From Planctomycetota bacterium (GTDB taxonomy: Bacteria > Planctomycetota > Planctomycetia > Pirellulales > Pirellulaceae): DNA of 49,867 bases. The stretch lies in contig JAQCHP010000018.1 in the NCBI GenBank assembly GCA_027619595.1, forward strand, positions 1-49,867, read 5' to 3'. The notes beneath the pieces were generated by a model. It saw only the letters and a program-made list of their open reading frames with translations, was not told the origin of the DNA and did no database searches. Each line of letters begins with the position of its first letter. The stretch's first letter is position 1. Positions 1-49,867 of this stretch are shown here, piece by piece. Position numbers and translations under genes: made by a program.

Positions 1-861
1 GATCGCATACGTGCTGTGCTCTATGAGGAACGGTTCGTCGACAAGTCTCCACGTCAAATCTACGCGGCCCTCTTGGACGATGGTATCTACCTGTGTTCCG
101 TGAGTACCATGTATCGCTTGCTGGCTCGTGACAAGGCGTCTCGTGAGCGCCGTGATCAACTAAAACATCCCGCCTACAAGAAGCCAGAACTTCTTGCGAG
201 TTCACCCAATCAAGTCTGGTCTTGGGACATTACCAAGCTTAAGGGGCCACAAAAATGGCAGTATTTTCAACTCTACGTCATCCTTGACATCTTCAGCCGG
301 TACGTTGTTGGATGGATGTTGGCGGAGCACGAATCAGCTGACCTTGCTTCCCGATTGATTCGAGAAACGGTGCAGAAACAAGGCATTGATGAGAATCAAC
401 TCACCATCCACAGCGACCGTGGACCTGCGATGGCGTCGCAGACCGTGGCGCAACTGTTGGCATCGCTGGGTGTCGTGAAGTCACACAGTCGGCCTCACGT
501 CTCCAATGACAATCCGTTCTCGGAGAGCCAATTCAAGACGCTCAAGTACACGCCCGAATTCCCTGATCGTTTTGGCAGCCATGCGCATGCGCTCAGCTAC
601 TGCCGGGAATTCTTTCAGTGGTATAACGAGGAGCATTATCACACCGGCATTGCGCTCTTGACGCCGTCCACGATGCACCACGGAAGAGCTGCAGAAGTCA
701 TCGACCAGCGCCAAGCCGTTCTGGCACAGGCTTACGCCCAGCATCTCGATCGCTTTGTCAACGGGCCTCCCGTGCACGCCAAGGTACCCGTCGAGGTGTG
801 GATCAATCCACCCACACTGATCCTGAAACAAGAAAGGCTTCCAGAGGCCCATTGCCCCTAG
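1..861 (+). CDS. IS3-family transposase OrfB (rve integrase core), 5'-truncated by window edge
   Basis: This is the DDE recombinase that cuts and joins the ends of an IS3-type element. The frame is already open at base 1, so the true start (normally reached by frameshift from OrfA) is outside. Numbering from the GTG at 16, a helix-turn-helix-like N-terminal part (about residues 9-37) is followed by the integrase core with D71 (in WSWDITK), D134 (in HSDRG) and E170 (in NPFSESQFK). The 35 residues between the second D and the E match the D-D-35-E rule of IS3. The C-terminal YNEEHYHTGI stretch is also typical. All catalytic residues are present, so the enzyme may be active. It sits next to the glycan locus, a plausible source of rearrangement there. 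Confidence 0.95.
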   Translation, partial: DRIRAVLYEERFVDKSPRQIYAALLDDGIYLCSVSTMYRLLARDKASRERRDQLKHPAYKKPELLASSPNQVWSWDITKLKGPQKWQYFQLYVILDIFSRYVVGWMLAEHESADLASRLIRETVQKQGIDENQLTIHSDRGPAMASQTVAQLLASLGVVKSHSRPHVSNDNPFSESQFKTLKYTPEFPDRFGSHAHALSYCREFFQWYNEEHYHTGIALLTPSTMHHGRAAEVIDQRQAVLAQAYAQHLDRFVNGPPVHAKVPVEVWINPPTLILKQERLPEAHCP

Positions 862-992
862 AAGCCATTACGCCTTTGGCGCACTCACAACCTAGTTATC
901 CCTCGTCCAGTTGCGTCCCCGCAGAGCTCGACTGCGTTTCACCAGGTAACCACACCCTAAAGCAACGAAAAATCTGAAACAACCTTTGGACA
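1..992 (+). mobile_element. IS3-family insertion sequence, right-hand part
   Basis: The window opens inside an IS3-type element. It contains the C-terminal bulk of the OrfB transposase (to 861), about 130 bases of non-coding DNA, and a probable right terminus near 992, where the sequence reads AACCTTTGGACA and so ends in CA, as IS3-family ends (5'-TG...CA-3') normally do. The left end and OrfA lie outside the window, so the matching inverted repeat and the target duplication cannot be checked here. CTC follows directly at 993-995 and could be one copy of a 3-bp target duplication. The transposase call is firm; the terminus is inferred. Confidence 0.7.
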
Positions 993-1021
993 CTCACCAT
1001 TCCAAAAAAAATCCCGGGGGT

Positions 1022-1039
1022 TTGGGGGCTGGCCCCCAA
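1022..1039. repeat. GC-rich hairpin, TTGGGGGC / GCCCCCAA
   Basis: This is a perfect inverted repeat with 8-base arms and a 2-base centre, set inside a run rich in C and G (1011-1045). No U-tract follows, so it is not a convincing intrinsic terminator. It lies just outside the proposed IS end and could be a fold-back block, a remnant of another element, or a target feature. Confidence 0.5.
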
Positions 1040-1189
1040 GGGGGAAGACAAACAGCGAAGCCTCCACTAAAATGCTCTCTAATTCAACCAGGAAACTGTC
1101 TCATTCGCGTTGACACATTCCGCGCCGCAACCCAGGGGAACGGAGTCTAGACTAAGTTTTTCGTGCGTTGGATTGTTTGAGCCGACAAG

Positions 1190-1208
1190 GACACAACTTT
1201 GTTGTGTC
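1190..1208. promoter_or_regulatory. Perfect hairpin just upstream of first glycan gene
   Basis: GACACAAC, a TTT loop and GTTGTGTC form an 8-bp perfect stem that ends three bases before the GTG at 1212. If translation starts there, the structure covers the place where a ribosome-binding site should be. It could be an operator, a translation-blocking hairpin, or a sign that the true start is further downstream. Confidence 0.4.
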
Positions 1209-1211
1209 TGA

Positions 1212-2447
1212 GTGCGCATATCGCCTTGCATCCCAGAGAGTTCAACAACCTTGTCCGGCGCACTTCCTAGCTTTTCTCAACTCGGTGTAGACAGAGTTGA
1301 TACGATCGAGTTTGCGGTCTCCGTGGTGATTCCGGCTAGGAACGCGCAGGCCGACCTTCGTCGCTGCTTGACGAATCTGAATCGGTCGGTGGGCATCGAT
1401 TTTGAATTGATTGTCGTCGATGATGCGTCGAGCGATGCAACTAGTGATGTGGCCGCTGAGCTAGGGGCACGCGTGATTCGGCAGGATACCCGCTGTGGAC
1501 CCGCGCTGGCTCGTAACCGCGGTGCCGCCGAGTCGCTGGCGGAATTACTTGTGTTCGTGGATGCCGACGTGCTTGTCCGTCCTGACACACTCTTTGCACT
1601 AGCCAGCCGGCTGCAGGGCGGCTGCGATGCAGTCTTCGGTTCTTACGACCTACAACCTTGGTCGCCAAATTTGGTGGCGCAGTACAAAAACTTACTGCAC
1701 CATTTCGTGCATCAACAAGCGAGTCGCGAGGCGAGCACATTCTGGTCCGGATGTGGGGCGATTCGCGCGCGTACCTTTGCGGACGTTGGCGGGTTTAGCG
1801 ACGCTTACCGACGACCTTGCATTGAGGATATCGAATTAGGAGTACGACTCAAGAAATCGGGACATAGGATAGAACTCGACCCTGATATTCAGGTCACGCA
1901 TTTAAAGCGATGGACGTTGGCAACTTTGATTCGAGCAGATGTGTTTGATCGCGCTCTGCCCTGGACCCAGCTGATTCTCGAACAAGGCACGATGCCCAAC
2001 GATCTGAATCTCACATTGTCGCAACGGTTGTGTGTAATATTGTCGGCTTCTTTGGTGGTCTTTTTAATTGTTGCGAGTTGGTACGAGCCAGGTTTAGTGG
2101 TGCTGCCTGTGATAGCAGGTTGCTCGGTGTTGCTTGTTGACCACCTCGGGACAAAAGCCTCCTTCGCCCGCAATGCAGAACGTGTTGTAGCGGTAGGTTT
2201 AGTTGGCTTGTTCGCAATCTTCGCTTGGAGACTCCCACTGGTTTGCACCGGGCTGGCGCTCGCTCTGGCTGGGGTTCTCGTGCTGAACCATCGTTTGTTT
2301 CGCTTCTTTAGCCGTCATCGTGGCCTCGGTTTCGCCATCATGTCGCTTCCGCTGCAAGTGCTCTACTACTTTTACAGCGGTGCCGCATTTGGCCTTGGTT
2401 GCGCGAAATTCGGCATCCGGAGGCTCGGACGCATTTTTCACCCATGA
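1212..2447 (+). CDS. Membrane-associated family 2 glycosyltransferase
   Basis: This is an inverting GT-A glycosyltransferase, likely adding a sugar to a growing surface glycan at the cytoplasmic membrane face. The GT2 domain starts near residue 35 (SVVIPARN), with the nucleotide-binding stretch VVDDASSDAT (about 68-77), the metal-binding D-A-D at 117-119, and a later acceptor/base region around CIEDIELG. After residue ~270 there are several hydrophobic segments, as in membrane GT2 proteins of the ExoA type. The GTG at 1212 is a weak start: a hairpin occupies the ribosome-binding position, and the GT2 fold begins about 35 codons later, so a later start is possible. Its stop overlaps the next gene's ATG (ATGA at 2444), showing co-translation. 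Donor and acceptor are unknown. Confidence 0.85.
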   Translation: MRISPCIPESSTTLSGALPSFSQLGVDRVDTIEFAVSVVIPARNAQADLRRCLTNLNRSVGIDFELIVVDDASSDATSDVAAELGARVIRQDTRCGPALARNRGAAESLAELLVFVDADVLVRPDTLFALASRLQGGCDAVFGSYDLQPWSPNLVAQYKNLLHHFVHQQASREASTFWSGCGAIRARTFADVGGFSDAYRRPCIEDIELGVRLKKSGHRIELDPDIQVTHLKRWTLATLIRADVFDRALPWTQLILEQGTMPNDLNLTLSQRLCVILSASLVVFLIVASWYEPGLVVLPVIAGCSVLLVDHLGTKASFARNAERVVAVGLVGLFAIFAWRLPLVCTGLALALAGVLVLNHRLFRFFSRHRGLGFAIMSLPLQVLYYFYSGAAFGLGCAKFGIRRLGRIFHP

Positions 2448-3922
2448 GCACCAAAGAGAATTTTTTGAACGACAACACAAAGAGAGTAATCGTTATTGGC
2501 GGGGGTCCCGCTGGTTTGACCGCCGCTTACCAATTGGTGGAGGAAGGCGTTGCAGCGACGGTATTGGAGAAGGCGTTGATTGTGGGTGGGTTATCCCGCA
2601 CAGAATCGTTTCGCGGATTTCAATTTGACATGGGCGGACATCGGTTCTTCACCAAGTCGAAAGCAGTGGAAGCATTCTGGAACAGTGTGCTCGCTGATGA
2701 TTTTATCGTGCGAGATCGGATTTCCAGAATATACTATCGGAAGCGATTCTTTGATTATCCGCTCAAACCGCTGAATACTTTACTCGGCTTAGGAATTTGG
2801 GAGAGTCTACGTATTATCGCCAGCTGCCTGCGTTGGAAAGCTTTTCCACATCCTGTCGAAGAGACGTTTGAACAGTGGGTGACCAATCGCTTTGGCAGGC
2901 GGCTTTTCGAGACTTTTTTTAAGACGTACACCGAAAAGGTGTGGGGCATTCCTTGCACGGAATTGAGGGCCGAATGGGCAGCGCAGCGGATCCAGGGGCT
3001 ATCGCTGAAAACCGCCGTGTTGAGTATGCTCCGGCTGCGGAATAAGAACATCAAGACATTGATCGAGCGTTTTCACTATCCGCGGCTGGGACCGGGTATG
3101 ATGTGGCGAACGGTAGCAGCCAAAATCAAAGAACGCGGTGGTCACGTTCGATTGGGATCAGACGTGGTGCGAATCGAACGGACGGGCGACACGATTGATC
3201 GCGTTGTCATTCTGCATGACGGGTGTGAAGTGCCCATCGACGGAACCGATTTCATATCCAGCATGCCGCTGACGGAGCTTGTCAGAAAGCTCGATCCACC
3301 AGCTCCTGACGACGTTTTGGCGGCCGCCAAAGCTTTGAAGTATAGGGATTTTCTCACGGTCTGCCTGATTGTCAACTATCGTGATCTGTTTCACGACAAC
3401 TGGATATATGTGCATGACTCGGAAGTCAAAGTAGGGAGGATTCAAAACTATAAAAACTGGAGTCCGGATATGGTGCCAAATCCGGATCAGAGTAGTTTGG
3501 GGCTGGAGTACTTTTGCAATCAGGGCGACGAGCTTTGGAATGCGTCAGACCATGAATTGGTCGAACTGGGTAAACGCGAGGTGCACCAACTGGGCTTGGC
3601 AAACATGGCCGACGTCGTTGACGGATGCGTGTTTCGAGTGGAAAAGTCTTACCCAGTTTACGATGCCGCCTATCGCGAACACCTGACGATTCTGCGCAAG
3701 TATGTAGATGGGCTGAAAAACCTGCAGACGATCGGCCGCAACGGCCTGCATCGTTACAACAATCAGGACCACGCGATGCTGACGGGGATGTTCTCCGTGC
3801 GAAACCTGTTGAACGGAGAAAGCCACGATCTGTGGGCTGTCAATGCCGAACAGGAATATCACGAGGAGATCCATGTCGACGATGCGGAACAAGATCAGCT
3901 CGTGAATCCAGCCCGCCTTTGA
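2444..3922 (+). CDS. NAD(P)/FAD-dependent oxidoreductase, UDP-galactopyranose-mutase-like
   Basis: This is a flavoprotein of the amine-oxidase/protoporphyrinogen-oxidase/UDP-galactopyranose-mutase superfamily. The dinucleotide-binding fold is at the N-terminus (VIVIGGGPAG, residues 15-24), with the ADP-binding acidic residue in VLEKA and the flavin-contact stretch GGHRFFTKS about 40 residues on. Members found in glycan clusters act on nucleotide-sugar or polyprenyl-linked substrates; the exact reaction here cannot be read from sequence. The ATG at 2444 is chosen because it overlaps the preceding stop as ATGA, which gives 492 residues, near the usual size of the family. It shares the operon with the GT2 upstream. 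A 72-base gap follows before the pseudogene. Confidence 0.85.
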   Translation: MSTKENFLNDNTKRVIVIGGGPAGLTAAYQLVEEGVAATVLEKALIVGGLSRTESFRGFQFDMGGHRFFTKSKAVEAFWNSVLADDFIVRDRISRIYYRKRFFDYPLKPLNTLLGLGIWESLRIIASCLRWKAFPHPVEETFEQWVTNRFGRRLFETFFKTYTEKVWGIPCTELRAEWAAQRIQGLSLKTAVLSMLRLRNKNIKTLIERFHYPRLGPGMMWRTVAAKIKERGGHVRLGSDVVRIERTGDTIDRVVILHDGCEVPIDGTDFISSMPLTELVRKLDPPAPDDVLAAAKALKYRDFLTVCLIVNYRDLFHDNWIYVHDSEVKVGRIQNYKNWSPDMVPNPDQSSLGLEYFCNQGDELWNASDHELVELGKREVHQLGLANMADVVDGCVFRVEKSYPVYDAAYREHLTILRKYVDGLKNLQTIGRNGLHRYNNQDHAMLTGMFSVRNLLNGESHDLWAVNAEQEYHEEIHVDDAEQDQLVNPARL

Positions 3923-3994
3923 ACTGATAAACATGGCGGATGGCAGACCGAAATCGATCCGCTCGGCGAGAGCTGGCGGATTGACTGCTAGACA

Positions 3995-4645
3995 ATGAGT
4001 ACTGTTGCTGGATTGGCGGCAGCTTCCGATCGAGACGTTGGATCCGTCAGTACGGTCCCTACGCATGTATTCTGTCCTATGTCAACGTTCAATTCACGAC
4101 TCGCGCCAATCATTGCAACCAATCGACCCCGCCTGATTCAATCCATCGTCGCCGGGCAACGGGACCCAATAAAGTTACCTTTGGCCTACACGATTGGCGC
4201 GTTGCCAGGTGAGGGAATCGGCCCCGAATTAGTCGCGGGAGCGTTGCAAGTCTTGGACGCGGTTGCCGACGTCCGCGGCCTGCGCTTCGAAGTGTTCACT
4301 GGCGCCGAAATTGGGCTACCGGCGATCGCTAAGTCAGGCCGACCCTTAACGGAGGAGGTAGTCGGTTTCTGCTCGGACGTTTTTGAACGCGGAGGGGCGA
4401 TTCTGGCAGGCGCAGGTGGTGACCGCTTTGTTTATGAAATGCGTCGTCGTTTCGATTTGTTCTGCAAGCTGAACCCTGTCGTTCCGCATCCCGCACTCCA
4501 CGATAGTGCCGTGGTCAAATCAAATCACCTGGCGGGGTTGTCACTACCGCTGGCGATGGCGCTCAAGGCCGCAGTCAGAGAATCGATTACCAATTCCATG
4601 GTCGCCGTCGTCGCTTTCGTACAGGGTTCGCGGAATTGGCATTAA
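3995..4645 (+). pseudogene. Truncated isocitrate/isopropylmalate dehydrogenase-like gene
   Basis: The frame from 3995 (or ATG at 4080) encodes the N-terminal part of a beta-decarboxylating dehydrogenase. YTIGALPGEGIGPE is the family's opening strand and glycine turn, followed by an AEIG stretch and a LCxLNPxxxxPALxDS segment that in whole enzymes precedes the substrate-binding arginines and catalytic core. After VVKS (about 4520) the homology stops, and the frame runs to 4645 through sequence that, read in another frame, is an acyltransferase. Full-length relatives are ~330-360 residues; only about 145 residues of the family remain. The catalytic Tyr/Lys/Asp region is absent, so the product should be inactive. 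This is most simply a deletion that joined two neighbouring genes. Confidence 0.7.
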
Positions 4646-4824
4646 TGACCGGATCGAGTGACATTCCCGTCTTTGGTTCCGTCGCTTGGGACGGCCATGT
4701 GGCCCTAAAATTCGGTGAGCCCCTGGATGCCGGCGGCGATACGATGTGTCACAAGGAACGAGTAAGAAGCCTGGTCGATCAGTACGTTGTATTGTTTCAT
4801 GAAATGTGGGCGAAGATACCCTAG
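4507..4824 (+). pseudogene. C-terminal fragment of an acyltransferase (LPLAT/LpxL-like)
   Basis: In the frame running to the stop at 4822-4824, which is blocked upstream by a TAG at 4504, the translation reads GGVVTTAGDGAQG, then RRRFRTGFAELALMTGS, then IPVFGSV, and ends LVDQYVVLFHEMW. This order matches the C-terminal half of lysophospholipid/lipid-A-type acyltransferases: a G-D-G turn, an xGxAxLAxxTG segment, and a closing amphipathic helix. The N-terminal HX4D catalytic half is missing; the sequence upstream belongs to the dehydrogenase fragment in a different frame. The only in-frame starts (TTG 4636, ATG 4645) would yield a ~60-residue stub. It lies directly before a lipid-exporter-like ABC gene, which fits an original role in lipid or glycolipid acylation. 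Confidence 0.6.
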
Positions 4825-4907
4825 ATGGTCAGTTGGGAGCAAATGGACAAGCATCTGGCGATACCGTTGCAGGCTGATTCAAACGGGAAGAACGGGAAGT
4901 CGCTGCG

Positions 4908-6794
4908 ATGAAACAGCTATCCGCCTATCGCCGATTATTCGGTCTGCTTCCGGGCCATCGAAGGCTCGTCATCGCCTTTGTCGTGATGGCGTTGCTGGCG
5001 TCGGCGGCCGAGGGACTTGGCGTGGGACTGGTCATTCCTTCGCTGGAGGGATGGAGGGGCGATGCGAGCCACTGGGCTCACAAGATCCCACTGCTGGGAG
5101 TCTTCGGTAGTTTTTTTCATGCTCTCTCCCTGGCCGACCGCGTCCGCCTCGTCGCGGTTGTTTTGTTTTTTATTGTCCTGGTACAAAGCGGCTTGCGCTA
5201 TGTCGAGCGGCTCGTGGCTCTTCAGCTGCACGTCAGGATCGAGCGAGCCTTAAAACGAGAAGCCATTCTGCAGCTGTATCGCGTTTCGCTCCAATTTATT
5301 CAGCGAAAGTCGGCGGGTGACTTGCTTACCGTACTGGTAATGCACACGCGGCAGGCAGCCAACGTGGTCACCGTTCTAGCCAGTATTGTCGCCAATGCCT
5401 CGATCCTTTTCGTATATGCAGCGTTGATGTTGGTCCTCTCCTGGCAGCTTACGCTGGTCGCCGCCGGACTGCTCGTGCCGCTGGCGCTGCTCAATCAGAG
5501 ACTCAGCGCAGATCAATTGCGTAAGGAAGGCGAAGCCCAGAATATTCAACAGAGGAAAGTGCGCAAGGTGATGATTGAGAGTCTGTCGCTCATGAAACTT
5601 TCTCACCTTTACGCACAGGAGCACCGGAGTATCGAGCGTGCTGACCAGGTATTTGATAAATATTTGCACCACTTTTACGAAAGCCAGAAGCTGATCCATC
5701 GCGCCACGCCGCTGTTTAGCGTCAGCGCGGTCTTCGGTCTGAGCCTGTTGCTGATCGCCGGTACGTATTTGCTTCCAGGCCAAACCGAAGCCTGGTTGGC
5801 ACGTACCGTTCTCTTTCTGCTGATCGTATTTCGGTTGCTTAGCCCGGCGACTGTCGTCAACCGAATGTGCGCTGAACTCTGCAACTATCACCCGTCCCTG
5901 GAATCTGTGCTGGAGTTTCTGAATTCCGCCGACAAGCCCTATTTGACGAACGGGAACATTGCCTTCACCCAGCTAGAACATCAAGTTGCCTTGGAGAATG
6001 TGACTTTTCGCTATTCACCGCATGAGGCGCCCGTGCTGAAGAATGTCACGTTTTCCATTCCCCGAGGAAAGGTGACAGCTCTCGTAGGGGCGTCCGGTTC
6101 CGGAAAGTCCACGATCATCAATCTCGTCGCTCGCCTGTACGACTGTGAGGAAGGTTGTATCCGCGCTGATGCGTTCGACCTGCGTGACCTGGACATCGCC
6201 AGTTGGCGGAACCAACTCGCCGTTGTCAGTCAAGATACGTTGCTCTCCAACGACACGATGATGGCCAATCTTCGTTTCGCCAGGCCCAACGCTACTGATC
6301 AAGAGGTCTATCAGGCGGTTCGCTTGGCACAACTGCAAGATTTCGTAACGGAGCTGCCACAGGGCTACGATACGCGGATCGGGGACCACGGCGTACGCCT
6401 TTCCGGTGGACAGCAGCAGCGGGTCGCGATTGCCAGAGCCCTTGTAGCCGATCCGCAGTTGCTCATCCTGGACGAGGCCACCAGTGCCCTCGACTCTGAA
6501 ACCGAACGCGCCATTCAGACCGCTTTGGAAGAGTTTGGCAAGAGTCGCACATTTCTCGTCGCTGCCCACCGACTGTCGACAATTCGCAAAGCCGACAACA
6601 TCGTTGTCCTCGCGAACGCCCAGGTGATCCAACAGGGGACGCACGCGCAACTCATGGAATGTAACGGTCTGTATCGGCAACTCGTGGAGACGCAAATCGT
6701 GGGACACGACCCAGGCTTCGGACAGCAGGTAGGTGATCGAGTTGCAGAGGGTCGTCTGCGGGAATTTGTACCAGCACCGTCGCAGGATTCGTGA
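4908..6794 (+). CDS. ABC exporter half-transporter, MsbA/lipid-flippase-like
   Basis: This is a type IV ABC exporter with the membrane domain fused to the ATPase domain (628 residues). The first ~320 residues contain about six hydrophobic segments. The nucleotide-binding domain has Walker A GASGSGKST (about 394-402), signature LSGGQQQR (about 498-505), Walker B LLILDEA (about 518) and the switch histidine in AAHRLST, so it should be ATP-competent. Homodimers of such proteins typically flip lipids or lipid-linked saccharides across the inner membrane. Its position between an acyltransferase remnant and an oxidoreductase suggests export of a glycolipid made by this locus. Its TGA shares a base with the ATG of the next gene. 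The substrate is inferred, not seen. Confidence 0.9.
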   Translation: MKQLSAYRRLFGLLPGHRRLVIAFVVMALLASAAEGLGVGLVIPSLEGWRGDASHWAHKIPLLGVFGSFFHALSLADRVRLVAVVLFFIVLVQSGLRYVERLVALQLHVRIERALKREAILQLYRVSLQFIQRKSAGDLLTVLVMHTRQAANVVTVLASIVANASILFVYAALMLVLSWQLTLVAAGLLVPLALLNQRLSADQLRKEGEAQNIQQRKVRKVMIESLSLMKLSHLYAQEHRSIERADQVFDKYLHHFYESQKLIHRATPLFSVSAVFGLSLLLIAGTYLLPGQTEAWLARTVLFLLIVFRLLSPATVVNRMCAELCNYHPSLESVLEFLNSADKPYLTNGNIAFTQLEHQVALENVTFRYSPHEAPVLKNVTFSIPRGKVTALVGASGSGKSTIINLVARLYDCEEGCIRADAFDLRDLDIASWRNQLAVVSQDTLLSNDTMMANLRFARPNATDQEVYQAVRLAQLQDFVTELPQGYDTRIGDHGVRLSGGQQQRVAIARALVADPQLLILDEATSALDSETERAIQTALEEFGKSRTFLVAAHRLSTIRKADNIVVLANAQVIQQGTHAQLMECNGLYRQLVETQIVGHDPGFGQQVGDRVAEGRLREFVPAPSQDS

Positions 6795-7858
6795 TGAGTT
6801 CAACGCCTTCGAAATTAAAAGTGGCCCTAATGGGATATGGGCGAGCCGCACAGCACCTGCATCTGCCGGTGCTGATGAGACTTTCCCAGGTCGAATTGGT
6901 GGCGATCGCAGAATCCGACGCTCGGCGCCGGGCCGACTCGCATGCGGTCTGCCCCGGAGCGAAGGTTTTCGAGTCCTACGAAGAATTACTGAGCGAGTCC
7001 GAACTCGATGCGGTTGTGATTTCACTGCCGAACAGCCTCCACGTGCCATCGGCCGTGGCGGCCTTTTCGCGGGGGTTACACGTTTATCTGGAGAAACCGA
7101 TCGCTACGTCGCTTGCCGAAGCGAGATGTTTGGTTCCCGTATGGCGAGCGTCCCGGCGCGGCGGCATGATTGGGCACAACTACCGCTTTGGAACAGTTCA
7201 ACAGGGGGCGCACGCAGCCATCGCAGCGGGAAAGATTGGCGAGATCATCGCGGTGCAGACTGTTTTTTCGTCGGATGCTCAAGCCTTGCCCGCATGGAAA
7301 CGACGCCGCGCTACCGGTGGCGGCGCATTACTCGACTTAGCTTCGCACCACTTCGACCTGATTTGTTGGCTCGTCAATTCGTCGCCGCTTTCCATCTCCT
7401 GTACACTTCGCTCGACGTACAGTGAGGACGACACAGCGATGGTCCAACTGGAATTCGAAAACGGCGTCGTGGCGCAGATCATGGCCTCTCTGTGTGCTGG
7501 GGACAACGACCGCCTCGAAATCTACGGAACTGCAGGCCGGCTCGTTGTCGATCGTTACCGATCGGATCGGGTCGAAATCCACCCCATGACGCTGGATCGT
7601 GTTCGCGCACAGCGTTTTGCCGACGCGGCTAGGGCCTTCGCAAGTCCTTCTTATTGGAAAGCCAAGTTGACGAAGGGAGGCCCCGAAGCTTCCTTTTGGC
7701 GCGCACTGGGTGAGTTTGCCGACTCGTCGCTTGCGAACCGCAGCCCGAGCCCAGACTTGTTGGACGGGCTGCGATCGCTGGCCCTCGTCGAGGCGGCCGA
7801 ACGCGCGTCGGCTGAGCGGCGCAGAATGCCCATCGAACCGCTAGGTTGCGACGTATAA
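6794..7858 (+). CDS. Gfo/Idh/MocA-family oxidoreductase
   Basis: This is an NAD(P)-dependent sugar oxidoreductase of 354 residues. The Rossmann motif is VALMGYGRAA at the N-terminus (G14, G16), and the family's E-K-P signature appears as YLEKPIA near residue 100, where the lysine is catalytic in characterised members. The C-terminal alpha/beta domain contains GGGALLDLASHHFDL, including the usual D-x-x-x-H pair. In glycan clusters such enzymes oxidise or epimerise nucleotide sugars. The ATG at 6794 shares one base with the ABC gene's TGA. It is clearly related to the C-terminal half of the fusion protein at 13147-15261, so the two probably arose by duplication. Confidence 0.9.
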   Translation: MSSTPSKLKVALMGYGRAAQHLHLPVLMRLSQVELVAIAESDARRRADSHAVCPGAKVFESYEELLSESELDAVVISLPNSLHVPSAVAAFSRGLHVYLEKPIATSLAEARCLVPVWRASRRGGMIGHNYRFGTVQQGAHAAIAAGKIGEIIAVQTVFSSDAQALPAWKRRRATGGGALLDLASHHFDLICWLVNSSPLSISCTLRSTYSEDDTAMVQLEFENGVVAQIMASLCAGDNDRLEIYGTAGRLVVDRYRSDRVEIHPMTLDRVRAQRFADAARAFASPSYWKAKLTKGGPEASFWRALGEFADSSLANRSPSPDLLDGLRSLALVEAAERASAERRRMPIEPLGCDV

Positions 7859-7865
7859 CCCGAGA

Positions 7866-9074
7866 ATGAAAGTCTTGTTAGTTAACGATTACGCAACACC
7901 GACAGCGGGCGCAGAGATCATGACACTGACGCTGCGCGATGCGCTCGGTGCGCGGGGGCATGATGCGCGAGTATTCGCGAGCAGCGCGCAGCTCGTTCCG
8001 GGTTCGTCGTTCGCGGATGCAACTTGTTTCCGAACCAATTCGCGGTTTCAAGCAGTCACTTCGACATTCAATCTTTCGGCGCGTCGAGTGCTTGCCAGCA
8101 CTATTGAGGAATTCGATCCCGACGTCGTCCACGTGAGAATGTTTCTCTGGCAACTCTCGCCGTCGATCTTGTCGGCGCTTCGCAGTAAACCTGCCATATA
8201 CCATATATGTACCTATAAACCGATTTGCCCGAACGGTCGAAAGACGTTGCCCAGTGGACGGAACTGCGCGAATAGTCCGGGCCTGGTATGTCTGCTCGGT
8301 GGCTGCCTGACACCGCAGAGCTGGGTCGCGATGATGGCGCAACATTGGCTTTGGCGACGAAGTCAAGGAGCTTTTGATCGACACGTGACCATCAGCAAGG
8401 CCATGCAAGGGCGTTTGGTGGCCGAAGGAATTGGTCCATGCGAGGTGATCCCGGATGCTTGCCCGATGCGACCGGCGCGTCCGGCGTTGGCCGGGGATCC
8501 GATCATCGCGTATGCCGGACGACTGTCGTCCGAGAAGGGCGTCAACGTCCTCCTCCGAGCGTTCGCGTTGATGCAATCCCGGATTCGGAACGCGAAGCTG
8601 TGGATCGCGGGTGACGGACCGGAAGCTATCAGCCTGAAGGAACTCGCGCGGCAACTGAGAATCAACGGTTGTGTCGATTTCTTAGGTCCTTTGGACCGCG
8701 GCGGGCTCGAACGTCGGTTCGACGAGGCGTGGGTTCAGGTAGTACCGTCGATTTGGCACGAGCCGTTCGGTATCGTGGCGATCGAGGCGATGATGAGAGG
8801 CACGGCGGTAGTCGCGTCCAGTTGCGGTGGACTGCTCGACAGCGTAAGGCATAACGAGACGGGCGTGCTGGTGCAACCCTCTGATGAACAGGACCTAGCC
8901 GCAGCGATGGAACGACTGGCCTCGGACCGCGAACTTTGCGAATCGATGGGCGCGGCGGGGCGAACCGTCGCCATGAAAGAGTATTCGATCGATGTCCATT
9001 GCGAACGCATGCTCGCCGCGTACGAGCAAATCCGCAACAAGGGTACTAGTCGAACGCATCGTCAACCATCTTGA
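7866..9074 (+). CDS. Family 4 glycosyltransferase
   Basis: This is a GT-B retaining glycosyltransferase of 402 residues, expected to be cytoplasmic or peripheral to the membrane. The N-terminal acceptor domain begins MKVLLVNDYATPTAGAE, with the glycine-rich turn typical of GT4. The C-terminal donor domain starts near AYAGRLSSEKG (about 217), and the E-x7-E motif is in EPFGIVAIE (about 299-307), which binds the nucleotide sugar. A cysteine-rich patch in the N-terminal half (CTYKPICPNG, then NCANSPGLVCLLGGC) is extra relative to a minimal GT4 and could be a metal or disulfide site. It follows the oxidoreductase by only 7 bases and belongs to the same transcription unit. Confidence 0.9.
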   Translation: MKVLLVNDYATPTAGAEIMTLTLRDALGARGHDARVFASSAQLVPGSSFADATCFRTNSRFQAVTSTFNLSARRVLASTIEEFDPDVVHVRMFLWQLSPSILSALRSKPAIYHICTYKPICPNGRKTLPSGRNCANSPGLVCLLGGCLTPQSWVAMMAQHWLWRRSQGAFDRHVTISKAMQGRLVAEGIGPCEVIPDACPMRPARPALAGDPIIAYAGRLSSEKGVNVLLRAFALMQSRIRNAKLWIAGDGPEAISLKELARQLRINGCVDFLGPLDRGGLERRFDEAWVQVVPSIWHEPFGIVAIEAMMRGTAVVASSCGGLLDSVRHNETGVLVQPSDEQDLAAAMERLASDRELCESMGAAGRTVAMKEYSIDVHCERMLAAYEQIRNKGTSRTHRQPS

Positions 9075-9128
9075 TGCATAACGAAATGGCAATTCCTAGT
9101 TTCAGTACGTGAATGTGATTGGCCGGCA

Positions 9129-10007
9129 ATGGATGAGACGAAGAATTTAATCGAAGCCCAAAATGACTTGGCACTCTCAGTGATTCTGTCAACGATCGAG
9201 GGCTTTCACACGATCCGACACGTGATCGAATGCTTAAGGCAACAATCGGTCTGCGATCGAATAGAGGTGTTGATTGTCGTACCAGACAAAGAAATACTGA
9301 AAATCAACGAAAGCGTGAATGACGCATTCGCCAAAGTAACCATTGTCGAGGTGGGACCGGGGGCATCCCTCGAACAGGCGCGTGCTATCGGAGTTCGCGA
9401 GGCAATCGCTCCGATCGTTCTATTCGCGGAGGATCATGCCTATCCGGAGCCAGGATGGGCCGCCGCGATCATCCGAGCGCACGAAGGGCCTTGGACTGCC
9501 GTCAGTCCGGCGGTGACCAACGCGAATCCCGATTCCATGTTGAGCTGGGCCGATTTTCTCTTGTCGTATGGGGATTGGTACTACCCCGGTAGTTCGCGTG
9601 AGATTCACGGGGCGTTAATCCACAACGGAAGTTTCAAACGCGACGCCTTGTTGGACTTTGGCGAAGATCTCGCCAAACAGCTGGGACGCAAGAGCACGCT
9701 GGTCAATGACTTGACTTCAGGTGGAAGTAGGCTTTACCTAGAGTCCGGCGCGACGGTCCATCATGCCAACGTCAGCAAGTTTTTCCCCTGCGTTGGACTC
9801 TGGTTGTGTTGCGGTAGGATCTTCGCCGCCAACCGCGTCGAGAGCGAGGGGTGGTCCATCGTAAGGCGTTTGGTATACATTCTCATGCTGCCGGTAATTC
9901 CCGTACTTCGATTGCGGGCCGGCTGGCCAGCAATACAAAACGCCAGGCAATTCGAACGGCTGTTTCCCAAAATTATTCCCGGCCTGATCCTGGTGCTTTC
10001 GGCTTAA
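9129..10007 (+). CDS. GT2-like glycosyltransferase with EDH motif, cut short by an in-frame TAA
   Basis: The protein as encoded has 292 residues. It has a GT-A-like beginning (LALSVILSTIEG, then EVLIVVPD) and an E-D-H at 101-103 where GT2 enzymes normally have DxD. It also has the VTNANP stretch, H-N-G-S at 165-168, and a hydrophobic C-terminal stretch ending PVIPVLRLR. Two paralogues occur in this window (the N-terminus of the fusion protein at 13147, and the gene at 15258). Compared with them it stops early: TAA at 10005-10007 falls exactly where both paralogues continue with a small-residue/G-E-x-x-G segment, and the frame then remains open to 10151. So this is a recently broken gene or a base-call error. 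The catalytic part is intact; the lost tail is 47 residues. Confidence 0.8.
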   Translation: MDETKNLIEAQNDLALSVILSTIEGFHTIRHVIECLRQQSVCDRIEVLIVVPDKEILKINESVNDAFAKVTIVEVGPGASLEQARAIGVREAIAPIVLFAEDHAYPEPGWAAAIIRAHEGPWTAVSPAVTNANPDSMLSWADFLLSYGDWYYPGSSREIHGALIHNGSFKRDALLDFGEDLAKQLGRKSTLVNDLTSGGSRLYLESGATVHHANVSKFFPCVGLWLCCGRIFAANRVESEGWSIVRRLVYILMLPVIPVLRLRAGWPAIQNARQFERLFPKIIPGLILVLSA

Positions 10008-10151
10008 GCGGTGGGCGAAATGGTTGGCTACGCGCTGGGAATCGGCGACTCCCAGCAGCGCATCGAGCGGTATGAGTATAATCGTTGGCAGTACCTAACC
10101 CGTAGGGACCAGGAACGGTTAAGGCAGTGGTGGGCGAATCGAGACATATCA
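10008..10151 (+). pseudogene. Detached C-terminal tail of the 9129 GT2-like gene
   Basis: This lies in frame with the gene ending at 10007. The 47 codons begin AVGEMVGYALG and stop at TAG 10149-10151. The start aligns with AAGEVLGILRG of the fusion protein and ASEGLGYLTK of the gene at 15258, and the later YNRWQYL matches the LDRRRFL and FHRERFF positions of the paralogues. The stop at 10151 is only 7 bases before the next gene, which is the spacing expected of the original operon. Confidence 0.7.
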
Positions 10152-10158
10152 TAGTACC

Positions 10159-11055
10159 ATGGACAGACCAAACTTCTTAATCCTAGGCGCGGCCAAGTGC
10201 GGAACTACGTCGCTCTACGAGTACCTGGCTCAGCATCCCGATGTGTACGTGTCAGAGCCCAAGGAACCCGTGTTCTTCGATATGGAGTACGAAAAGGGCT
10301 TGCCGTACTACTGGAGCAAATACTTCCGGAATTGGAACGGCGAAACTGCCGTGGGCGAGGCGCGGCCCATCAACCTCTTTCTTCCCTTCGTCGCCACGCG
10401 GATCCGCGAAAGCGTTCCCGATGCGCGACTCATCGTGATTCTGCGTAACCCTGTGGAGCGCGCCATGTCGGGCTGGTGGATGCAACGTTGCTATGGACAG
10501 GAGCGGCTGTCATTCCCAGATGCGATGCGAGTCAATCTGGAGAACCTCCATGTCGGCAACGTATTCGAGCGTGACGAAGGATTTTTGCGATGGAAGAGCG
10601 TGGTGTCTCCACTGGACTTGAGAACTCGTTCCATTCGAATCTATTTGGAAACTGGATACTATGCGCAGCAACTAAAGTGTTACCGTTCGCTGTTTCCTGA
10701 ATCTCAGATGAAGGTGGTGTTATTCGACGATCTTCGCCGTGATGCCCCCTCGGTCGTGCGTGAGCTTTGGGAGTTTTTGAGAGTTGACCCGACCGTCCCG
10801 CTGGGTGAGTTACTGCCAGTGAATGTGGGGATCACTCGGCAAATGCTGCCAATCGTTAAATTCGCGCGGTACATGAAAATCAATGATATGTTGCCCAAGT
10901 GGATTGGCTCGCGAGTGCACTACCTGACGTCGGTAATCGGGTCGAAACCAAAGATGGATCCCGCAACGCGGCGATGGCTCGTCGAACACTACGAACCGCA
11001 CGTGCAAGAATTGGAAGAGTTGCTGGGACGCGACTTGTCGCACTGGCGAAAATGA
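10159..11055 (+). CDS. PAPS-dependent sulfotransferase
   Basis: This enzyme transfers sulfate from PAPS, most likely onto a sugar of the glycan made by this locus (298 residues). The 5'-phosphosulfate-binding loop is at the N-terminus (LGAAKCGTTSLYEYL, about residues 9-23). The 3'-phosphate-binding region is RLIVILRNPVERAMSGW at about 90-106, with the expected Arg and Ser. An E-P-K-E-P-x-F-F segment after the first helix is typical of bacterial and heparan-type carbohydrate sulfotransferases. The ATG at 10159 follows the readthrough end of the preceding gene by 7 bases. Its presence is the main reason to predict a sulfated product. The acceptor sugar cannot be told from sequence. Confidence 0.92.
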   Translation: MDRPNFLILGAAKCGTTSLYEYLAQHPDVYVSEPKEPVFFDMEYEKGLPYYWSKYFRNWNGETAVGEARPINLFLPFVATRIRESVPDARLIVILRNPVERAMSGWWMQRCYGQERLSFPDAMRVNLENLHVGNVFERDEGFLRWKSVVSPLDLRTRSIRIYLETGYYAQQLKCYRSLFPESQMKVVLFDDLRRDAPSVVRELWEFLRVDPTVPLGELLPVNVGITRQMLPIVKFARYMKINDMLPKWIGSRVHYLTSVIGSKPKMDPATRRWLVEHYEPHVQELEELLGRDLSHWRK

Positions 11056-11136
11056 TTTGTTTCCCTTCAGTTTGTATTTAGCCGTTGCCGAACACGGCCA
11101 TGGCTACCCAAGATAAATGTACAGGAAAGACAAGGT

Positions 11137-12081
11137 GTGAGCGAACTACGTTTCTCCGTGGTGGTCCCAACCTACCAGCGGCCCGAAAACTTGGCCCGCT
11201 GCGTCGATGGCATCGCTCGATTGAATTACCCGGCTGAGGCCTTCGAGTTAGTGATCGTTGACGACGGCAGCCCGCTGGCACAAGAAGAAACGATCGCCAG
11301 GGCCGCCGGCGATCGTTTGCGATGGCGATACGTTCGCCAGGGTAATGCCGGTCCGGGCGTGGCACGCAACACGGGTGTTGAGCACGCGGTCGGTCAGTTC
11401 ATCGCCTTTACGGATGACGATTGCGTCCCTGCTCCTGATTGGCTTTCGGTCATGGATCGACACCTGCGTCAAAACGCCGACGCGTTAGTGGGCGGACAGA
11501 TTGTCAACGCCCTCCCGCATTGGCCATGCTCGCAAGCTAGCCAGCAACTGGTTGCCTTTCTCTACGAGTACTTTGACGGTCGTCCCGGCCGCCCGCGGAT
11601 GTTCTGTTCGAACAACATGGCCATGTCGCGCAGTCGGTTCCGTGAATTGGGCGGATTCAATGCGTCATTTCGTCGCGCTGCCGGCGAAGACCGTGAGTTG
11701 AGCGACCGTTGGCATCACCACGGCTTCACACTGATTTACACCCCGGACGCCATCGTTCATCATTGGCACGCCATGAACTTTCGCCAGTTCTGGCGGCAAC
11801 ATTTCACCTATGGGCGCGGCGCACACCAATTCCATCAAATGCGGGCCGCTGACAAGCGTGGAGTTATCAGTCCCGAGCCGCTTTCTTTCTACCGGCGACT
11901 GATGACCTACCCTTTGCGTGAAAGTTGGGGGCCGCGCGGCTGGCGGCAGACCGTATTACTGGGTGTCGCACAAGTTGCCAATGCATTGGGTTACCTGGCC
12001 GAGCGTTATCATGAAGGCAAACCAGCTTCCAAATCGCGACCAGCTCCAACTCCGTTAAAAGGCTCTGAAGATGGAACTTAA
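11137..12081 (+). CDS. Family 2 glycosyltransferase
   Basis: This is a soluble or peripheral GT-A glycosyltransferase (314 residues). It starts at GTG 11137, leading straight into FSVVVPTYQRPENL. The nucleotide-binding VIVDDGSP is at about residues 39-46, the DxD motif is FTDDDCVP (D93-D95), and the catalytic-base region is AGEDRELSDR. The HHWHAMNFRQFWRQHFTYGRG stretch resembles GT2 members acting on membrane-linked acceptors. Unlike the three EDH proteins in this locus, it has the classical motif. The end overlaps the next gene by 11 bases, so the two are translationally linked. Confidence 0.9.
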   Translation: MSELRFSVVVPTYQRPENLARCVDGIARLNYPAEAFELVIVDDGSPLAQEETIARAAGDRLRWRYVRQGNAGPGVARNTGVEHAVGQFIAFTDDDCVPAPDWLSVMDRHLRQNADALVGGQIVNALPHWPCSQASQQLVAFLYEYFDGRPGRPRMFCSNNMAMSRSRFRELGGFNASFRRAAGEDRELSDRWHHHGFTLIYTPDAIVHHWHAMNFRQFWRQHFTYGRGAHQFHQMRAADKRGVISPEPLSFYRRLMTYPLRESWGPRGWRQTVLLGVAQVANALGYLAERYHEGKPASKSRPAPTPLKGSEDGT

Positions 12082-13144
12082 CGTGTCTCCCGGGCGTTTG
12101 TCGCTATCACCCGCGGACCACCCGAATGGTCGCGTCCTGGTGACCGGCGTGACGGGCTTTATCGGCGGCCGCTTGGCTCGACACTTGAAAGCGATGGGAG
12201 TGGACGTCCGAGGCCTGGTGCGATCGGCGGCTCAGGTCGAACAATTGCGCCGTCAAGGATTTGACTGCTATCTCGGCGATGTGACTGATCCGATCAGTCT
12301 CAGTCGCGCTTGTGCAGGTTGCGATATCGTGATTAACTGCGCCGCGATGACGAACCGGTCGCGCGGTTCGGCGGCGTGCGCCTGGCGGACCAATGGTGAC
12401 GGCCCGGCGATCCTTTGGCAGGCTGCGCGCCACGCCAATGTGCAGCGACTAGTTCATTGCAGTACCTCCGGCATCCATGGCATGCTTCGCCACACCCCTG
12501 CCGACGAGACCTCTCCCGCGCGTCCCGACAGCCTCTATCGGCGCAGCAAGTGGCGCGGCGAAGTGAATCTTCATCAACACATCACCAGCAATATCGATGC
12601 CTCCCTGGAGACCGTCATTGCTCGACCCACCACGGTTGCTGGACCGGGTTCGGAGCGCACCTGGCGCCGTTTGGTTGAATCGGTTCGGGCAGGCCAGGTA
12701 ACTCAGTTCGGCAACGGACACAACAATTGCCACGTCAGTGATGTGGATGACATCTGCCAGGGGCTGATTCGCTGCGCGATTCACCCGCATGCGGCCGGCG
12801 GAACCTTTATCATTGGCTCCGCCGCGGCAACGCCGGTTCGAGAGATCTTCCGGCTTTTTGGCGAGGCGATCGGTGTATCGTTTCAACCTCGGCGTCGCCT
12901 GCCTGCCTGGCCGGCACGGCTGCTCGGCGACTTCGCCATGCGCGGCTTGTCGCGACTGGGATGGGAGCCACACGTTTTGCATTCGCTCAGCTTCCTGGTC
13001 GGAGAACGCTCCTTCAGTATCGAGCGTGCGCGCAAGACGCTGGCGTTTGCCCCACAATTTGACGCCAAGGCGACGATTGAACGCACCGTGGTCGGCATGA
13101 AGCTTGACGCAGATAATCCATCACCGTCCGTGAGAGACATTTGA
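12071..13144 (+). CDS. NAD-dependent epimerase/dehydratase (extended SDR)
   Basis: This is an extended short-chain dehydrogenase of 357 residues. The Rossmann glycine motif is VLVTGVTGFIGGRLA (TGxxGFIG at about 25-32). The acidic residue pairing with the adenine pocket sits in LGDVTDP, and the catalytic Y-x-x-x-K is YRRSK near residue 156, preceded by a serine-rich HCSTSG strand. Such enzymes epimerise, dehydrate or reduce nucleotide sugars. It overlaps the GT2 upstream by 11 bases, and its TGA lies six bases or less from the start of the fusion gene. It probably supplies a modified sugar for the transferases around it; the exact substrate is unknown. Confidence 0.88.
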   Translation: MELNVSPGRLSLSPADHPNGRVLVTGVTGFIGGRLARHLKAMGVDVRGLVRSAAQVEQLRRQGFDCYLGDVTDPISLSRACAGCDIVINCAAMTNRSRGSAACAWRTNGDGPAILWQAARHANVQRLVHCSTSGIHGMLRHTPADETSPARPDSLYRRSKWRGEVNLHQHITSNIDASLETVIARPTTVAGPGSERTWRRLVESVRAGQVTQFGNGHNNCHVSDVDDICQGLIRCAIHPHAAGGTFIIGSAAATPVREIFRLFGEAIGVSFQPRRRLPAWPARLLGDFAMRGLSRLGWEPHVLHSLSFLVGERSFSIERARKTLAFAPQFDAKATIERTVVGMKLDADNPSPSVRDI

Positions 13145-13146
13145 GT

Positions 13147-15261
13147 ATGATAGCGTCGCAAAATGAGCCGGAGCGTCTCCAAACCGGCAGGCCTGCGCTG
13201 ACAGTGGTCGTGGTTGCGCCCAAGCAGTACAGCGTCATTCAACGCACGATGGCTCACCTTGCAAGGCAGACGATCGCCTCCCAAATCGAAGTCCTACTGA
13301 TGACGACCTCCCCCGACGAGATTGTCGTACCGGAAGCCGTTGCTCATCAATTCTGGGATGTGCGACGAATTGACATCGGCGAAGAACGCCGCGTAGGCGC
13401 GATCCGCGCGATGGGCATCGAAGAAGCCCGCGCTGAATTTGCGGCCATGAGTGAAGACCACTGTTACATGAATGCCGTGTGGGCGGAGGCTCTCTTGAAA
13501 CACCACGCTGAGGGGGCCGATGTGGTTGGCCCGGTAATGACCAATGCCAATCCAGGCACCCTCGTCAGTTGGGTTGCCTACTTCGTCGCGTATGGTCCTT
13601 GGGCGGATGTTACGGAGGCCGAACGCGTTGGTTTCCTGCCCGGCCACAACAGCAGCTATCGGTGTCAGACGGTTCTGGCAAAGGGAAAAAAGCTGCGTGA
13701 GCTGATGAGTAGTGAGGTCATCCTGCACTGGGCCTTGCGGGATGAGGGGGCCACGTTGATCTGCGAACCCGCAGCCCGCTGCCGCCACGTCAACTTGACG
13801 CATCTCGGCACGCTTGCCAAAGCAATGTACGACCACTCACGCAACTTTGGCGCCTTGCGTGGGCAGAGCATGAGTGGCGTCAAGAAGCTGATGTACGTAA
13901 TCGCCTCGCCGATCATTCCGGTGCTTCGTACCCTTCGCACCTATCCCACGATCCGCAGACATCTACCGGCCGAGTTCTCGCGTTGGAAGGCCGTGTCGAT
14001 GTTGGCGCGGATTCTCATTTCCAGCGCCGCTGGCGAGGTCCTGGGCATCCTCCGGGGCTCAGGACAGTCGCCCTGGGCTGATTGGGATATGGAACTGGAC
14101 CGAAGACGCTTCCTACGAGACGCCGACGTGTTCCTGGTGGAACCCTCTACCCCCGTGGGCGATGACGACCCGATAGTACGCCACCGTGCCGCAGATGATC
14201 CAGTTCGTGTGGGGCTGATCGGCGCCGGACGGCTGGGTCGCGAAGTACACTTGCGTTGCCTTAAGGGCATGCCGCAAGCTCGCGTGGTGGCGATTGCCGA
14301 ATCCAGTGTACAGGCGCGACACGCCGCCACAGCGATGACGCCAGGCGCACATGCCTACGAAACGGCAGACGAACTGCTGGCAGACGCGCAGGTCGAAGCG
14401 GTCATCATCGCCACGCCCACCGCTACGCACGCCCAGCTGACCTGTGATGCGTTCGCGGCTGGGAAGCACGTCTACCTTGAGAAACCTATCGCTACCACGG
14501 TTGCAGAAGGACAAAGCGTCATCGACGCCTGGCGTCAGTCAGGAAAAGTGGGGGTGGTAGGGTTCAATTACCGGCATCGACCCGACTACCAGCGCGCAGC
14601 AGCTCTCGTCGCGGCCAATCGCCTGGGCAACATCAAACTCGTGTCCGTTACGTTCACCACGCAATGTGGTCAGGCCCAGGGTTGGCGACAGGGCAATCAG
14701 ACGGGTGGCGGTGTGTTGTTGGACCTGGCATCGCACGAGTTTGATCTGGTCCATTTCGTTTTGGGCGTGCCGATCGTGAGTATTCAGGCCTTCGAACATT
14801 TCCAGCCTCATGACGCCGGGCAAACGATTCACGTGTATGCTAGTACCGCTTCCGGTATCGTAGTGCGGGGTTTTTTTAGTTCCGAAACCACGGCAGCAGC
14901 TACCATGGAAATCGTCGGAACCGCCGGCAAAATAAAAATCGATCGGTACGATGGACTTGTCGTCGATCAACAAGATGTCCATGCACGGGGGGCCTGGGGA
15001 CGCTTCGCCGCTGCCTTTCGCAACCTGATCCGATTCGACCATTTCGTCCTCAGGCGTAGGTCCCCTTGGAATGAAGTATCGTTTAGCCTGGCGTTGTCAC
15101 GATTCGTATTCGGGGTGGCAAACGACGTCCAGCCGGCGCCGAACCTTTGTGACGGACTGCATAGTCTGCGCATCGTGCAAGCAGCCGAAGAATCGCTTGC
15201 CACGGGAGAGGCCGTTAACGTTCTACCCAAAGTGGCCGAAACGGGAGCCGTTGCGCAATGA
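13147..15261 (+). CDS. Bifunctional fusion: EDH-type GT2-like domain + Gfo/Idh/MocA oxidoreductase
   Basis: This 704-residue protein joins two domains that also occur as separate genes in this locus. The N-terminal ~325 residues form the EDH-type GT2-like module (E-D-H near 103-105, VMTNANPG, H-N-S-S-Y near 167-171, a hydrophobic stretch ASPIIPVLR, and the GEVLG tail). After a short linker, from about residue 354, comes a complete Gfo/Idh/MocA enzyme: Rossmann VGLIGAGRLGRE, YLEKPIA near 445, and GGGVLLDLASHEFDL. Both resemble the separate genes at 9129 and 6794. ATG 13147 is preferred; a TTG at 13141 overlaps the previous stop. The fusion suggests that sugar oxidation/epimerisation and transfer are coupled. 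It overlaps the next gene as ATGA (15258-15261). Confidence 0.88.
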   Translation: MIASQNEPERLQTGRPALTVVVVAPKQYSVIQRTMAHLARQTIASQIEVLLMTTSPDEIVVPEAVAHQFWDVRRIDIGEERRVGAIRAMGIEEARAEFAAMSEDHCYMNAVWAEALLKHHAEGADVVGPVMTNANPGTLVSWVAYFVAYGPWADVTEAERVGFLPGHNSSYRCQTVLAKGKKLRELMSSEVILHWALRDEGATLICEPAARCRHVNLTHLGTLAKAMYDHSRNFGALRGQSMSGVKKLMYVIASPIIPVLRTLRTYPTIRRHLPAEFSRWKAVSMLARILISSAAGEVLGILRGSGQSPWADWDMELDRRRFLRDADVFLVEPSTPVGDDDPIVRHRAADDPVRVGLIGAGRLGREVHLRCLKGMPQARVVAIAESSVQARHAATAMTPGAHAYETADELLADAQVEAVIIATPTATHAQLTCDAFAAGKHVYLEKPIATTVAEGQSVIDAWRQSGKVGVVGFNYRHRPDYQRAAALVAANRLGNIKLVSVTFTTQCGQAQGWRQGNQTGGGVLLDLASHEFDLVHFVLGVPIVSIQAFEHFQPHDAGQTIHVYASTASGIVVRGFFSSETTAAATMEIVGTAGKIKIDRYDGLVVDQQDVHARGAWGRFAAAFRNLIRFDHFVLRRRSPWNEVSFSLALSRFVFGVANDVQPAPNLCDGLHSLRIVQAAEESLATGEAVNVLPKVAETGAVAQ

Positions 15262-16265
15262 AGCCACGCATGTCCGTCGTCTTAGTCACGCCAGACAACT
15301 GGCAAAATATGCAGCGGACGCTGGCCGCACTACGGGCCCAGACGGTCGCTTCGCAGCTAGAGGTTGTACTGGTCGGTCCAAACGAATCAGCGCTCGATGT
15401 GCCGCCAAGCCTCATCGCACCCTTTGCCGCCGTTCACAAGGTAGCGTTCGAATATCGCGCGATGGGTCATGCTGCGGCCCAAGGTGTCCGAGCGGCGACC
15501 TCCGACCTGGTATTATTTACGGAGGACCATTGCTATCCCATGCCGGATCTAGCGTCGGCGATGCTTGTGTGCTTCGAGGATCCTAGCGTGATTGCTGTGG
15601 GACCGACGGTCGTCAACGGCAACCCGCGTTCACTGACGAGTTGGACTCAGTTCATCATGGAGTACGGCGCCTACAGCCGCGCTGGCGTCAAAGGTCAAGC
15701 ACGCCAAATACCGGGCCACAACAGCGCCTATCGCCGGTCGGCATTGCTGCACTATGCCGAGGCGCTGGATGAACAGCTTGAAGTAGAAACGCTGATGCAT
15801 TGGGACATGGCAGACCGAGGCATGAAGCTGATCAACGTCGGCGCACCGGTCACCCGGCATTTCAACGCGTCCAAGGGGTGGGCCTGCTTGTCGTTCTCGT
15901 GGATCTTCCCGCGAACTTTCGCCGCCCGGCGCGTGGCTTGTCAGCCGAAGGATCGAGCCAAACTCGCCCTGCTCTGGCCATTGATTCCGATACTGAGATT
16001 CGCGCGACTTTGGTCGGTAGCGATTCAACTGTTGGGCTTGCGGCGTACACTACTCGTGAGCCCCAGCCTGATCGCCAACTTAATAGTTTCAGGGGCGAGT
16101 GAAGGCCTTGGTTACCTGACAAAGACTGGCGCAAGCGACGTAGCGGCCTTTGACCTGGAATTTCATCGAGAACGTTTTTTTGCTGTTGGTGATGCGCTTC
16201 CCGAGCCGGACGAACTGCGCGCCATGGCAGCGACGGATTCATTTACCGAAACGACGACTGTCTAA
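15258..16265 (+). CDS. GT2-like glycosyltransferase with EDH motif
   Basis: This is the third and only intact stand-alone member of the EDH group (335 residues). It opens MSVVLVTPDNW, and the strand ending VVLVGPNES fits the nucleotide-binding position of GT2. The expected DxD is replaced by FTEDHCY (E89-D90-H91). VVNGNP and GHNSAYRR (about 153-160) are shared with the two paralogues. The C-terminal half has a hydrophobic PLIPILRFARLW segment and the SGASEGLGYL tail that the gene at 9129 has lost. Its ATG overlaps the stop of the fusion gene (ATGA), so expression is coupled. It is probably membrane-associated; donor and acceptor are unknown. Confidence 0.85.
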   Translation: MKPRMSVVLVTPDNWQNMQRTLAALRAQTVASQLEVVLVGPNESALDVPPSLIAPFAAVHKVAFEYRAMGHAAAQGVRAATSDLVLFTEDHCYPMPDLASAMLVCFEDPSVIAVGPTVVNGNPRSLTSWTQFIMEYGAYSRAGVKGQARQIPGHNSAYRRSALLHYAEALDEQLEVETLMHWDMADRGMKLINVGAPVTRHFNASKGWACLSFSWIFPRTFAARRVACQPKDRAKLALLWPLIPILRFARLWSVAIQLLGLRRTLLVSPSLIANLIVSGASEGLGYLTKTGASDVAAFDLEFHRERFFAVGDALPEPDELRAMAATDSFTETTTV

Positions 16266-16268
16266 CGC

Positions 16269-17717
16269 ATGCACTCAACCGCGGCTTCTGAGGTATTTTC
16301 CGATTCGGCGAGACGGCGAGCAGCGCTGAACGGTTCTGCGTGGCTAATCGTCGCGCAGGGGTTGATGCTCGGCGTTGGGGTAGCATTGCTTGCATACCTC
16401 ACGCGGGCACTGGGCCCTACGCATTACGCACAGTATGCGACAGTGATGGCCATCCTAGTCTGGATTGACTGGTCAGCAAGCGCCCTGCTGAACCGTGCGG
16501 CCACCAAACTCGTCGCTAGTGCGGACGACCCGACGGGGGCTGGAGTTGCTCTTATCCGTCTCGCCGTGGTCATTGGCCTGCTGGCTATGTTGCTACTTTA
16601 TTTGTTGGCTGCGCCGCTGGGACGCGCGATGGGCGACCCAGCGATGGGCGGTTGGTTGCGTCTGATGGCGATCGAGATTCCGTTGTTTGTCACTGCCAAG
16701 TGTTATCAGTCGGTACATTCCGGCCTGGAATATTTCACGCAGCGCGCGATGGTTTCTGGAGCGTATTGGTTGACACGCCTGGCGCTGGTCCTGATTTTGG
16801 TTGGCCTGGGGGGCGGCGTCACTGGTGCGCTAGTGGGCGTCATCCTGTCTTCCGGCGTCGAGCTGATCCTTTCCTGGGTGGTTTGTCCCCTGCCCGTCTG
16901 GCGGCGCGGCGGCTCAACCCAGCTGGACCGTGAGTGGGTCTGGCGCGAACTTCTTCCGCTCTTTGGCTCGGTCATGGCGATTCGCGTGACCGAAGGGAGC
17001 GATCTGGTGCTGCTCCAGGTGCTCGCACCCCAGAGCGTAGCGGTAGGTAATTTTGCAGTGGCTTCGCAGGTATCTGTCATTCCCGGCCTGGCGGGGGCAG
17101 CATTGCTTCCTGCGATCTTGTCACTTGTGGTGCGCTATCGCAGTCAGGGCCAATCCGATCAGATTGCGCAATTGGGAGTGCGCGTAGTCCGTGCCGTGCT
17201 TTGGCTGATACCACCGACGCTTGCGGTGGCATTTGCCGGTTCGATATGGGCGGTAGCGATGTTCGGTCCGGATTATGCGGAGGCGGGCCCTTTGATCGGC
17301 ATCATGCTTGTCGCCGGTCTGTGCCGGATGGCACTCGTGTTGGCGACCGGCTTGATTGCCGGGGCCGGACGCTCGAGCACCGCCTGTCTCATCACTTGGA
17401 TTGGTGTTCCAGCTGCCTACTTTGGATACGCTTTCCTGATTCCCAGCTGGGACGCCACTGGCGCAGCGCTTGCTACTACATTGGGTCTGGCTATATCGCT
17501 GATGATCGCATGGCCGGTGTTGTCGAACCGTCACGGCATCCGACTACCGATTTCCGCCCTGTTGCGCGTCGGGCTGGTTACGGCTGGAACGGTGGTGCTC
17601 ACGGTTTCGACACCTGCGTCTCTGGCCGCGAAAGCGTTAGGCTTGTGCCTTGTGCTCGGCGTCTCCGCGGCAATCGCTTGGCGCTTTGGGGATGTCCCGA
17701 GATGGCGTCCTTTGTGA
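16269..17717 (+). CDS. Wzx-like polysaccharide flippase (MATE/MOP superfamily)
   Basis: This is a very hydrophobic protein of 482 residues with about 12-14 predicted membrane segments, starting after a short soluble N-terminus (residues ~1-20). LTRALGPTHYAQYATVMA near the start corresponds to the typical first loop of polysaccharide-biosynthesis flippases (LxRxLGxxxYGxY). Such proteins flip lipid-linked oligosaccharide units to the outer membrane leaflet. It begins 3 bases after the preceding gene. The locus therefore encodes two potential export machines, this one and the ABC half-transporter at 4908. No obvious Wzy polymerase was recognised. Confidence 0.88.
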   Translation: MHSTAASEVFSDSARRRAALNGSAWLIVAQGLMLGVGVALLAYLTRALGPTHYAQYATVMAILVWIDWSASALLNRAATKLVASADDPTGAGVALIRLAVVIGLLAMLLLYLLAAPLGRAMGDPAMGGWLRLMAIEIPLFVTAKCYQSVHSGLEYFTQRAMVSGAYWLTRLALVLILVGLGGGVTGALVGVILSSGVELILSWVVCPLPVWRRGGSTQLDREWVWRELLPLFGSVMAIRVTEGSDLVLLQVLAPQSVAVGNFAVASQVSVIPGLAGAALLPAILSLVVRYRSQGQSDQIAQLGVRVVRAVLWLIPPTLAVAFAGSIWAVAMFGPDYAEAGPLIGIMLVAGLCRMALVLATGLIAGAGRSSTACLITWIGVPAAYFGYAFLIPSWDATGAALATTLGLAISLMIAWPVLSNRHGIRLPISALLRVGLVTAGTVVLTVSTPASLAAKALGLCLVLGVSAAIAWRFGDVPRWRPL

Positions 17718-17774
17718 CATGTTGTCCGACCGAAATTGCGGGCGACTCGCCAAAACAATCCAAGAGAACTAAAT

Positions 17775-19493
17775 ATGAAGCCGACCGTCGCCACGAATCA
17801 AAACGTTTCGTGGATGCGCTGGATCTCGATACCAAGCTGGGGGCCAGAGTTAGTGCTGTGCATCAGCGTCGTGCTTACGATTCAGTATTGGTTAGGCGCT
17901 TACAGTAGAGACCTAGCCACCGATCCCGATGAGGCGGCTCATTTTGTATCGGGCGTGATGGTCCGTGATTACTTGCTTACGGCACTTGGCTCGCCACCGA
18001 TGGAGTTCGCGGAGGAGTACTATCTGCACTATCCCAAGGTTGCCATCGGACATTGGCCGCCGGGTTTCTATGCTGTCCAGGGGATTTGGTATTCGCTCGT
18101 GGGTGTGTCGAAGACGAACGCAGCTCTTCTCGTCGGCCTAATTTCAGTGGGAATTGCTTGGTGTCTCTACCGTCGCTTATCGCGTCACCACGGAAAACCC
18201 ATTGCGTTGGTAACCGTGTCTGTGTTTCTCGTCCAACCGTTGGTGCTCAGCCATCACTTTCTGATCATGTCGGACATGGTGACCTGCCTTGGCATGCTCT
18301 TATCAGCGTATGCGTTTAGCGATTTTTTAGAGGCGCCCAAGGGCAAGTCTGCGGCATCTTTCGTATTTTGGAGCAGTTTATCAATTCTCACGAAACCATC
18401 GGCTATAGCCCTTGCCGGTTTTGTGCCGGTCTGTGTGTTGGTCAGTGGGCAGTTCCGTGTTCTAAAGAACTGGCGGTTTTGGGTTGCTGGCGCGGCAATC
18501 GGCATTTTGACAGCTCCCTATTATCTCTGGACTTGGGATCTTGGTATGGGGCTCCACACGCACGGCAATCTGGGCCAGATGATTGGCGAATCGGTCCGCG
18601 CGGGCCGTCGCTATCATGCTTCGGACGCGTGGCTGTCGGCAACCTCGGGATGGGTCGTTGCCGTAGCGGTGGTAGGATGCCTATCGCATTTCGTAACCAA
18701 GCGTCGCCAGACAACCGATTGTGACGCCGGCCGGTTCGATTTTGCCGCTGCGATCGCACTTTGCTGCGGCACGATCCTTTTTCTGTTCGCGGCGCCGATA
18801 GACTCATCACGAAGATATTTCTTTCCATTTCTGATGGGGCTGATGATTATCTACGCCCGCGGATTGGAAACATTAATCAGCTTGGTACCGGGTCGGAACG
18901 CCATCGCTTGGACCGGTGTCGGTTTTCTGGCGGTGCTGACCGTAGTGACGGCTCCTGGCCGTGTTCATCTGCCGGTGAATGGATACGCATCCGCTGCTGA
19001 GAGTCTGGGAGATCCACAACTGGGACGAGTCACGCTCATTAGTTCGAATTCTGCTGGAGAAGGTGCTTTTGTCGCTGAGCGGTTGCTGCGAGACAGGGAT
19101 CGGTCAGAGTTCGTATTACGGGCCAGTAAAGTATTGGCGACTACGGACTGGTCGGAAAGGAGGTATGAAAACCGGTTCTCAACGCCCGAGCAATTGCGCG
19201 ATTTCATAAACTCAGCTCCCGTTCGATTCATCGTCGTCGATGACTTTGGTTATCGGAACAACTCAGAGCCGCCGCATCACGTATTGCTTAAAAAACTGCT
19301 GATCGAGTCACCAGACGAGTTTCTACTGTTGTCGTCCCTCCCGGTGGCCCTACAGGGACAACAACATGCAAACGCAATCCGCATTTACGAGAATATTGCC
19401 GCGCGAGACAAAATCCCCAAGCGGATCGAATTGAATATGAATTCATCCTTGCGAAAGACTCTGCAGTTCGAATCTCGTAATCCGGACAACTGA
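17775..19493 (+). CDS. GT39/ArnT-like membrane glycosyltransferase
   Basis: This is a polytopic membrane protein of 572 residues that looks like a GT-C enzyme. After one membrane segment (about 22-42) comes the loop D-P-D-E-A-A-H, where the acidic pair is the usual catalytic site of GT39/ArnT/PMT_2 proteins. H-W-P-P-G-F-Y soon after is also typical of that group, and around ten further hydrophobic segments precede a soluble C-terminal domain of ~170 residues. Such enzymes use polyprenyl-phosphate sugars on the outer face of the membrane. ATG 17775 is preferred to upstream in-frame codons because an AAGAGA sits about 9 bases before it. It closes the glycan locus. Confidence 0.8.
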   Translation: MKPTVATNQNVSWMRWISIPSWGPELVLCISVVLTIQYWLGAYSRDLATDPDEAAHFVSGVMVRDYLLTALGSPPMEFAEEYYLHYPKVAIGHWPPGFYAVQGIWYSLVGVSKTNAALLVGLISVGIAWCLYRRLSRHHGKPIALVTVSVFLVQPLVLSHHFLIMSDMVTCLGMLLSAYAFSDFLEAPKGKSAASFVFWSSLSILTKPSAIALAGFVPVCVLVSGQFRVLKNWRFWVAGAAIGILTAPYYLWTWDLGMGLHTHGNLGQMIGESVRAGRRYHASDAWLSATSGWVVAVAVVGCLSHFVTKRRQTTDCDAGRFDFAAAIALCCGTILFLFAAPIDSSRRYFFPFLMGLMIIYARGLETLISLVPGRNAIAWTGVGFLAVLTVVTAPGRVHLPVNGYASAAESLGDPQLGRVTLISSNSAGEGAFVAERLLRDRDRSEFVLRASKVLATTDWSERRYENRFSTPEQLRDFINSAPVRFIVVDDFGYRNNSEPPHHVLLKKLLIESPDEFLLLSSLPVALQGQQHANAIRIYENIAARDKIPKRIELNMNSSLRKTLQFESRNPDN

Positions 19494-19528
19494 GCCTGCC
19501 GGTCGTTCGACGTTGGCTGCTTTGGCCC

Positions 19529-19696
19529 CTAATGGGTGTCAATCTCTGCGTTTGGAAAGCTGGCAGTTTCCAACGCTTGCACGGCTCCCTCCGCGTTGAA
19601 GTCGCCAGAATAGGTTACCTCGACACGGCGATCATTGATCTTTCCGTCTTCGGCTTGCGGAACGAGCGATACGGTTAGGACGCCGTCGAGCGAATC
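19529..19696 (-). pseudogene. Partial copy of the HMA-like lipoprotein gene (C-terminal end only)
   Basis: Read on the minus strand, this segment ends VTYSGDFNAEGAVQALETAS, then FPNAEIDTH and a stop. It matches the last ~50 codons of the complete gene at 21635-21988 at nearly every position (VTYSGEFNREGAVQALATAS, FPDATIDTN). VSLVPQAEDGKI upstream also matches. Beyond about 19696 the similarity is lost, so the signal peptide and the metal-binding cysteines are missing. The changes are mostly conservative, which suggests the copy was under selection before truncation. It is in the same orientation as the intact copy, on the other side of the DUF2071 gene. Confidence 0.8.
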
Positions 19697-19720
19697 GTAG
19701 TGAGTGGGAGACTTGTGGCG

Positions 19721-19879
19721 GTGAGGTTGTGCCTATGCGTTCAACTTTTAACAGTTCTTGCCCTACCTGCGGCAGCGTCATCGGACCTTCTGATAGAAGG
19801 TACGTCATGTATCGATTGCCACCGCAAGGATTCTGCGAATATCGCGTGTACTCAAGGCCTTCAGAACGACGTGGAATAG
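19721..19879 (+). CDS. Putative 52-residue secreted CxxCH peptide (possible cytochrome fragment)
   Basis: From GTG 19721 the frame reads a short basic start, a hydrophobic stretch (VQLLTVLALPAAAS) like a signal peptide with an A-x-A cleavage site, and then TSCIDCHRKDS, where C-I-D-C-H is the covalent haem-binding motif of c-type cytochromes. It ends at TAG 19877 after 52 codons, too short for a cytochrome c. It may be a fragment of a broken gene, a genuine mini-protein, or chance. No strong ribosome-binding site is seen. It lies in a zone of gene remnants, which favours the fragment reading. Confidence 0.3.
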   Translation: MRLCLCVQLLTVLALPAAASSDLLIEGTSCIDCHRKDSANIACTQGLQNDVE

Positions 19880-20006
19880 TTCGCGTTAGTCCTGCGAACT
19901 GATCCTGGGTTAGCGTGGTACGGACGTTATGTTGTGTCAACGCGGGTTACCACAAGCGGTTTTGTTTTTCAGTATGTGACGCTAGAATCGGCACTGAGGA
20001 ATTTAT

Positions 20007-20741
20007 ATGACGATGAGCACTGATCGAACTTGGCCACTACCGAAACATCCGTGGGTGATGCGGATGACATGGTCGGAATTGCTGTTCGCACATTGGTCGG
20101 TTGATCCCAAGTATCTTGCTGCTTTGTTGCCAGAGGGACTGACGCTCGACACAAGGGAGGGGAAAGCTTGGATCGGCGTCGTTCCATTCTTGATGTCCAG
20201 CGTGGCACCCCGGTGTTTGCCTACGCTCCCCAGGATAAGTCGTTTCTTGGAGCTGAATGTTCGCACTTACGTCACTTATCAAGATAAACCTGGTGTTTGG
20301 TTTTACTCACTTGATGCCGCCAGCCGAATTGCCGTGCGTCTCGCAAGAGCAACGTTCAACTTGCCCTACATGGACGCGACGATGTCTCTTGTGCGGAACG
20401 ATGCGTTGACGATTAATTACCAGAGCGACAGAACGCATCGAGGTGAGCCGCCAGCGAAGTTCGACGCAAGCTATCAGCCAAGCGGCGAAACGTTTTATGC
20501 TCAGCCAGGGACGCTGGAACATTGGTTGACGGCGCGTTATTGCCTTTACAGCGCCGACCGCAAAGGCAATCTCTATCGCGGCGAGATCGATCATGATCCA
20601 TGGACATTATCACGAGCAACCGCCACATTGCGGCAAAACACTATGTGCAAACCTTTGAATCTGGAATTGATTGACCAACCCCATTTGCTATTCGCCCAGC
20701 CAATGACCGTCCGCGCTTGGATGGCAATGCGGTGCAATTGA
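20007..20741 (+). CDS. DUF2071 (YqjF-like) family protein
   Basis: This soluble protein of 244 residues belongs to the YqjF/DUF2071 group, which structurally resembles acetoacetate decarboxylase and has no firmly assigned reaction. Family hallmarks are the opening WSELLFAHWSVDPKYLAALLP, the segment GKAWIGVVPFLMSSV, the strand LELNVRTYVTY, and GVWFYSLDA before a long helix. The stretch LTARYCLYSAD and the final HLLFAQP strand match the end of the fold, so the length is about normal. It appears to stand alone, with no close plus-strand neighbour. Both sides carry copies of the metal-binding lipoprotein gene, so it may have travelled with a duplication. Confidence 0.82.
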   Translation: MTMSTDRTWPLPKHPWVMRMTWSELLFAHWSVDPKYLAALLPEGLTLDTREGKAWIGVVPFLMSSVAPRCLPTLPRISRFLELNVRTYVTYQDKPGVWFYSLDAASRIAVRLARATFNLPYMDATMSLVRNDALTINYQSDRTHRGEPPAKFDASYQPSGETFYAQPGTLEHWLTARYCLYSADRKGNLYRGEIDHDPWTLSRATATLRQNTMCKPLNLELIDQPHLLFAQPMTVRAWMAMRCN

Positions 20742-21063
20742 ATTATCTTCAGTTACGTGCGACCAAAATCGTTGCAGTTGAGGGAGAGGACCAAATCCGG
20801 ATGATTGTCTTGAGCGAAATCCCCCGCGAAACGCATAAAAGTGCTTGGTATTTCCTAAGACTCGTCGGTTTCGTTGGGTGCATCGCGCGTGTTGCCTGAG
20901 TGGACGGGCTCGATCTGTACATCCTGCCGCGCGTAATCGCTGCACGTTCATGCATTCGTTGTTGTTCCAGTCTTCCGGATTGGGTGCGACTCAAACGACT
21001 TTCTGTCGCTTGATAACGGAAAACGGATCTGACCCTGGCGCAGCCAGAGACTCATTGCTCTTC

Positions 21064-21145
21064 GTCCCAAAGGGACTTAAGTCAATAGCCAGGGGCGTGA
21101 GCCCCTGGGAACGGGTACCTCCACGCATCAAAGCCCCAACGGGGC
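21064..21145 (+). repeat. REP-like hairpin group, copy 1
   Basis: Three hairpins occur in a row: GTCCC-AAA-GGGAC (21064-21076), CCAGGGGC-GTGA-GCCCCTGG (21089-21108), and GCCCC-AAC-GGGGC (21133-21145). The middle hairpin and its left flank (21076-21108) recur as a reverse complement at 21414-21446 with one mismatch over 33 bases. Short stems with three-base loops of this kind are, as far as I know, scattered through planctomycete genomes. Function is unknown. Confidence 0.85.
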
Positions 21146-21376
21146 AAAAGTTACGTGCATTTTGCCTCAATCCCATACGTAACGCTCGTCGAATTCCAAC
21201 TCGTGCAATTTGAGCATGGCCATGAAGTGCTCCTGAAATGTTTACGTCGCATGTATTCGAAGAGTCGCAGTTGGATGTTGTCGGAAATGCCAAGCACTCG
21301 ATTGCTGGTGTGGGATACGTTATGAATCCTCAGCTTCCGAATAATTGTGGCATCGGAACCTCCGGAATAAACTGTC

Positions 21377-21458
21377 GCCGCGTTGCGGCTGGAATGCATG
21401 GAGGTGACTTGCTCCAGGGGCTCACGCCCCTGGCTATTGACTTGAGCCGCGTTGCGGC
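21377..21458 (-). repeat. REP-like hairpin group, copy 2 (inverted)
   Basis: GCCGC-GTT-GCGGC occurs at 21377-21389 and again at 21446-21458. Between them, at 21414-21433, is CCAGGGGC-TCAC-GCCCCTGG, the reverse complement of the central hairpin of copy 1. The 33-base block 21414-21446 pairs with 21076-21108 apart from one base. The two groups face each other about 300 bases apart, the arrangement known for REP doublets (BIMEs) in other bacteria. Confidence 0.85.
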
Positions 21459-21634
21459 GGAGACCAACACATGTTGGTGTGCCCACTTTCCAGCTACGTT
21501 TGTGGATCTGCGACTGAGGTTTTGTGCGCTGGGCTGCATCTACCGGGTCGAACTCCGATAACCGATGACGACGTCAAAGACGATCGAATCTTCGCTGATC
21601 CAGCGTCCCACTTTGGCATCGCAGTATCTGGCCA

Positions 21635-21988
21635 CTAATTCGTGTCAATCGTTGCGTCGGGAAAGCTGGCGGTCGCCAGTGCCTGTACGGCTCCCTCGCG
21701 ATTGAATTCGCCAGAATAGGTTACCGCGACCCGAGGATCATCGATCTTTCCCTCCTCGGCTTGGGGCACGAGCGAAACCGACTGGACGCCGTCCATCGCT
21801 GCAAGTGTCTCTTTGACCGAGGGGAAACACCCGTGAGGACAATGCATTGTAGGTACTCGCAGGACAACCTGCCGAGTTTCCCCTGGACTTGACTGCGCTC
21901 CATTCGGGGTGGAACTTGACGAGCCACAGCCCACGAAAAAGATTGCTAACGCGGCAGATGTGATTCCAAGGATGAGTGTTCGAAACAT
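21635..21988 (-). CDS. Lipoprotein with heavy-metal-associated (HMA-like) domain
   Basis: This is a 117-residue exported lipoprotein. The N-terminus is a lipoprotein signal with lipobox F-V-G-C (lipidated Cys21), followed by a Ser/Gly-rich linker. From about residue 40 it has the beta-alpha-beta fold pattern of HMA domains: VVLRVPTMHCPHGCFPSV, then a helix ETLAAMDGV, strand VSLVP, and a last strand VAVTYSG. Instead of the standard metal site CxxC, the motif is C50-P-H-G-C54, with three residues between the cysteines. It would sit on the membrane outer face and bind a soft metal such as copper. It is monocistronic as seen. A truncated copy lies at 19529-19696. Confidence 0.8.
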   Translation of the reverse strand: MFRTLILGITSAALAIFFVGCGSSSSTPNGAQSSPGETRQVVLRVPTMHCPHGCFPSVKETLAAMDGVQSVSLVPQAEEGKIDDPRVAVTYSGEFNREGAVQALATASFPDATIDTN

Positions 21989-22092
21989 GGGCGAATTCCT
22001 TTACGGAAATGACTCGACGGGCCGTTACTGCTCAACATTGCACCACGCCAATGGACGTGGCGGTGCTGCTTCTGAGATTGTAGTGTAGATCC

Positions 22093-22617
22093 CTATCCAG
22101 CGGCACAAGGGGTGGACTGGATTGAGTATTTCCATCGAATTGTCGTTGGTAACGATTCAGAGGTGTCGGCGGGGACATGTAGTAGTAGATGGCTGCCGAC
22201 TGCCGCCCACGAATTCGTATCTGATTTCAGTCGGAAGAGATTTGAACCATCTCGGGCCACCAGGTCGAGGCCGTCGGAGTTCCAACGGAATGATGGTTCA
22301 ATTGCGTCGTAAACAGTACCCAATTGAACCGGTGCGTGTACTCGGCACGCTGCATCAAAGATGATGCAATTGGCAGATACCTCAATACTCAGCGACCAGT
22401 GGTTTTTGCCAGCCATTCCGACGGCGAGCGTCAATTTTTCGTTGACATGATGTACTTGTTGCAAGGGTGGATTTGTCGGCCATGGTTCACCATCCATGTC
22501 GGCCTTGGCGACGTGACTTGCCTCCAGTAAGGTGCGTTGCCCGTCTCCGCATTGCCAGGCCACCGTGTAGGTGTGGCGGTCGGACTGTCGCTGCCATTCG
22601 AGTACGAATCCCGACAT
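22093..22617 (-). CDS. Hypothetical protein, likely cytoplasmic
   Basis: This is a 174-residue protein that I do not recognise. It has no signal peptide or membrane segment and is rich in Trp and short alternating hydrophobic stretches, consistent with a beta-sheet fold (FVLEWQRQSDRHTYTVAWQC at the start, then NHWSLSIEVSANCIIFDAAC, then the repeated pattern HLLLHVP). The start ATG at 22617 faces the divergent gene at 22782, so both promoters should lie in 22618-22781. Base composition and codon use look like the neighbouring genes. Moderately sure that it is a real gene; nothing can be said about function. Confidence 0.6.
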   Translation of the reverse strand: MSGFVLEWQRQSDRHTYTVAWQCGDGQRTLLEASHVAKADMDGEPWPTNPPLQQVHHVNEKLTLAVGMAGKNHWSLSIEVSANCIIFDAACRVHAPVQLGTVYDAIEPSFRWNSDGLDLVARDGSNLFRLKSDTNSWAAVGSHLLLHVPADTSESLPTTIRWKYSIQSTPCAAG

Positions 22618-22781
22618 GAATAGTGCTTGCTCCGCTATCTACGAAACCCTGATACTATCGATTTACAGGCAACTTGGCTATCCTGCCGGTGGAAACAGCA
22701 TATCGCAGCAACGGTCGCATCGGCGGGTCTTCCGATGAACCCAACCGACGCCAGCGACGTAAACCTGCTTTTCAGGGGGCA

Positions 22782-23588
22782 ATGATTGCGATGGCATTCG
22801 ATGCGAAAAGTGTCAATTCTGATGGGCCTGCTACGCCGGTAGTTACAAAAATTGCGCGCCGGTCGCTCCGCTTCTGGGCTGGCGTATTGCTGGTCTTGTT
22901 GGTCGGTGTCGGTTTCCTGTGCGCGGGGTTATCGATAGCATTGTGGAGCACGCCGGCAAGCATATCGCACGTGCCCCAATTGACGTCGGACGAACAGCAG
23001 GTCGCCATCGCTGCGATCAACCAGCAGTTGAAAGCAATCGATGCCACAACCGACGCGCCGGAGACGCCCTCTCCGCAAGAACACGCTTGGCAGATGACCC
23101 TGACACAACCCCAAATGCAGGCGTGGATCCAACAGAACTTGCCGAGCCAACCTTCTTATGCGATACCGGGCTCGATGGCAAACCCTCGGATCTACTTGCG
23201 CGACGGGCACGCGACGCTGGCCTGTGAATACAATTCGAAATCAATTCGATCCGTGGTTTCACTCGAAATGGAACCATTCGCTGTCGCTGAGTTGAACCAG
23301 CTAGGAATCTACCTGCGGAATGCGCGTGCCGGATGGGTGCCGGTTCCCTTGCGAAAAGTATTGTGGCGCATCATGCTACTGGCGAACGACGCGGGACTAC
23401 GCATGCAAACGAGTGACGACAGCGAGGTAGTCACGGCCCGCATTTTTTTTCCGGTCTCACACCAGGGGAAGCTGATCGAAATACAGAAATGCAACGTCAC
23501 GAAAGATGGATTGGTACTGGCAGGAGTTGTCAGGTCTGCCCCAATTGGCCAGGACCCAAGTAGCCAGGACCCAAGTAGCCAGGAATAG
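22782..23588 (+). CDS. Single-pass membrane protein of unknown function
   Basis: This is a protein of 268 residues starting at ATG 22782, chosen because TCAGGGGG lies about 5 bases upstream; the open frame extends to 22674 without a better site. Around residue 30-55 there is one strong hydrophobic segment (FWAGVLLVLLVGVGFLCAGL) after basic residues, so the N-terminus is inside and the rest outside. The outer part has no cysteines forming a motif and resembles no family I know; LPSQPSYAIPGSMANPRIYL and ARIFFPVSHQGKLIEIQK look like strands. The C-terminus ends in a short duplicated DPSSQ motif produced by a 15-base tandem repeat. It is convergent with the cytochrome-like gene that follows. Confidence 0.65.
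   Translation: MIAMAFDAKSVNSDGPATPVVTKIARRSLRFWAGVLLVLLVGVGFLCAGLSIALWSTPASISHVPQLTSDEQQVAIAAINQQLKAIDATTDAPETPSPQEHAWQMTLTQPQMQAWIQQNLPSQPSYAIPGSMANPRIYLRDGHATLACEYNSKSIRSVVSLEMEPFAVAELNQLGIYLRNARAGWVPVPLRKVLWRIMLLANDAGLRMQTSDDSEVVTARIFFPVSHQGKLIEIQKCNVTKDGLVLAGVVRSAPIGQDPSSQDPSSQE
23549..23584 (+). repeat. 15-base tandem repeat (2.4 copies) at the 3' end of the 22782 gene
   Basis: The unit CCAGGACCCAAGTAG occurs at 23549-23563 and 23564-23578, followed by CCAGGA at 23579-23584. It is in frame, so it repeats the peptide unit QDPSS and would change the C-terminal length by five residues per copy. It is exact across copies, which suggests a recent slippage event. Confidence 0.85.
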
Positions 23589-23619
23589 GCGAGTGCGAAG
23601 TTAGGCAAGGCATCGTATC

Positions 23620-26127
23620 TTATTCCGCAGTGAGAAAGGCAACGATGTCTCGCAGGTCGGACACGTCCAGCTGGCGATGGAGTCCGTCTGGCATGATGGA
23701 AACGCTGGCAGGTTTTCGCAGTTCGATCTGTTGGCTAGGGATCATGAATTGTTTGCCTTGCGTGTCGACGTAGGCCTCTTCGCCGTTATCACCACCGCGA
23801 GCCAGACGAAGTCCGGTCAGCGTGCGGCCGTCGGAGGTTTGCAGGACCCATGCCTGGTAGCGTGGCGCTACTTCTTTTGACGGCTGAAGGATCGATTCTA
23901 GAATTCGCTCCTTCGACTGGCTAGTCCCGACATGTGTTAGATCGGGCCCGATTTTTCCTCCACGACCTCGGTGTTGATGGCAGTGGATACAGCGAGTTGC
24001 CACGGACATCATGAATAGTTGCGACCCCACAACGGCATCGCCTGGCTGCGAAAAGACGCGCGCAGCCAAATCATGGAATTCGTTCGTCGCGTTATTCGAC
24101 GGGGACACATCGTATGTTGGCCGCGTCAAACGCAAGATTCGGACGGCGGTTTGTTGCACGGTCGGGTCAGGACTGGAACTGAGTGTTACTAGCAGATCTC
24201 GGTATTGACCGATCGCAGAGGAAAGTCCGACCATCGCGTTCGATTGCAAAATCGGATCGTGTTTGGTTGGCTCTTGCGCGAATTCGGCCAATAGTGCAAG
24301 CCGTTCCGGGGACGGTTCGTAGGCCAAGGTTCGGACCGCTTCCAGACGAAGGCCAGGGTCGGGCGACCGGAGATAGCTGGTCAGAACGTCGATCGTCAGC
24401 CATGGGTGGTGGGGCGAAATTGTGCGTAGTGCGATTGCGCGCAGAGTAGCGGAGCGTCGCGGGTTGGCCAACTCTCGTCGGAGTAAGGCGTCGTTGATTT
24501 GGCTATTACGTGGCTCCTTACTTCCGCCAAGCCAATCGATCGCACCGAGAACTGTCAAGTAGTAACGTTCGTTTGGGATCTCACCGTCCAGTAACTGTGT
24601 TACGTCCGGTTGTAGTTCACTGATTTGCTCATCGGCAATCCAACGTACCGCATAGAGTCGAACGTTGGCGTCGCTGTCCCGCAACGCTTGCCGAAGGTCG
24701 GCGATCGCGATCGGTCGCCGTGTCCAACGCCGTGCTTGTAGCATCGCTAAACGCACTGACGGGTTGAGCAAGTCTGGCGGCGATGGCGTCTGGTTGGGGA
24801 GTAACTTCGAGCAGGCCGCTACGCCCTGTTGTCGTACGAATGGGTCGTTGTGCCGCAAAGAGTCGGGGGCAATAAGATCGGATCGATCTTTATCACGGTC
24901 CTGGGAGTTTTTAGCGTCAATAGGAGCCAGCGCGACCGTGGTCGGCATGGGGAGTTCCGCATCTTCCACGCCGAGTCGCCATATTTTCCCTTGTCCGTGC
25001 ACCGGATAACTCTGGCTGACCCAGTCACCGAAGTACAGCGATCCGTCAGAGCCGATCGTCATGCCTGTTGGCCGAAACGTGTGGTCGCCCTGCACCACGA
25101 CTTGGCGTTTCGCGCCGAACGAACCGCCGCGTTGATAGAGTTCGTATCGTTCGATACAGTGTTCGCCCCAGCTTGTTACCCAGAGATACCCTCGATGCAT
25201 CAAAACAGCGGTTGGCGCTTCGCTGGTACCGCAGACCATGGGTAAGGTCCCCGGTAACTCGCCATCCCAAGCTTGCAGTGGGTGAATTCCAGCTCGACCA
25301 TATTCCCAGCGGTGGCCGTAATCGCCCGACTCGACGACATGTATCAAACGGCATGGGGGACTTGCATCGGGATCGTTATCGACGGTAAACAATTTTCCGA
25401 ACGCTTCGCAGATACTAAATGGATTCCAGAATCCGGTGGCATAGCGTTGGATATTTTTGCCTTCGGGCGTGCCGACAAAAATGGTGCCACAACCTCCGCG
25501 GTCCGAAATCTGCGAGCCATCGGCCCCGATGAGGCGGTATTCGGCCCCCAGATTTTCGCCAAGTCCCAGCAGAAGCCGATCGTCGTGCGTCAACGTGATG
25601 CCACTCAAGCCGTTATGCGGATAGTCGCCCGGCGATTCTAGCCGAACAATCACTCGATCGGATCGACTTGCATCCCAGGGCGGTTTTTGGAGGTCCTCGT
25701 GTTGCAACAAGTGGACGTCACGACGTGTGACAATGTAGAGACCTCCTTTCGGTGCGGCCAAGACATTCATGGTCTGGTGGAGTCCAGTGGCAATCGTGGA
25801 CCACTGGTCATAGTGTCCGTCACCATCGGAATCGCGCAGTCTCCTTATCTCGTCGCTGGCTGGGCCAACGTAATCGTTGGACCGCTGATGGGTGTGAGAA
25901 TTGACCACGACCACGTCATTCTCCAGGCAAGTAAGGCCAATCGGTGTCATGACGTCGGGTTCGGTGGCGATCTTGTCTAGTCGAAGTCCGTCGACGAGTA
26001 CTTGCGGGGGCGCTCCAAAGCCGAAACATTGGATGGACAACCAAAACGCTAAAGCAAGAAATTCGGAAAATCCCCGGTGGAGAGTAGCCACTGGAACACC
26101 AGAGGAAGAGAGTGATTGGCGCGACAT
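23620..26127 (-). CDS. Secreted PVC-type propeller dehydrogenase with HEAT-like repeats and C-terminal cytochrome c
   Basis: This is a periplasmic protein of 835 residues typical of planctomycetes. A signal peptide (residues ~20-40) precedes a six-bladed propeller related to sugar/sorbosone dehydrogenases (about 45-400; features include SDEIRRLRDSDGDGHYDQWS and NGLSGITLTHDDRLLLGLGE). Alpha-helical HEAT-like repeats follow (about 430-680), then a small cytochrome c domain with C-I-H-C-H at about 713-717, GPDLTHVG, and a likely distal methionine in SIMPDGL. Such proteins probably oxidise a sugar-like substrate and pass electrons to haem c. The start 26127 follows GGGGAC in a suitable position; earlier in-frame ATGs exist up to 26214. 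It lies 107 bases downstream of the PhoH gene. Confidence 0.9.
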   Translation of the reverse strand: MSRQSLSSSGVPVATLHRGFSEFLALAFWLSIQCFGFGAPPQVLVDGLRLDKIATEPDVMTPIGLTCLENDVVVVNSHTHQRSNDYVGPASDEIRRLRDSDGDGHYDQWSTIATGLHQTMNVLAAPKGGLYIVTRRDVHLLQHEDLQKPPWDASRSDRVIVRLESPGDYPHNGLSGITLTHDDRLLLGLGENLGAEYRLIGADGSQISDRGGCGTIFVGTPEGKNIQRYATGFWNPFSICEAFGKLFTVDNDPDASPPCRLIHVVESGDYGHRWEYGRAGIHPLQAWDGELPGTLPMVCGTSEAPTAVLMHRGYLWVTSWGEHCIERYELYQRGGSFGAKRQVVVQGDHTFRPTGMTIGSDGSLYFGDWVSQSYPVHGQGKIWRLGVEDAELPMPTTVALAPIDAKNSQDRDKDRSDLIAPDSLRHNDPFVRQQGVAACSKLLPNQTPSPPDLLNPSVRLAMLQARRWTRRPIAIADLRQALRDSDANVRLYAVRWIADEQISELQPDVTQLLDGEIPNERYYLTVLGAIDWLGGSKEPRNSQINDALLRRELANPRRSATLRAIALRTISPHHPWLTIDVLTSYLRSPDPGLRLEAVRTLAYEPSPERLALLAEFAQEPTKHDPILQSNAMVGLSSAIGQYRDLLVTLSSSPDPTVQQTAVRILRLTRPTYDVSPSNNATNEFHDLAARVFSQPGDAVVGSQLFMMSVATRCIHCHQHRGRGGKIGPDLTHVGTSQSKERILESILQPSKEVAPRYQAWVLQTSDGRTLTGLRLARGGDNGEEAYVDTQGKQFMIPSQQIELRKPASVSIMPDGLHRQLDVSDLRDIVAFLTAE

Positions 26128-26234
26128 CAAGAAGTCCCCATGCATCGTCTTAGTTAATTTATCGAAGTGCGCGAAACATACCGGCAAGATATTCCTGGAT
26201 GCAGCGGCGGCCATGGAACGGAAGCGAGGCTGTG

Positions 26235-27581
26235 CTAAAGCAAGTCACTCGCCAAGTCAGCGAGATTCGACCGCTCACCTTTGTCCAGCGTAATATGAGC
26301 GTAAATAGATTGACCTGTCATTCGATTGATCAAGTAACTCAATCCATTGGAAAGTGAGTCGAGATACGGGTGATCAATCTGGTGGATATCGCCGGTGAAG
26401 ACAATCTTGGTACCTTCGCCAGCACGAGTAATAATGGTTTTGATTTCATGCGGAGTTAGGTTTTGCGCCTCGTCGATGATCATATACATTCGCTGTAGGC
26501 TGCGTCCGCGAATGTAAGCCAGTGGAGTAATGACTAGTTTCTCGGATTGCAGCATGTCGGCAATCCGTTGCGCGGCAGCATCGTGATCGGGAAATTGGTG
26601 GCGGATTACGGCGAGGTTGTCATACAAGGGCTGCATGTACGGATCAAGTTTGGCGGAAATATCTCCGGGCAGAAATCCCAAGTCGCGATTACTGAGCGGT
26701 ACGACGGGGCGAGCCAGCATAATCTGTCGGTAGTTCGATCGAGTTTCAAGTGCAGCAGCAAGCGCCAGGAGCGTTTTTCCTGTGCCCGCCTTGCCCAGCA
26801 GCGTAACCAGCGATATCTCGCGGTTCAACAAGGCTGCTAGTGCGAACGATTGTTCCGCGTTGCGAGGATTGATTCCGTAGGCCGTCCCACGCTCAATTCG
26901 CTGAAAGGCTTGGCTATCGCTGCGAAACGTTGCCAGTACCGACCTCGATCCATTGCGAAAAATAAAATTTTCGTTTGCAATGGGCGCTGGATCGACATCT
27001 ACATCCAGCGCAGGAACTAATCCAGGTCCTTGGTAAAAGTGTTCAATCCAATCACCGGGCATGTTTTCTTGAATTCGTTTTCCATTGTAGAGTTTATCAA
27101 AACTCTCGACTTTGTCGGAAGTGTAGTCTTCAGCCGGAAGTCCCAACGATTTGGCCTTCATGCGAAGGTTGGTATCTTTGGTCACCAGGATTACGGTTCG
27201 ATGAGGTTCTTGCGACCGCAGACGCAAGGCGACGTTGAGGATGCGGTGGTCGGGTGTATCGGCAAAAAAAGCTTCTTTGAGTTCTTGCTCAAAGGGTCCG
27301 GATAAAACGACACGGATATTGCCTAGCTCGGGCCCACGAGGTGCCCCCTGAGGCGAGACGAGTGAACCGGTGAGTTGGTCGATCTGTCGCAAGAATGCTC
27401 TTGCCTGGAAGTGGATGTCTTCTTTGCCCCGTTTAAATTGATCAAGTTCCTCCAGGACGGTAATCGGCAGTACCACATCGTGCTCAGCAAACCCGCGAAG
27501 ACAGGTACTGTCGTGCAGAATGACGTTGGTATCCAACACGAATAGCTTAGTCGCGGACGGGGCGGTCGCAGGATTTGACAT
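26235..27581 (-). CDS. PhoH-like ATPase with N-terminal PIN domain (PhoH2)
   Basis: This 448-residue protein combines a PIN ribonuclease domain and a PhoH ATPase, as in PhoH2/YlaK-type proteins, which are reported to unwind and cleave RNA. The PIN domain opens [13 protein letters not shown] (D17 is the first metal ligand), with further acidic residues in VLEELD and [12 protein letters not shown]. The PhoH part has Walker A GKAGTGKT (about 263-270), an Asp/Glu-rich Walker B in [12 protein letters not shown], and [12 protein letters not shown] 27581 is chosen because CGGAGA lies about 8 bases before it. It is 22 bases downstream of cytidylate kinase and on the same strand, so both are probably transcribed together. 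Confidence 0.93.
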
Positions 27582-27603
27582 GCAAGAATCTCCGTGTGGT
27601 TGG

Positions 27604-28293
27604 TCAATGTGGCTCCGACACTGACTTACGAATCCATGATTCAAGTATCTCTACGACTTGTATTATTTCCAATCCATCGGTATCGATGTGAATCGCATCT
27701 GTCGCTGGTATGAGGGAACCGAACGGGCGAGTTCGGTCACGTTCGTCCCGCAGTTCTTGATGGGTCAGGACTTCTTCGAAGTTGTAGTCTTGACCTCGTT
27801 CCTGGAGATCGCTCCAACGCCGCTTGGCTCGTTCTGTGGCAGATGCGGTGAGGAAGAATTTACATCGAGCCTGCGGAAATACCACGGTTCCTTGGTCGCG
27901 CCCTTCCGTAATGGTAGGGAGATGCTGAACGGCAGCGCGTTGCCACTCGACAAGTCGATTGCGAACATCTTGATTGTCGGCCACCAAGGATACGATGTTG
28001 GTGACTTCCCACGTGCGAATCAACGATGTCACGTTCTCGCCGTTCAAAAATACCTGGTCTTCGTTCAAACGTACATCGAGCTGTGAAACCAGGTTGCTCA
28101 GCAAGTCGGCGGACCGAATGTCAATCTTTGCACGGATCGCCGCCAGCGCCACTGCGCGGTACATAGCGCCCGTATCGAGGAATTGGAAGCCCAATCGTCG
28201 GGCAAGTTCTCGTGCCACGGTCGATTTGCCGGCACCGGCGGGACCATCAATCGTCACAACAATTACGTCCAATACGCTTCCACCTCCATCCAT
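27604..28293 (-). CDS. cmk: Cytidylate kinase
   Basis: This enzyme phosphorylates CMP and dCMP with ATP in the cytoplasm, a housekeeping step in nucleotide recycling. The P-loop is GPAGAGKST (about residues 17-25), followed by [13 protein letters not shown], the characteristic CMP-binding stretch. [12 protein letters not shown] is the second signature, and [11 protein letters not shown] is the ATP-lid arginine region. The length (229 residues) is normal. A TTG at 28272, preceded by GGAGGTGG, is a plausible alternative start that would remove 7 residues. The 5' end overlaps the hydrolase gene upstream by 31 bases, so the two are probably co-translated. Confidence 0.95.
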
Positions 28294-31052
28294 TCGTTGG
28301 ATCCCAAGTTGGTGACGATCACACCGTCTTCAATGCGAGCGGCACATTCGCAATTGCCAGCTAAGTCCAGAATGCGTGCTTCTTTGATCGAGCGGAACGC
28401 ACTAATTCTCGCTGTGGCGGCACGTCCCTCCGTTTCCAGTAGACGTGCCCGAAACCCGACACAATCTTCTAAAGGGCCGATGATCGGCGTCAGACCGGAC
28501 AGCCAAATATTGCGTGCGTCGACATGCAAGAGCCAGCCCCGCGGGTGGCCATTGGGCACAAAGCTACCGGTGAGGTAGGACGTTGTCGGGTCGGAAAACG
28601 GATTGCCTTCCGGGCCGGAGAGATACTCTTGCCAGGGATAGGCAGATTCCATTGAAATTCCCAAGCGGAATTGGCGGGTCTGTTCGCGGCCAGTCATCAG
28701 AAGGGTATCGAGCATTCGATCGCCCGACAGTCGATGGTAAGGAATTCCGCCGCACAATAACGTAGCACGCCGCTTGCCGCATTGCAGATCGACGTAGCCT
28801 GGCGCTTCAATTCGTGACGTCGCGGATGGTTGACGCGTCATGTGCAGGTCGCGATGAATGACCGCACCGGCATCCTTCCAGGCTAGGCGGAAGGCGATGT
28901 AATTCTCCCCAGGAAAATCGGACGTCTCTAACTCAAAAAAGTCGACTGGAGTCAGTTCAATATCAAACCATGCCGTTCGACTGCCTCGCCACAAGGTTAC
29001 ACGTTGCCGAAACCGGCAAGTCGTTTTTTCGCGGTCATCGACTAGGTGGCCTTGCGATTCGATACTCCCCCAAACGGGTCCGGTACACGTAATGCGCACA
29101 CTTTCGGCGACCATACGCGAGTACTTGAATGGATCGGCGGGAGATTCCGACGAATTCGCGGCGCCGTCGCTGACTCGTTGTCGACTGGCCAATTGTTGGG
29201 ACAACAAATTGTCACGATGTTGGTAGTCTCGCAATGAGCTGAATCCACCGGTCTTCGAGTCGATGGTGAGTTGCATGAATTCGTTCCGCAGAGTGTAACC
29301 GTCGGCCACATTCGGGGGCGTAGGTTGATCTTCGGACAATACTTGGTGGTTCGTCGTGGGCAACCAAGCGAATCCACATGGTGGGACATCGACAACTGCA
29401 TAAAAACGATCGGACTGGCGACCGCTGGCAACAACATAGTCCTCCAATAACGACGGTCCCTGAAACCCGGGAAGTTCCACGAGTGTCCGACGCGGTAGCG
29501 CAAAGGGGTTGACGGCGAGCCAACCCGCTTCGATGGCTTGATGGCGGGGACTAGCAATTGCCATTGAAAACGCAGGTAATACTTCCGATGATGGGAGATT
29601 CTGCTGCGAATGAGCCGCTTTACCGGCGACGAAGCTCGTTAGGGCCATCAGATGTTGGTCTGCCATCCGCTGGCGCCACTGTTCCCAGATTGGTACCGTG
29701 ATGGTGATGGGACGTGTTTGTTGCGAAGCGATGTCTTGCGCCAGATAGGGACTTCGGTAGTCATCGGCCGTATGACGATCGTAGTGCCCCATGTAGCTCG
29801 AACGTTCCAAGTACTCGTTGACGGTGACAAAGCGTCCCAGAACCGGATGGATTTCAGTCGCTTTTCGTAGGTCTTGAAGCCAAGGATTCTGTTGTCCAGG
29901 CCAGTAGGCCAACAACGCGGTGGCCACATGATCGCTGTCCATCGATTGACTTAACTGGGTCGCCAAATACAAGAAAGTTTCCGGCGCTGCGGCATCGGCG
30001 GGAAGGCGTCCAATCGCTTCGATTGTGGCGCCCGAGGTACCTTGCCAGGTGGTCTTCACCTGGTTCGCGTGGGGGAATTTTCCACCGTCTAACGTGAAAT
30101 GGATAGCACCTCGGTAGCCGCACCGTTTCAAAAGCTCCGGCAAAGTGGCACACAATCCAAACGTGCGACGTCCAAAGACTTGGGGCGCTTCTCCGATCAT
30201 ATCGCGAAACTGTTCGGCTCCCGCCCGGAAGTGTGCGACAATTTCGTCGGCCGGCAGGAGGGGCAGTCTCGCCTCGAACGGTTCGCCCCCCACAATTCCC
30301 AATTGCCCGTGTTCCATCTGCTGTCGCAGCATCGACAGCGAATCTTGGTCAGTTTGGGATAATCGGTTCAACGTTTCCCCGGTCAACATGAGATTCTTAG
30401 CAAGTCCGCCATCGAGCAGACTTGCCATGAAGTGTCGTCCGGTAGTTGATGGTGTAGCGAGAATGATTTCCAGTAGGAACACATCGACCGCGTAGTAGTG
30501 GTCTCTCTCCTGTGCAAGTTGATCAAATCCGGCTTGAATGTTGGACCGGGCCTGCTCTGCATCACCGCGCAAGGCTGCGTGAGCCGCTGCCAGGGTTGTG
30601 GCCGCGAAACGCTCTTCGTCGAGCGAGCAGGAATGGCGCATCTGACGCGTCATTAACTGGACTTGTAGCGTGACATATCCCAAAGCATGAAATGCGGCGA
30701 CCAGCTCGTCGGGAATGTCGCAGTTCGGAATTTCCAAAGTGTCGCACAGGCTCGAGACGATCTCGCTTCGAATCGGATTGTCACCCAGGAAGAACACTTG
30801 AGGTCCGTCGTTGGCAATTGAATTTCTCGGCACGTCGGCGACCTGGGGGACGACAAGCACACTGGGCGCAGGCTCGCTGCGACTGGAAAAATGTCGCCAG
30901 ATTGGCAAGGCCCCGGCAAACGCCAAGAGCCTGGGATGCCAAACGGCAGTCCAGCTCGTCAAAATTTGCGTGGCTTCTGGGCCGCGGTAGTGGGACGGAA
31001 AGTCTTCCCAACCATGGCAAGGAACTGCAATTGCCATTGAGCCATTCAACAT
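28263..31052 (-). CDS. GH38/GH57-like glycosyl hydrolase (alpha-mannosidase-like), probable
   Basis: This is a 929-residue protein with the overall plan of large glycoside hydrolases of the GH38 type: an N-terminal helical/barrel part with FGRRTFGLCATLPELLKRCGY, a middle part with a region of tight turns, and a C-terminal beta-rich region (FDIELTPVDFFELETSDFPG, then CVGFRARLLETEGRAATARI). The classical GH38 nucleophile stretch was not identified, so catalysis is unproven and it may be an atypical or inactive member. No signal peptide is visible, which suggests a cytoplasmic location. The start at 31052 is supported by GGAAGG 6 bases upstream. It is the first gene of the minus-strand block with cmk and phoH, and divergent from pilM. 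Confidence 0.6.
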   Translation of the reverse strand: MLNGSMAIAVPCHGWEDFPSHYRGPEATQILTSWTAVWHPRLLAFAGALPIWRHFSSRSEPAPSVLVVPQVADVPRNSIANDGPQVFFLGDNPIRSEIVSSLCDTLEIPNCDIPDELVAAFHALGYVTLQVQLMTRQMRHSCSLDEERFAATTLAAAHAALRGDAEQARSNIQAGFDQLAQERDHYYAVDVFLLEIILATPSTTGRHFMASLLDGGLAKNLMLTGETLNRLSQTDQDSLSMLRQQMEHGQLGIVGGEPFEARLPLLPADEIVAHFRAGAEQFRDMIGEAPQVFGRRTFGLCATLPELLKRCGYRGAIHFTLDGGKFPHANQVKTTWQGTSGATIEAIGRLPADAAAPETFLYLATQLSQSMDSDHVATALLAYWPGQQNPWLQDLRKATEIHPVLGRFVTVNEYLERSSYMGHYDRHTADDYRSPYLAQDIASQQTRPITITVPIWEQWRQRMADQHLMALTSFVAGKAAHSQQNLPSSEVLPAFSMAIASPRHQAIEAGWLAVNPFALPRRTLVELPGFQGPSLLEDYVVASGRQSDRFYAVVDVPPCGFAWLPTTNHQVLSEDQPTPPNVADGYTLRNEFMQLTIDSKTGGFSSLRDYQHRDNLLSQQLASRQRVSDGAANSSESPADPFKYSRMVAESVRITCTGPVWGSIESQGHLVDDREKTTCRFRQRVTLWRGSRTAWFDIELTPVDFFELETSDFPGENYIAFRLAWKDAGAVIHRDLHMTRQPSATSRIEAPGYVDLQCGKRRATLLCGGIPYHRLSGDRMLDTLLMTGREQTRQFRLGISMESAYPWQEYLSGPEGNPFSDPTTSYLTGSFVPNGHPRGWLLHVDARNIWLSGLTPIIGPLEDCVGFRARLLETEGRAATARISAFRSIKEARILDLAGNCECAARIEDGVIVTNLGSNEWMEVEAYWT

Positions 31053-31228
31053 TTAGCGCCTTCCAGCGGGGTAAGCCGGTCACAACGGAGCGGTTCAGGA
31101 TAGCTGAACCAGGGACCGTTCGTCGATTCCACTCAGGAACCAGGCGTTTTCATGACCGGAAAGGCCGTACAGGCGCCCAGGCGGGCAGGTCCCCGCCCAC
31201 CGGAGCGGTCGCCCTAGGGGTAGATTTG

Positions 31229-31258
31229 TTGACAAAGGGAGGTCGCCACCGATAGACT
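31229..31258 (+). promoter_or_regulatory. Sigma-70-like promoter for the pilM operon
   Basis: The -35 hexamer TTGACA (31229-31234) is a perfect match to the consensus. The -10 TAGACT (31253-31258) matches at four of six positions, with an 18-base spacer. Transcription would begin near 31265 and give a leader of about 220 bases before pilM at 31485. The call is from sequence only. Confidence 0.55.
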
Positions 31259-31263
31259 ATCTA

Positions 31264-31425
31264 ATGGAACGGAGACGTCTCACGCCGTTAACGGATGACA
31301 TGAGCCGGCTCGACGACGCCGAAATGAGGATTCATACCTCGTCACGGCGACGATTTGATCTCATCTTTGACCAATTTTCATTCGTTACTGCCGGTGGCAC
31401 TTCGTGTGCCGGACGTGATCGTTAG
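31264..31425 (+). CDS. Possible leader ORF, 53 codons
   Basis: An ATG at 31264 lies at or next to the predicted transcription start, so it could be translated as a leaderless message. The product, rich in Arg and Asp, shows no recognisable motif (MERRRLTPLTDDMSRLDDAE at the start). It ends 60 bases before pilM. Open frames of this length arise often by chance, so this is offered only as a candidate. Confidence 0.2.
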   Translation: MERRRLTPLTDDMSRLDDAEMRIHTSSRRRFDLIFDQFSFVTAGGTSCAGRDR

Positions 31426-31484
31426 TGAAGCCGTCCTTGATTGGAGTGGTGGACGCTGACGCTTGCGAATAGAGGAATCGCCCG

Positions 31485-33770
31485 ATGGCTCGAGGCAACG
31501 CGGTTTGGGGAATCGACATTGGCCAGTCCGGATTGAAGGCACTGCGCTGTTCGCTTGAAAGTGACGGCAAAACGGTCCGTGCCGAAGCTTTCGATTTTAT
31601 CGAATATCCGCAGATCCTGAGCCAGCCCGATGCCGATCCGGATGCCCTCGTTCGTGACGCGCTGAAGGAGTTTCTGTCCCGCAATTCGGTCCGCGGCGAC
31701 AAGGTGGCGATAGCGGTGTCAGGCCAAAGCGGCCTCGCTCGATTCATTAAATTGCCGCCCGTCGAAAAATCCAAGATTCCGGACATTGTCAAATACGAAG
31801 CCAAGCAGCAAATTCCGTTTGACCTGAACGATGTTATATGGTCGTACCAGCAGGTTCCGGGTAGCCTCAAATCCGACGCTCAAGAGACGGAAATCGGCCT
31901 TTTCGCGATGAAACGCGAGCACGTGTTTCGCGCAATTCGACCGCTCGACGATCTGGGCGTTGAACTCGACATTGTTCAGCTAATGCCGATTTGCATTTAC
32001 AACGCGGTCACGTACGGTGTCCTTACGGATGTCCCGCCGCCGGAAGAATACGATCCGCAGACTCCGTTGCCGTGGGTCGTTGTCTTATCGATAGGGACGG
32101 AAGCAACCGACTTGGTGCTCACAAATGGTTACCGCATTTGGAACCGAAGCATACCGTTAGGTGGTAACCACTTTACCAAACAATTGACGAAGGAGATGAA
32201 GCTTACATTTGCGAACGCTGAGCAACTCAAACGCAATTCACGGGAAGCAGAGAACGCCAAAGAGATTTTTCAAGCGATGCGATCGGTGTTTAGCGACTTG
32301 GTGACGGAAGTGCAACGCAGCATGGCGTTTTTCCGCACGATTGAGCGGTCAGCCACTATTTCGCGTGTGGTGGCCTTGGGGAATACGATCAAACTGCCTG
32401 GCTTGCAGCAGTATCTGGCCAAGAACTTGGGAGTTCCCGTAGATCGTGTGAATTCCTACGAACATCTACAAGGCTCCGAGGTCACCGCGGCTCCCGCCTT
32501 CGAGGATAATATTGCAGCATTTTCTGTCTGTTATGGCCTAGTGCTGCAAGGGTTAGGACTGGGCAAAATGTCGACCAATCTCGTACCTCGAGAATTGGTG
32601 GTGGCCCGCATCATTCGTCGGAAAAAACCTTGGGCGCTAGCCGCCGTCGCAGCCACGCTCGCGGCACTTTCGTTCAATTATATGTTCCACTTGAGTCGCT
32701 GGTCGGAATCACAAACGACGCATTATTCTCAGGCAAATTCCCAGGCGAAACAGACGGTGACTTTGAGCACGACGCTGCAGAAAAAAGATGAAGACCAAAA
32801 GAATCAATTGGAAATGCTCAAACAGCTGGGCAAACAAGTTGTAGGAAATGCAGAAGGTCGGATCCTGATGTTGGAATTGGTGAAGGTCATCAACGAGTCG
32901 CTGCCGCGTCCGGAGGGAGTGGACCCAATGGCAGTCGATCCCCTACCGATTGCCAGTGGGAAACGACCTGAGATCCACATCGAGCATATCGAAATGGAAT
33001 ATAAGACCGATGTTAAGGAATGGTTCACGGAAGATGCCAAGAAGCGATTTATGCAGGGACGTGCAACCTCCGTGAGTCTATCGGCCGAGGAAGCGAGTGA
33101 ACCGGCAACCACGGATGGCGTTCCGACCGGTGCTACCGATGACCCGACGGCTGCTGCTGTAGAAACGGCAGCCGTGGCCCCAGCCACGAGTGAAGATGGC
33201 GTCCCAACTGACCCTGGCGCGGCAGCCGATGGGCAGACAGCTGCCGACGACACCGTTGCGATTAACGATGCCGTCTTGGGTGGCCGATCTGGATGGATTG
33301 TCGAGTTAAAGTGCGTTCACTATCACAACGATGCCAAAAGTCTGGGTCCGGAGGAGAGGGGACCCCAGTATGCTCGCAATACACTCCTTTACCAACTTCG
33401 ATCCGATCGCAAGATAACCCTCCCCGTCCCTGGCGACAAAGCGGTTCCGTCTCGCGAGTTTACGCTGGAACAATTGGGGATTTACTTTCCGTTGATTGCC
33501 GCTGACGATGGACCAACCTTTAAGAGAATTGCCAATCCCAATTACGTTCCCCCCGTGGATTGGCAGGGCGCTGCGTCTAGGCCGCAGATTCAGCCGGGGA
33601 ACCCATCAGCGCAACTTGATGCAAAAGAAGCCAAAGATAACCCGCAAACTTTTAGGGTATTGACGTACACGTTTACAGTTCAGTTTGCGTGGATCCCACG
33701 TCGGTTGAGCGAACGAGACGAGCCGCTTGGTGCCGGCGAGAATCAAACTGGCGCACTGCCGCCTTCCTAA
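31485..33770 (+). CDS. pilM: PilM-type actin-like ATPase fused to a membrane/periplasmic C-terminal half
   Basis: This is a 761-residue protein. The N-terminal ~370 residues are a PilM/FtsA-like actin-fold ATPase: GIDIGQSGLKA (about 9-19) as phosphate-1, LPPVEKSKIPDIVKYEA as the type IV pilus hallmark, and a later nucleotide-binding strand (VVVLSIGTEATDLVL). Ordinary PilM is cytoplasmic and ends there (~350 residues). Here a membrane segment follows (about 379-397), then a coiled coil-like stretch and a long extracytoplasmic region with a low-complexity Ala/Thr/Val part (about 545-585). This resembles PilM plus a PilN-like portion in one chain. GAGGA precedes the ATG by about 8 bases. It is the first gene of a three-gene unit. 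Confidence 0.85.
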   Translation: MARGNAVWGIDIGQSGLKALRCSLESDGKTVRAEAFDFIEYPQILSQPDADPDALVRDALKEFLSRNSVRGDKVAIAVSGQSGLARFIKLPPVEKSKIPDIVKYEAKQQIPFDLNDVIWSYQQVPGSLKSDAQETEIGLFAMKREHVFRAIRPLDDLGVELDIVQLMPICIYNAVTYGVLTDVPPPEEYDPQTPLPWVVVLSIGTEATDLVLTNGYRIWNRSIPLGGNHFTKQLTKEMKLTFANAEQLKRNSREAENAKEIFQAMRSVFSDLVTEVQRSMAFFRTIERSATISRVVALGNTIKLPGLQQYLAKNLGVPVDRVNSYEHLQGSEVTAAPAFEDNIAAFSVCYGLVLQGLGLGKMSTNLVPRELVVARIIRRKKPWALAAVAATLAALSFNYMFHLSRWSESQTTHYSQANSQAKQTVTLSTTLQKKDEDQKNQLEMLKQLGKQVVGNAEGRILMLELVKVINESLPRPEGVDPMAVDPLPIASGKRPEIHIEHIEMEYKTDVKEWFTEDAKKRFMQGRATSVSLSAEEASEPATTDGVPTGATDDPTAAAVETAAVAPATSEDGVPTDPGAAADGQTAADDTVAINDAVLGGRSGWIVELKCVHYHNDAKSLGPEERGPQYARNTLLYQLRSDRKITLPVPGDKAVPSREFTLEQLGIYFPLIAADDGPTFKRIANPNYVPPVDWQGAASRPQIQPGNPSAQLDAKEAKDNPQTFRVLTYTFTVQFAWIPRRLSERDEPLGAGENQTGALPPS

Positions 33771-33780
33771 GGATACTTTG

Positions 33781-35337
33781 ATGGACGCAATCCGCAAGTT
33801 TTTGGCGAAAATGAAGAAGGTCCATTTTTGGATACTTTCGGTGTTTCTTTTGGGGCTTGGCATAGGGACTTGGTTTTCAGCTGCCGGAAATCTGAAGGCC
33901 GAATTTAAAGCAAACCGAACTACGATTGACGGAATGTTTAAATCGTTGGAACCGGTTAAACAAGTATCCCCGCATCCGAATGCGAAATTTGAAGTTGGCA
34001 TGCAGGAACTGATCGCGGCACGCCAAAAAGGGGTGTTGCAAGCTTGGAAGACAAAGTGGGATCACCAATCTCAGCTGTTGAAGTGGCCCGAAAAAATGAC
34101 GGCAGAGTTCTTAAAACACGTCCACAAATACCCGGTGATGGAACAAATCGATATTCAGAAAGACCCGAAACAGGACATCCCGCGTTTCTTGCGAGAAGCT
34201 TATCAGGGCTTTATCCAGGAAGAATTGCCGCGGCTGGCGCAAATTGCTGATGCAAAATGGAGAGCCATCATCGATGAAACTGACGACAGTGCGTTGCCAG
34301 TCAGTGGGGAAGAAGTAGACGTATCTGTGGTCGACTGGAATCACGAGGATCAAGTGCGGTTAGTGGGGGATTTCACTTGGAAGGACAAACAGGGAGTCCC
34401 CATCGTTCCACAGACTCTCGACATCTATGTGGCGCAAGAGAACCTGTGGGTATTGAGCAGCCTGATGCATATTGTGAAAGAGACCAATGGCGGGGCCGAT
34501 CAACGGCATTTGGCCGCGATTAAGAAGATCGATTTTATGCGTGTGGGACTGTCGGCGGTAAAGCTTGATAACGCCGGCAAAGTCGAGGTGATTCGACCCA
34601 ACGAAGTAAGCGCCGACGCCGAGGCAGACTCGCTGGGGGCGGAACTAAGTCCCTATGGCGCGCCGGGCATGGGTGGTTTGGGCGACGGCGACTTCCCGGG
34701 TGTCCCCGGGACTGGAACCGTTCTCAACGCAGTTGATCCGCTGGGGAACCGTTACATTGACGAAAAATTTGCTTCAATCGAAGACGGCATGGAGGTGCGT
34801 GAAGCGGTCAACAATCCCACAATCGAGAAGACAGCGTTGGGCGTAGCTAAACGATTGCCGGTTCGTTTGCGCTTCAAGATGGACACGCGAAAAATTCCGG
34901 AACTTCTCGTCGCCTGCGCAAATGCTCCGTTGATGCTTGAGGTAAAACAGTTACGTGTTGCGCGTCCTCCCGCTCCCGCTGCGGCAGCCGATAAATCGGG
35001 CACAATGTCATCGATGGCGGCCGCTTCTTCGGACATGATGCCAGGTTCACGCGACATGGATGATATGGATGGTCCTCTAGGTATAGGGTTTGGCGGTGGT
35101 GGGCGTCGACGGGGTTTCGGCGATGGCCCACCGCGAGGAGGTGGTTATCCTGGAGCGGGGAATCAAGAGGACGAGGCGGCCGAATTGCTGCTTGATCGGA
35201 GCCAACGTTCGTTTCCCTTCGACGACTACGTTGAGGTTTTTGGACTCGTTTACATCTACAACCGGCCCAATGAAAAAGTTATTCAGGGGGCCGACGATCA
35301 GCCAGGAGCGAACCCGAGCGGGCTCGTTAGCAACTAA
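33781..35337 (+). CDS. Single-pass membrane protein, PilO/PilN-like by position
   Basis: This protein of 518 residues starts 10 bases after pilM (AAGGA overlaps the pilM stop). One membrane segment (about 14-33) anchors a long extracytoplasmic domain. The sequence from about 55 to 250 is rich in charged helices (FLKHVHKYPVMEQIDIQKDP), then there are Gly-rich stretches (around YGAPGMGGLGDGDFPG) and a C-terminal Gly/Arg-rich linker. PilO and PilN proteins are usually ~200 residues, so this is much larger, and no direct family motif is visible. The assignment rests on operon position after pilM, topology, and size of the anchored domain. It probably helps form the periplasmic alignment ring of a pilus or related envelope machine. 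Confidence 0.6.
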   Translation: MDAIRKFLAKMKKVHFWILSVFLLGLGIGTWFSAAGNLKAEFKANRTTIDGMFKSLEPVKQVSPHPNAKFEVGMQELIAARQKGVLQAWKTKWDHQSQLLKWPEKMTAEFLKHVHKYPVMEQIDIQKDPKQDIPRFLREAYQGFIQEELPRLAQIADAKWRAIIDETDDSALPVSGEEVDVSVVDWNHEDQVRLVGDFTWKDKQGVPIVPQTLDIYVAQENLWVLSSLMHIVKETNGGADQRHLAAIKKIDFMRVGLSAVKLDNAGKVEVIRPNEVSADAEADSLGAELSPYGAPGMGGLGDGDFPGVPGTGTVLNAVDPLGNRYIDEKFASIEDGMEVREAVNNPTIEKTALGVAKRLPVRLRFKMDTRKIPELLVACANAPLMLEVKQLRVARPPAPAAAADKSGTMSSMAAASSDMMPGSRDMDDMDGPLGIGFGGGGRRRGFGDGPPRGGGYPGAGNQEDEAAELLLDRSQRSFPFDDYVEVFGLVYIYNRPNEKVIQGADDQPGANPSGLVSN

Positions 35338-35429
35338 CAAATACAAAACGGTCGTGCAGGTATCCGCAGCCGAGTTGCTGCGGCGGTAACGGGCGGCAAG
35401 GAATTCGCGTTAAGCTGAGGGTTGAGACC

Positions 35430-37448
35430 ATGAAGTCTAAAATGAATGTGGGTCAGCTGAAAACGTTTCTGGCGTTTCATGGCGAGAAGTTTGGTCTTGT
35501 CGCCGTCACCGCGGGAATGTTCTTCTTGATTTACACCAGTTATTCCCAGAAGGGGATTGAACCTCAACGGGTTCCGGAAAGACTTTCGCAGGACGCGGCC
35601 GCCACAAAAGAAATTATTGAAAGATCCGAATGGCAGACCGTTTCAGCCGAGCGTTCGCAGAAGACGGAAAAATTTGGCGAAAAGGCCGCTCAAAATATTC
35701 GTATCGATCTCGCCGAAGCCGACTACCGGATGACTGTGCCGCTAAATCCTCTTAATTTCGTGCCAGACCGTCGTCGTAACGATCCAACTTTGTTAGCTGT
35801 CCAGGATTTGCGTGTCGACTACGTTGCTGCCGTTGCCGCCAATCAAATGACCGGGATAGGCCCGGGACCGCTCGACAAAAACCCGGAAAAAAGGGGTGCT
35901 GTTCAACTCGACGCCCTTGAAGGGGACGTCGCAGGTCCAGGCGTCCAGACGGAAGAATACGATGCGAAAGGCCAGCTCATCAAACGGCGATTACCCGAGG
36001 AGATTCTACGGCGACTCGGAGGAGTGATGGGCGGTGGCGGAATGGGTTCAACTGCGACGACCGAAGGGGTTCGGATGGCAGTCCTAACTGGGCTCGTTCC
36101 TTTTCGTGAGCAAGTTGGTATCTACAGGGAAACTTTCAAGAGGACAAAAGGACTTCCTAATCCCTCGCGGGATTTTCCGAATTATTACAGTTTTTACGTG
36201 GAACGGGCCGAATCGGGCCCGGATGGCAAATGGAGCGAATGGAAGCCAATTGACGTTAGTCAAATGTTTTCCAAGCAAACGCCATGGGGAATGGCAACAA
36301 CATCGTTCGTGCCCGAGTCTCGAATTCATTCAGAACTGACGTTCCCCTGTCCTAATTTACTGTTCGAAACGTTGGAGAAAGTGGCGCGACATCCGCGGAT
36401 CCCGACGCCCGAAGCGGTAGCGCAGGAGGAAATTGAGAAGCAAATGCGGGCGGATCGAGAAGTTGCCGAAAAGGAAGGGAAACCGGTTGGCCCAGCATGG
36501 AATGCCGGAGCCGGCGGACCCCAACTATTGGACGGTGGTATCGGTGGTGGGGGGCCAGGAATGGATCGGGATGGCCCAGCCGGAATGGGAAGAATGTCGC
36601 GCAGGCGAGGATTTGGCGACGACGACGGTCCAGGTCGCGCAGGGATGGGAATGAGCGGTGCCTACGGCGGATCCGGTGCCGACTTAGTTGATACACCGTT
36701 GGAACAGATTCCCGAATTTCTCATGCTGCGTTTCTTCGATTACAGCGTTCAGCCCAACGTTGCCTATCGATACCGTACTCGGCTCGTGTTGTTAGATCCG
36801 AATAATCCCGATATCGCTGGGGGGCCTGACCCCAGGCATCTCGAAATCAAAGTGACCGATCGGCTGCGTGAAGACAAAAAGAAAGCCACCGAGAAGGTCC
36901 CTGTCGTCTTTTATGTGGAGGGTCCATGGAGCGATCCGTCGCCGACACTTTTTTCAGGCGGCGACTATCAATTGGTTGCCGGCAGTGTATCGGTATCGAA
37001 GGATGGTCCGCGTGCCAGTGTCATGGCACTTAAGTTCGACGCACAAGACGGAAAATCGATTCCGGCTGAGTTTAATCTTACCCGTGGTGCAGTTGTCGGT
37101 CGTAGTCAACCCTTGGATGTATGGGCGCTCGATCCCAGTTCGATGACCTTAGTGAAGGTCAATAAAGTTGAATTCCGCACGACCCTTCAGATCGCTGATA
37201 TTCGCGGTGGCGAGAAGTTGCCCACGTCGGGAAGTCCACTCCTCGCGCCCGGGGAAGTGCTCGTGATTACTGAAGATGGACGCCTGGTGGTGCAAGAAGA
37301 ACTGGGGGACGCGGACAAGTACTACATCAATAACTTCCCGCCACCTCATCCCGAATGGATGACGGACCCTGAATCGAAGATCAACCTGGGCGGCGCTGAC
37401 GGTCCCGCAAGACGTAATAGAAGGCCGCCAGGGCGACCGCGTCAGTAA
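35430..37448 (+). CDS. Single-pass membrane protein, third gene of the pilM unit
   Basis: This is a 672-residue protein starting at ATG 35430 with GAGGG upstream. A single membrane segment (about 22-40, VAVTAGMFFLIYTSY) is followed by an extracytoplasmic region. It contains several mixed alpha/beta stretches, a Gly/Met/Arg-rich low-complexity part (about 355-420, sharing the pattern R-R-R-G-F-G-D with the preceding protein), and a final beta-rich domain. Repeated FxYxV-type strands (PEFLMLRFFDYSVQPNVAYR) hint at an immunoglobulin-like or PilP-like domain, but the family is not recognised. It is likely a partner of the pilM and 33781 proteins in an envelope-spanning assembly. Confidence 0.6.
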   Translation: MKSKMNVGQLKTFLAFHGEKFGLVAVTAGMFFLIYTSYSQKGIEPQRVPERLSQDAAATKEIIERSEWQTVSAERSQKTEKFGEKAAQNIRIDLAEADYRMTVPLNPLNFVPDRRRNDPTLLAVQDLRVDYVAAVAANQMTGIGPGPLDKNPEKRGAVQLDALEGDVAGPGVQTEEYDAKGQLIKRRLPEEILRRLGGVMGGGGMGSTATTEGVRMAVLTGLVPFREQVGIYRETFKRTKGLPNPSRDFPNYYSFYVERAESGPDGKWSEWKPIDVSQMFSKQTPWGMATTSFVPESRIHSELTFPCPNLLFETLEKVARHPRIPTPEAVAQEEIEKQMRADREVAEKEGKPVGPAWNAGAGGPQLLDGGIGGGGPGMDRDGPAGMGRMSRRRGFGDDDGPGRAGMGMSGAYGGSGADLVDTPLEQIPEFLMLRFFDYSVQPNVAYRYRTRLVLLDPNNPDIAGGPDPRHLEIKVTDRLREDKKKATEKVPVVFYVEGPWSDPSPTLFSGGDYQLVAGSVSVSKDGPRASVMALKFDAQDGKSIPAEFNLTRGAVVGRSQPLDVWALDPSSMTLVKVNKVEFRTTLQIADIRGGEKLPTSGSPLLAPGEVLVITEDGRLVVQEELGDADKYYINNFPPPHPEWMTDPESKINLGGADGPARRNRRPPGRPRQ

Positions 37449-37568
37449 CGATCGCGTGGCCTCGGCAAGGTCATCCCATCGCAGTCGTGCGATTGCCGCT
37501 ACGACAATTTTTTGCTCAGTTGGACGCCACAAGTAGTCGGTTCGGTGCCACAAATAGATAGGCACTGC

Positions 37569-37588
37569 AACATCCGACGTCGGATGTT
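37569..37588. promoter_or_regulatory. Perfect 20-base palindrome upstream of apt
   Basis: AACATCCGACGTCGGATGTT is identical to its own reverse complement over 20 bases. It lies 99 bases before the apt start and directly to the left of a possible -10 TACAAT (37608-37613), overlapping where a -35 element would be. A perfect palindrome of this size is unlikely by chance in a window of this size. It has the look of a dimeric regulator's operator or of a recombination/fold-back site. Confidence 0.6.
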
Positions 37589-37687
37589 CGACAGGGTCGG
37601 CATCGCCTACAATGCCGAGCGATTTGTGCCACGGCCGGTAGCTGTGCCGCGCTGCGATTTTGTCTAGGAGTTTTAGGAGTTTATGGT

Positions 37688-38218
37688 ATGCCGGCAACGA
37701 CCGCGTTGGATCTCAAGTCGTATATTCGAGACATTCCGGACTTTCCCAAGCCGGGGATCTTGTTCCGCGATATTACCCCTCTGTTGTCCGATCCGGCGGC
37801 CTTTCGGGCCTCGATTCGGCAACTTGCCGACCATTATCGAAATTACGAAGTCGATGTGATCGTGGCCGCGGAAGCGCGAGGGTTTATCTTTGCTGCACCC
37901 CTGGCCTTGGAACTCAACGTTGGATTCGTTCCTGTGCGCAAGCCCGGGAAACTCCCGTCGGAAACGCACAGCCTTTCGTACGACCTGGAGTACGGTTCGG
38001 ACACGTTGGAAATGCACACCGATGGAGTGAAGCCTGGTCAAAAAGTGCTTGTCGTGGATGACCTTTTGGCCACCGGTGGGACCGTTGAAGTCTGTTGCCA
38101 ACTGGTGGAAAAAGTGGGTGCCACGGTTGTAAGTTGTGCGTTTTTGATCGAACTTGTGGCGTTGGGGGGAGCGAACCGTATCGGTTCCCGCGATTTGTTT
38201 GCCTTGATCCAGTACTAG
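37688..38218 (+). CDS. apt: Adenine phosphoribosyltransferase
   Basis: This cytoplasmic purine-salvage enzyme makes AMP from adenine and PRPP (176 residues, the normal size). The opening [21 protein letters not shown] is the APRT hallmark, including the adenine-binding loop. [12 protein letters not shown] and [10 protein letters not shown] are conserved, and the PRPP-binding loop is [13 protein letters not shown] near residues 120-132. ATG 37688 is preceded by TTTTAGGAG about 9 bases upstream; an out-of-frame ATG at 37683 is not used. It is monocistronic, preceded by a palindrome and possible -10, and followed by a hairpin before the convergent gene. Confidence 0.97.
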
Positions 38219-38231
38219 CTGCACAAATAGG

Positions 38232-38270
38232 AAGCCCCTTGGTCCGGCATGGCCGGATCCAAGAGGCCTT
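38232..38270. terminator. Imperfect hairpin between apt and the CC-repeat gene
   Basis: The two genes converge here. AAGCCCCTTGGTCCGGC pairs, with small bulges, to GCCGGATCCAAGAGGCCTT across an ATG loop, giving a stem of about 17 pairs. There is no T-run on either side, so it is not a textbook intrinsic terminator, but its position and near-symmetry fit a bidirectional one. Confidence 0.45.
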
Positions 38271-38340
38271 CGATCAGTTCAGGGAGAACTATACTGGTTC
38301 GGTCGTGATTCCGCCCCAGAGCCATGCAAGCTCAAGCTGG

Positions 38341-38661
38341 TTAGGAATTGCCGCTCTTGCAGCAAGCCGCGGCAGTCGGCAAACTTGTGTCGGCCGTCCG
38401 GCAGCAACTTTCCACGGTGTTACAGCAGTCTTTACCAGTGCGGCAGCAGTCAGCTACAACCGCTTCGTTGCAGCACGCCGCGTCCGCATTGCAACATTCA
38501 AGTCCCAACTGACAACACTCGGGGCGCTCGCTTGCGCAACATGCGCTGGCAGGATTACAGCAAGTGAGTTTCGCTGTGCAGCAATTCGTGTCGACTTGGC
38601 CAGTGCCAGCCCAAGCCAGTCCCATAACCGCCATCGTGCTCAAAAGTATATTTCTTAACAT
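38341..38661 (-). CDS. Secreted cysteine-rich protein with ten Cys-Cys pairs
   Basis: This is a 106-residue protein with a signal peptide (MLRNILLSTMAVMGLAWAG) and a mature part of about 85 residues containing ten C-C doublets. These are separated by 5, 5, 6, 5, 5, 7, 5, 5 and 12 residues, so the mature part is about one quarter cysteine. Intervening residues are small or charged and hardly hydrophobic. I do not recognise the family. The regular spacing suggests a repeated loop, either a metal-binding scaffold (Cu, Zn or Cd) or a disulfide-rich structural protein. AAGG lies about 9 bases before the ATG. A second cysteine-rich protein is encoded just upstream on the same strand. Confidence 0.75.
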   Translation of the reverse strand: MLRNILLSTMAVMGLAWAGTGQVDTNCCTAKLTCCNPASACCASERPECCQLGLECCNADAACCNEAVVADCCRTGKDCCNTVESCCRTADTSLPTAAACCKSGNS

Positions 38662-38734
38662 GGTTAAATGCCTTATTGGAAGTGTCGATATTCAAGAAGA
38701 AAACGAGATATTGATCCTCAATTTGTTTCTTGTA

Positions 38735-39136
38735 TCAACACCGCCAGACACACTTTAAGACATGCAACCGATGCCCTGAGAGTTGCGGGATCCAAAAAAA
38801 ACCTGCGGTCCGCTGTGGGCAACAACTGACTGCGGCGGGACAAGGCTTTTCCAGTACGGCCATTCCCAAGTCGGCACGATTCGGCGATCGCACTGAAGGC
38901 TCTTCCGGGCGTGTTGTTTGCCATTGACAGCGACACCCATGCTTGGAATTGCAAGGGTCATGCGAGCGATGGGACGAGGATTTTGATGCTGGTGCCCCAT
39001 GACAGCAGGTTGGATGGGAATCTACTGCCGCAGGGGAAAAGCACCCCAGCGGTAGTATTGAGCAGCACCACCCAGATGGTGGCAGGGTTGCCACGATCAG
39101 CGACGCTACAGCCATTTGTCGCATGAAATGTTTCAT
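38735..39136 (-). CDS. Secreted Cys/His-rich hypothetical protein
   Basis: This is a 133-residue frame starting with a basic, hydrophobic signal-like segment (MKHFMRQMAVASLIVATLPP) and continuing W-C-C-S, T-C-C-H and C-x-C clusters (HGCRC near residue 69), with several His and Ser residues and a late V-S-C-C-P. It has no recognised domain. Spacing of the C-C pairs is irregular, unlike the neighbour. The reading frame may be genuine because it has the signal and metal-ligand-rich make-up of its neighbour and a -10/-35-like pair upstream, but the start is not supported by a ribosome-binding site. It could be expressed with the CC-repeat gene, 73 bases downstream. Confidence 0.5.
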   Translation of the reverse strand: MKHFMRQMAVASLIVATLPPSGWCCSILPLGCFSPAAVDSHPTCCHGAPASKSSSHRSHDPCNSKHGCRCQWQTTRPEEPSVRSPNRADLGMAVLEKPCPAAVSCCPQRTAGFFWIPQLSGHRLHVLKCVWRC

Positions 39137-39142
39137 AACGCT

Positions 39143-39172
39143 ATTCTACGTGCGGCGGGCAGAAAAGTTCAA
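39143..39172 (-). promoter_or_regulatory. Possible promoter of the Cys-rich pair
   Basis: On the minus strand TTGAAC (39172-39167) is followed, after 18 bases, by TAGAAT (39148-39143, five of six to the -10 consensus). The ATG at 39136 lies only about seven bases downstream, so a transcript from here would have little or no leader. The call is weak and rests on sequence only. Confidence 0.35.
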
Positions 39173-39247
39173 GGGTAAAAATCACCGTCGGTCTCGGCGG
39201 GGTGCCTCGACCTGAGCTGTTGGCTCGTTCGGTTGTCGAACGTACGG

Positions 39248-40381
39248 CTAGTTCTTCGCAAAACGATCCAGTCGCAGGAAGTCGATCGGTAGCTTGGCGG
39301 CCCCGTCAATCGATAGCTCTGATAACACTTCGCCGATTACAGAGGCAAATTTGAAACCATGCCCCGACATGCCGCAGGCAAACACGATACGGGGGTCGGT
39401 CGCCTGACGATCGACGATGAAGTGTTTGTCCGGGGTCACTGTATACATGCACACAGCATGTTCGCTAAACGGGAAATCGATTCCGTGCAAGTACCGGCCG
39501 GCGAAGTCGGTGATTTCTGCTTGCTCGTTTGCGTCGACGTCGCGGGCAAGATTGGTTGGGTCATCGATCACCGTACCGCCAAAGTGCTGCGCCATCTTAA
39601 TTCCTCGACTGTCGTGTTGGGGGAATCCGTAAAAGAACTTTTGGTCTACTTCAAATACAAAAATCGGGCAGCGGCTCGGCTCATAGCGTTGGTCACGCGT
39701 GGGGAACCAATACAACGGTTTGCGCACGACTTGCAATGGTAACTTGAATTCCCGCAATAGTTCGGTGGCCCACGGTCCACCAGCCACAACGAGCGAGTCG
39801 CAGGTAAAGACACCCTCCTGCGAAACTACCTTGACTGCACGTTCCTCGGATACGATCTGCGTCACCGAACAGGGGCTCAACCAGTCGGCCCCATGGCGTT
39901 GGGCCAATTGTCCATGTGCTCGCACGCAATCTTCGACCAAAAGGTAACCGGCATTCTGTTCATATACGACTTCGAAGCCAGCTGGCACTTGGAAAAGTGG
40001 GAAGCGGTCGCATGACTGTTCACGCGTTAAGCGTTCCACAGGCAATTGGTACTGCCGAGCCGATTCCAAAATCCCGGGAACGACCTCGCCGTCCGGAGCC
40101 CCCGTTTGCATCACGCCGACGCGGAAAAACAGTCGATTGCCTGCTTCAATCTCCAGGTCATCCCAAAGCTGGTACGCTCGTTGCAACAGAGGCACATAGT
40201 CAGGATGTTCATAGTAGGCCATCCGAATAACGCGAGTACTGCCATGGGAACTCCCGCGATCGTGGGCCAGACCAAAGCGATCAATGCCGAGCACTTTGCG
40301 TCCCCGCCGAGCGAGGTGATACAGCGCAGCGCTACCAATGCCTCCGCATCCGACGACGATGGTGTCATAATGTTGTCGCAC
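39248..40381 (-). CDS. FAD-dependent oxidase, sarcosine/N-methyltryptophan oxidase (SolA)-like
   Basis: This 377-residue flavoenzyme of the DAO family oxidises an N-methyl amino acid or a related amine, producing aldehyde, H2O2 and the free amine. The FAD-binding fold starts DTIVVGCGGIGSAALYHLA (residues ~6-24). RGSSHGSTRVIRMAYYEH is the segment typical of monomeric sarcosine oxidases. Near the C-terminus HAVCMYTVTPDKHF and CGMSGHGFKFASVIGEVL are also family hallmarks; the former contains the cysteine position that, as I recall, carries covalent FAD in such oxidases. Its upstream region is shared with the divergent macroglobulin-like gene, and it is not obviously in an operon. Confidence 0.88.
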   Translation of the reverse strand: MRQHYDTIVVGCGGIGSAALYHLARRGRKVLGIDRFGLAHDRGSSHGSTRVIRMAYYEHPDYVPLLQRAYQLWDDLEIEAGNRLFFRVGVMQTGAPDGEVVPGILESARQYQLPVERLTREQSCDRFPLFQVPAGFEVVYEQNAGYLLVEDCVRAHGQLAQRHGADWLSPCSVTQIVSEERAVKVVSQEGVFTCDSLVVAGGPWATELLREFKLPLQVVRKPLYWFPTRDQRYEPSRCPIFVFEVDQKFFYGFPQHDSRGIKMAQHFGGTVIDDPTNLARDVDANEQAEITDFAGRYLHGIDFPFSEHAVCMYTVTPDKHFIVDRQATDPRIVFACGMSGHGFKFASVIGEVLSELSIDGAAKLPIDFLRLDRFAKN

Positions 40382-40677
40382 GGTGAGTCCTCCTTCGTGT
40401 CGTAGACCGTGAGCATTGTAATGGGGGCCGTATCGATTTCAATAATGCCAAGCGGATCGCGCGCATTGAAGCCCACAAACTCGCACATGCCGGGTTGGCC
40501 GCAATACGGGCGACCTCCACCATGATTTCGAGAAATGTTCCACGGGGCGGAACTTTTTCTCGTCTTGACGCGTCCAAGGCGGGCAAGCATGGTCGTGGTG
40601 TGGCATAATTGCCATGTTGCGACACAATTAGAACCGTTTCTCGACTCACAACTTGGTTCCACAAGGGAGATGCTGCG
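40382..40677. other. Divergent intergenic region, 296 bases
   Basis: This is the space between the SolA-like gene (minus) and the macroglobulin-like gene (plus). The minus strand contains a protein-like frame reading MLARLGRVKTRKSSAPWN, then GMCEFVGFNARDPLGIIEI. It runs on without a stop into the solA coding region in another frame, so it is not a proper gene as it stands. The promoter of the plus gene must lie on the right; GGGAG at about 40666 is its ribosome-binding site. Confidence 0.5.
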
Positions 40678-41043
40678 ATGTGTAGTTTTCCGTACGGATT
40701 TTCCCTCCCCAGGGGTCCACAACGGCTGTTGTGGGGGACAATAGCTGCCCTGTTGTGCACTAATCCAGCCTTTTCGGATCGATTCTTGAGCGCGGAAGAA
40801 ATCGGTTGGATAGAAGACTTTACACTGGCAACAACGCAACAAACGGCACTCCAGCAGCTTGTGCCGGGCACCGAAGACCACTTTTATTACCACTGCTTGT
40901 GGCTGCAACAGCAGGGGAGGCTGGAAGAATCGGAGCGGCAGCTCAACGAATGGCACAAGCGATACGGTCGGAATGGAAGGACTCAAGAAATTGAACACCG
41001 GCAACGGTTGCTTTCCTTTCCGCAGCAGGCGGATCGTACCTGA
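40678..41043 (+). CDS. Signal-peptide-bearing N-terminal part of the macroglobulin-like gene, ended by in-frame TGA
   Basis: This has 121 codons from ATG 40678 to TGA 41041-41043. GGGAG lies about 8 bases upstream. The first ~35 residues form a signal peptide (LLWGTIAALLCTNPAFS), followed by a helical region (SAEEIGWIEDFTLA, then HCLWLQQQGRLEESERQLNEW) that looks like a short tetratricopeptide-type segment. The stop is followed at once, in the same frame, by KYLEQMLGARFDHQQELPNQ, which continues naturally into the 1,990-residue frame at 41059. As a separate protein this stub makes little sense, so I regard it as the broken start of that gene. Confidence 0.65.
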   Translation: MCSFPYGFSLPRGPQRLLWGTIAALLCTNPAFSDRFLSAEEIGWIEDFTLATTQQTALQQLVPGTEDHFYYHCLWLQQQGRLEESERQLNEWHKRYGRNGRTQEIEHRQRLLSFPQQADRT

Positions 41044-41058
41044 AAGTACCTGGAACAA

Positions 41059-44000
41059 ATGCTCGGCGCTCGATTCGATCATCAGCAAGAGCTTCCCAAT
41101 CAAGCTCCCAACCTGCCCGCTCAGCTGGACCCGAAGTTGTTCAGCCGTGAAGCGCTGCTCCGCCGTGGCCTGGACCAAAATCAGGGCCTGCAGCCATTTC
41201 GCGATTCGGCGTTGGAGTGGCTAGTATCCACGGAAATGGATCCGGCCCATCGTCGTGAGCTATTGAGGCGTATTACCCGCCCCGATTATCCGGGCATTGT
41301 CGCCATAGTGGTCCAGGATCTCCAGGCCGAAGGCAGCCAGGGCTTTGGGTCGTTGCAAATTCATTCACAGCTTCTATTGGACCAGTTAGACGAACTCGGC
41401 CAAAAACTACCGGACGTCGTACCAACAGAAGCGTACGTCCGAGCCTACATTCCGAAGCTTCGACCCCGTCCAGAAATCAATCTCGAGCACGATGCAACGG
41501 AGCGGGAGGCGTATCTCAAGCGATTGGCCGATTTCGTTCTGCCGCTCGATCCGGTCCAAAATAGCTTAAAAGCCCATGTACTGTACCATCAAATGGCTCA
41601 CGACCTGACGCAGGGGCGGTGGGACCGCGCCCGTTTCTTGAGTTACCTGAAATTGCCGCGGCAAGTCCCCTACGTGCGTCCCGAATGGCTACGGCAAATC
41701 ATCGTGGGAAATCCACTTGCAGAATTGCAAGCAACGGGCCCCACGGAAGCCACTGGATTGCCGCCGGTCGGGTCCGACGAAGATCTGGTGCGCAAGTATC
41801 TCGACCATCTCTTGGCGGATGCTTCCGACAGCCGCGAATTTGCTCCCTATATCGAAAAGGAATACCTGCAACGAGTATTCGCCGAGTCGAAGTTGACACG
41901 CGGTATCGGCGATGCGAGCCGTTGGTACGCACTAATGAATCCTTCGGAAGTGGAGCAACTACGCACCCGTATCGACCTGGAATTTGCCCCCACAAATCCC
42001 AAAATGTTGTCGCGTGACGAAATTGTAAAGCTCGATCTGGATCTCAAGAACGTTCCCTCACTGATCGTAAAGATCTATGAGATCAATACGCTGAATCAAT
42101 ATCGCCGCGTCAAGCGCGCCGTGGGTCCGGATATTGAATTGGACGGTCTGGTTCCGAACGTGGAGCATACGTTTAAGTACGAAGAAGCTCCTCTGTTACG
42201 CGTGCGACGGTCCTTTTCATTCCCTGAGTTGACGCGTCCAGGTGTGTATGTCGTCGATTTTATCGGCAATGGTCGGAGCAGTCGGGCGATCGTCCGCAAA
42301 GGTGACCTACAAGTGTTCTCGACGATAAATCATCTGGGACACCAGCTATCGGTTTTTGACGAACAACAAAATCCCGTGAACGATGCCGTCGTGTGGTTGG
42401 ATGGGCATCGCTTCTCAGCAGACAAAGATGGCCATCTATTGATTCCATTCACTGCCAAGCCGGGCCCAGTAGATCTGGTAGTACAGCAAGGATCATTGGC
42501 CGTTCTGCGGCCGTTTCATCATGCGGGCGAGATCTTTGAACTGCAAGCGTCAATGTATATTGACCGCGAATCGTTGCTGCCAGGTGTCGATGCTCCGGTG
42601 ATGATTCGGCCGAATCTGTTACTCAATGGAATTCCTATTCCCGTCACTCGGCTCGAAAACACAAAACTGCTTGTACAGACAGTCGACCAAGACGGCATCG
42701 CCACTACGGAAGAAGTCTCGCCCATCACGATCCAGGAGAATGCCGAGACGGTTGTCGTATTTCGGGTGCCCCGCCAATTGGCGACTCTGACACTTACCCT
42801 CGCCGGCAAAGTTCAAAGAATGACCGACGTTGATCCGCAAGACTTGATGGTGAGTCAAACCTATCAGGTCAACGATATCGACGCTACGGACCAACTCGCT
42901 ACGGTCTATTTGCAACGATCGACTGACAGCTACGAGCTAAGTTTGCGTGGAAAATCGGGCGAGGTACTTCCGCAACGACCGGTACACCTCGAATTGAATC
43001 ACCGAGATTTCGTGGAGCCGATTCGTGTCACACTGAAGTCGGACGACCATGGGATCGTTCTGCTGGGTTTACTCGCCGGCATCGATTCTATCAAGGTTAC
43101 CATGGCTCATTCAACAGAACGGCAATGGCAGCTGTTGCAAGACGATCGACAGTACCCGTCGGTAATTAATGCACCGCTGGGCGTGGAGTTGCGCGTGCCG
43201 ATCGTTGTTGCGGCAAAAAATATCAATGGCAAGAATGCGGCGATCAACAGCACCACCTCCGATGTTTCACTTTTGGAAACGGTTGGGACGAGTTTCGTAC
43301 GAAATATGTCGCACCATATCCAAGCGGATGGTCGAGAACTTGTAATTTCCGGTTTGCCCGTGGGTGAATACGACTTGTTCCTGAAAGCGACGGACGACCG
43401 GATACGGGTGCATGTGCTAGACGGAACCCATGATCATGCGACGGTGCGGAACTCTCGGCACGTCGTAGAAGTTTCGCCCCGTTCGGCAGCGTTGATTTCG
43501 GGAGTTGATCCGACCGCCGACAAGCTTGTCATTCGGGTGGCTAATGCAAGTGCCTCGTCTCGCGTGCACATATTTGCAACCCATTTTGAGCCTGCGTGGA
43601 ATGCATTCGAAGGACTCGCACATAGTCCATCAAGCCCGGTTATTTCACGACGACAATGGGAAGGTAATCAATTTGCAGTGGGGCGCAAGATAGGCGATGA
43701 ATACCAATACATTTTAGATCGCAAGTTCGCGACAAGGTTCCCCGGCATCATGCTCCGCCGTCCGGAGCTACTTCTGCATCCCTGGGAACTAACCGAGTCG
43801 GTTTCGCAGCCACAATCTGCCGAGGAGGGATCCGCATTTGCGGGTGAGGCCCGAAAACTGAACGAAAACGCACCTAGTGCGAATTCTCTGGGTCGCACTG
43901 CAACCCGAAGCAGCGATTCTTCGAATCTCAATTTTCTGCCTCATTCATCGTTCCTGGCAGCAAATCTACGGCTCAATGCCGATGGCGTTGTTGAGCTACC

Positions 44001-47000
44001 AATTGCTCAGCTTGCGGCGAGTCGCCAACTGACGGTACTGCTCGTCGACGGTGATGTCACGGAAGCCCGCCATGTGGCATTATCGAAGCAGGAATGGCAG
44101 CCGCGAGATCGTCGCCTTAAGCAGGGATTTCCACAGGATCAGCACCTCATCAGAACGCAAAGGTCGACTTACCTGACGGCCGGCCAATCGCTTCAGTTGG
44201 AAAGCGTGGCAAGCGGTCGCTATCGCATCTACGACACGCTCGACAGTGCCTTTAGATTGCTCAGCACTTTGCAGCCCGACAGCCGATTGGCTGAATTTGC
44301 GTTTCTCGGCAAATGGGGCAGCCTTAGCACAGACGCCAAGCGGGAGAAGTACGATGCGTTCGCCTGTCACGAACTGAATCTGTTTTTGTTTCGAAAAGAC
44401 CGAGAATTTTTTGACTCCATCGTACGCCCTCACCTACAAAACAAGTTGCAAAAAACCTTCCTAGACGATTGGTTGCTGGAGCGAGATTTGTCGCCCTACT
44501 TGGAATCGTGGCGGTACGGACAGTTGAATATTTTGGAACGGATATTGCTGGGTCAGCGAGTTGCAGGAGAGAGAGCGGCGATGCAGCAATTCGTGCGGGA
44601 TCAATTTCAGTTGCAACCGCGGGTTCCACAGTTGTGGGACCGACTCTTCCAGACGGCGCTTGTGGGCCAAAGTCTGGCCGCTGCGAATGTGAGTGGTCCA
44701 TTACCAAGTCATTACTTTGTCGAGGCATTGGATAACGGTGTCGTAAGCGGGGGCAAAGCGGTCGACCTTGAACGTTCAAGCGTCTCAACCGATGGAAGGC
44801 TCGGTTCGGTCGACAGTAATGGGGATATGTCAGGTCGCGTGGTCAGGGGAAGGCAAAGATTTCGTCAACAACGGGAAGCAGAATCTCTCGCGGAGCTATC
44901 GAAGGAACAGCAGATGCCGACTCTGGCATTTCCGGAAGGCCTACGCCGATTCTATCGACAATTGGACTCGACGAAACAATGGGCGGAGACCCATTATGAC
45001 CAAGTTCGGTGGGGGGAAACCGCGGCTTCATTTCTGGCATTAAATTCGGTGTGGCACGATTTTGCCAATGCCCCGATCGATCAACCCTTTGTCCCTGCCA
45101 ATTGGCTTTACGCGCACGGCAGTCGCAACGAAGCGTTGCTGATGTTAGCGGTGTTGGACTTGCCGTTTGAGGCGAAGAAACACGAGCTTGAGACGACGGC
45201 TGCCGGAGTGACCATCCGAGCTGCGAGCCCCGCCTTGGTGTATCACGAAACCTTTGAGTGTGCGGAGGAATCGGCTGCGGATAGTCCAGTGCTCGTCAAT
45301 CAACGCTACTTCGACCCATCCATTCGCAGCGAAGTCATCGCGGGACAACCAAGAGACAAGTATCTGGACACGGACGACTTCGTTGTGCAGCATGTGTACG
45401 GATGTCAAGTGAACGTGAGTAATTCCGCTTCGACGGTCCAAACGATACGCGTATTACTGCAGGTACCTGCCGGATCGATGCCGGTCCAAGGTGGCGTAGA
45501 GACACGTGTCGTGACCTTGCAACTGGCCCCATTTTCCAGTCAAAAGTTGGAATACTTTTTCTATTTTCCGCAGGCTGGTACGTTTGGCCACTATCCGGTG
45601 CAAGTATATGACGATGCGCGTCTATTGGCATTTTTTTCCCCAACCACGTTGACCGTTGCGGAAAAATCGCCGGCGGAAGATCCAACGTCGTGGAACTACG
45701 TTTCCCAATTTGGTACGGAATCTCAGGTGTTAGAATTTCTTGCGAAAGAGAATGTACATGGTCTTCAACTTGACAGAATCGCGTTTCGCATGCGTGATCG
45801 TGATTTTTTTGGGAAGACGCTCGAGGAACTCCGCAGGAGACACGTGTACGAGCCTGCGCTATGGTCGTACGGAATCTATCATCGGGATTCGGTCAGTGCA
45901 CGCGAACTGATTTCACAGACTTCGACATTTGTTCAACAGTGTGGCGGCTACCTTCAATGCGAATTGCTGGTCATTGACGAAAAGGAGCGTCGGCAATACG
46001 AGCATTTGGAATTCCGGCCTCTCGTCAACGCAAGGGCACATCGATTGGGCGCTCGCCGACAAATTGCGGACCCCCAGGTGCATGGACAATTCCTGAGATT
46101 CCTCAAGACTCTCAGTTACAAGCCGAATTTGGCCAGTCAGGATTGGCTTGAGGTGACATATTACTTGTTGCTCCAAGACCGATTGAAAGAGGCTTTGGCA
46201 ACTTTCCAGCGAGTTCAGCCGAACGAAATTCCTGAGCAAATGCAATATGACTATACACGTGCTTACCTTGATTGCTTGCAAGACGATCCTCAGATCGCTC
46301 GTGAAATCACCAAGAAGTATGTCGATTATCCGGTACTGGCTTGGCGGAAAGCATTTGCTGCGATTCGCGGCGTATTAAATGAATTGGAAGGGCACGCCGT
46401 TGAATTGGTGGACAAGACCGATCCGACTCAAGTGCAAACAAAGATGGCTGATCAGGTTCCAACGATTGATGTACGCTACGAAAACGAACAGGTACGAGTC
46501 GATTACGCTCATGTTGATCAGTTGCAAGTGAACTATTACCTGATGGACCTCGAAGTTCTTTTCAGCCGAAATCCATTCTTGAAATCTTTTTCGGGAGAAT
46601 TTGCCACCATCCGGCCCAATGACAGTCGGGAAGTTAAATTGGATGGCAAGGGCCGGTTCGTGCAACTGTCCCTACCGGAAGGGTTGCAACGACGTAATGT
46701 GCTGGTGGAGATCGAGGCCGGGGAACAGGTCCGTTCGCTCCCGATCTACTCCCATGACATGTCGATTCAACTGTTAGAGAATCATGGTCAGATCCAGGTT
46801 CAACATGCAGCGACCGCCAAACCACTATCCAAGGTCTATGTCAAAGTCTACGCGGAGAATCAGGATGGATCGGTGTCGTTTTATAAGGACGGCTACACCG
46901 ACGTGCGCGGACGGTTTGACTATGCGGCGGTCAGCACAAACCAACTGGATAACGTAAAACGCTTTGCTTTGCTATTGATGAGCGACGAACACGGGGCCAC

Positions 47001-47031
47001 GGTTCGTGAAGCCCAGCGGCCCAAGCAATGA
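41059..47031 (+). CDS. Very large alpha-2-macroglobulin-like (MG-domain) secreted protein
   Basis: This is a 1,990-residue frame; with the upstream part the original protein would be about 2,117 residues. It contains multiple beta-sandwich stretches like macroglobulin MG domains (LQVFSTINHLGHQLSVFDEQ; LVQQGSLAVLRPFHHAGEIF; a final CnaB/MG-like part with KVYVKVYAENQDGSVSF, then DGYTDVRGRFDY). Macroglobulin-type proteins act as protease traps or adhesion scaffolds. The thioester motif (CxEQ) was not seen, so a trap mechanism would be atypical. The ATG at 41059 is the first after the TGA but lacks a signal peptide; the natural start is 40678. It is convergent with the next gene. Assignment to the macroglobulin superfamily is moderate. 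Confidence 0.65.
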   Translation: MLGARFDHQQELPNQAPNLPAQLDPKLFSREALLRRGLDQNQGLQPFRDSALEWLVSTEMDPAHRRELLRRITRPDYPGIVAIVVQDLQAEGSQGFGSLQIHSQLLLDQLDELGQKLPDVVPTEAYVRAYIPKLRPRPEINLEHDATEREAYLKRLADFVLPLDPVQNSLKAHVLYHQMAHDLTQGRWDRARFLSYLKLPRQVPYVRPEWLRQIIVGNPLAELQATGPTEATGLPPVGSDEDLVRKYLDHLLADASDSREFAPYIEKEYLQRVFAESKLTRGIGDASRWYALMNPSEVEQLRTRIDLEFAPTNPKMLSRDEIVKLDLDLKNVPSLIVKIYEINTLNQYRRVKRAVGPDIELDGLVPNVEHTFKYEEAPLLRVRRSFSFPELTRPGVYVVDFIGNGRSSRAIVRKGDLQVFSTINHLGHQLSVFDEQQNPVNDAVVWLDGHRFSADKDGHLLIPFTAKPGPVDLVVQQGSLAVLRPFHHAGEIFELQASMYIDRESLLPGVDAPVMIRPNLLLNGIPIPVTRLENTKLLVQTVDQDGIATTEEVSPITIQENAETVVVFRVPRQLATLTLTLAGKVQRMTDVDPQDLMVSQTYQVNDIDATDQLATVYLQRSTDSYELSLRGKSGEVLPQRPVHLELNHRDFVEPIRVTLKSDDHGIVLLGLLAGIDSIKVTMAHSTERQWQLLQDDRQYPSVINAPLGVELRVPIVVAAKNINGKNAAINSTTSDVSLLETVGTSFVRNMSHHIQADGRELVISGLPVGEYDLFLKATDDRIRVHVLDGTHDHATVRNSRHVVEVSPRSAALISGVDPTADKLVIRVANASASSRVHIFATHFEPAWNAFEGLAHSPSSPVISRRQWEGNQFAVGRKIGDEYQYILDRKFATRFPGIMLRRPELLLHPWELTESVSQPQSAEEGSAFAGEARKLNENAPSANSLGRTATRSSDSSNLNFLPHSSFLAANLRLNADGVVELPIAQLAASRQLTVLLVDGDVTEARHVALSKQEWQPRDRRLKQGFPQDQHLIRTQRSTYLTAGQSLQLESVASGRYRIYDTLDSAFRLLSTLQPDSRLAEFAFLGKWGSLSTDAKREKYDAFACHELNLFLFRKDREFFDSIVRPHLQNKLQKTFLDDWLLERDLSPYLESWRYGQLNILERILLGQRVAGERAAMQQFVRDQFQLQPRVPQLWDRLFQTALVGQSLAAANVSGPLPSHYFVEALDNGVVSGGKAVDLERSSVSTDGRLGSVDSNGDMSGRVVRGRQRFRQQREAESLAELSKEQQMPTLAFPEGLRRFYRQLDSTKQWAETHYDQVRWGETAASFLALNSVWHDFANAPIDQPFVPANWLYAHGSRNEALLMLAVLDLPFEAKKHELETTAAGVTIRAASPALVYHETFECAEESAADSPVLVNQRYFDPSIRSEVIAGQPRDKYLDTDDFVVQHVYGCQVNVSNSASTVQTIRVLLQVPAGSMPVQGGVETRVVTLQLAPFSSQKLEYFFYFPQAGTFGHYPVQVYDDARLLAFFSPTTLTVAEKSPAEDPTSWNYVSQFGTESQVLEFLAKENVHGLQLDRIAFRMRDRDFFGKTLEELRRRHVYEPALWSYGIYHRDSVSARELISQTSTFVQQCGGYLQCELLVIDEKERRQYEHLEFRPLVNARAHRLGARRQIADPQVHGQFLRFLKTLSYKPNLASQDWLEVTYYLLLQDRLKEALATFQRVQPNEIPEQMQYDYTRAYLDCLQDDPQIAREITKKYVDYPVLAWRKAFAAIRGVLNELEGHAVELVDKTDPTQVQTKMADQVPTIDVRYENEQVRVDYAHVDQLQVNYYLMDLEVLFSRNPFLKSFSGEFATIRPNDSREVKLDGKGRFVQLSLPEGLQRRNVLVEIEAGEQVRSLPIYSHDMSIQLLENHGQIQVQHAATAKPLSKVYVKVYAENQDGSVSFYKDGYTDVRGRFDYAAVSTNQLDNVKRFALLLMSDEHGATVREAQRPKQ

Positions 47032-47102
47032 ACTAGTCGTTGCAAGTGTAGCCGATAAGCCATACGAAAAGGCATTGACCGGCCGGGGGAAGACGAGCGG
47101 GA

Positions 47103-48938
47103 CTACTTCCAGCCGAGCGCCAGCCAACGGTCTTGACTTTGTATTTCGCGTAGTCGCATCTTGCCGCGTTGTTCCCAGCGGCCGGGGAGGTCGATCCCCT
47201 GGCCGTTGATTTCTTCCTTGAAGAGCGCCGAGAACTTGGTGCGCATGAGGGTACGGAAGGTTACTTCCGAGACACCGAGACGCTGTCCTTCACGATCTGG
47301 GAAGTCCACGTCGATTTCGCCGACACGGGTCAATTTCACTCCGTCGCCTGTTGACTGCAAGTCATACACAGCGGAAATCTCCATGAGTCGCTCGAGCACT
47401 TGGTCACCACGTGTGAACTTTTGCCCGCGAATTCCAAGGCGAAGACGAGTCCCTTCGGTCTTCATCGTGACGGGGCGTTGTCGCGCAAACGTAATGGACC
47501 AGGGGTCCGATTCGTCGGACGGTTTCAATTCTTCGGGGACAGGTTGTTTGTTTTCGACCAAGAGTTCGTAAAGTCGTTGATCAGTCAGTTTTACACCACC
47601 CAACATCGCTTCGCCGAGGTTGGTGACGAAGGACTCATGAAATTGCAAAGCGACATCGGACTGGTTGGTGAATTGCGGGGCGGGACCGGATGCAGCCAGT
47701 TGTTCGGGCAGCGCATGCAAGGCTGTTACCTGCAGATAGTCGTTCGTGGTACGGAAATCCATCTGCTGCGGTAATGCGCGGCGACGCGACAGTGCTTGTC
47801 GAAATTTTGTTTCGTACCTGGCATTTGCTTCACTGAGGAAATTTGCACTGCGGGTGTCGAGCCCTTGTGCGACTCGAGACTCGGCGTGGCGAGAAGCTAT
47901 GGACTCAGCCTTCGACTTTTGTGATGATGCTTGCTTCCATGCGATCCGTTCCACAATCTTATGGCCCAGCTTGCGTTTTGCGGCGATACCGCAGATGGTG
48001 GATTGCGTGGAACACTCGGCGCACGCTGGTGCCGACGTCAGTCCACTCGCATCGACGCAAATCAGTTTATTTCCGTGCACATGAGTTAGTCCCTGGCTGT
48101 TGATTACGACCGGGCCATTATGTCCGACCGCAGTGCTCTGGGTTTGACCGTGCAACAGCAGGCGAATCCTGGCGTGCGTATCGCACGGTTCCAGTTGCGC
48201 CGTCAGTTGTCCTACTGTGTGTCCCCAACCGTGGATACGCGTTCCAAGAATGACATCATGAATGTGCTGTGTATCGTCGATCGGCATTGTTAGTCCGCTG
48301 GCGATAAACGCGTTCGATGCGAAGACACGTAAGTTCGGCTGAACGTGCGTAGCCCGAGTTTGCGCTACGAGCTTCGGCGACGTTCCCAATCGCTCGAATC
48401 GTGCCAACTGGACGCCAATTTGGTCCGCCGCGGGGCCATGCGGGTTCTCCGTATATTGCTGCAGCAGGTGAGGGAACTCTTGCGTTTGTCGTTCCAGTTT
48501 CGTGTTGAAATCAGGATCGTCGGCCGCCTGCAATACGTCGTAGTAACTTCGCAAGGACTCACGAACGTCGGCAAAAGGGGCCAATTCCAGTCCGCGATGG
48601 TCAGCAAAGAATGGAATGCCGACCTGCTGCAACTCAGGAGCCGTGGGCCGCTCGCCGTCATGGGAGTACTGTTTGATTCGCTCCCACTGAAGGTAACGCT
48701 GCCAGCTCGTCCGGTTCGCGGTAGCACCACGTTGGAGGAATGTGTCGAGCCGATGCACTGCGTCGTGCAGCCGTCTTTGTGCAGCCGTCTCCTGCGATGC
48801 ATAGGGCCGAGGTCGCGTACCCACGGGCTGTACGGGAGGACCCGCCGCGGACTCTGCGGCAGTTGTCTGCAGTTCAATGCAGGCCGTCAGCAGAAAATAA
48901 ACGGAAAAAGCCGCCAGACTACGTTTTGAATTCAGCAT
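47103..48938 (-). CDS. Secreted hypothetical protein, 611 residues
   Basis: This has a signal peptide (residues ~1-28; SLAAFSVYFLLTACIELQTT, with a lipobox-like L-T-A-C around residue 20) and then a largely helical N-terminal half (RLHDAVHRLDTFLQRG, then SWQRYLQWERIKQY). The middle part has beta-type stretches and a CAECSTQSTIC segment, and the C-terminus ends in a beta-rich domain (LMEISAVYDLQSTGDGVKLT, then GEIDVDFPDREGQR). I do not know the family; proteins of this style are common in planctomycetes. It could be a lipoprotein, given Cys20. It is convergent with the macroglobulin-like gene, 71 bases away, and may interact with it at the cell surface. Confidence 0.7.
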   Translation of the reverse strand: MLNSKRSLAAFSVYFLLTACIELQTTAAESAAGPPVQPVGTRPRPYASQETAAQRRLHDAVHRLDTFLQRGATANRTSWQRYLQWERIKQYSHDGERPTAPELQQVGIPFFADHRGLELAPFADVRESLRSYYDVLQAADDPDFNTKLERQTQEFPHLLQQYTENPHGPAADQIGVQLARFERLGTSPKLVAQTRATHVQPNLRVFASNAFIASGLTMPIDDTQHIHDVILGTRIHGWGHTVGQLTAQLEPCDTHARIRLLLHGQTQSTAVGHNGPVVINSQGLTHVHGNKLICVDASGLTSAPACAECSTQSTICGIAAKRKLGHKIVERIAWKQASSQKSKAESIASRHAESRVAQGLDTRSANFLSEANARYETKFRQALSRRRALPQQMDFRTTNDYLQVTALHALPEQLAASGPAPQFTNQSDVALQFHESFVTNLGEAMLGGVKLTDQRLYELLVENKQPVPEELKPSDESDPWSITFARQRPVTMKTEGTRLRLGIRGQKFTRGDQVLERLMEISAVYDLQSTGDGVKLTRVGEIDVDFPDREGQRLGVSEVTFRTLMRTKFSALFKEEINGQGIDLPGRWEQRGKMRLREIQSQDRWLALGWK

Positions 48939-49355
48939 GTTTTAATTTCCTCGGGATCACTTCCTTGAGCCGGCAACGCACTGGGCCAAGGAATCCCCGA
49001 GTCGACTTACTCTTTGGGATCATAGGTTAGCCAAGCGTCATGCAACAGTTTTCCAGCCGGCGCGATTCGGATAACCGTTGGGACCTTCCCTGCATATCGA
49101 CGAACGGACGGCTGGTAGAGGGCGTAACGGATTTGGGTCGTATGCTCGCACGTACCCCCCCTTGATCTGATAATATATCTATTCCGCCTATCCGTTTCAA
49201 TATGACTAATTGGGATTTCCCTCCTGATTGACAATCTCGGGGTATTCTTCCTATCTTAGGCTTGTAGGTTTCCAGCTCATTTGTGTCCGACGCTCGTCGG
49301 TGGCTGCTCGGCTCTGGAAGATTTAAACCAATCCAGTTGGAACGGAGGATGCCCA
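48939..49355. other. Divergent intergenic region, 417 bases
   Basis: No recognised gene. On the minus strand at 49007-49234 an open frame without ATG ends RYALYQPSVRRYAGKVPTVI, then RIAPAGKLLHDAWLTYDPKE, which is protein-like. An AGGAGGG (about 49221-49227, minus) looks like a ribosome-binding site, but the only nearby start would be a non-standard codon. It may be the remnant of a small gene. The plus side supplies GGAGG at 49345-49349 for the last gene. Confidence 0.5.
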
Positions 49356-49832
49356 ATGGTACCTATCGCGTTGTGTCTTTGTGTGTCGGTGCTGAACATA
49401 ATATTCGTGGACGGCATCGTGGTGGATGGCGAACGGGAGCCCGTTGTCTGGCAAACACAGTATGCGGATGCGGTCCGATTGGCGCAGGCCGAAGAGCGGA
49501 TGCTCTTGATCTACTTTGCCGATCGGCAACCGAATCGTGCCGGGAAAAATCTTGAGCAGCGAACACTCCAGGACTCGGCGCTTTCGCAGGCGTTGCGAGA
49601 ACACGTTTGTCTCAAGCTGTCGATCGATACGGTGCAAGATGATCTGAAGGACTCGAAGCCTCTGGTCCGGCATCCGGCGTTTCGATACATGCATGGTGGA
49701 GCAGGGATGGCGGTCATCGATTTTCACGATCGCGACAGCCCGCATTGGAGTATGGTTGTAACCCAACTGCCATTCGCCGTCATCGGCTACCCGGACGTAA
49801 AAAAAAGCCTCTTCAGAAGAATTCGTGGGTAA
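49356..49832 (+). CDS. Small secreted thioredoxin-fold-like protein without CxxC
   Basis: This protein has 158 residues from ATG 49356, preceded by GGAGG with 6 bases between. It has a short hydrophobic export signal (MVPIALCLCVSVLNIIFVDG), then WQTQYADAVRLAQAEERMLL-IYF, whose spacing (a helix rich in Ala/Arg ahead of a strand ending in an aromatic) fits the first half of the thioredoxin fold. The usual redox CxxC is absent; at its place the sequence is DRQPNRAGKN, so it should not act as a dithiol oxidoreductase. AVIDFHDRDSPHWSMVVTQL fits the closing strands. The end is near A8 (49799-49806), so a frameshift at the 3' end cannot be excluded. Family assignment is tentative. Confidence 0.6.
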   Translation: MVPIALCLCVSVLNIIFVDGIVVDGEREPVVWQTQYADAVRLAQAEERMLLIYFADRQPNRAGKNLEQRTLQDSALSQALREHVCLKLSIDTVQDDLKDSKPLVRHPAFRYMHGGAGMAVIDFHDRDSPHWSMVVTQLPFAVIGYPDVKKSLFRRIRG

Positions 49833-49867
49833 ATTTCCTTTCGGGTAGTGCTCCGAGGTTGTGATAC

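Follow-up and report, generated by a model that had tools for sequence, protein, structure and literature searches.

The leader–CC cassette

The window, here the whole analyzed stretch of 49,867 nt from a planctomycete contig, carries on its minus strand a small leader gene and, directly downstream, a gene for a small exported protein built from Cys-Cys doublets (the CC protein), preceded by a promoter-like element and joined by a predicted RNA structure in which the last codons of the leader pair with the Shine-Dalgarno sequence (SD) of the CC gene (Table 1). Further along the window, positions 41059-47031 hold a 1990-aa ORF whose first 1314 residues were without a Pfam match at E values up to 1.

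Table 1. Positions of the cassette features in the window.
Feature	Position	Strand	Description or basis
CC protein gene	38341..38661	minus	ATG at 38661, end at 38341, 106 aa; putatively exported; its ten CC doublets are largely spaced as CC-x5 heptads
SD side UAAGGCAU	38668..38675	minus	Includes AAGG, the CC-gene SD; fold and duplex
Leader–CC intergenic region, 73 nt	38662..38734	minus	Predicted hairpin
Anti-SD AUGUCUUA, codons of H-V-L	38756..38763	minus	Pairs with the SD side; covariation, 46 loci
Leader gene, 133 aa	38735..39136	minus	Signal-peptide-like start, Cys sites, end LHVLKCVWRC-stop
Promoter-like element GAAC-N16-CGTAGAAT	39143..39170	minus	6 nt before the leader ATG

Sequence and distribution of the CC protein

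The CC protein has a signal-peptide-like N-terminus with cleavage placed after residue 21 (judged by eye), leaving a mature chain of 85 residues in which each of the 20 Cys lies in a doublet (p = 1.5e-8 under random placement). The nine gaps between its ten doublets measure 5, 5, 6, 5, 5, 7, 5, 5, and 12 residues, six of them being exactly 5. Across 60 homologous frames, with near-copies kept in the count, 593 of 615 Cys runs were doublets, 22 were single, and none were longer, and neighboring doublets were exactly five residues apart in 382 of 521 gaps. Some members contain two domain copies (L022), those of genus g61 have six doublets, and in the proteins of L052 and L053 (genomes G492 and G548) several doublets have changed to HC, SC, or CH; the leaders beside these last two CC genes have HSHC or HPHC as the distal Cys site.

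In the x5 loops of the family Ala, Glu, Gly, and Lys are abundant, and the helix cost of the loops was lower than that of leader residues (0.56 vs 0.76); a helical form for the loops is a guess from the sequence, and both AlphaFold models were poor (pLDDT 52 for the CC protein). The CC protein of the window matched no Pfam or NCBIfam family, including the metallothionein profiles of both collections, and 17 CC homologues compared with Pfam yielded one stray match (E 0.24).

In a first search of 60 genomes (E up to 0.01), 12 were matched, the genome of the window included, and four besides it contained clear homologues; one locus (L006) encoded a different, Pro-rich repeat, and six further loci (L007-L012) had no frame with four or more doublets. 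A CC profile then matched 19 of 296 genomes and 14 of 122 genera of the order, 56 of 397 sampled genomes and 35 of 186 genera of the class, and 9 of 294 genomes in a sample of the phylum; counted in these tallies are the genome of the window and a number of proteins that match weakly or are of another kind (G006, G318). The 11 named CC loci came from planctomycete MAGs and Limnoglobus roseus. The CC proteins are a real family for which Pfam and NCBIfam lack a model. Spread on phages was considered and rejected, with no relative confirmed in viral contigs using a five-sequence query (A5), as was spread on plasmids, the CC protein of the window having no plasmid match. A separate exported repeat protein with CCxPAPV units, Pro-rich loops, and no leader seen was found at L034:1399-1830 and L006:1351-2004; it was set apart from the CC family as another kind.

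These data bear out what the initial annotation had reported of the CC protein, namely ten doublets at mostly five-residue intervals in an 85-residue mature chain, secretion, and placement outside known families. As refuting its reading it had named a lack of homologues in any related genome together with a lack of transcript or peptide; homologues exist. Its observation was a real one; the strand, the conserved upstream gene, and the RNA pairing between leader and CC gene were absent from it.

A conserved leader precedes the CC gene

In the window and at the four first homologous loci, the leader lies directly upstream of the CC gene on the same strand and encodes a Cys-rich protein of ∼119-148 aa (starts chosen by the author) with a hydrophobic start seen by eye. 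Within the order it adjoins the CC gene upstream in 16 of the 19 matched genomes, being absent in G006, G044, and G281, and across the class a leader profile matched 60 of 397 genomes and 40 of 186 genera. Among 83 scanned loci, which were chosen for one cassette gene or the other, a CC gene was found in 67, a leader in 70, and both in 54; none of 40 control regions contained either gene. Contigs present in two collections, recognized by their length and encoded proteins, were counted once (L055 = L013, L056 = L014, L057 = L023, L058 = L022, L059 = L198, L060 = L197, L062 = L200, L063 = L024, L064 = L199, and L065 = L222), and other near relatives remain in the counts. L231 and L232, near-copies of L098, were excluded from the duplex, spacing, and codon counts and retained among the 48 leader–CC pairs and 43 folds described below.

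The leader sequence is divergent except for its Cys sites and its extreme C-terminus. Over 46 loci the C-terminal consensus is PPLHVLxCVWRC-stop, with W in 45, the inner Cys in 43, V in 41, and the final Cys in 39, and synonymous codons vary freely across this conserved end. The Pro residues are less constant: P occupies the two PP positions in 19 and 26 of the 46 loci, and 15 of 46 leaders have PP somewhere in their last 18 residues, the leader of the window ending without it. When leaders were right-aligned without gaps, pairwise identity was 9% in the spacer vs 55% in the last 12 residues. The leaders have a Cys site at a near-constant distance from the C-terminal motif: the median distance between the last Cys cluster and the end is 61 residues (IQR 60-63, range 23-98, n = 45), and a Cys site sought 50-75 residues from the end was found at 61.5 +/- 2.4 in 43 of 45 leaders, L097 and L098 not fitting and L221 being left out for its short frame. 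The leader of the window is counted as 28 owing to an extra CC, and its CxC site is 65 residues from the end.

The window leader had no Pfam or NCBIfam match. DUF2946 (PF11162) in particular was without a match in the genome of the window at E values up to 1 (a control search matched 9 of 14 genomes, one of them over the cut-off), and none of 17 leaders compared with Pfam matched it. Because that profile does not match, the leader was not filed as DUF2946.

Predicted pairing of leader codons with the Shine-Dalgarno sequence of the CC gene

Leader and CC gene are separated by 73-130 nt in 42 of 48 pairs (range 73-232). Folds from the leader end to the CC start had a mean z of -2.04 against simple shuffles, with z < -1 in 36 of 43, the five pairs with an intergenic region >140 nt not being folded; in the window, positions 38650-38780 folded with a z of -3.97, and 0 of 200 dinucleotide shuffles were as stable. 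The pairing joins the SD to the codons of the leader end, AUGUCUUA with UAAGGCAU in the window, CCTCCAGTGC with GCACTGGAGG in L201, and TCACGTTCT with AGGACGTGA in L092.

Over 46 loci, mean duplex energies were -12.65 kcal/mol for native pairs, -10.16 for all pairings, and -8.14 for shuffled SDs, and none of 10,000 permutations reached the native value (best -11.69). The effect drops when the leader or SD stretch is shifted, and it persisted in 25 non-redundant loci (native -12.07 vs -9.78; 0 of 2000 permutations as low); kinship among loci is only partly removed from these statistics. Of five control windows, four gave p values of 0.06-0.94 and one gave 0.0065, and across 65 pairs of unrelated genes on the same strand the native duplexes did not differ from swapped ones (-10.14 and -10.02). 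A duplex at or below -12 kcal/mol was more frequent in cassettes than in these controls (28 of 46 vs 17 of 65; one-sided Fisher 2e-4). The native SD ranked first or tied in only 2 of 46 loci (median rank 8), because the loci have similar SDs and swapped SDs pair fairly well. Codon choice was also inspected at the motif Leu, whose codon can supply CTCC: CTC was used in 19 of 38 cases vs 68 of 350 elsewhere in the leader genes (Fisher 7e-5), and no difference was seen from the ten codons immediately before the motif Leu (9 of 27; p 0.14). Sequestration of the CC SD by the leader-end codons, with both sides covarying, is supported by computation, and in silico the cassette has an RNA structure that shields the SD of the next gene.

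Promoter-like element

Upstream of the first gene lies a conserved pair of -35-like and -10-like elements at fixed spacing. Of 27 loci, 16 have the exact motif GAAC-N16/17-CGTA within 80 nt (shuffle mean 0.075) and 11 have it within 20 nt (shuffle mean 0.01), and in a wider set it was present in 16 of 46 loci vs 13 of 1067 other upstream regions; the motif was first spotted by eye in many of the same sequences and is rarer outside that first set. We take the element to resemble ECF promoters, and, to judge from its position, the candidate promoter, if used, could give a nearly leaderless mRNA. In four of the five loci of genus g61, GAAC-N17-CGTA is 46-63 nt upstream of the ATG and overlaps a sigma-70-like TTGACT, so that its ECF-like reading there is tentative.

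In the genome of the window, GAACTT-N14/15-CGTA had 24 hits, as many as the reversed control (also 24), and 20 of the 24 lay inside ORFs of 244 aa or more; since the hits were no more numerous than in the control and mostly within ORFs, no wider regulon was found. A stricter pattern gave 12 hits in 13 genomes, six of them cassette promoters. At L043:977-2972 (G478), genes for an ECF sigma factor and an anti-sigma factor with a zinc finger run divergently from a weak leader homologue and the gene for a small HMBD protein behind it, and this sigma/anti-sigma pair is a candidate for the missing regulator.

Metal-related neighbors and other outputs

Genes for metal handling adjoin the cassette at a minority of loci. 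In L059 and L060 a CopA-type ATPase lies downstream of the CC gene, scoring 617 and 618 bits, respectively, on the Cu model TIGR01511 (cut-off 397), below the CopA equivalog cut-off, and 434 and 428 bits on the Cd model (cut-off 313.5). Between the CC gene and the ATPase of L059 is a Csp homologue without a Pfam match (E 7.7e-9 to 3lmf, 7.1e-6 to Csp3, and 9.7e-5 to Csp1); in L218 the CC gene is followed by a Csp homologue and a 206-aa piece that resembles the N-terminus of that ATPase and has no NCBIfam match, and in L085 an ATPase piece after the CC gene is cut by the contig end. The P1B ATPase of L174 exceeded both cut-offs (Cd 438.6, Cu 422.2) and is preceded by a metal-sensitive repressor (PF02583) closest to the FrmR/RcnR models, below their cut-offs. 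The region L060:3887-4174, near the cassette and CopA, encodes a small exported protein whose sequence repeats in tandem around TCPITGEVLPCEKCCPLNE.

Taken together, a P1B, Csp, HME-RND, CusB, CsoR-type, or HMBD marker was found at 12 of 83 cassette loci vs 1 of 40 control regions (one-sided Fisher 0.036), the control regions being shorter (401 vs 952 kb in all) and several of the 12 loci weak, with L220, L230, and L194 weak or unclear. No metal gene was found within the 13 kb scanned at the window locus. This association with metal-export neighbors at a minority of loci is supported by computation, as are the two-gene cassette, the conserved leader C-terminus, and the Cys-to-end spacing.

Some leaders head genes other than a CC gene, including a CusB-like adaptor with HMBD plus a CusA/CzcA pump (L182), a CusB-like adaptor with HMBD (L187), an HMA protein behind a weak leader (L176), and a YHS-like protein, below cut-off (L185). 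At such leaders the duplex with the next SD was at or below -12 kcal/mol in 7 of 20 (L043, L178, L182, L187, L189, L190, and L196), which is not above the 17 of 65 controls (p 0.31), so the RNA lock is supported for CC cassettes and not yet for the others. In L178:6742-7116 and L190:2532-3017 the place of the CC protein behind the leader is taken by another Cys-rich exported protein, of the CCACCEKGCYCC type. The contig shared by L062 and L200 carries, at L200:7628-10701 and on the opposite strand from the CC cassette, another leader-like gene; its product ends in LRILHCVWLT, and behind it come a CusB-like adaptor and the beginning of an RND pump.

Comparison with known proteins and sensors

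The CC protein resembles metallothioneins in being small, very Cys-rich, and devoid of any other obvious domain; it differs from them in its predicted export, its CC-x5 heptads, and the lack of a Pfam or NCBIfam match, and its metal binding is putative. With Csp proteins, which are four-helix bundles with spaced Cys, it shares Cys richness and, in L059 and L218, the neighborhood of a Csp homologue; no sequence match was found between the CC family and Csp. Doublets at short gaps recall granulins, which also have single Cys flanking four CC, and disulfides.

The leader has several counterparts among upstream ORFs. CutF of Rhodobacter capsulatus is an exported protein that senses copper as a nascent chain; when its export is delayed, an RNA structure covering the SD of cutO opens, and CutF-like proteins were filtered by a PP within the last 15 residues (PMC9973294). 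Like CutF, the leader is a small, putatively exported first-gene protein with a Cys metal site (putative here), a conserved C-terminus, a predicted RNA structure over the next SD, and, at some loci, downstream genes of metal homeostasis that include CusA and CusB types. Unlike CutF, it has the anti-SD inside its own last codons, ends in PPLHVLxCVWRC-stop with PP in a minority of loci and no DUF2946 match, and usually has the CC protein as its output. CruR of Bordetella pertussis (bp2923, DUF2946) needs a set distance from CXXC to RAPP and works via Rho-dependent termination, copper turning its operon down, and a few DUF2946 homologues occur in Planctomycetes (PMC9426467). The leader, which we propose to be an exported uORF sensor, likewise keeps the distance from Cys to C-terminal motif (45 in CruR vs ∼61), but the genome of the window is without a PF11162 match. 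For CutF and CruR themselves, arrest lacks direct demonstration according to PMC10987492 (2024). The same source describes LPPP arrest peptides of Planctomycetota (Phycisphaerales, UBA1161, and WQYP01) with a Sec/YidC theme; these too are uORFs with a conserved C-terminal motif, from the same phylum, and the motif differs.

Proposed mechanism and alternatives

The reading we prefer, with moderate confidence, is that the CC protein is a secreted metallothionein-like buffer, most probably for Cu(I), under translational gating by a nascent-chain metal sensor. The CC protein would be an exported thiol buffer that takes up a soft metal outside the cytoplasm, and it would be made from a two-gene message in which the small exported product of the first gene acts as the sensor. 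Without metal, the conserved C-terminal codons of the leader would pair with the CC SD and keep the CC gene closed; metal on the leader Cys site would hold the ribosome at the PPLHVLxCVWRC-stop end, and the held ribosome would cover or unwind the anti-SD, freeing the SD so that CC protein is made. As the Cys site lies ∼61 residues from the end, it would have just emerged from the ribosome and translocon when the stop codon is reached. That metal is bound, that this metal is copper, that the ribosome stalls, and which sign the control has are all inferred, with copper the best single guess. More tentatively, the leaders may represent an undescribed planctomycete class of nascent-chain sensor in which the arrest codons are themselves the anti-SD and the outputs are modular, chiefly a new family of exported proteins made of CC-x5 heptads, a cysteine zipper for Cu(I) storage outside the cytoplasm; the duplex counts at leaders of other genes, which do not exceed those of controls, make this reading somewhat less likely.

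A rival judged rather unlikely keeps the design with another metal, the secreted buffer binding Zn, Cd, Hg, As(III), or more than one soft metal. The L174 locus, where a PF02583 repressor accompanies a P1B ATPase that passes the Cd as well as the Cu cut-off, fits Zn/Cd export as well as copper, and ciliate Cd metallothioneins also contain CC doublets; however, in L059 and L060 the ATPase scores on the Cu model exceed those on the Cd model by a wide margin, and the Csp homologue at L059 also counts against a non-copper metal. Another, improbable reading retains the CC protein as a metal buffer, with the leader an exported metal-binding protein of the ordinary sort and the SD pairing simple translational coupling, in which a ribosome completing the leader would open the CC start without metal sensing. 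An upstream coding sequence that covers the SD suffices for coupling, yet coupling needs neither a conserved peptide end that extends past the anti-SD to the stop with synonymous codons free, nor a near-constant Cys-to-end spacing across a divergent spacer.

Between a metal-binding loop and a disulfide ladder, both raised by the initial annotation, metal is the likelier use, and the ladder is kept as a rival. A granulin-like disulfide ladder serving envelope structure or binding would suit an exported protein with doublets at short, regular gaps, and granulins were the only solved-structure matches of the CC family profile; these matches were non-significant, though (E 0.35-0.76), the metal-export neighbors at a minority of loci speak against it, and the decay of doublets to HC, SC, or CH in L052 and L053 fits metal ligands better than paired disulfides; we regard the ladder as quite improbable. 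Identity with granulins as such was rejected on those E values and on the confinement of all 20 mature-chain Cys to doublets. The wall element that the initial annotation had also envisaged was discarded: no wall gene appeared in the neighbor lists read, no supporting context was found at CC loci, a minority of which point to copper or heavy-metal handling, and nothing relevant was found in the open-access literature searched. Finally, bufferins are RiPPs that chelate excess copper (PMC12452194), and a CC protein of this type would carry Cys modified by an MNIO enzyme; PF05114 (MNIO) had no match in the genome of the window (∼96% complete), whereas this search did detect the gene in Caulobacter, and this explanation was rejected as extremely improbable.

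Implications

In the preferred reading, a Cu(I) buffer gated by a nascent-chain sensor, one set of codons serves both as lock and as proposed arrest motif, an unusually clean layout in which effects of the RNA can be told from those of the peptide by synonymous changes. No description of the leader–CC cassette was found in the open-access literature searched, and the leader class, the coding-sequence lock, and the CC output appear new; uORF sensors as such are not new to the phylum, given the DUF2946 homologues and LPPP peptides described in PMC9426467 and PMC10987492. If the reading is true, the leader would be a planctomycete version unrelated in sequence, and the sensing principle would have evolved or spread more widely. 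Its output would be an exported metallothionein-like protein of CC heptads, of which we know no example from bacteria and none was described in the open-access literature searched, and small Cys-rich planctomycete genes left unnamed by Pfam and NCBIfam models would gain a function.
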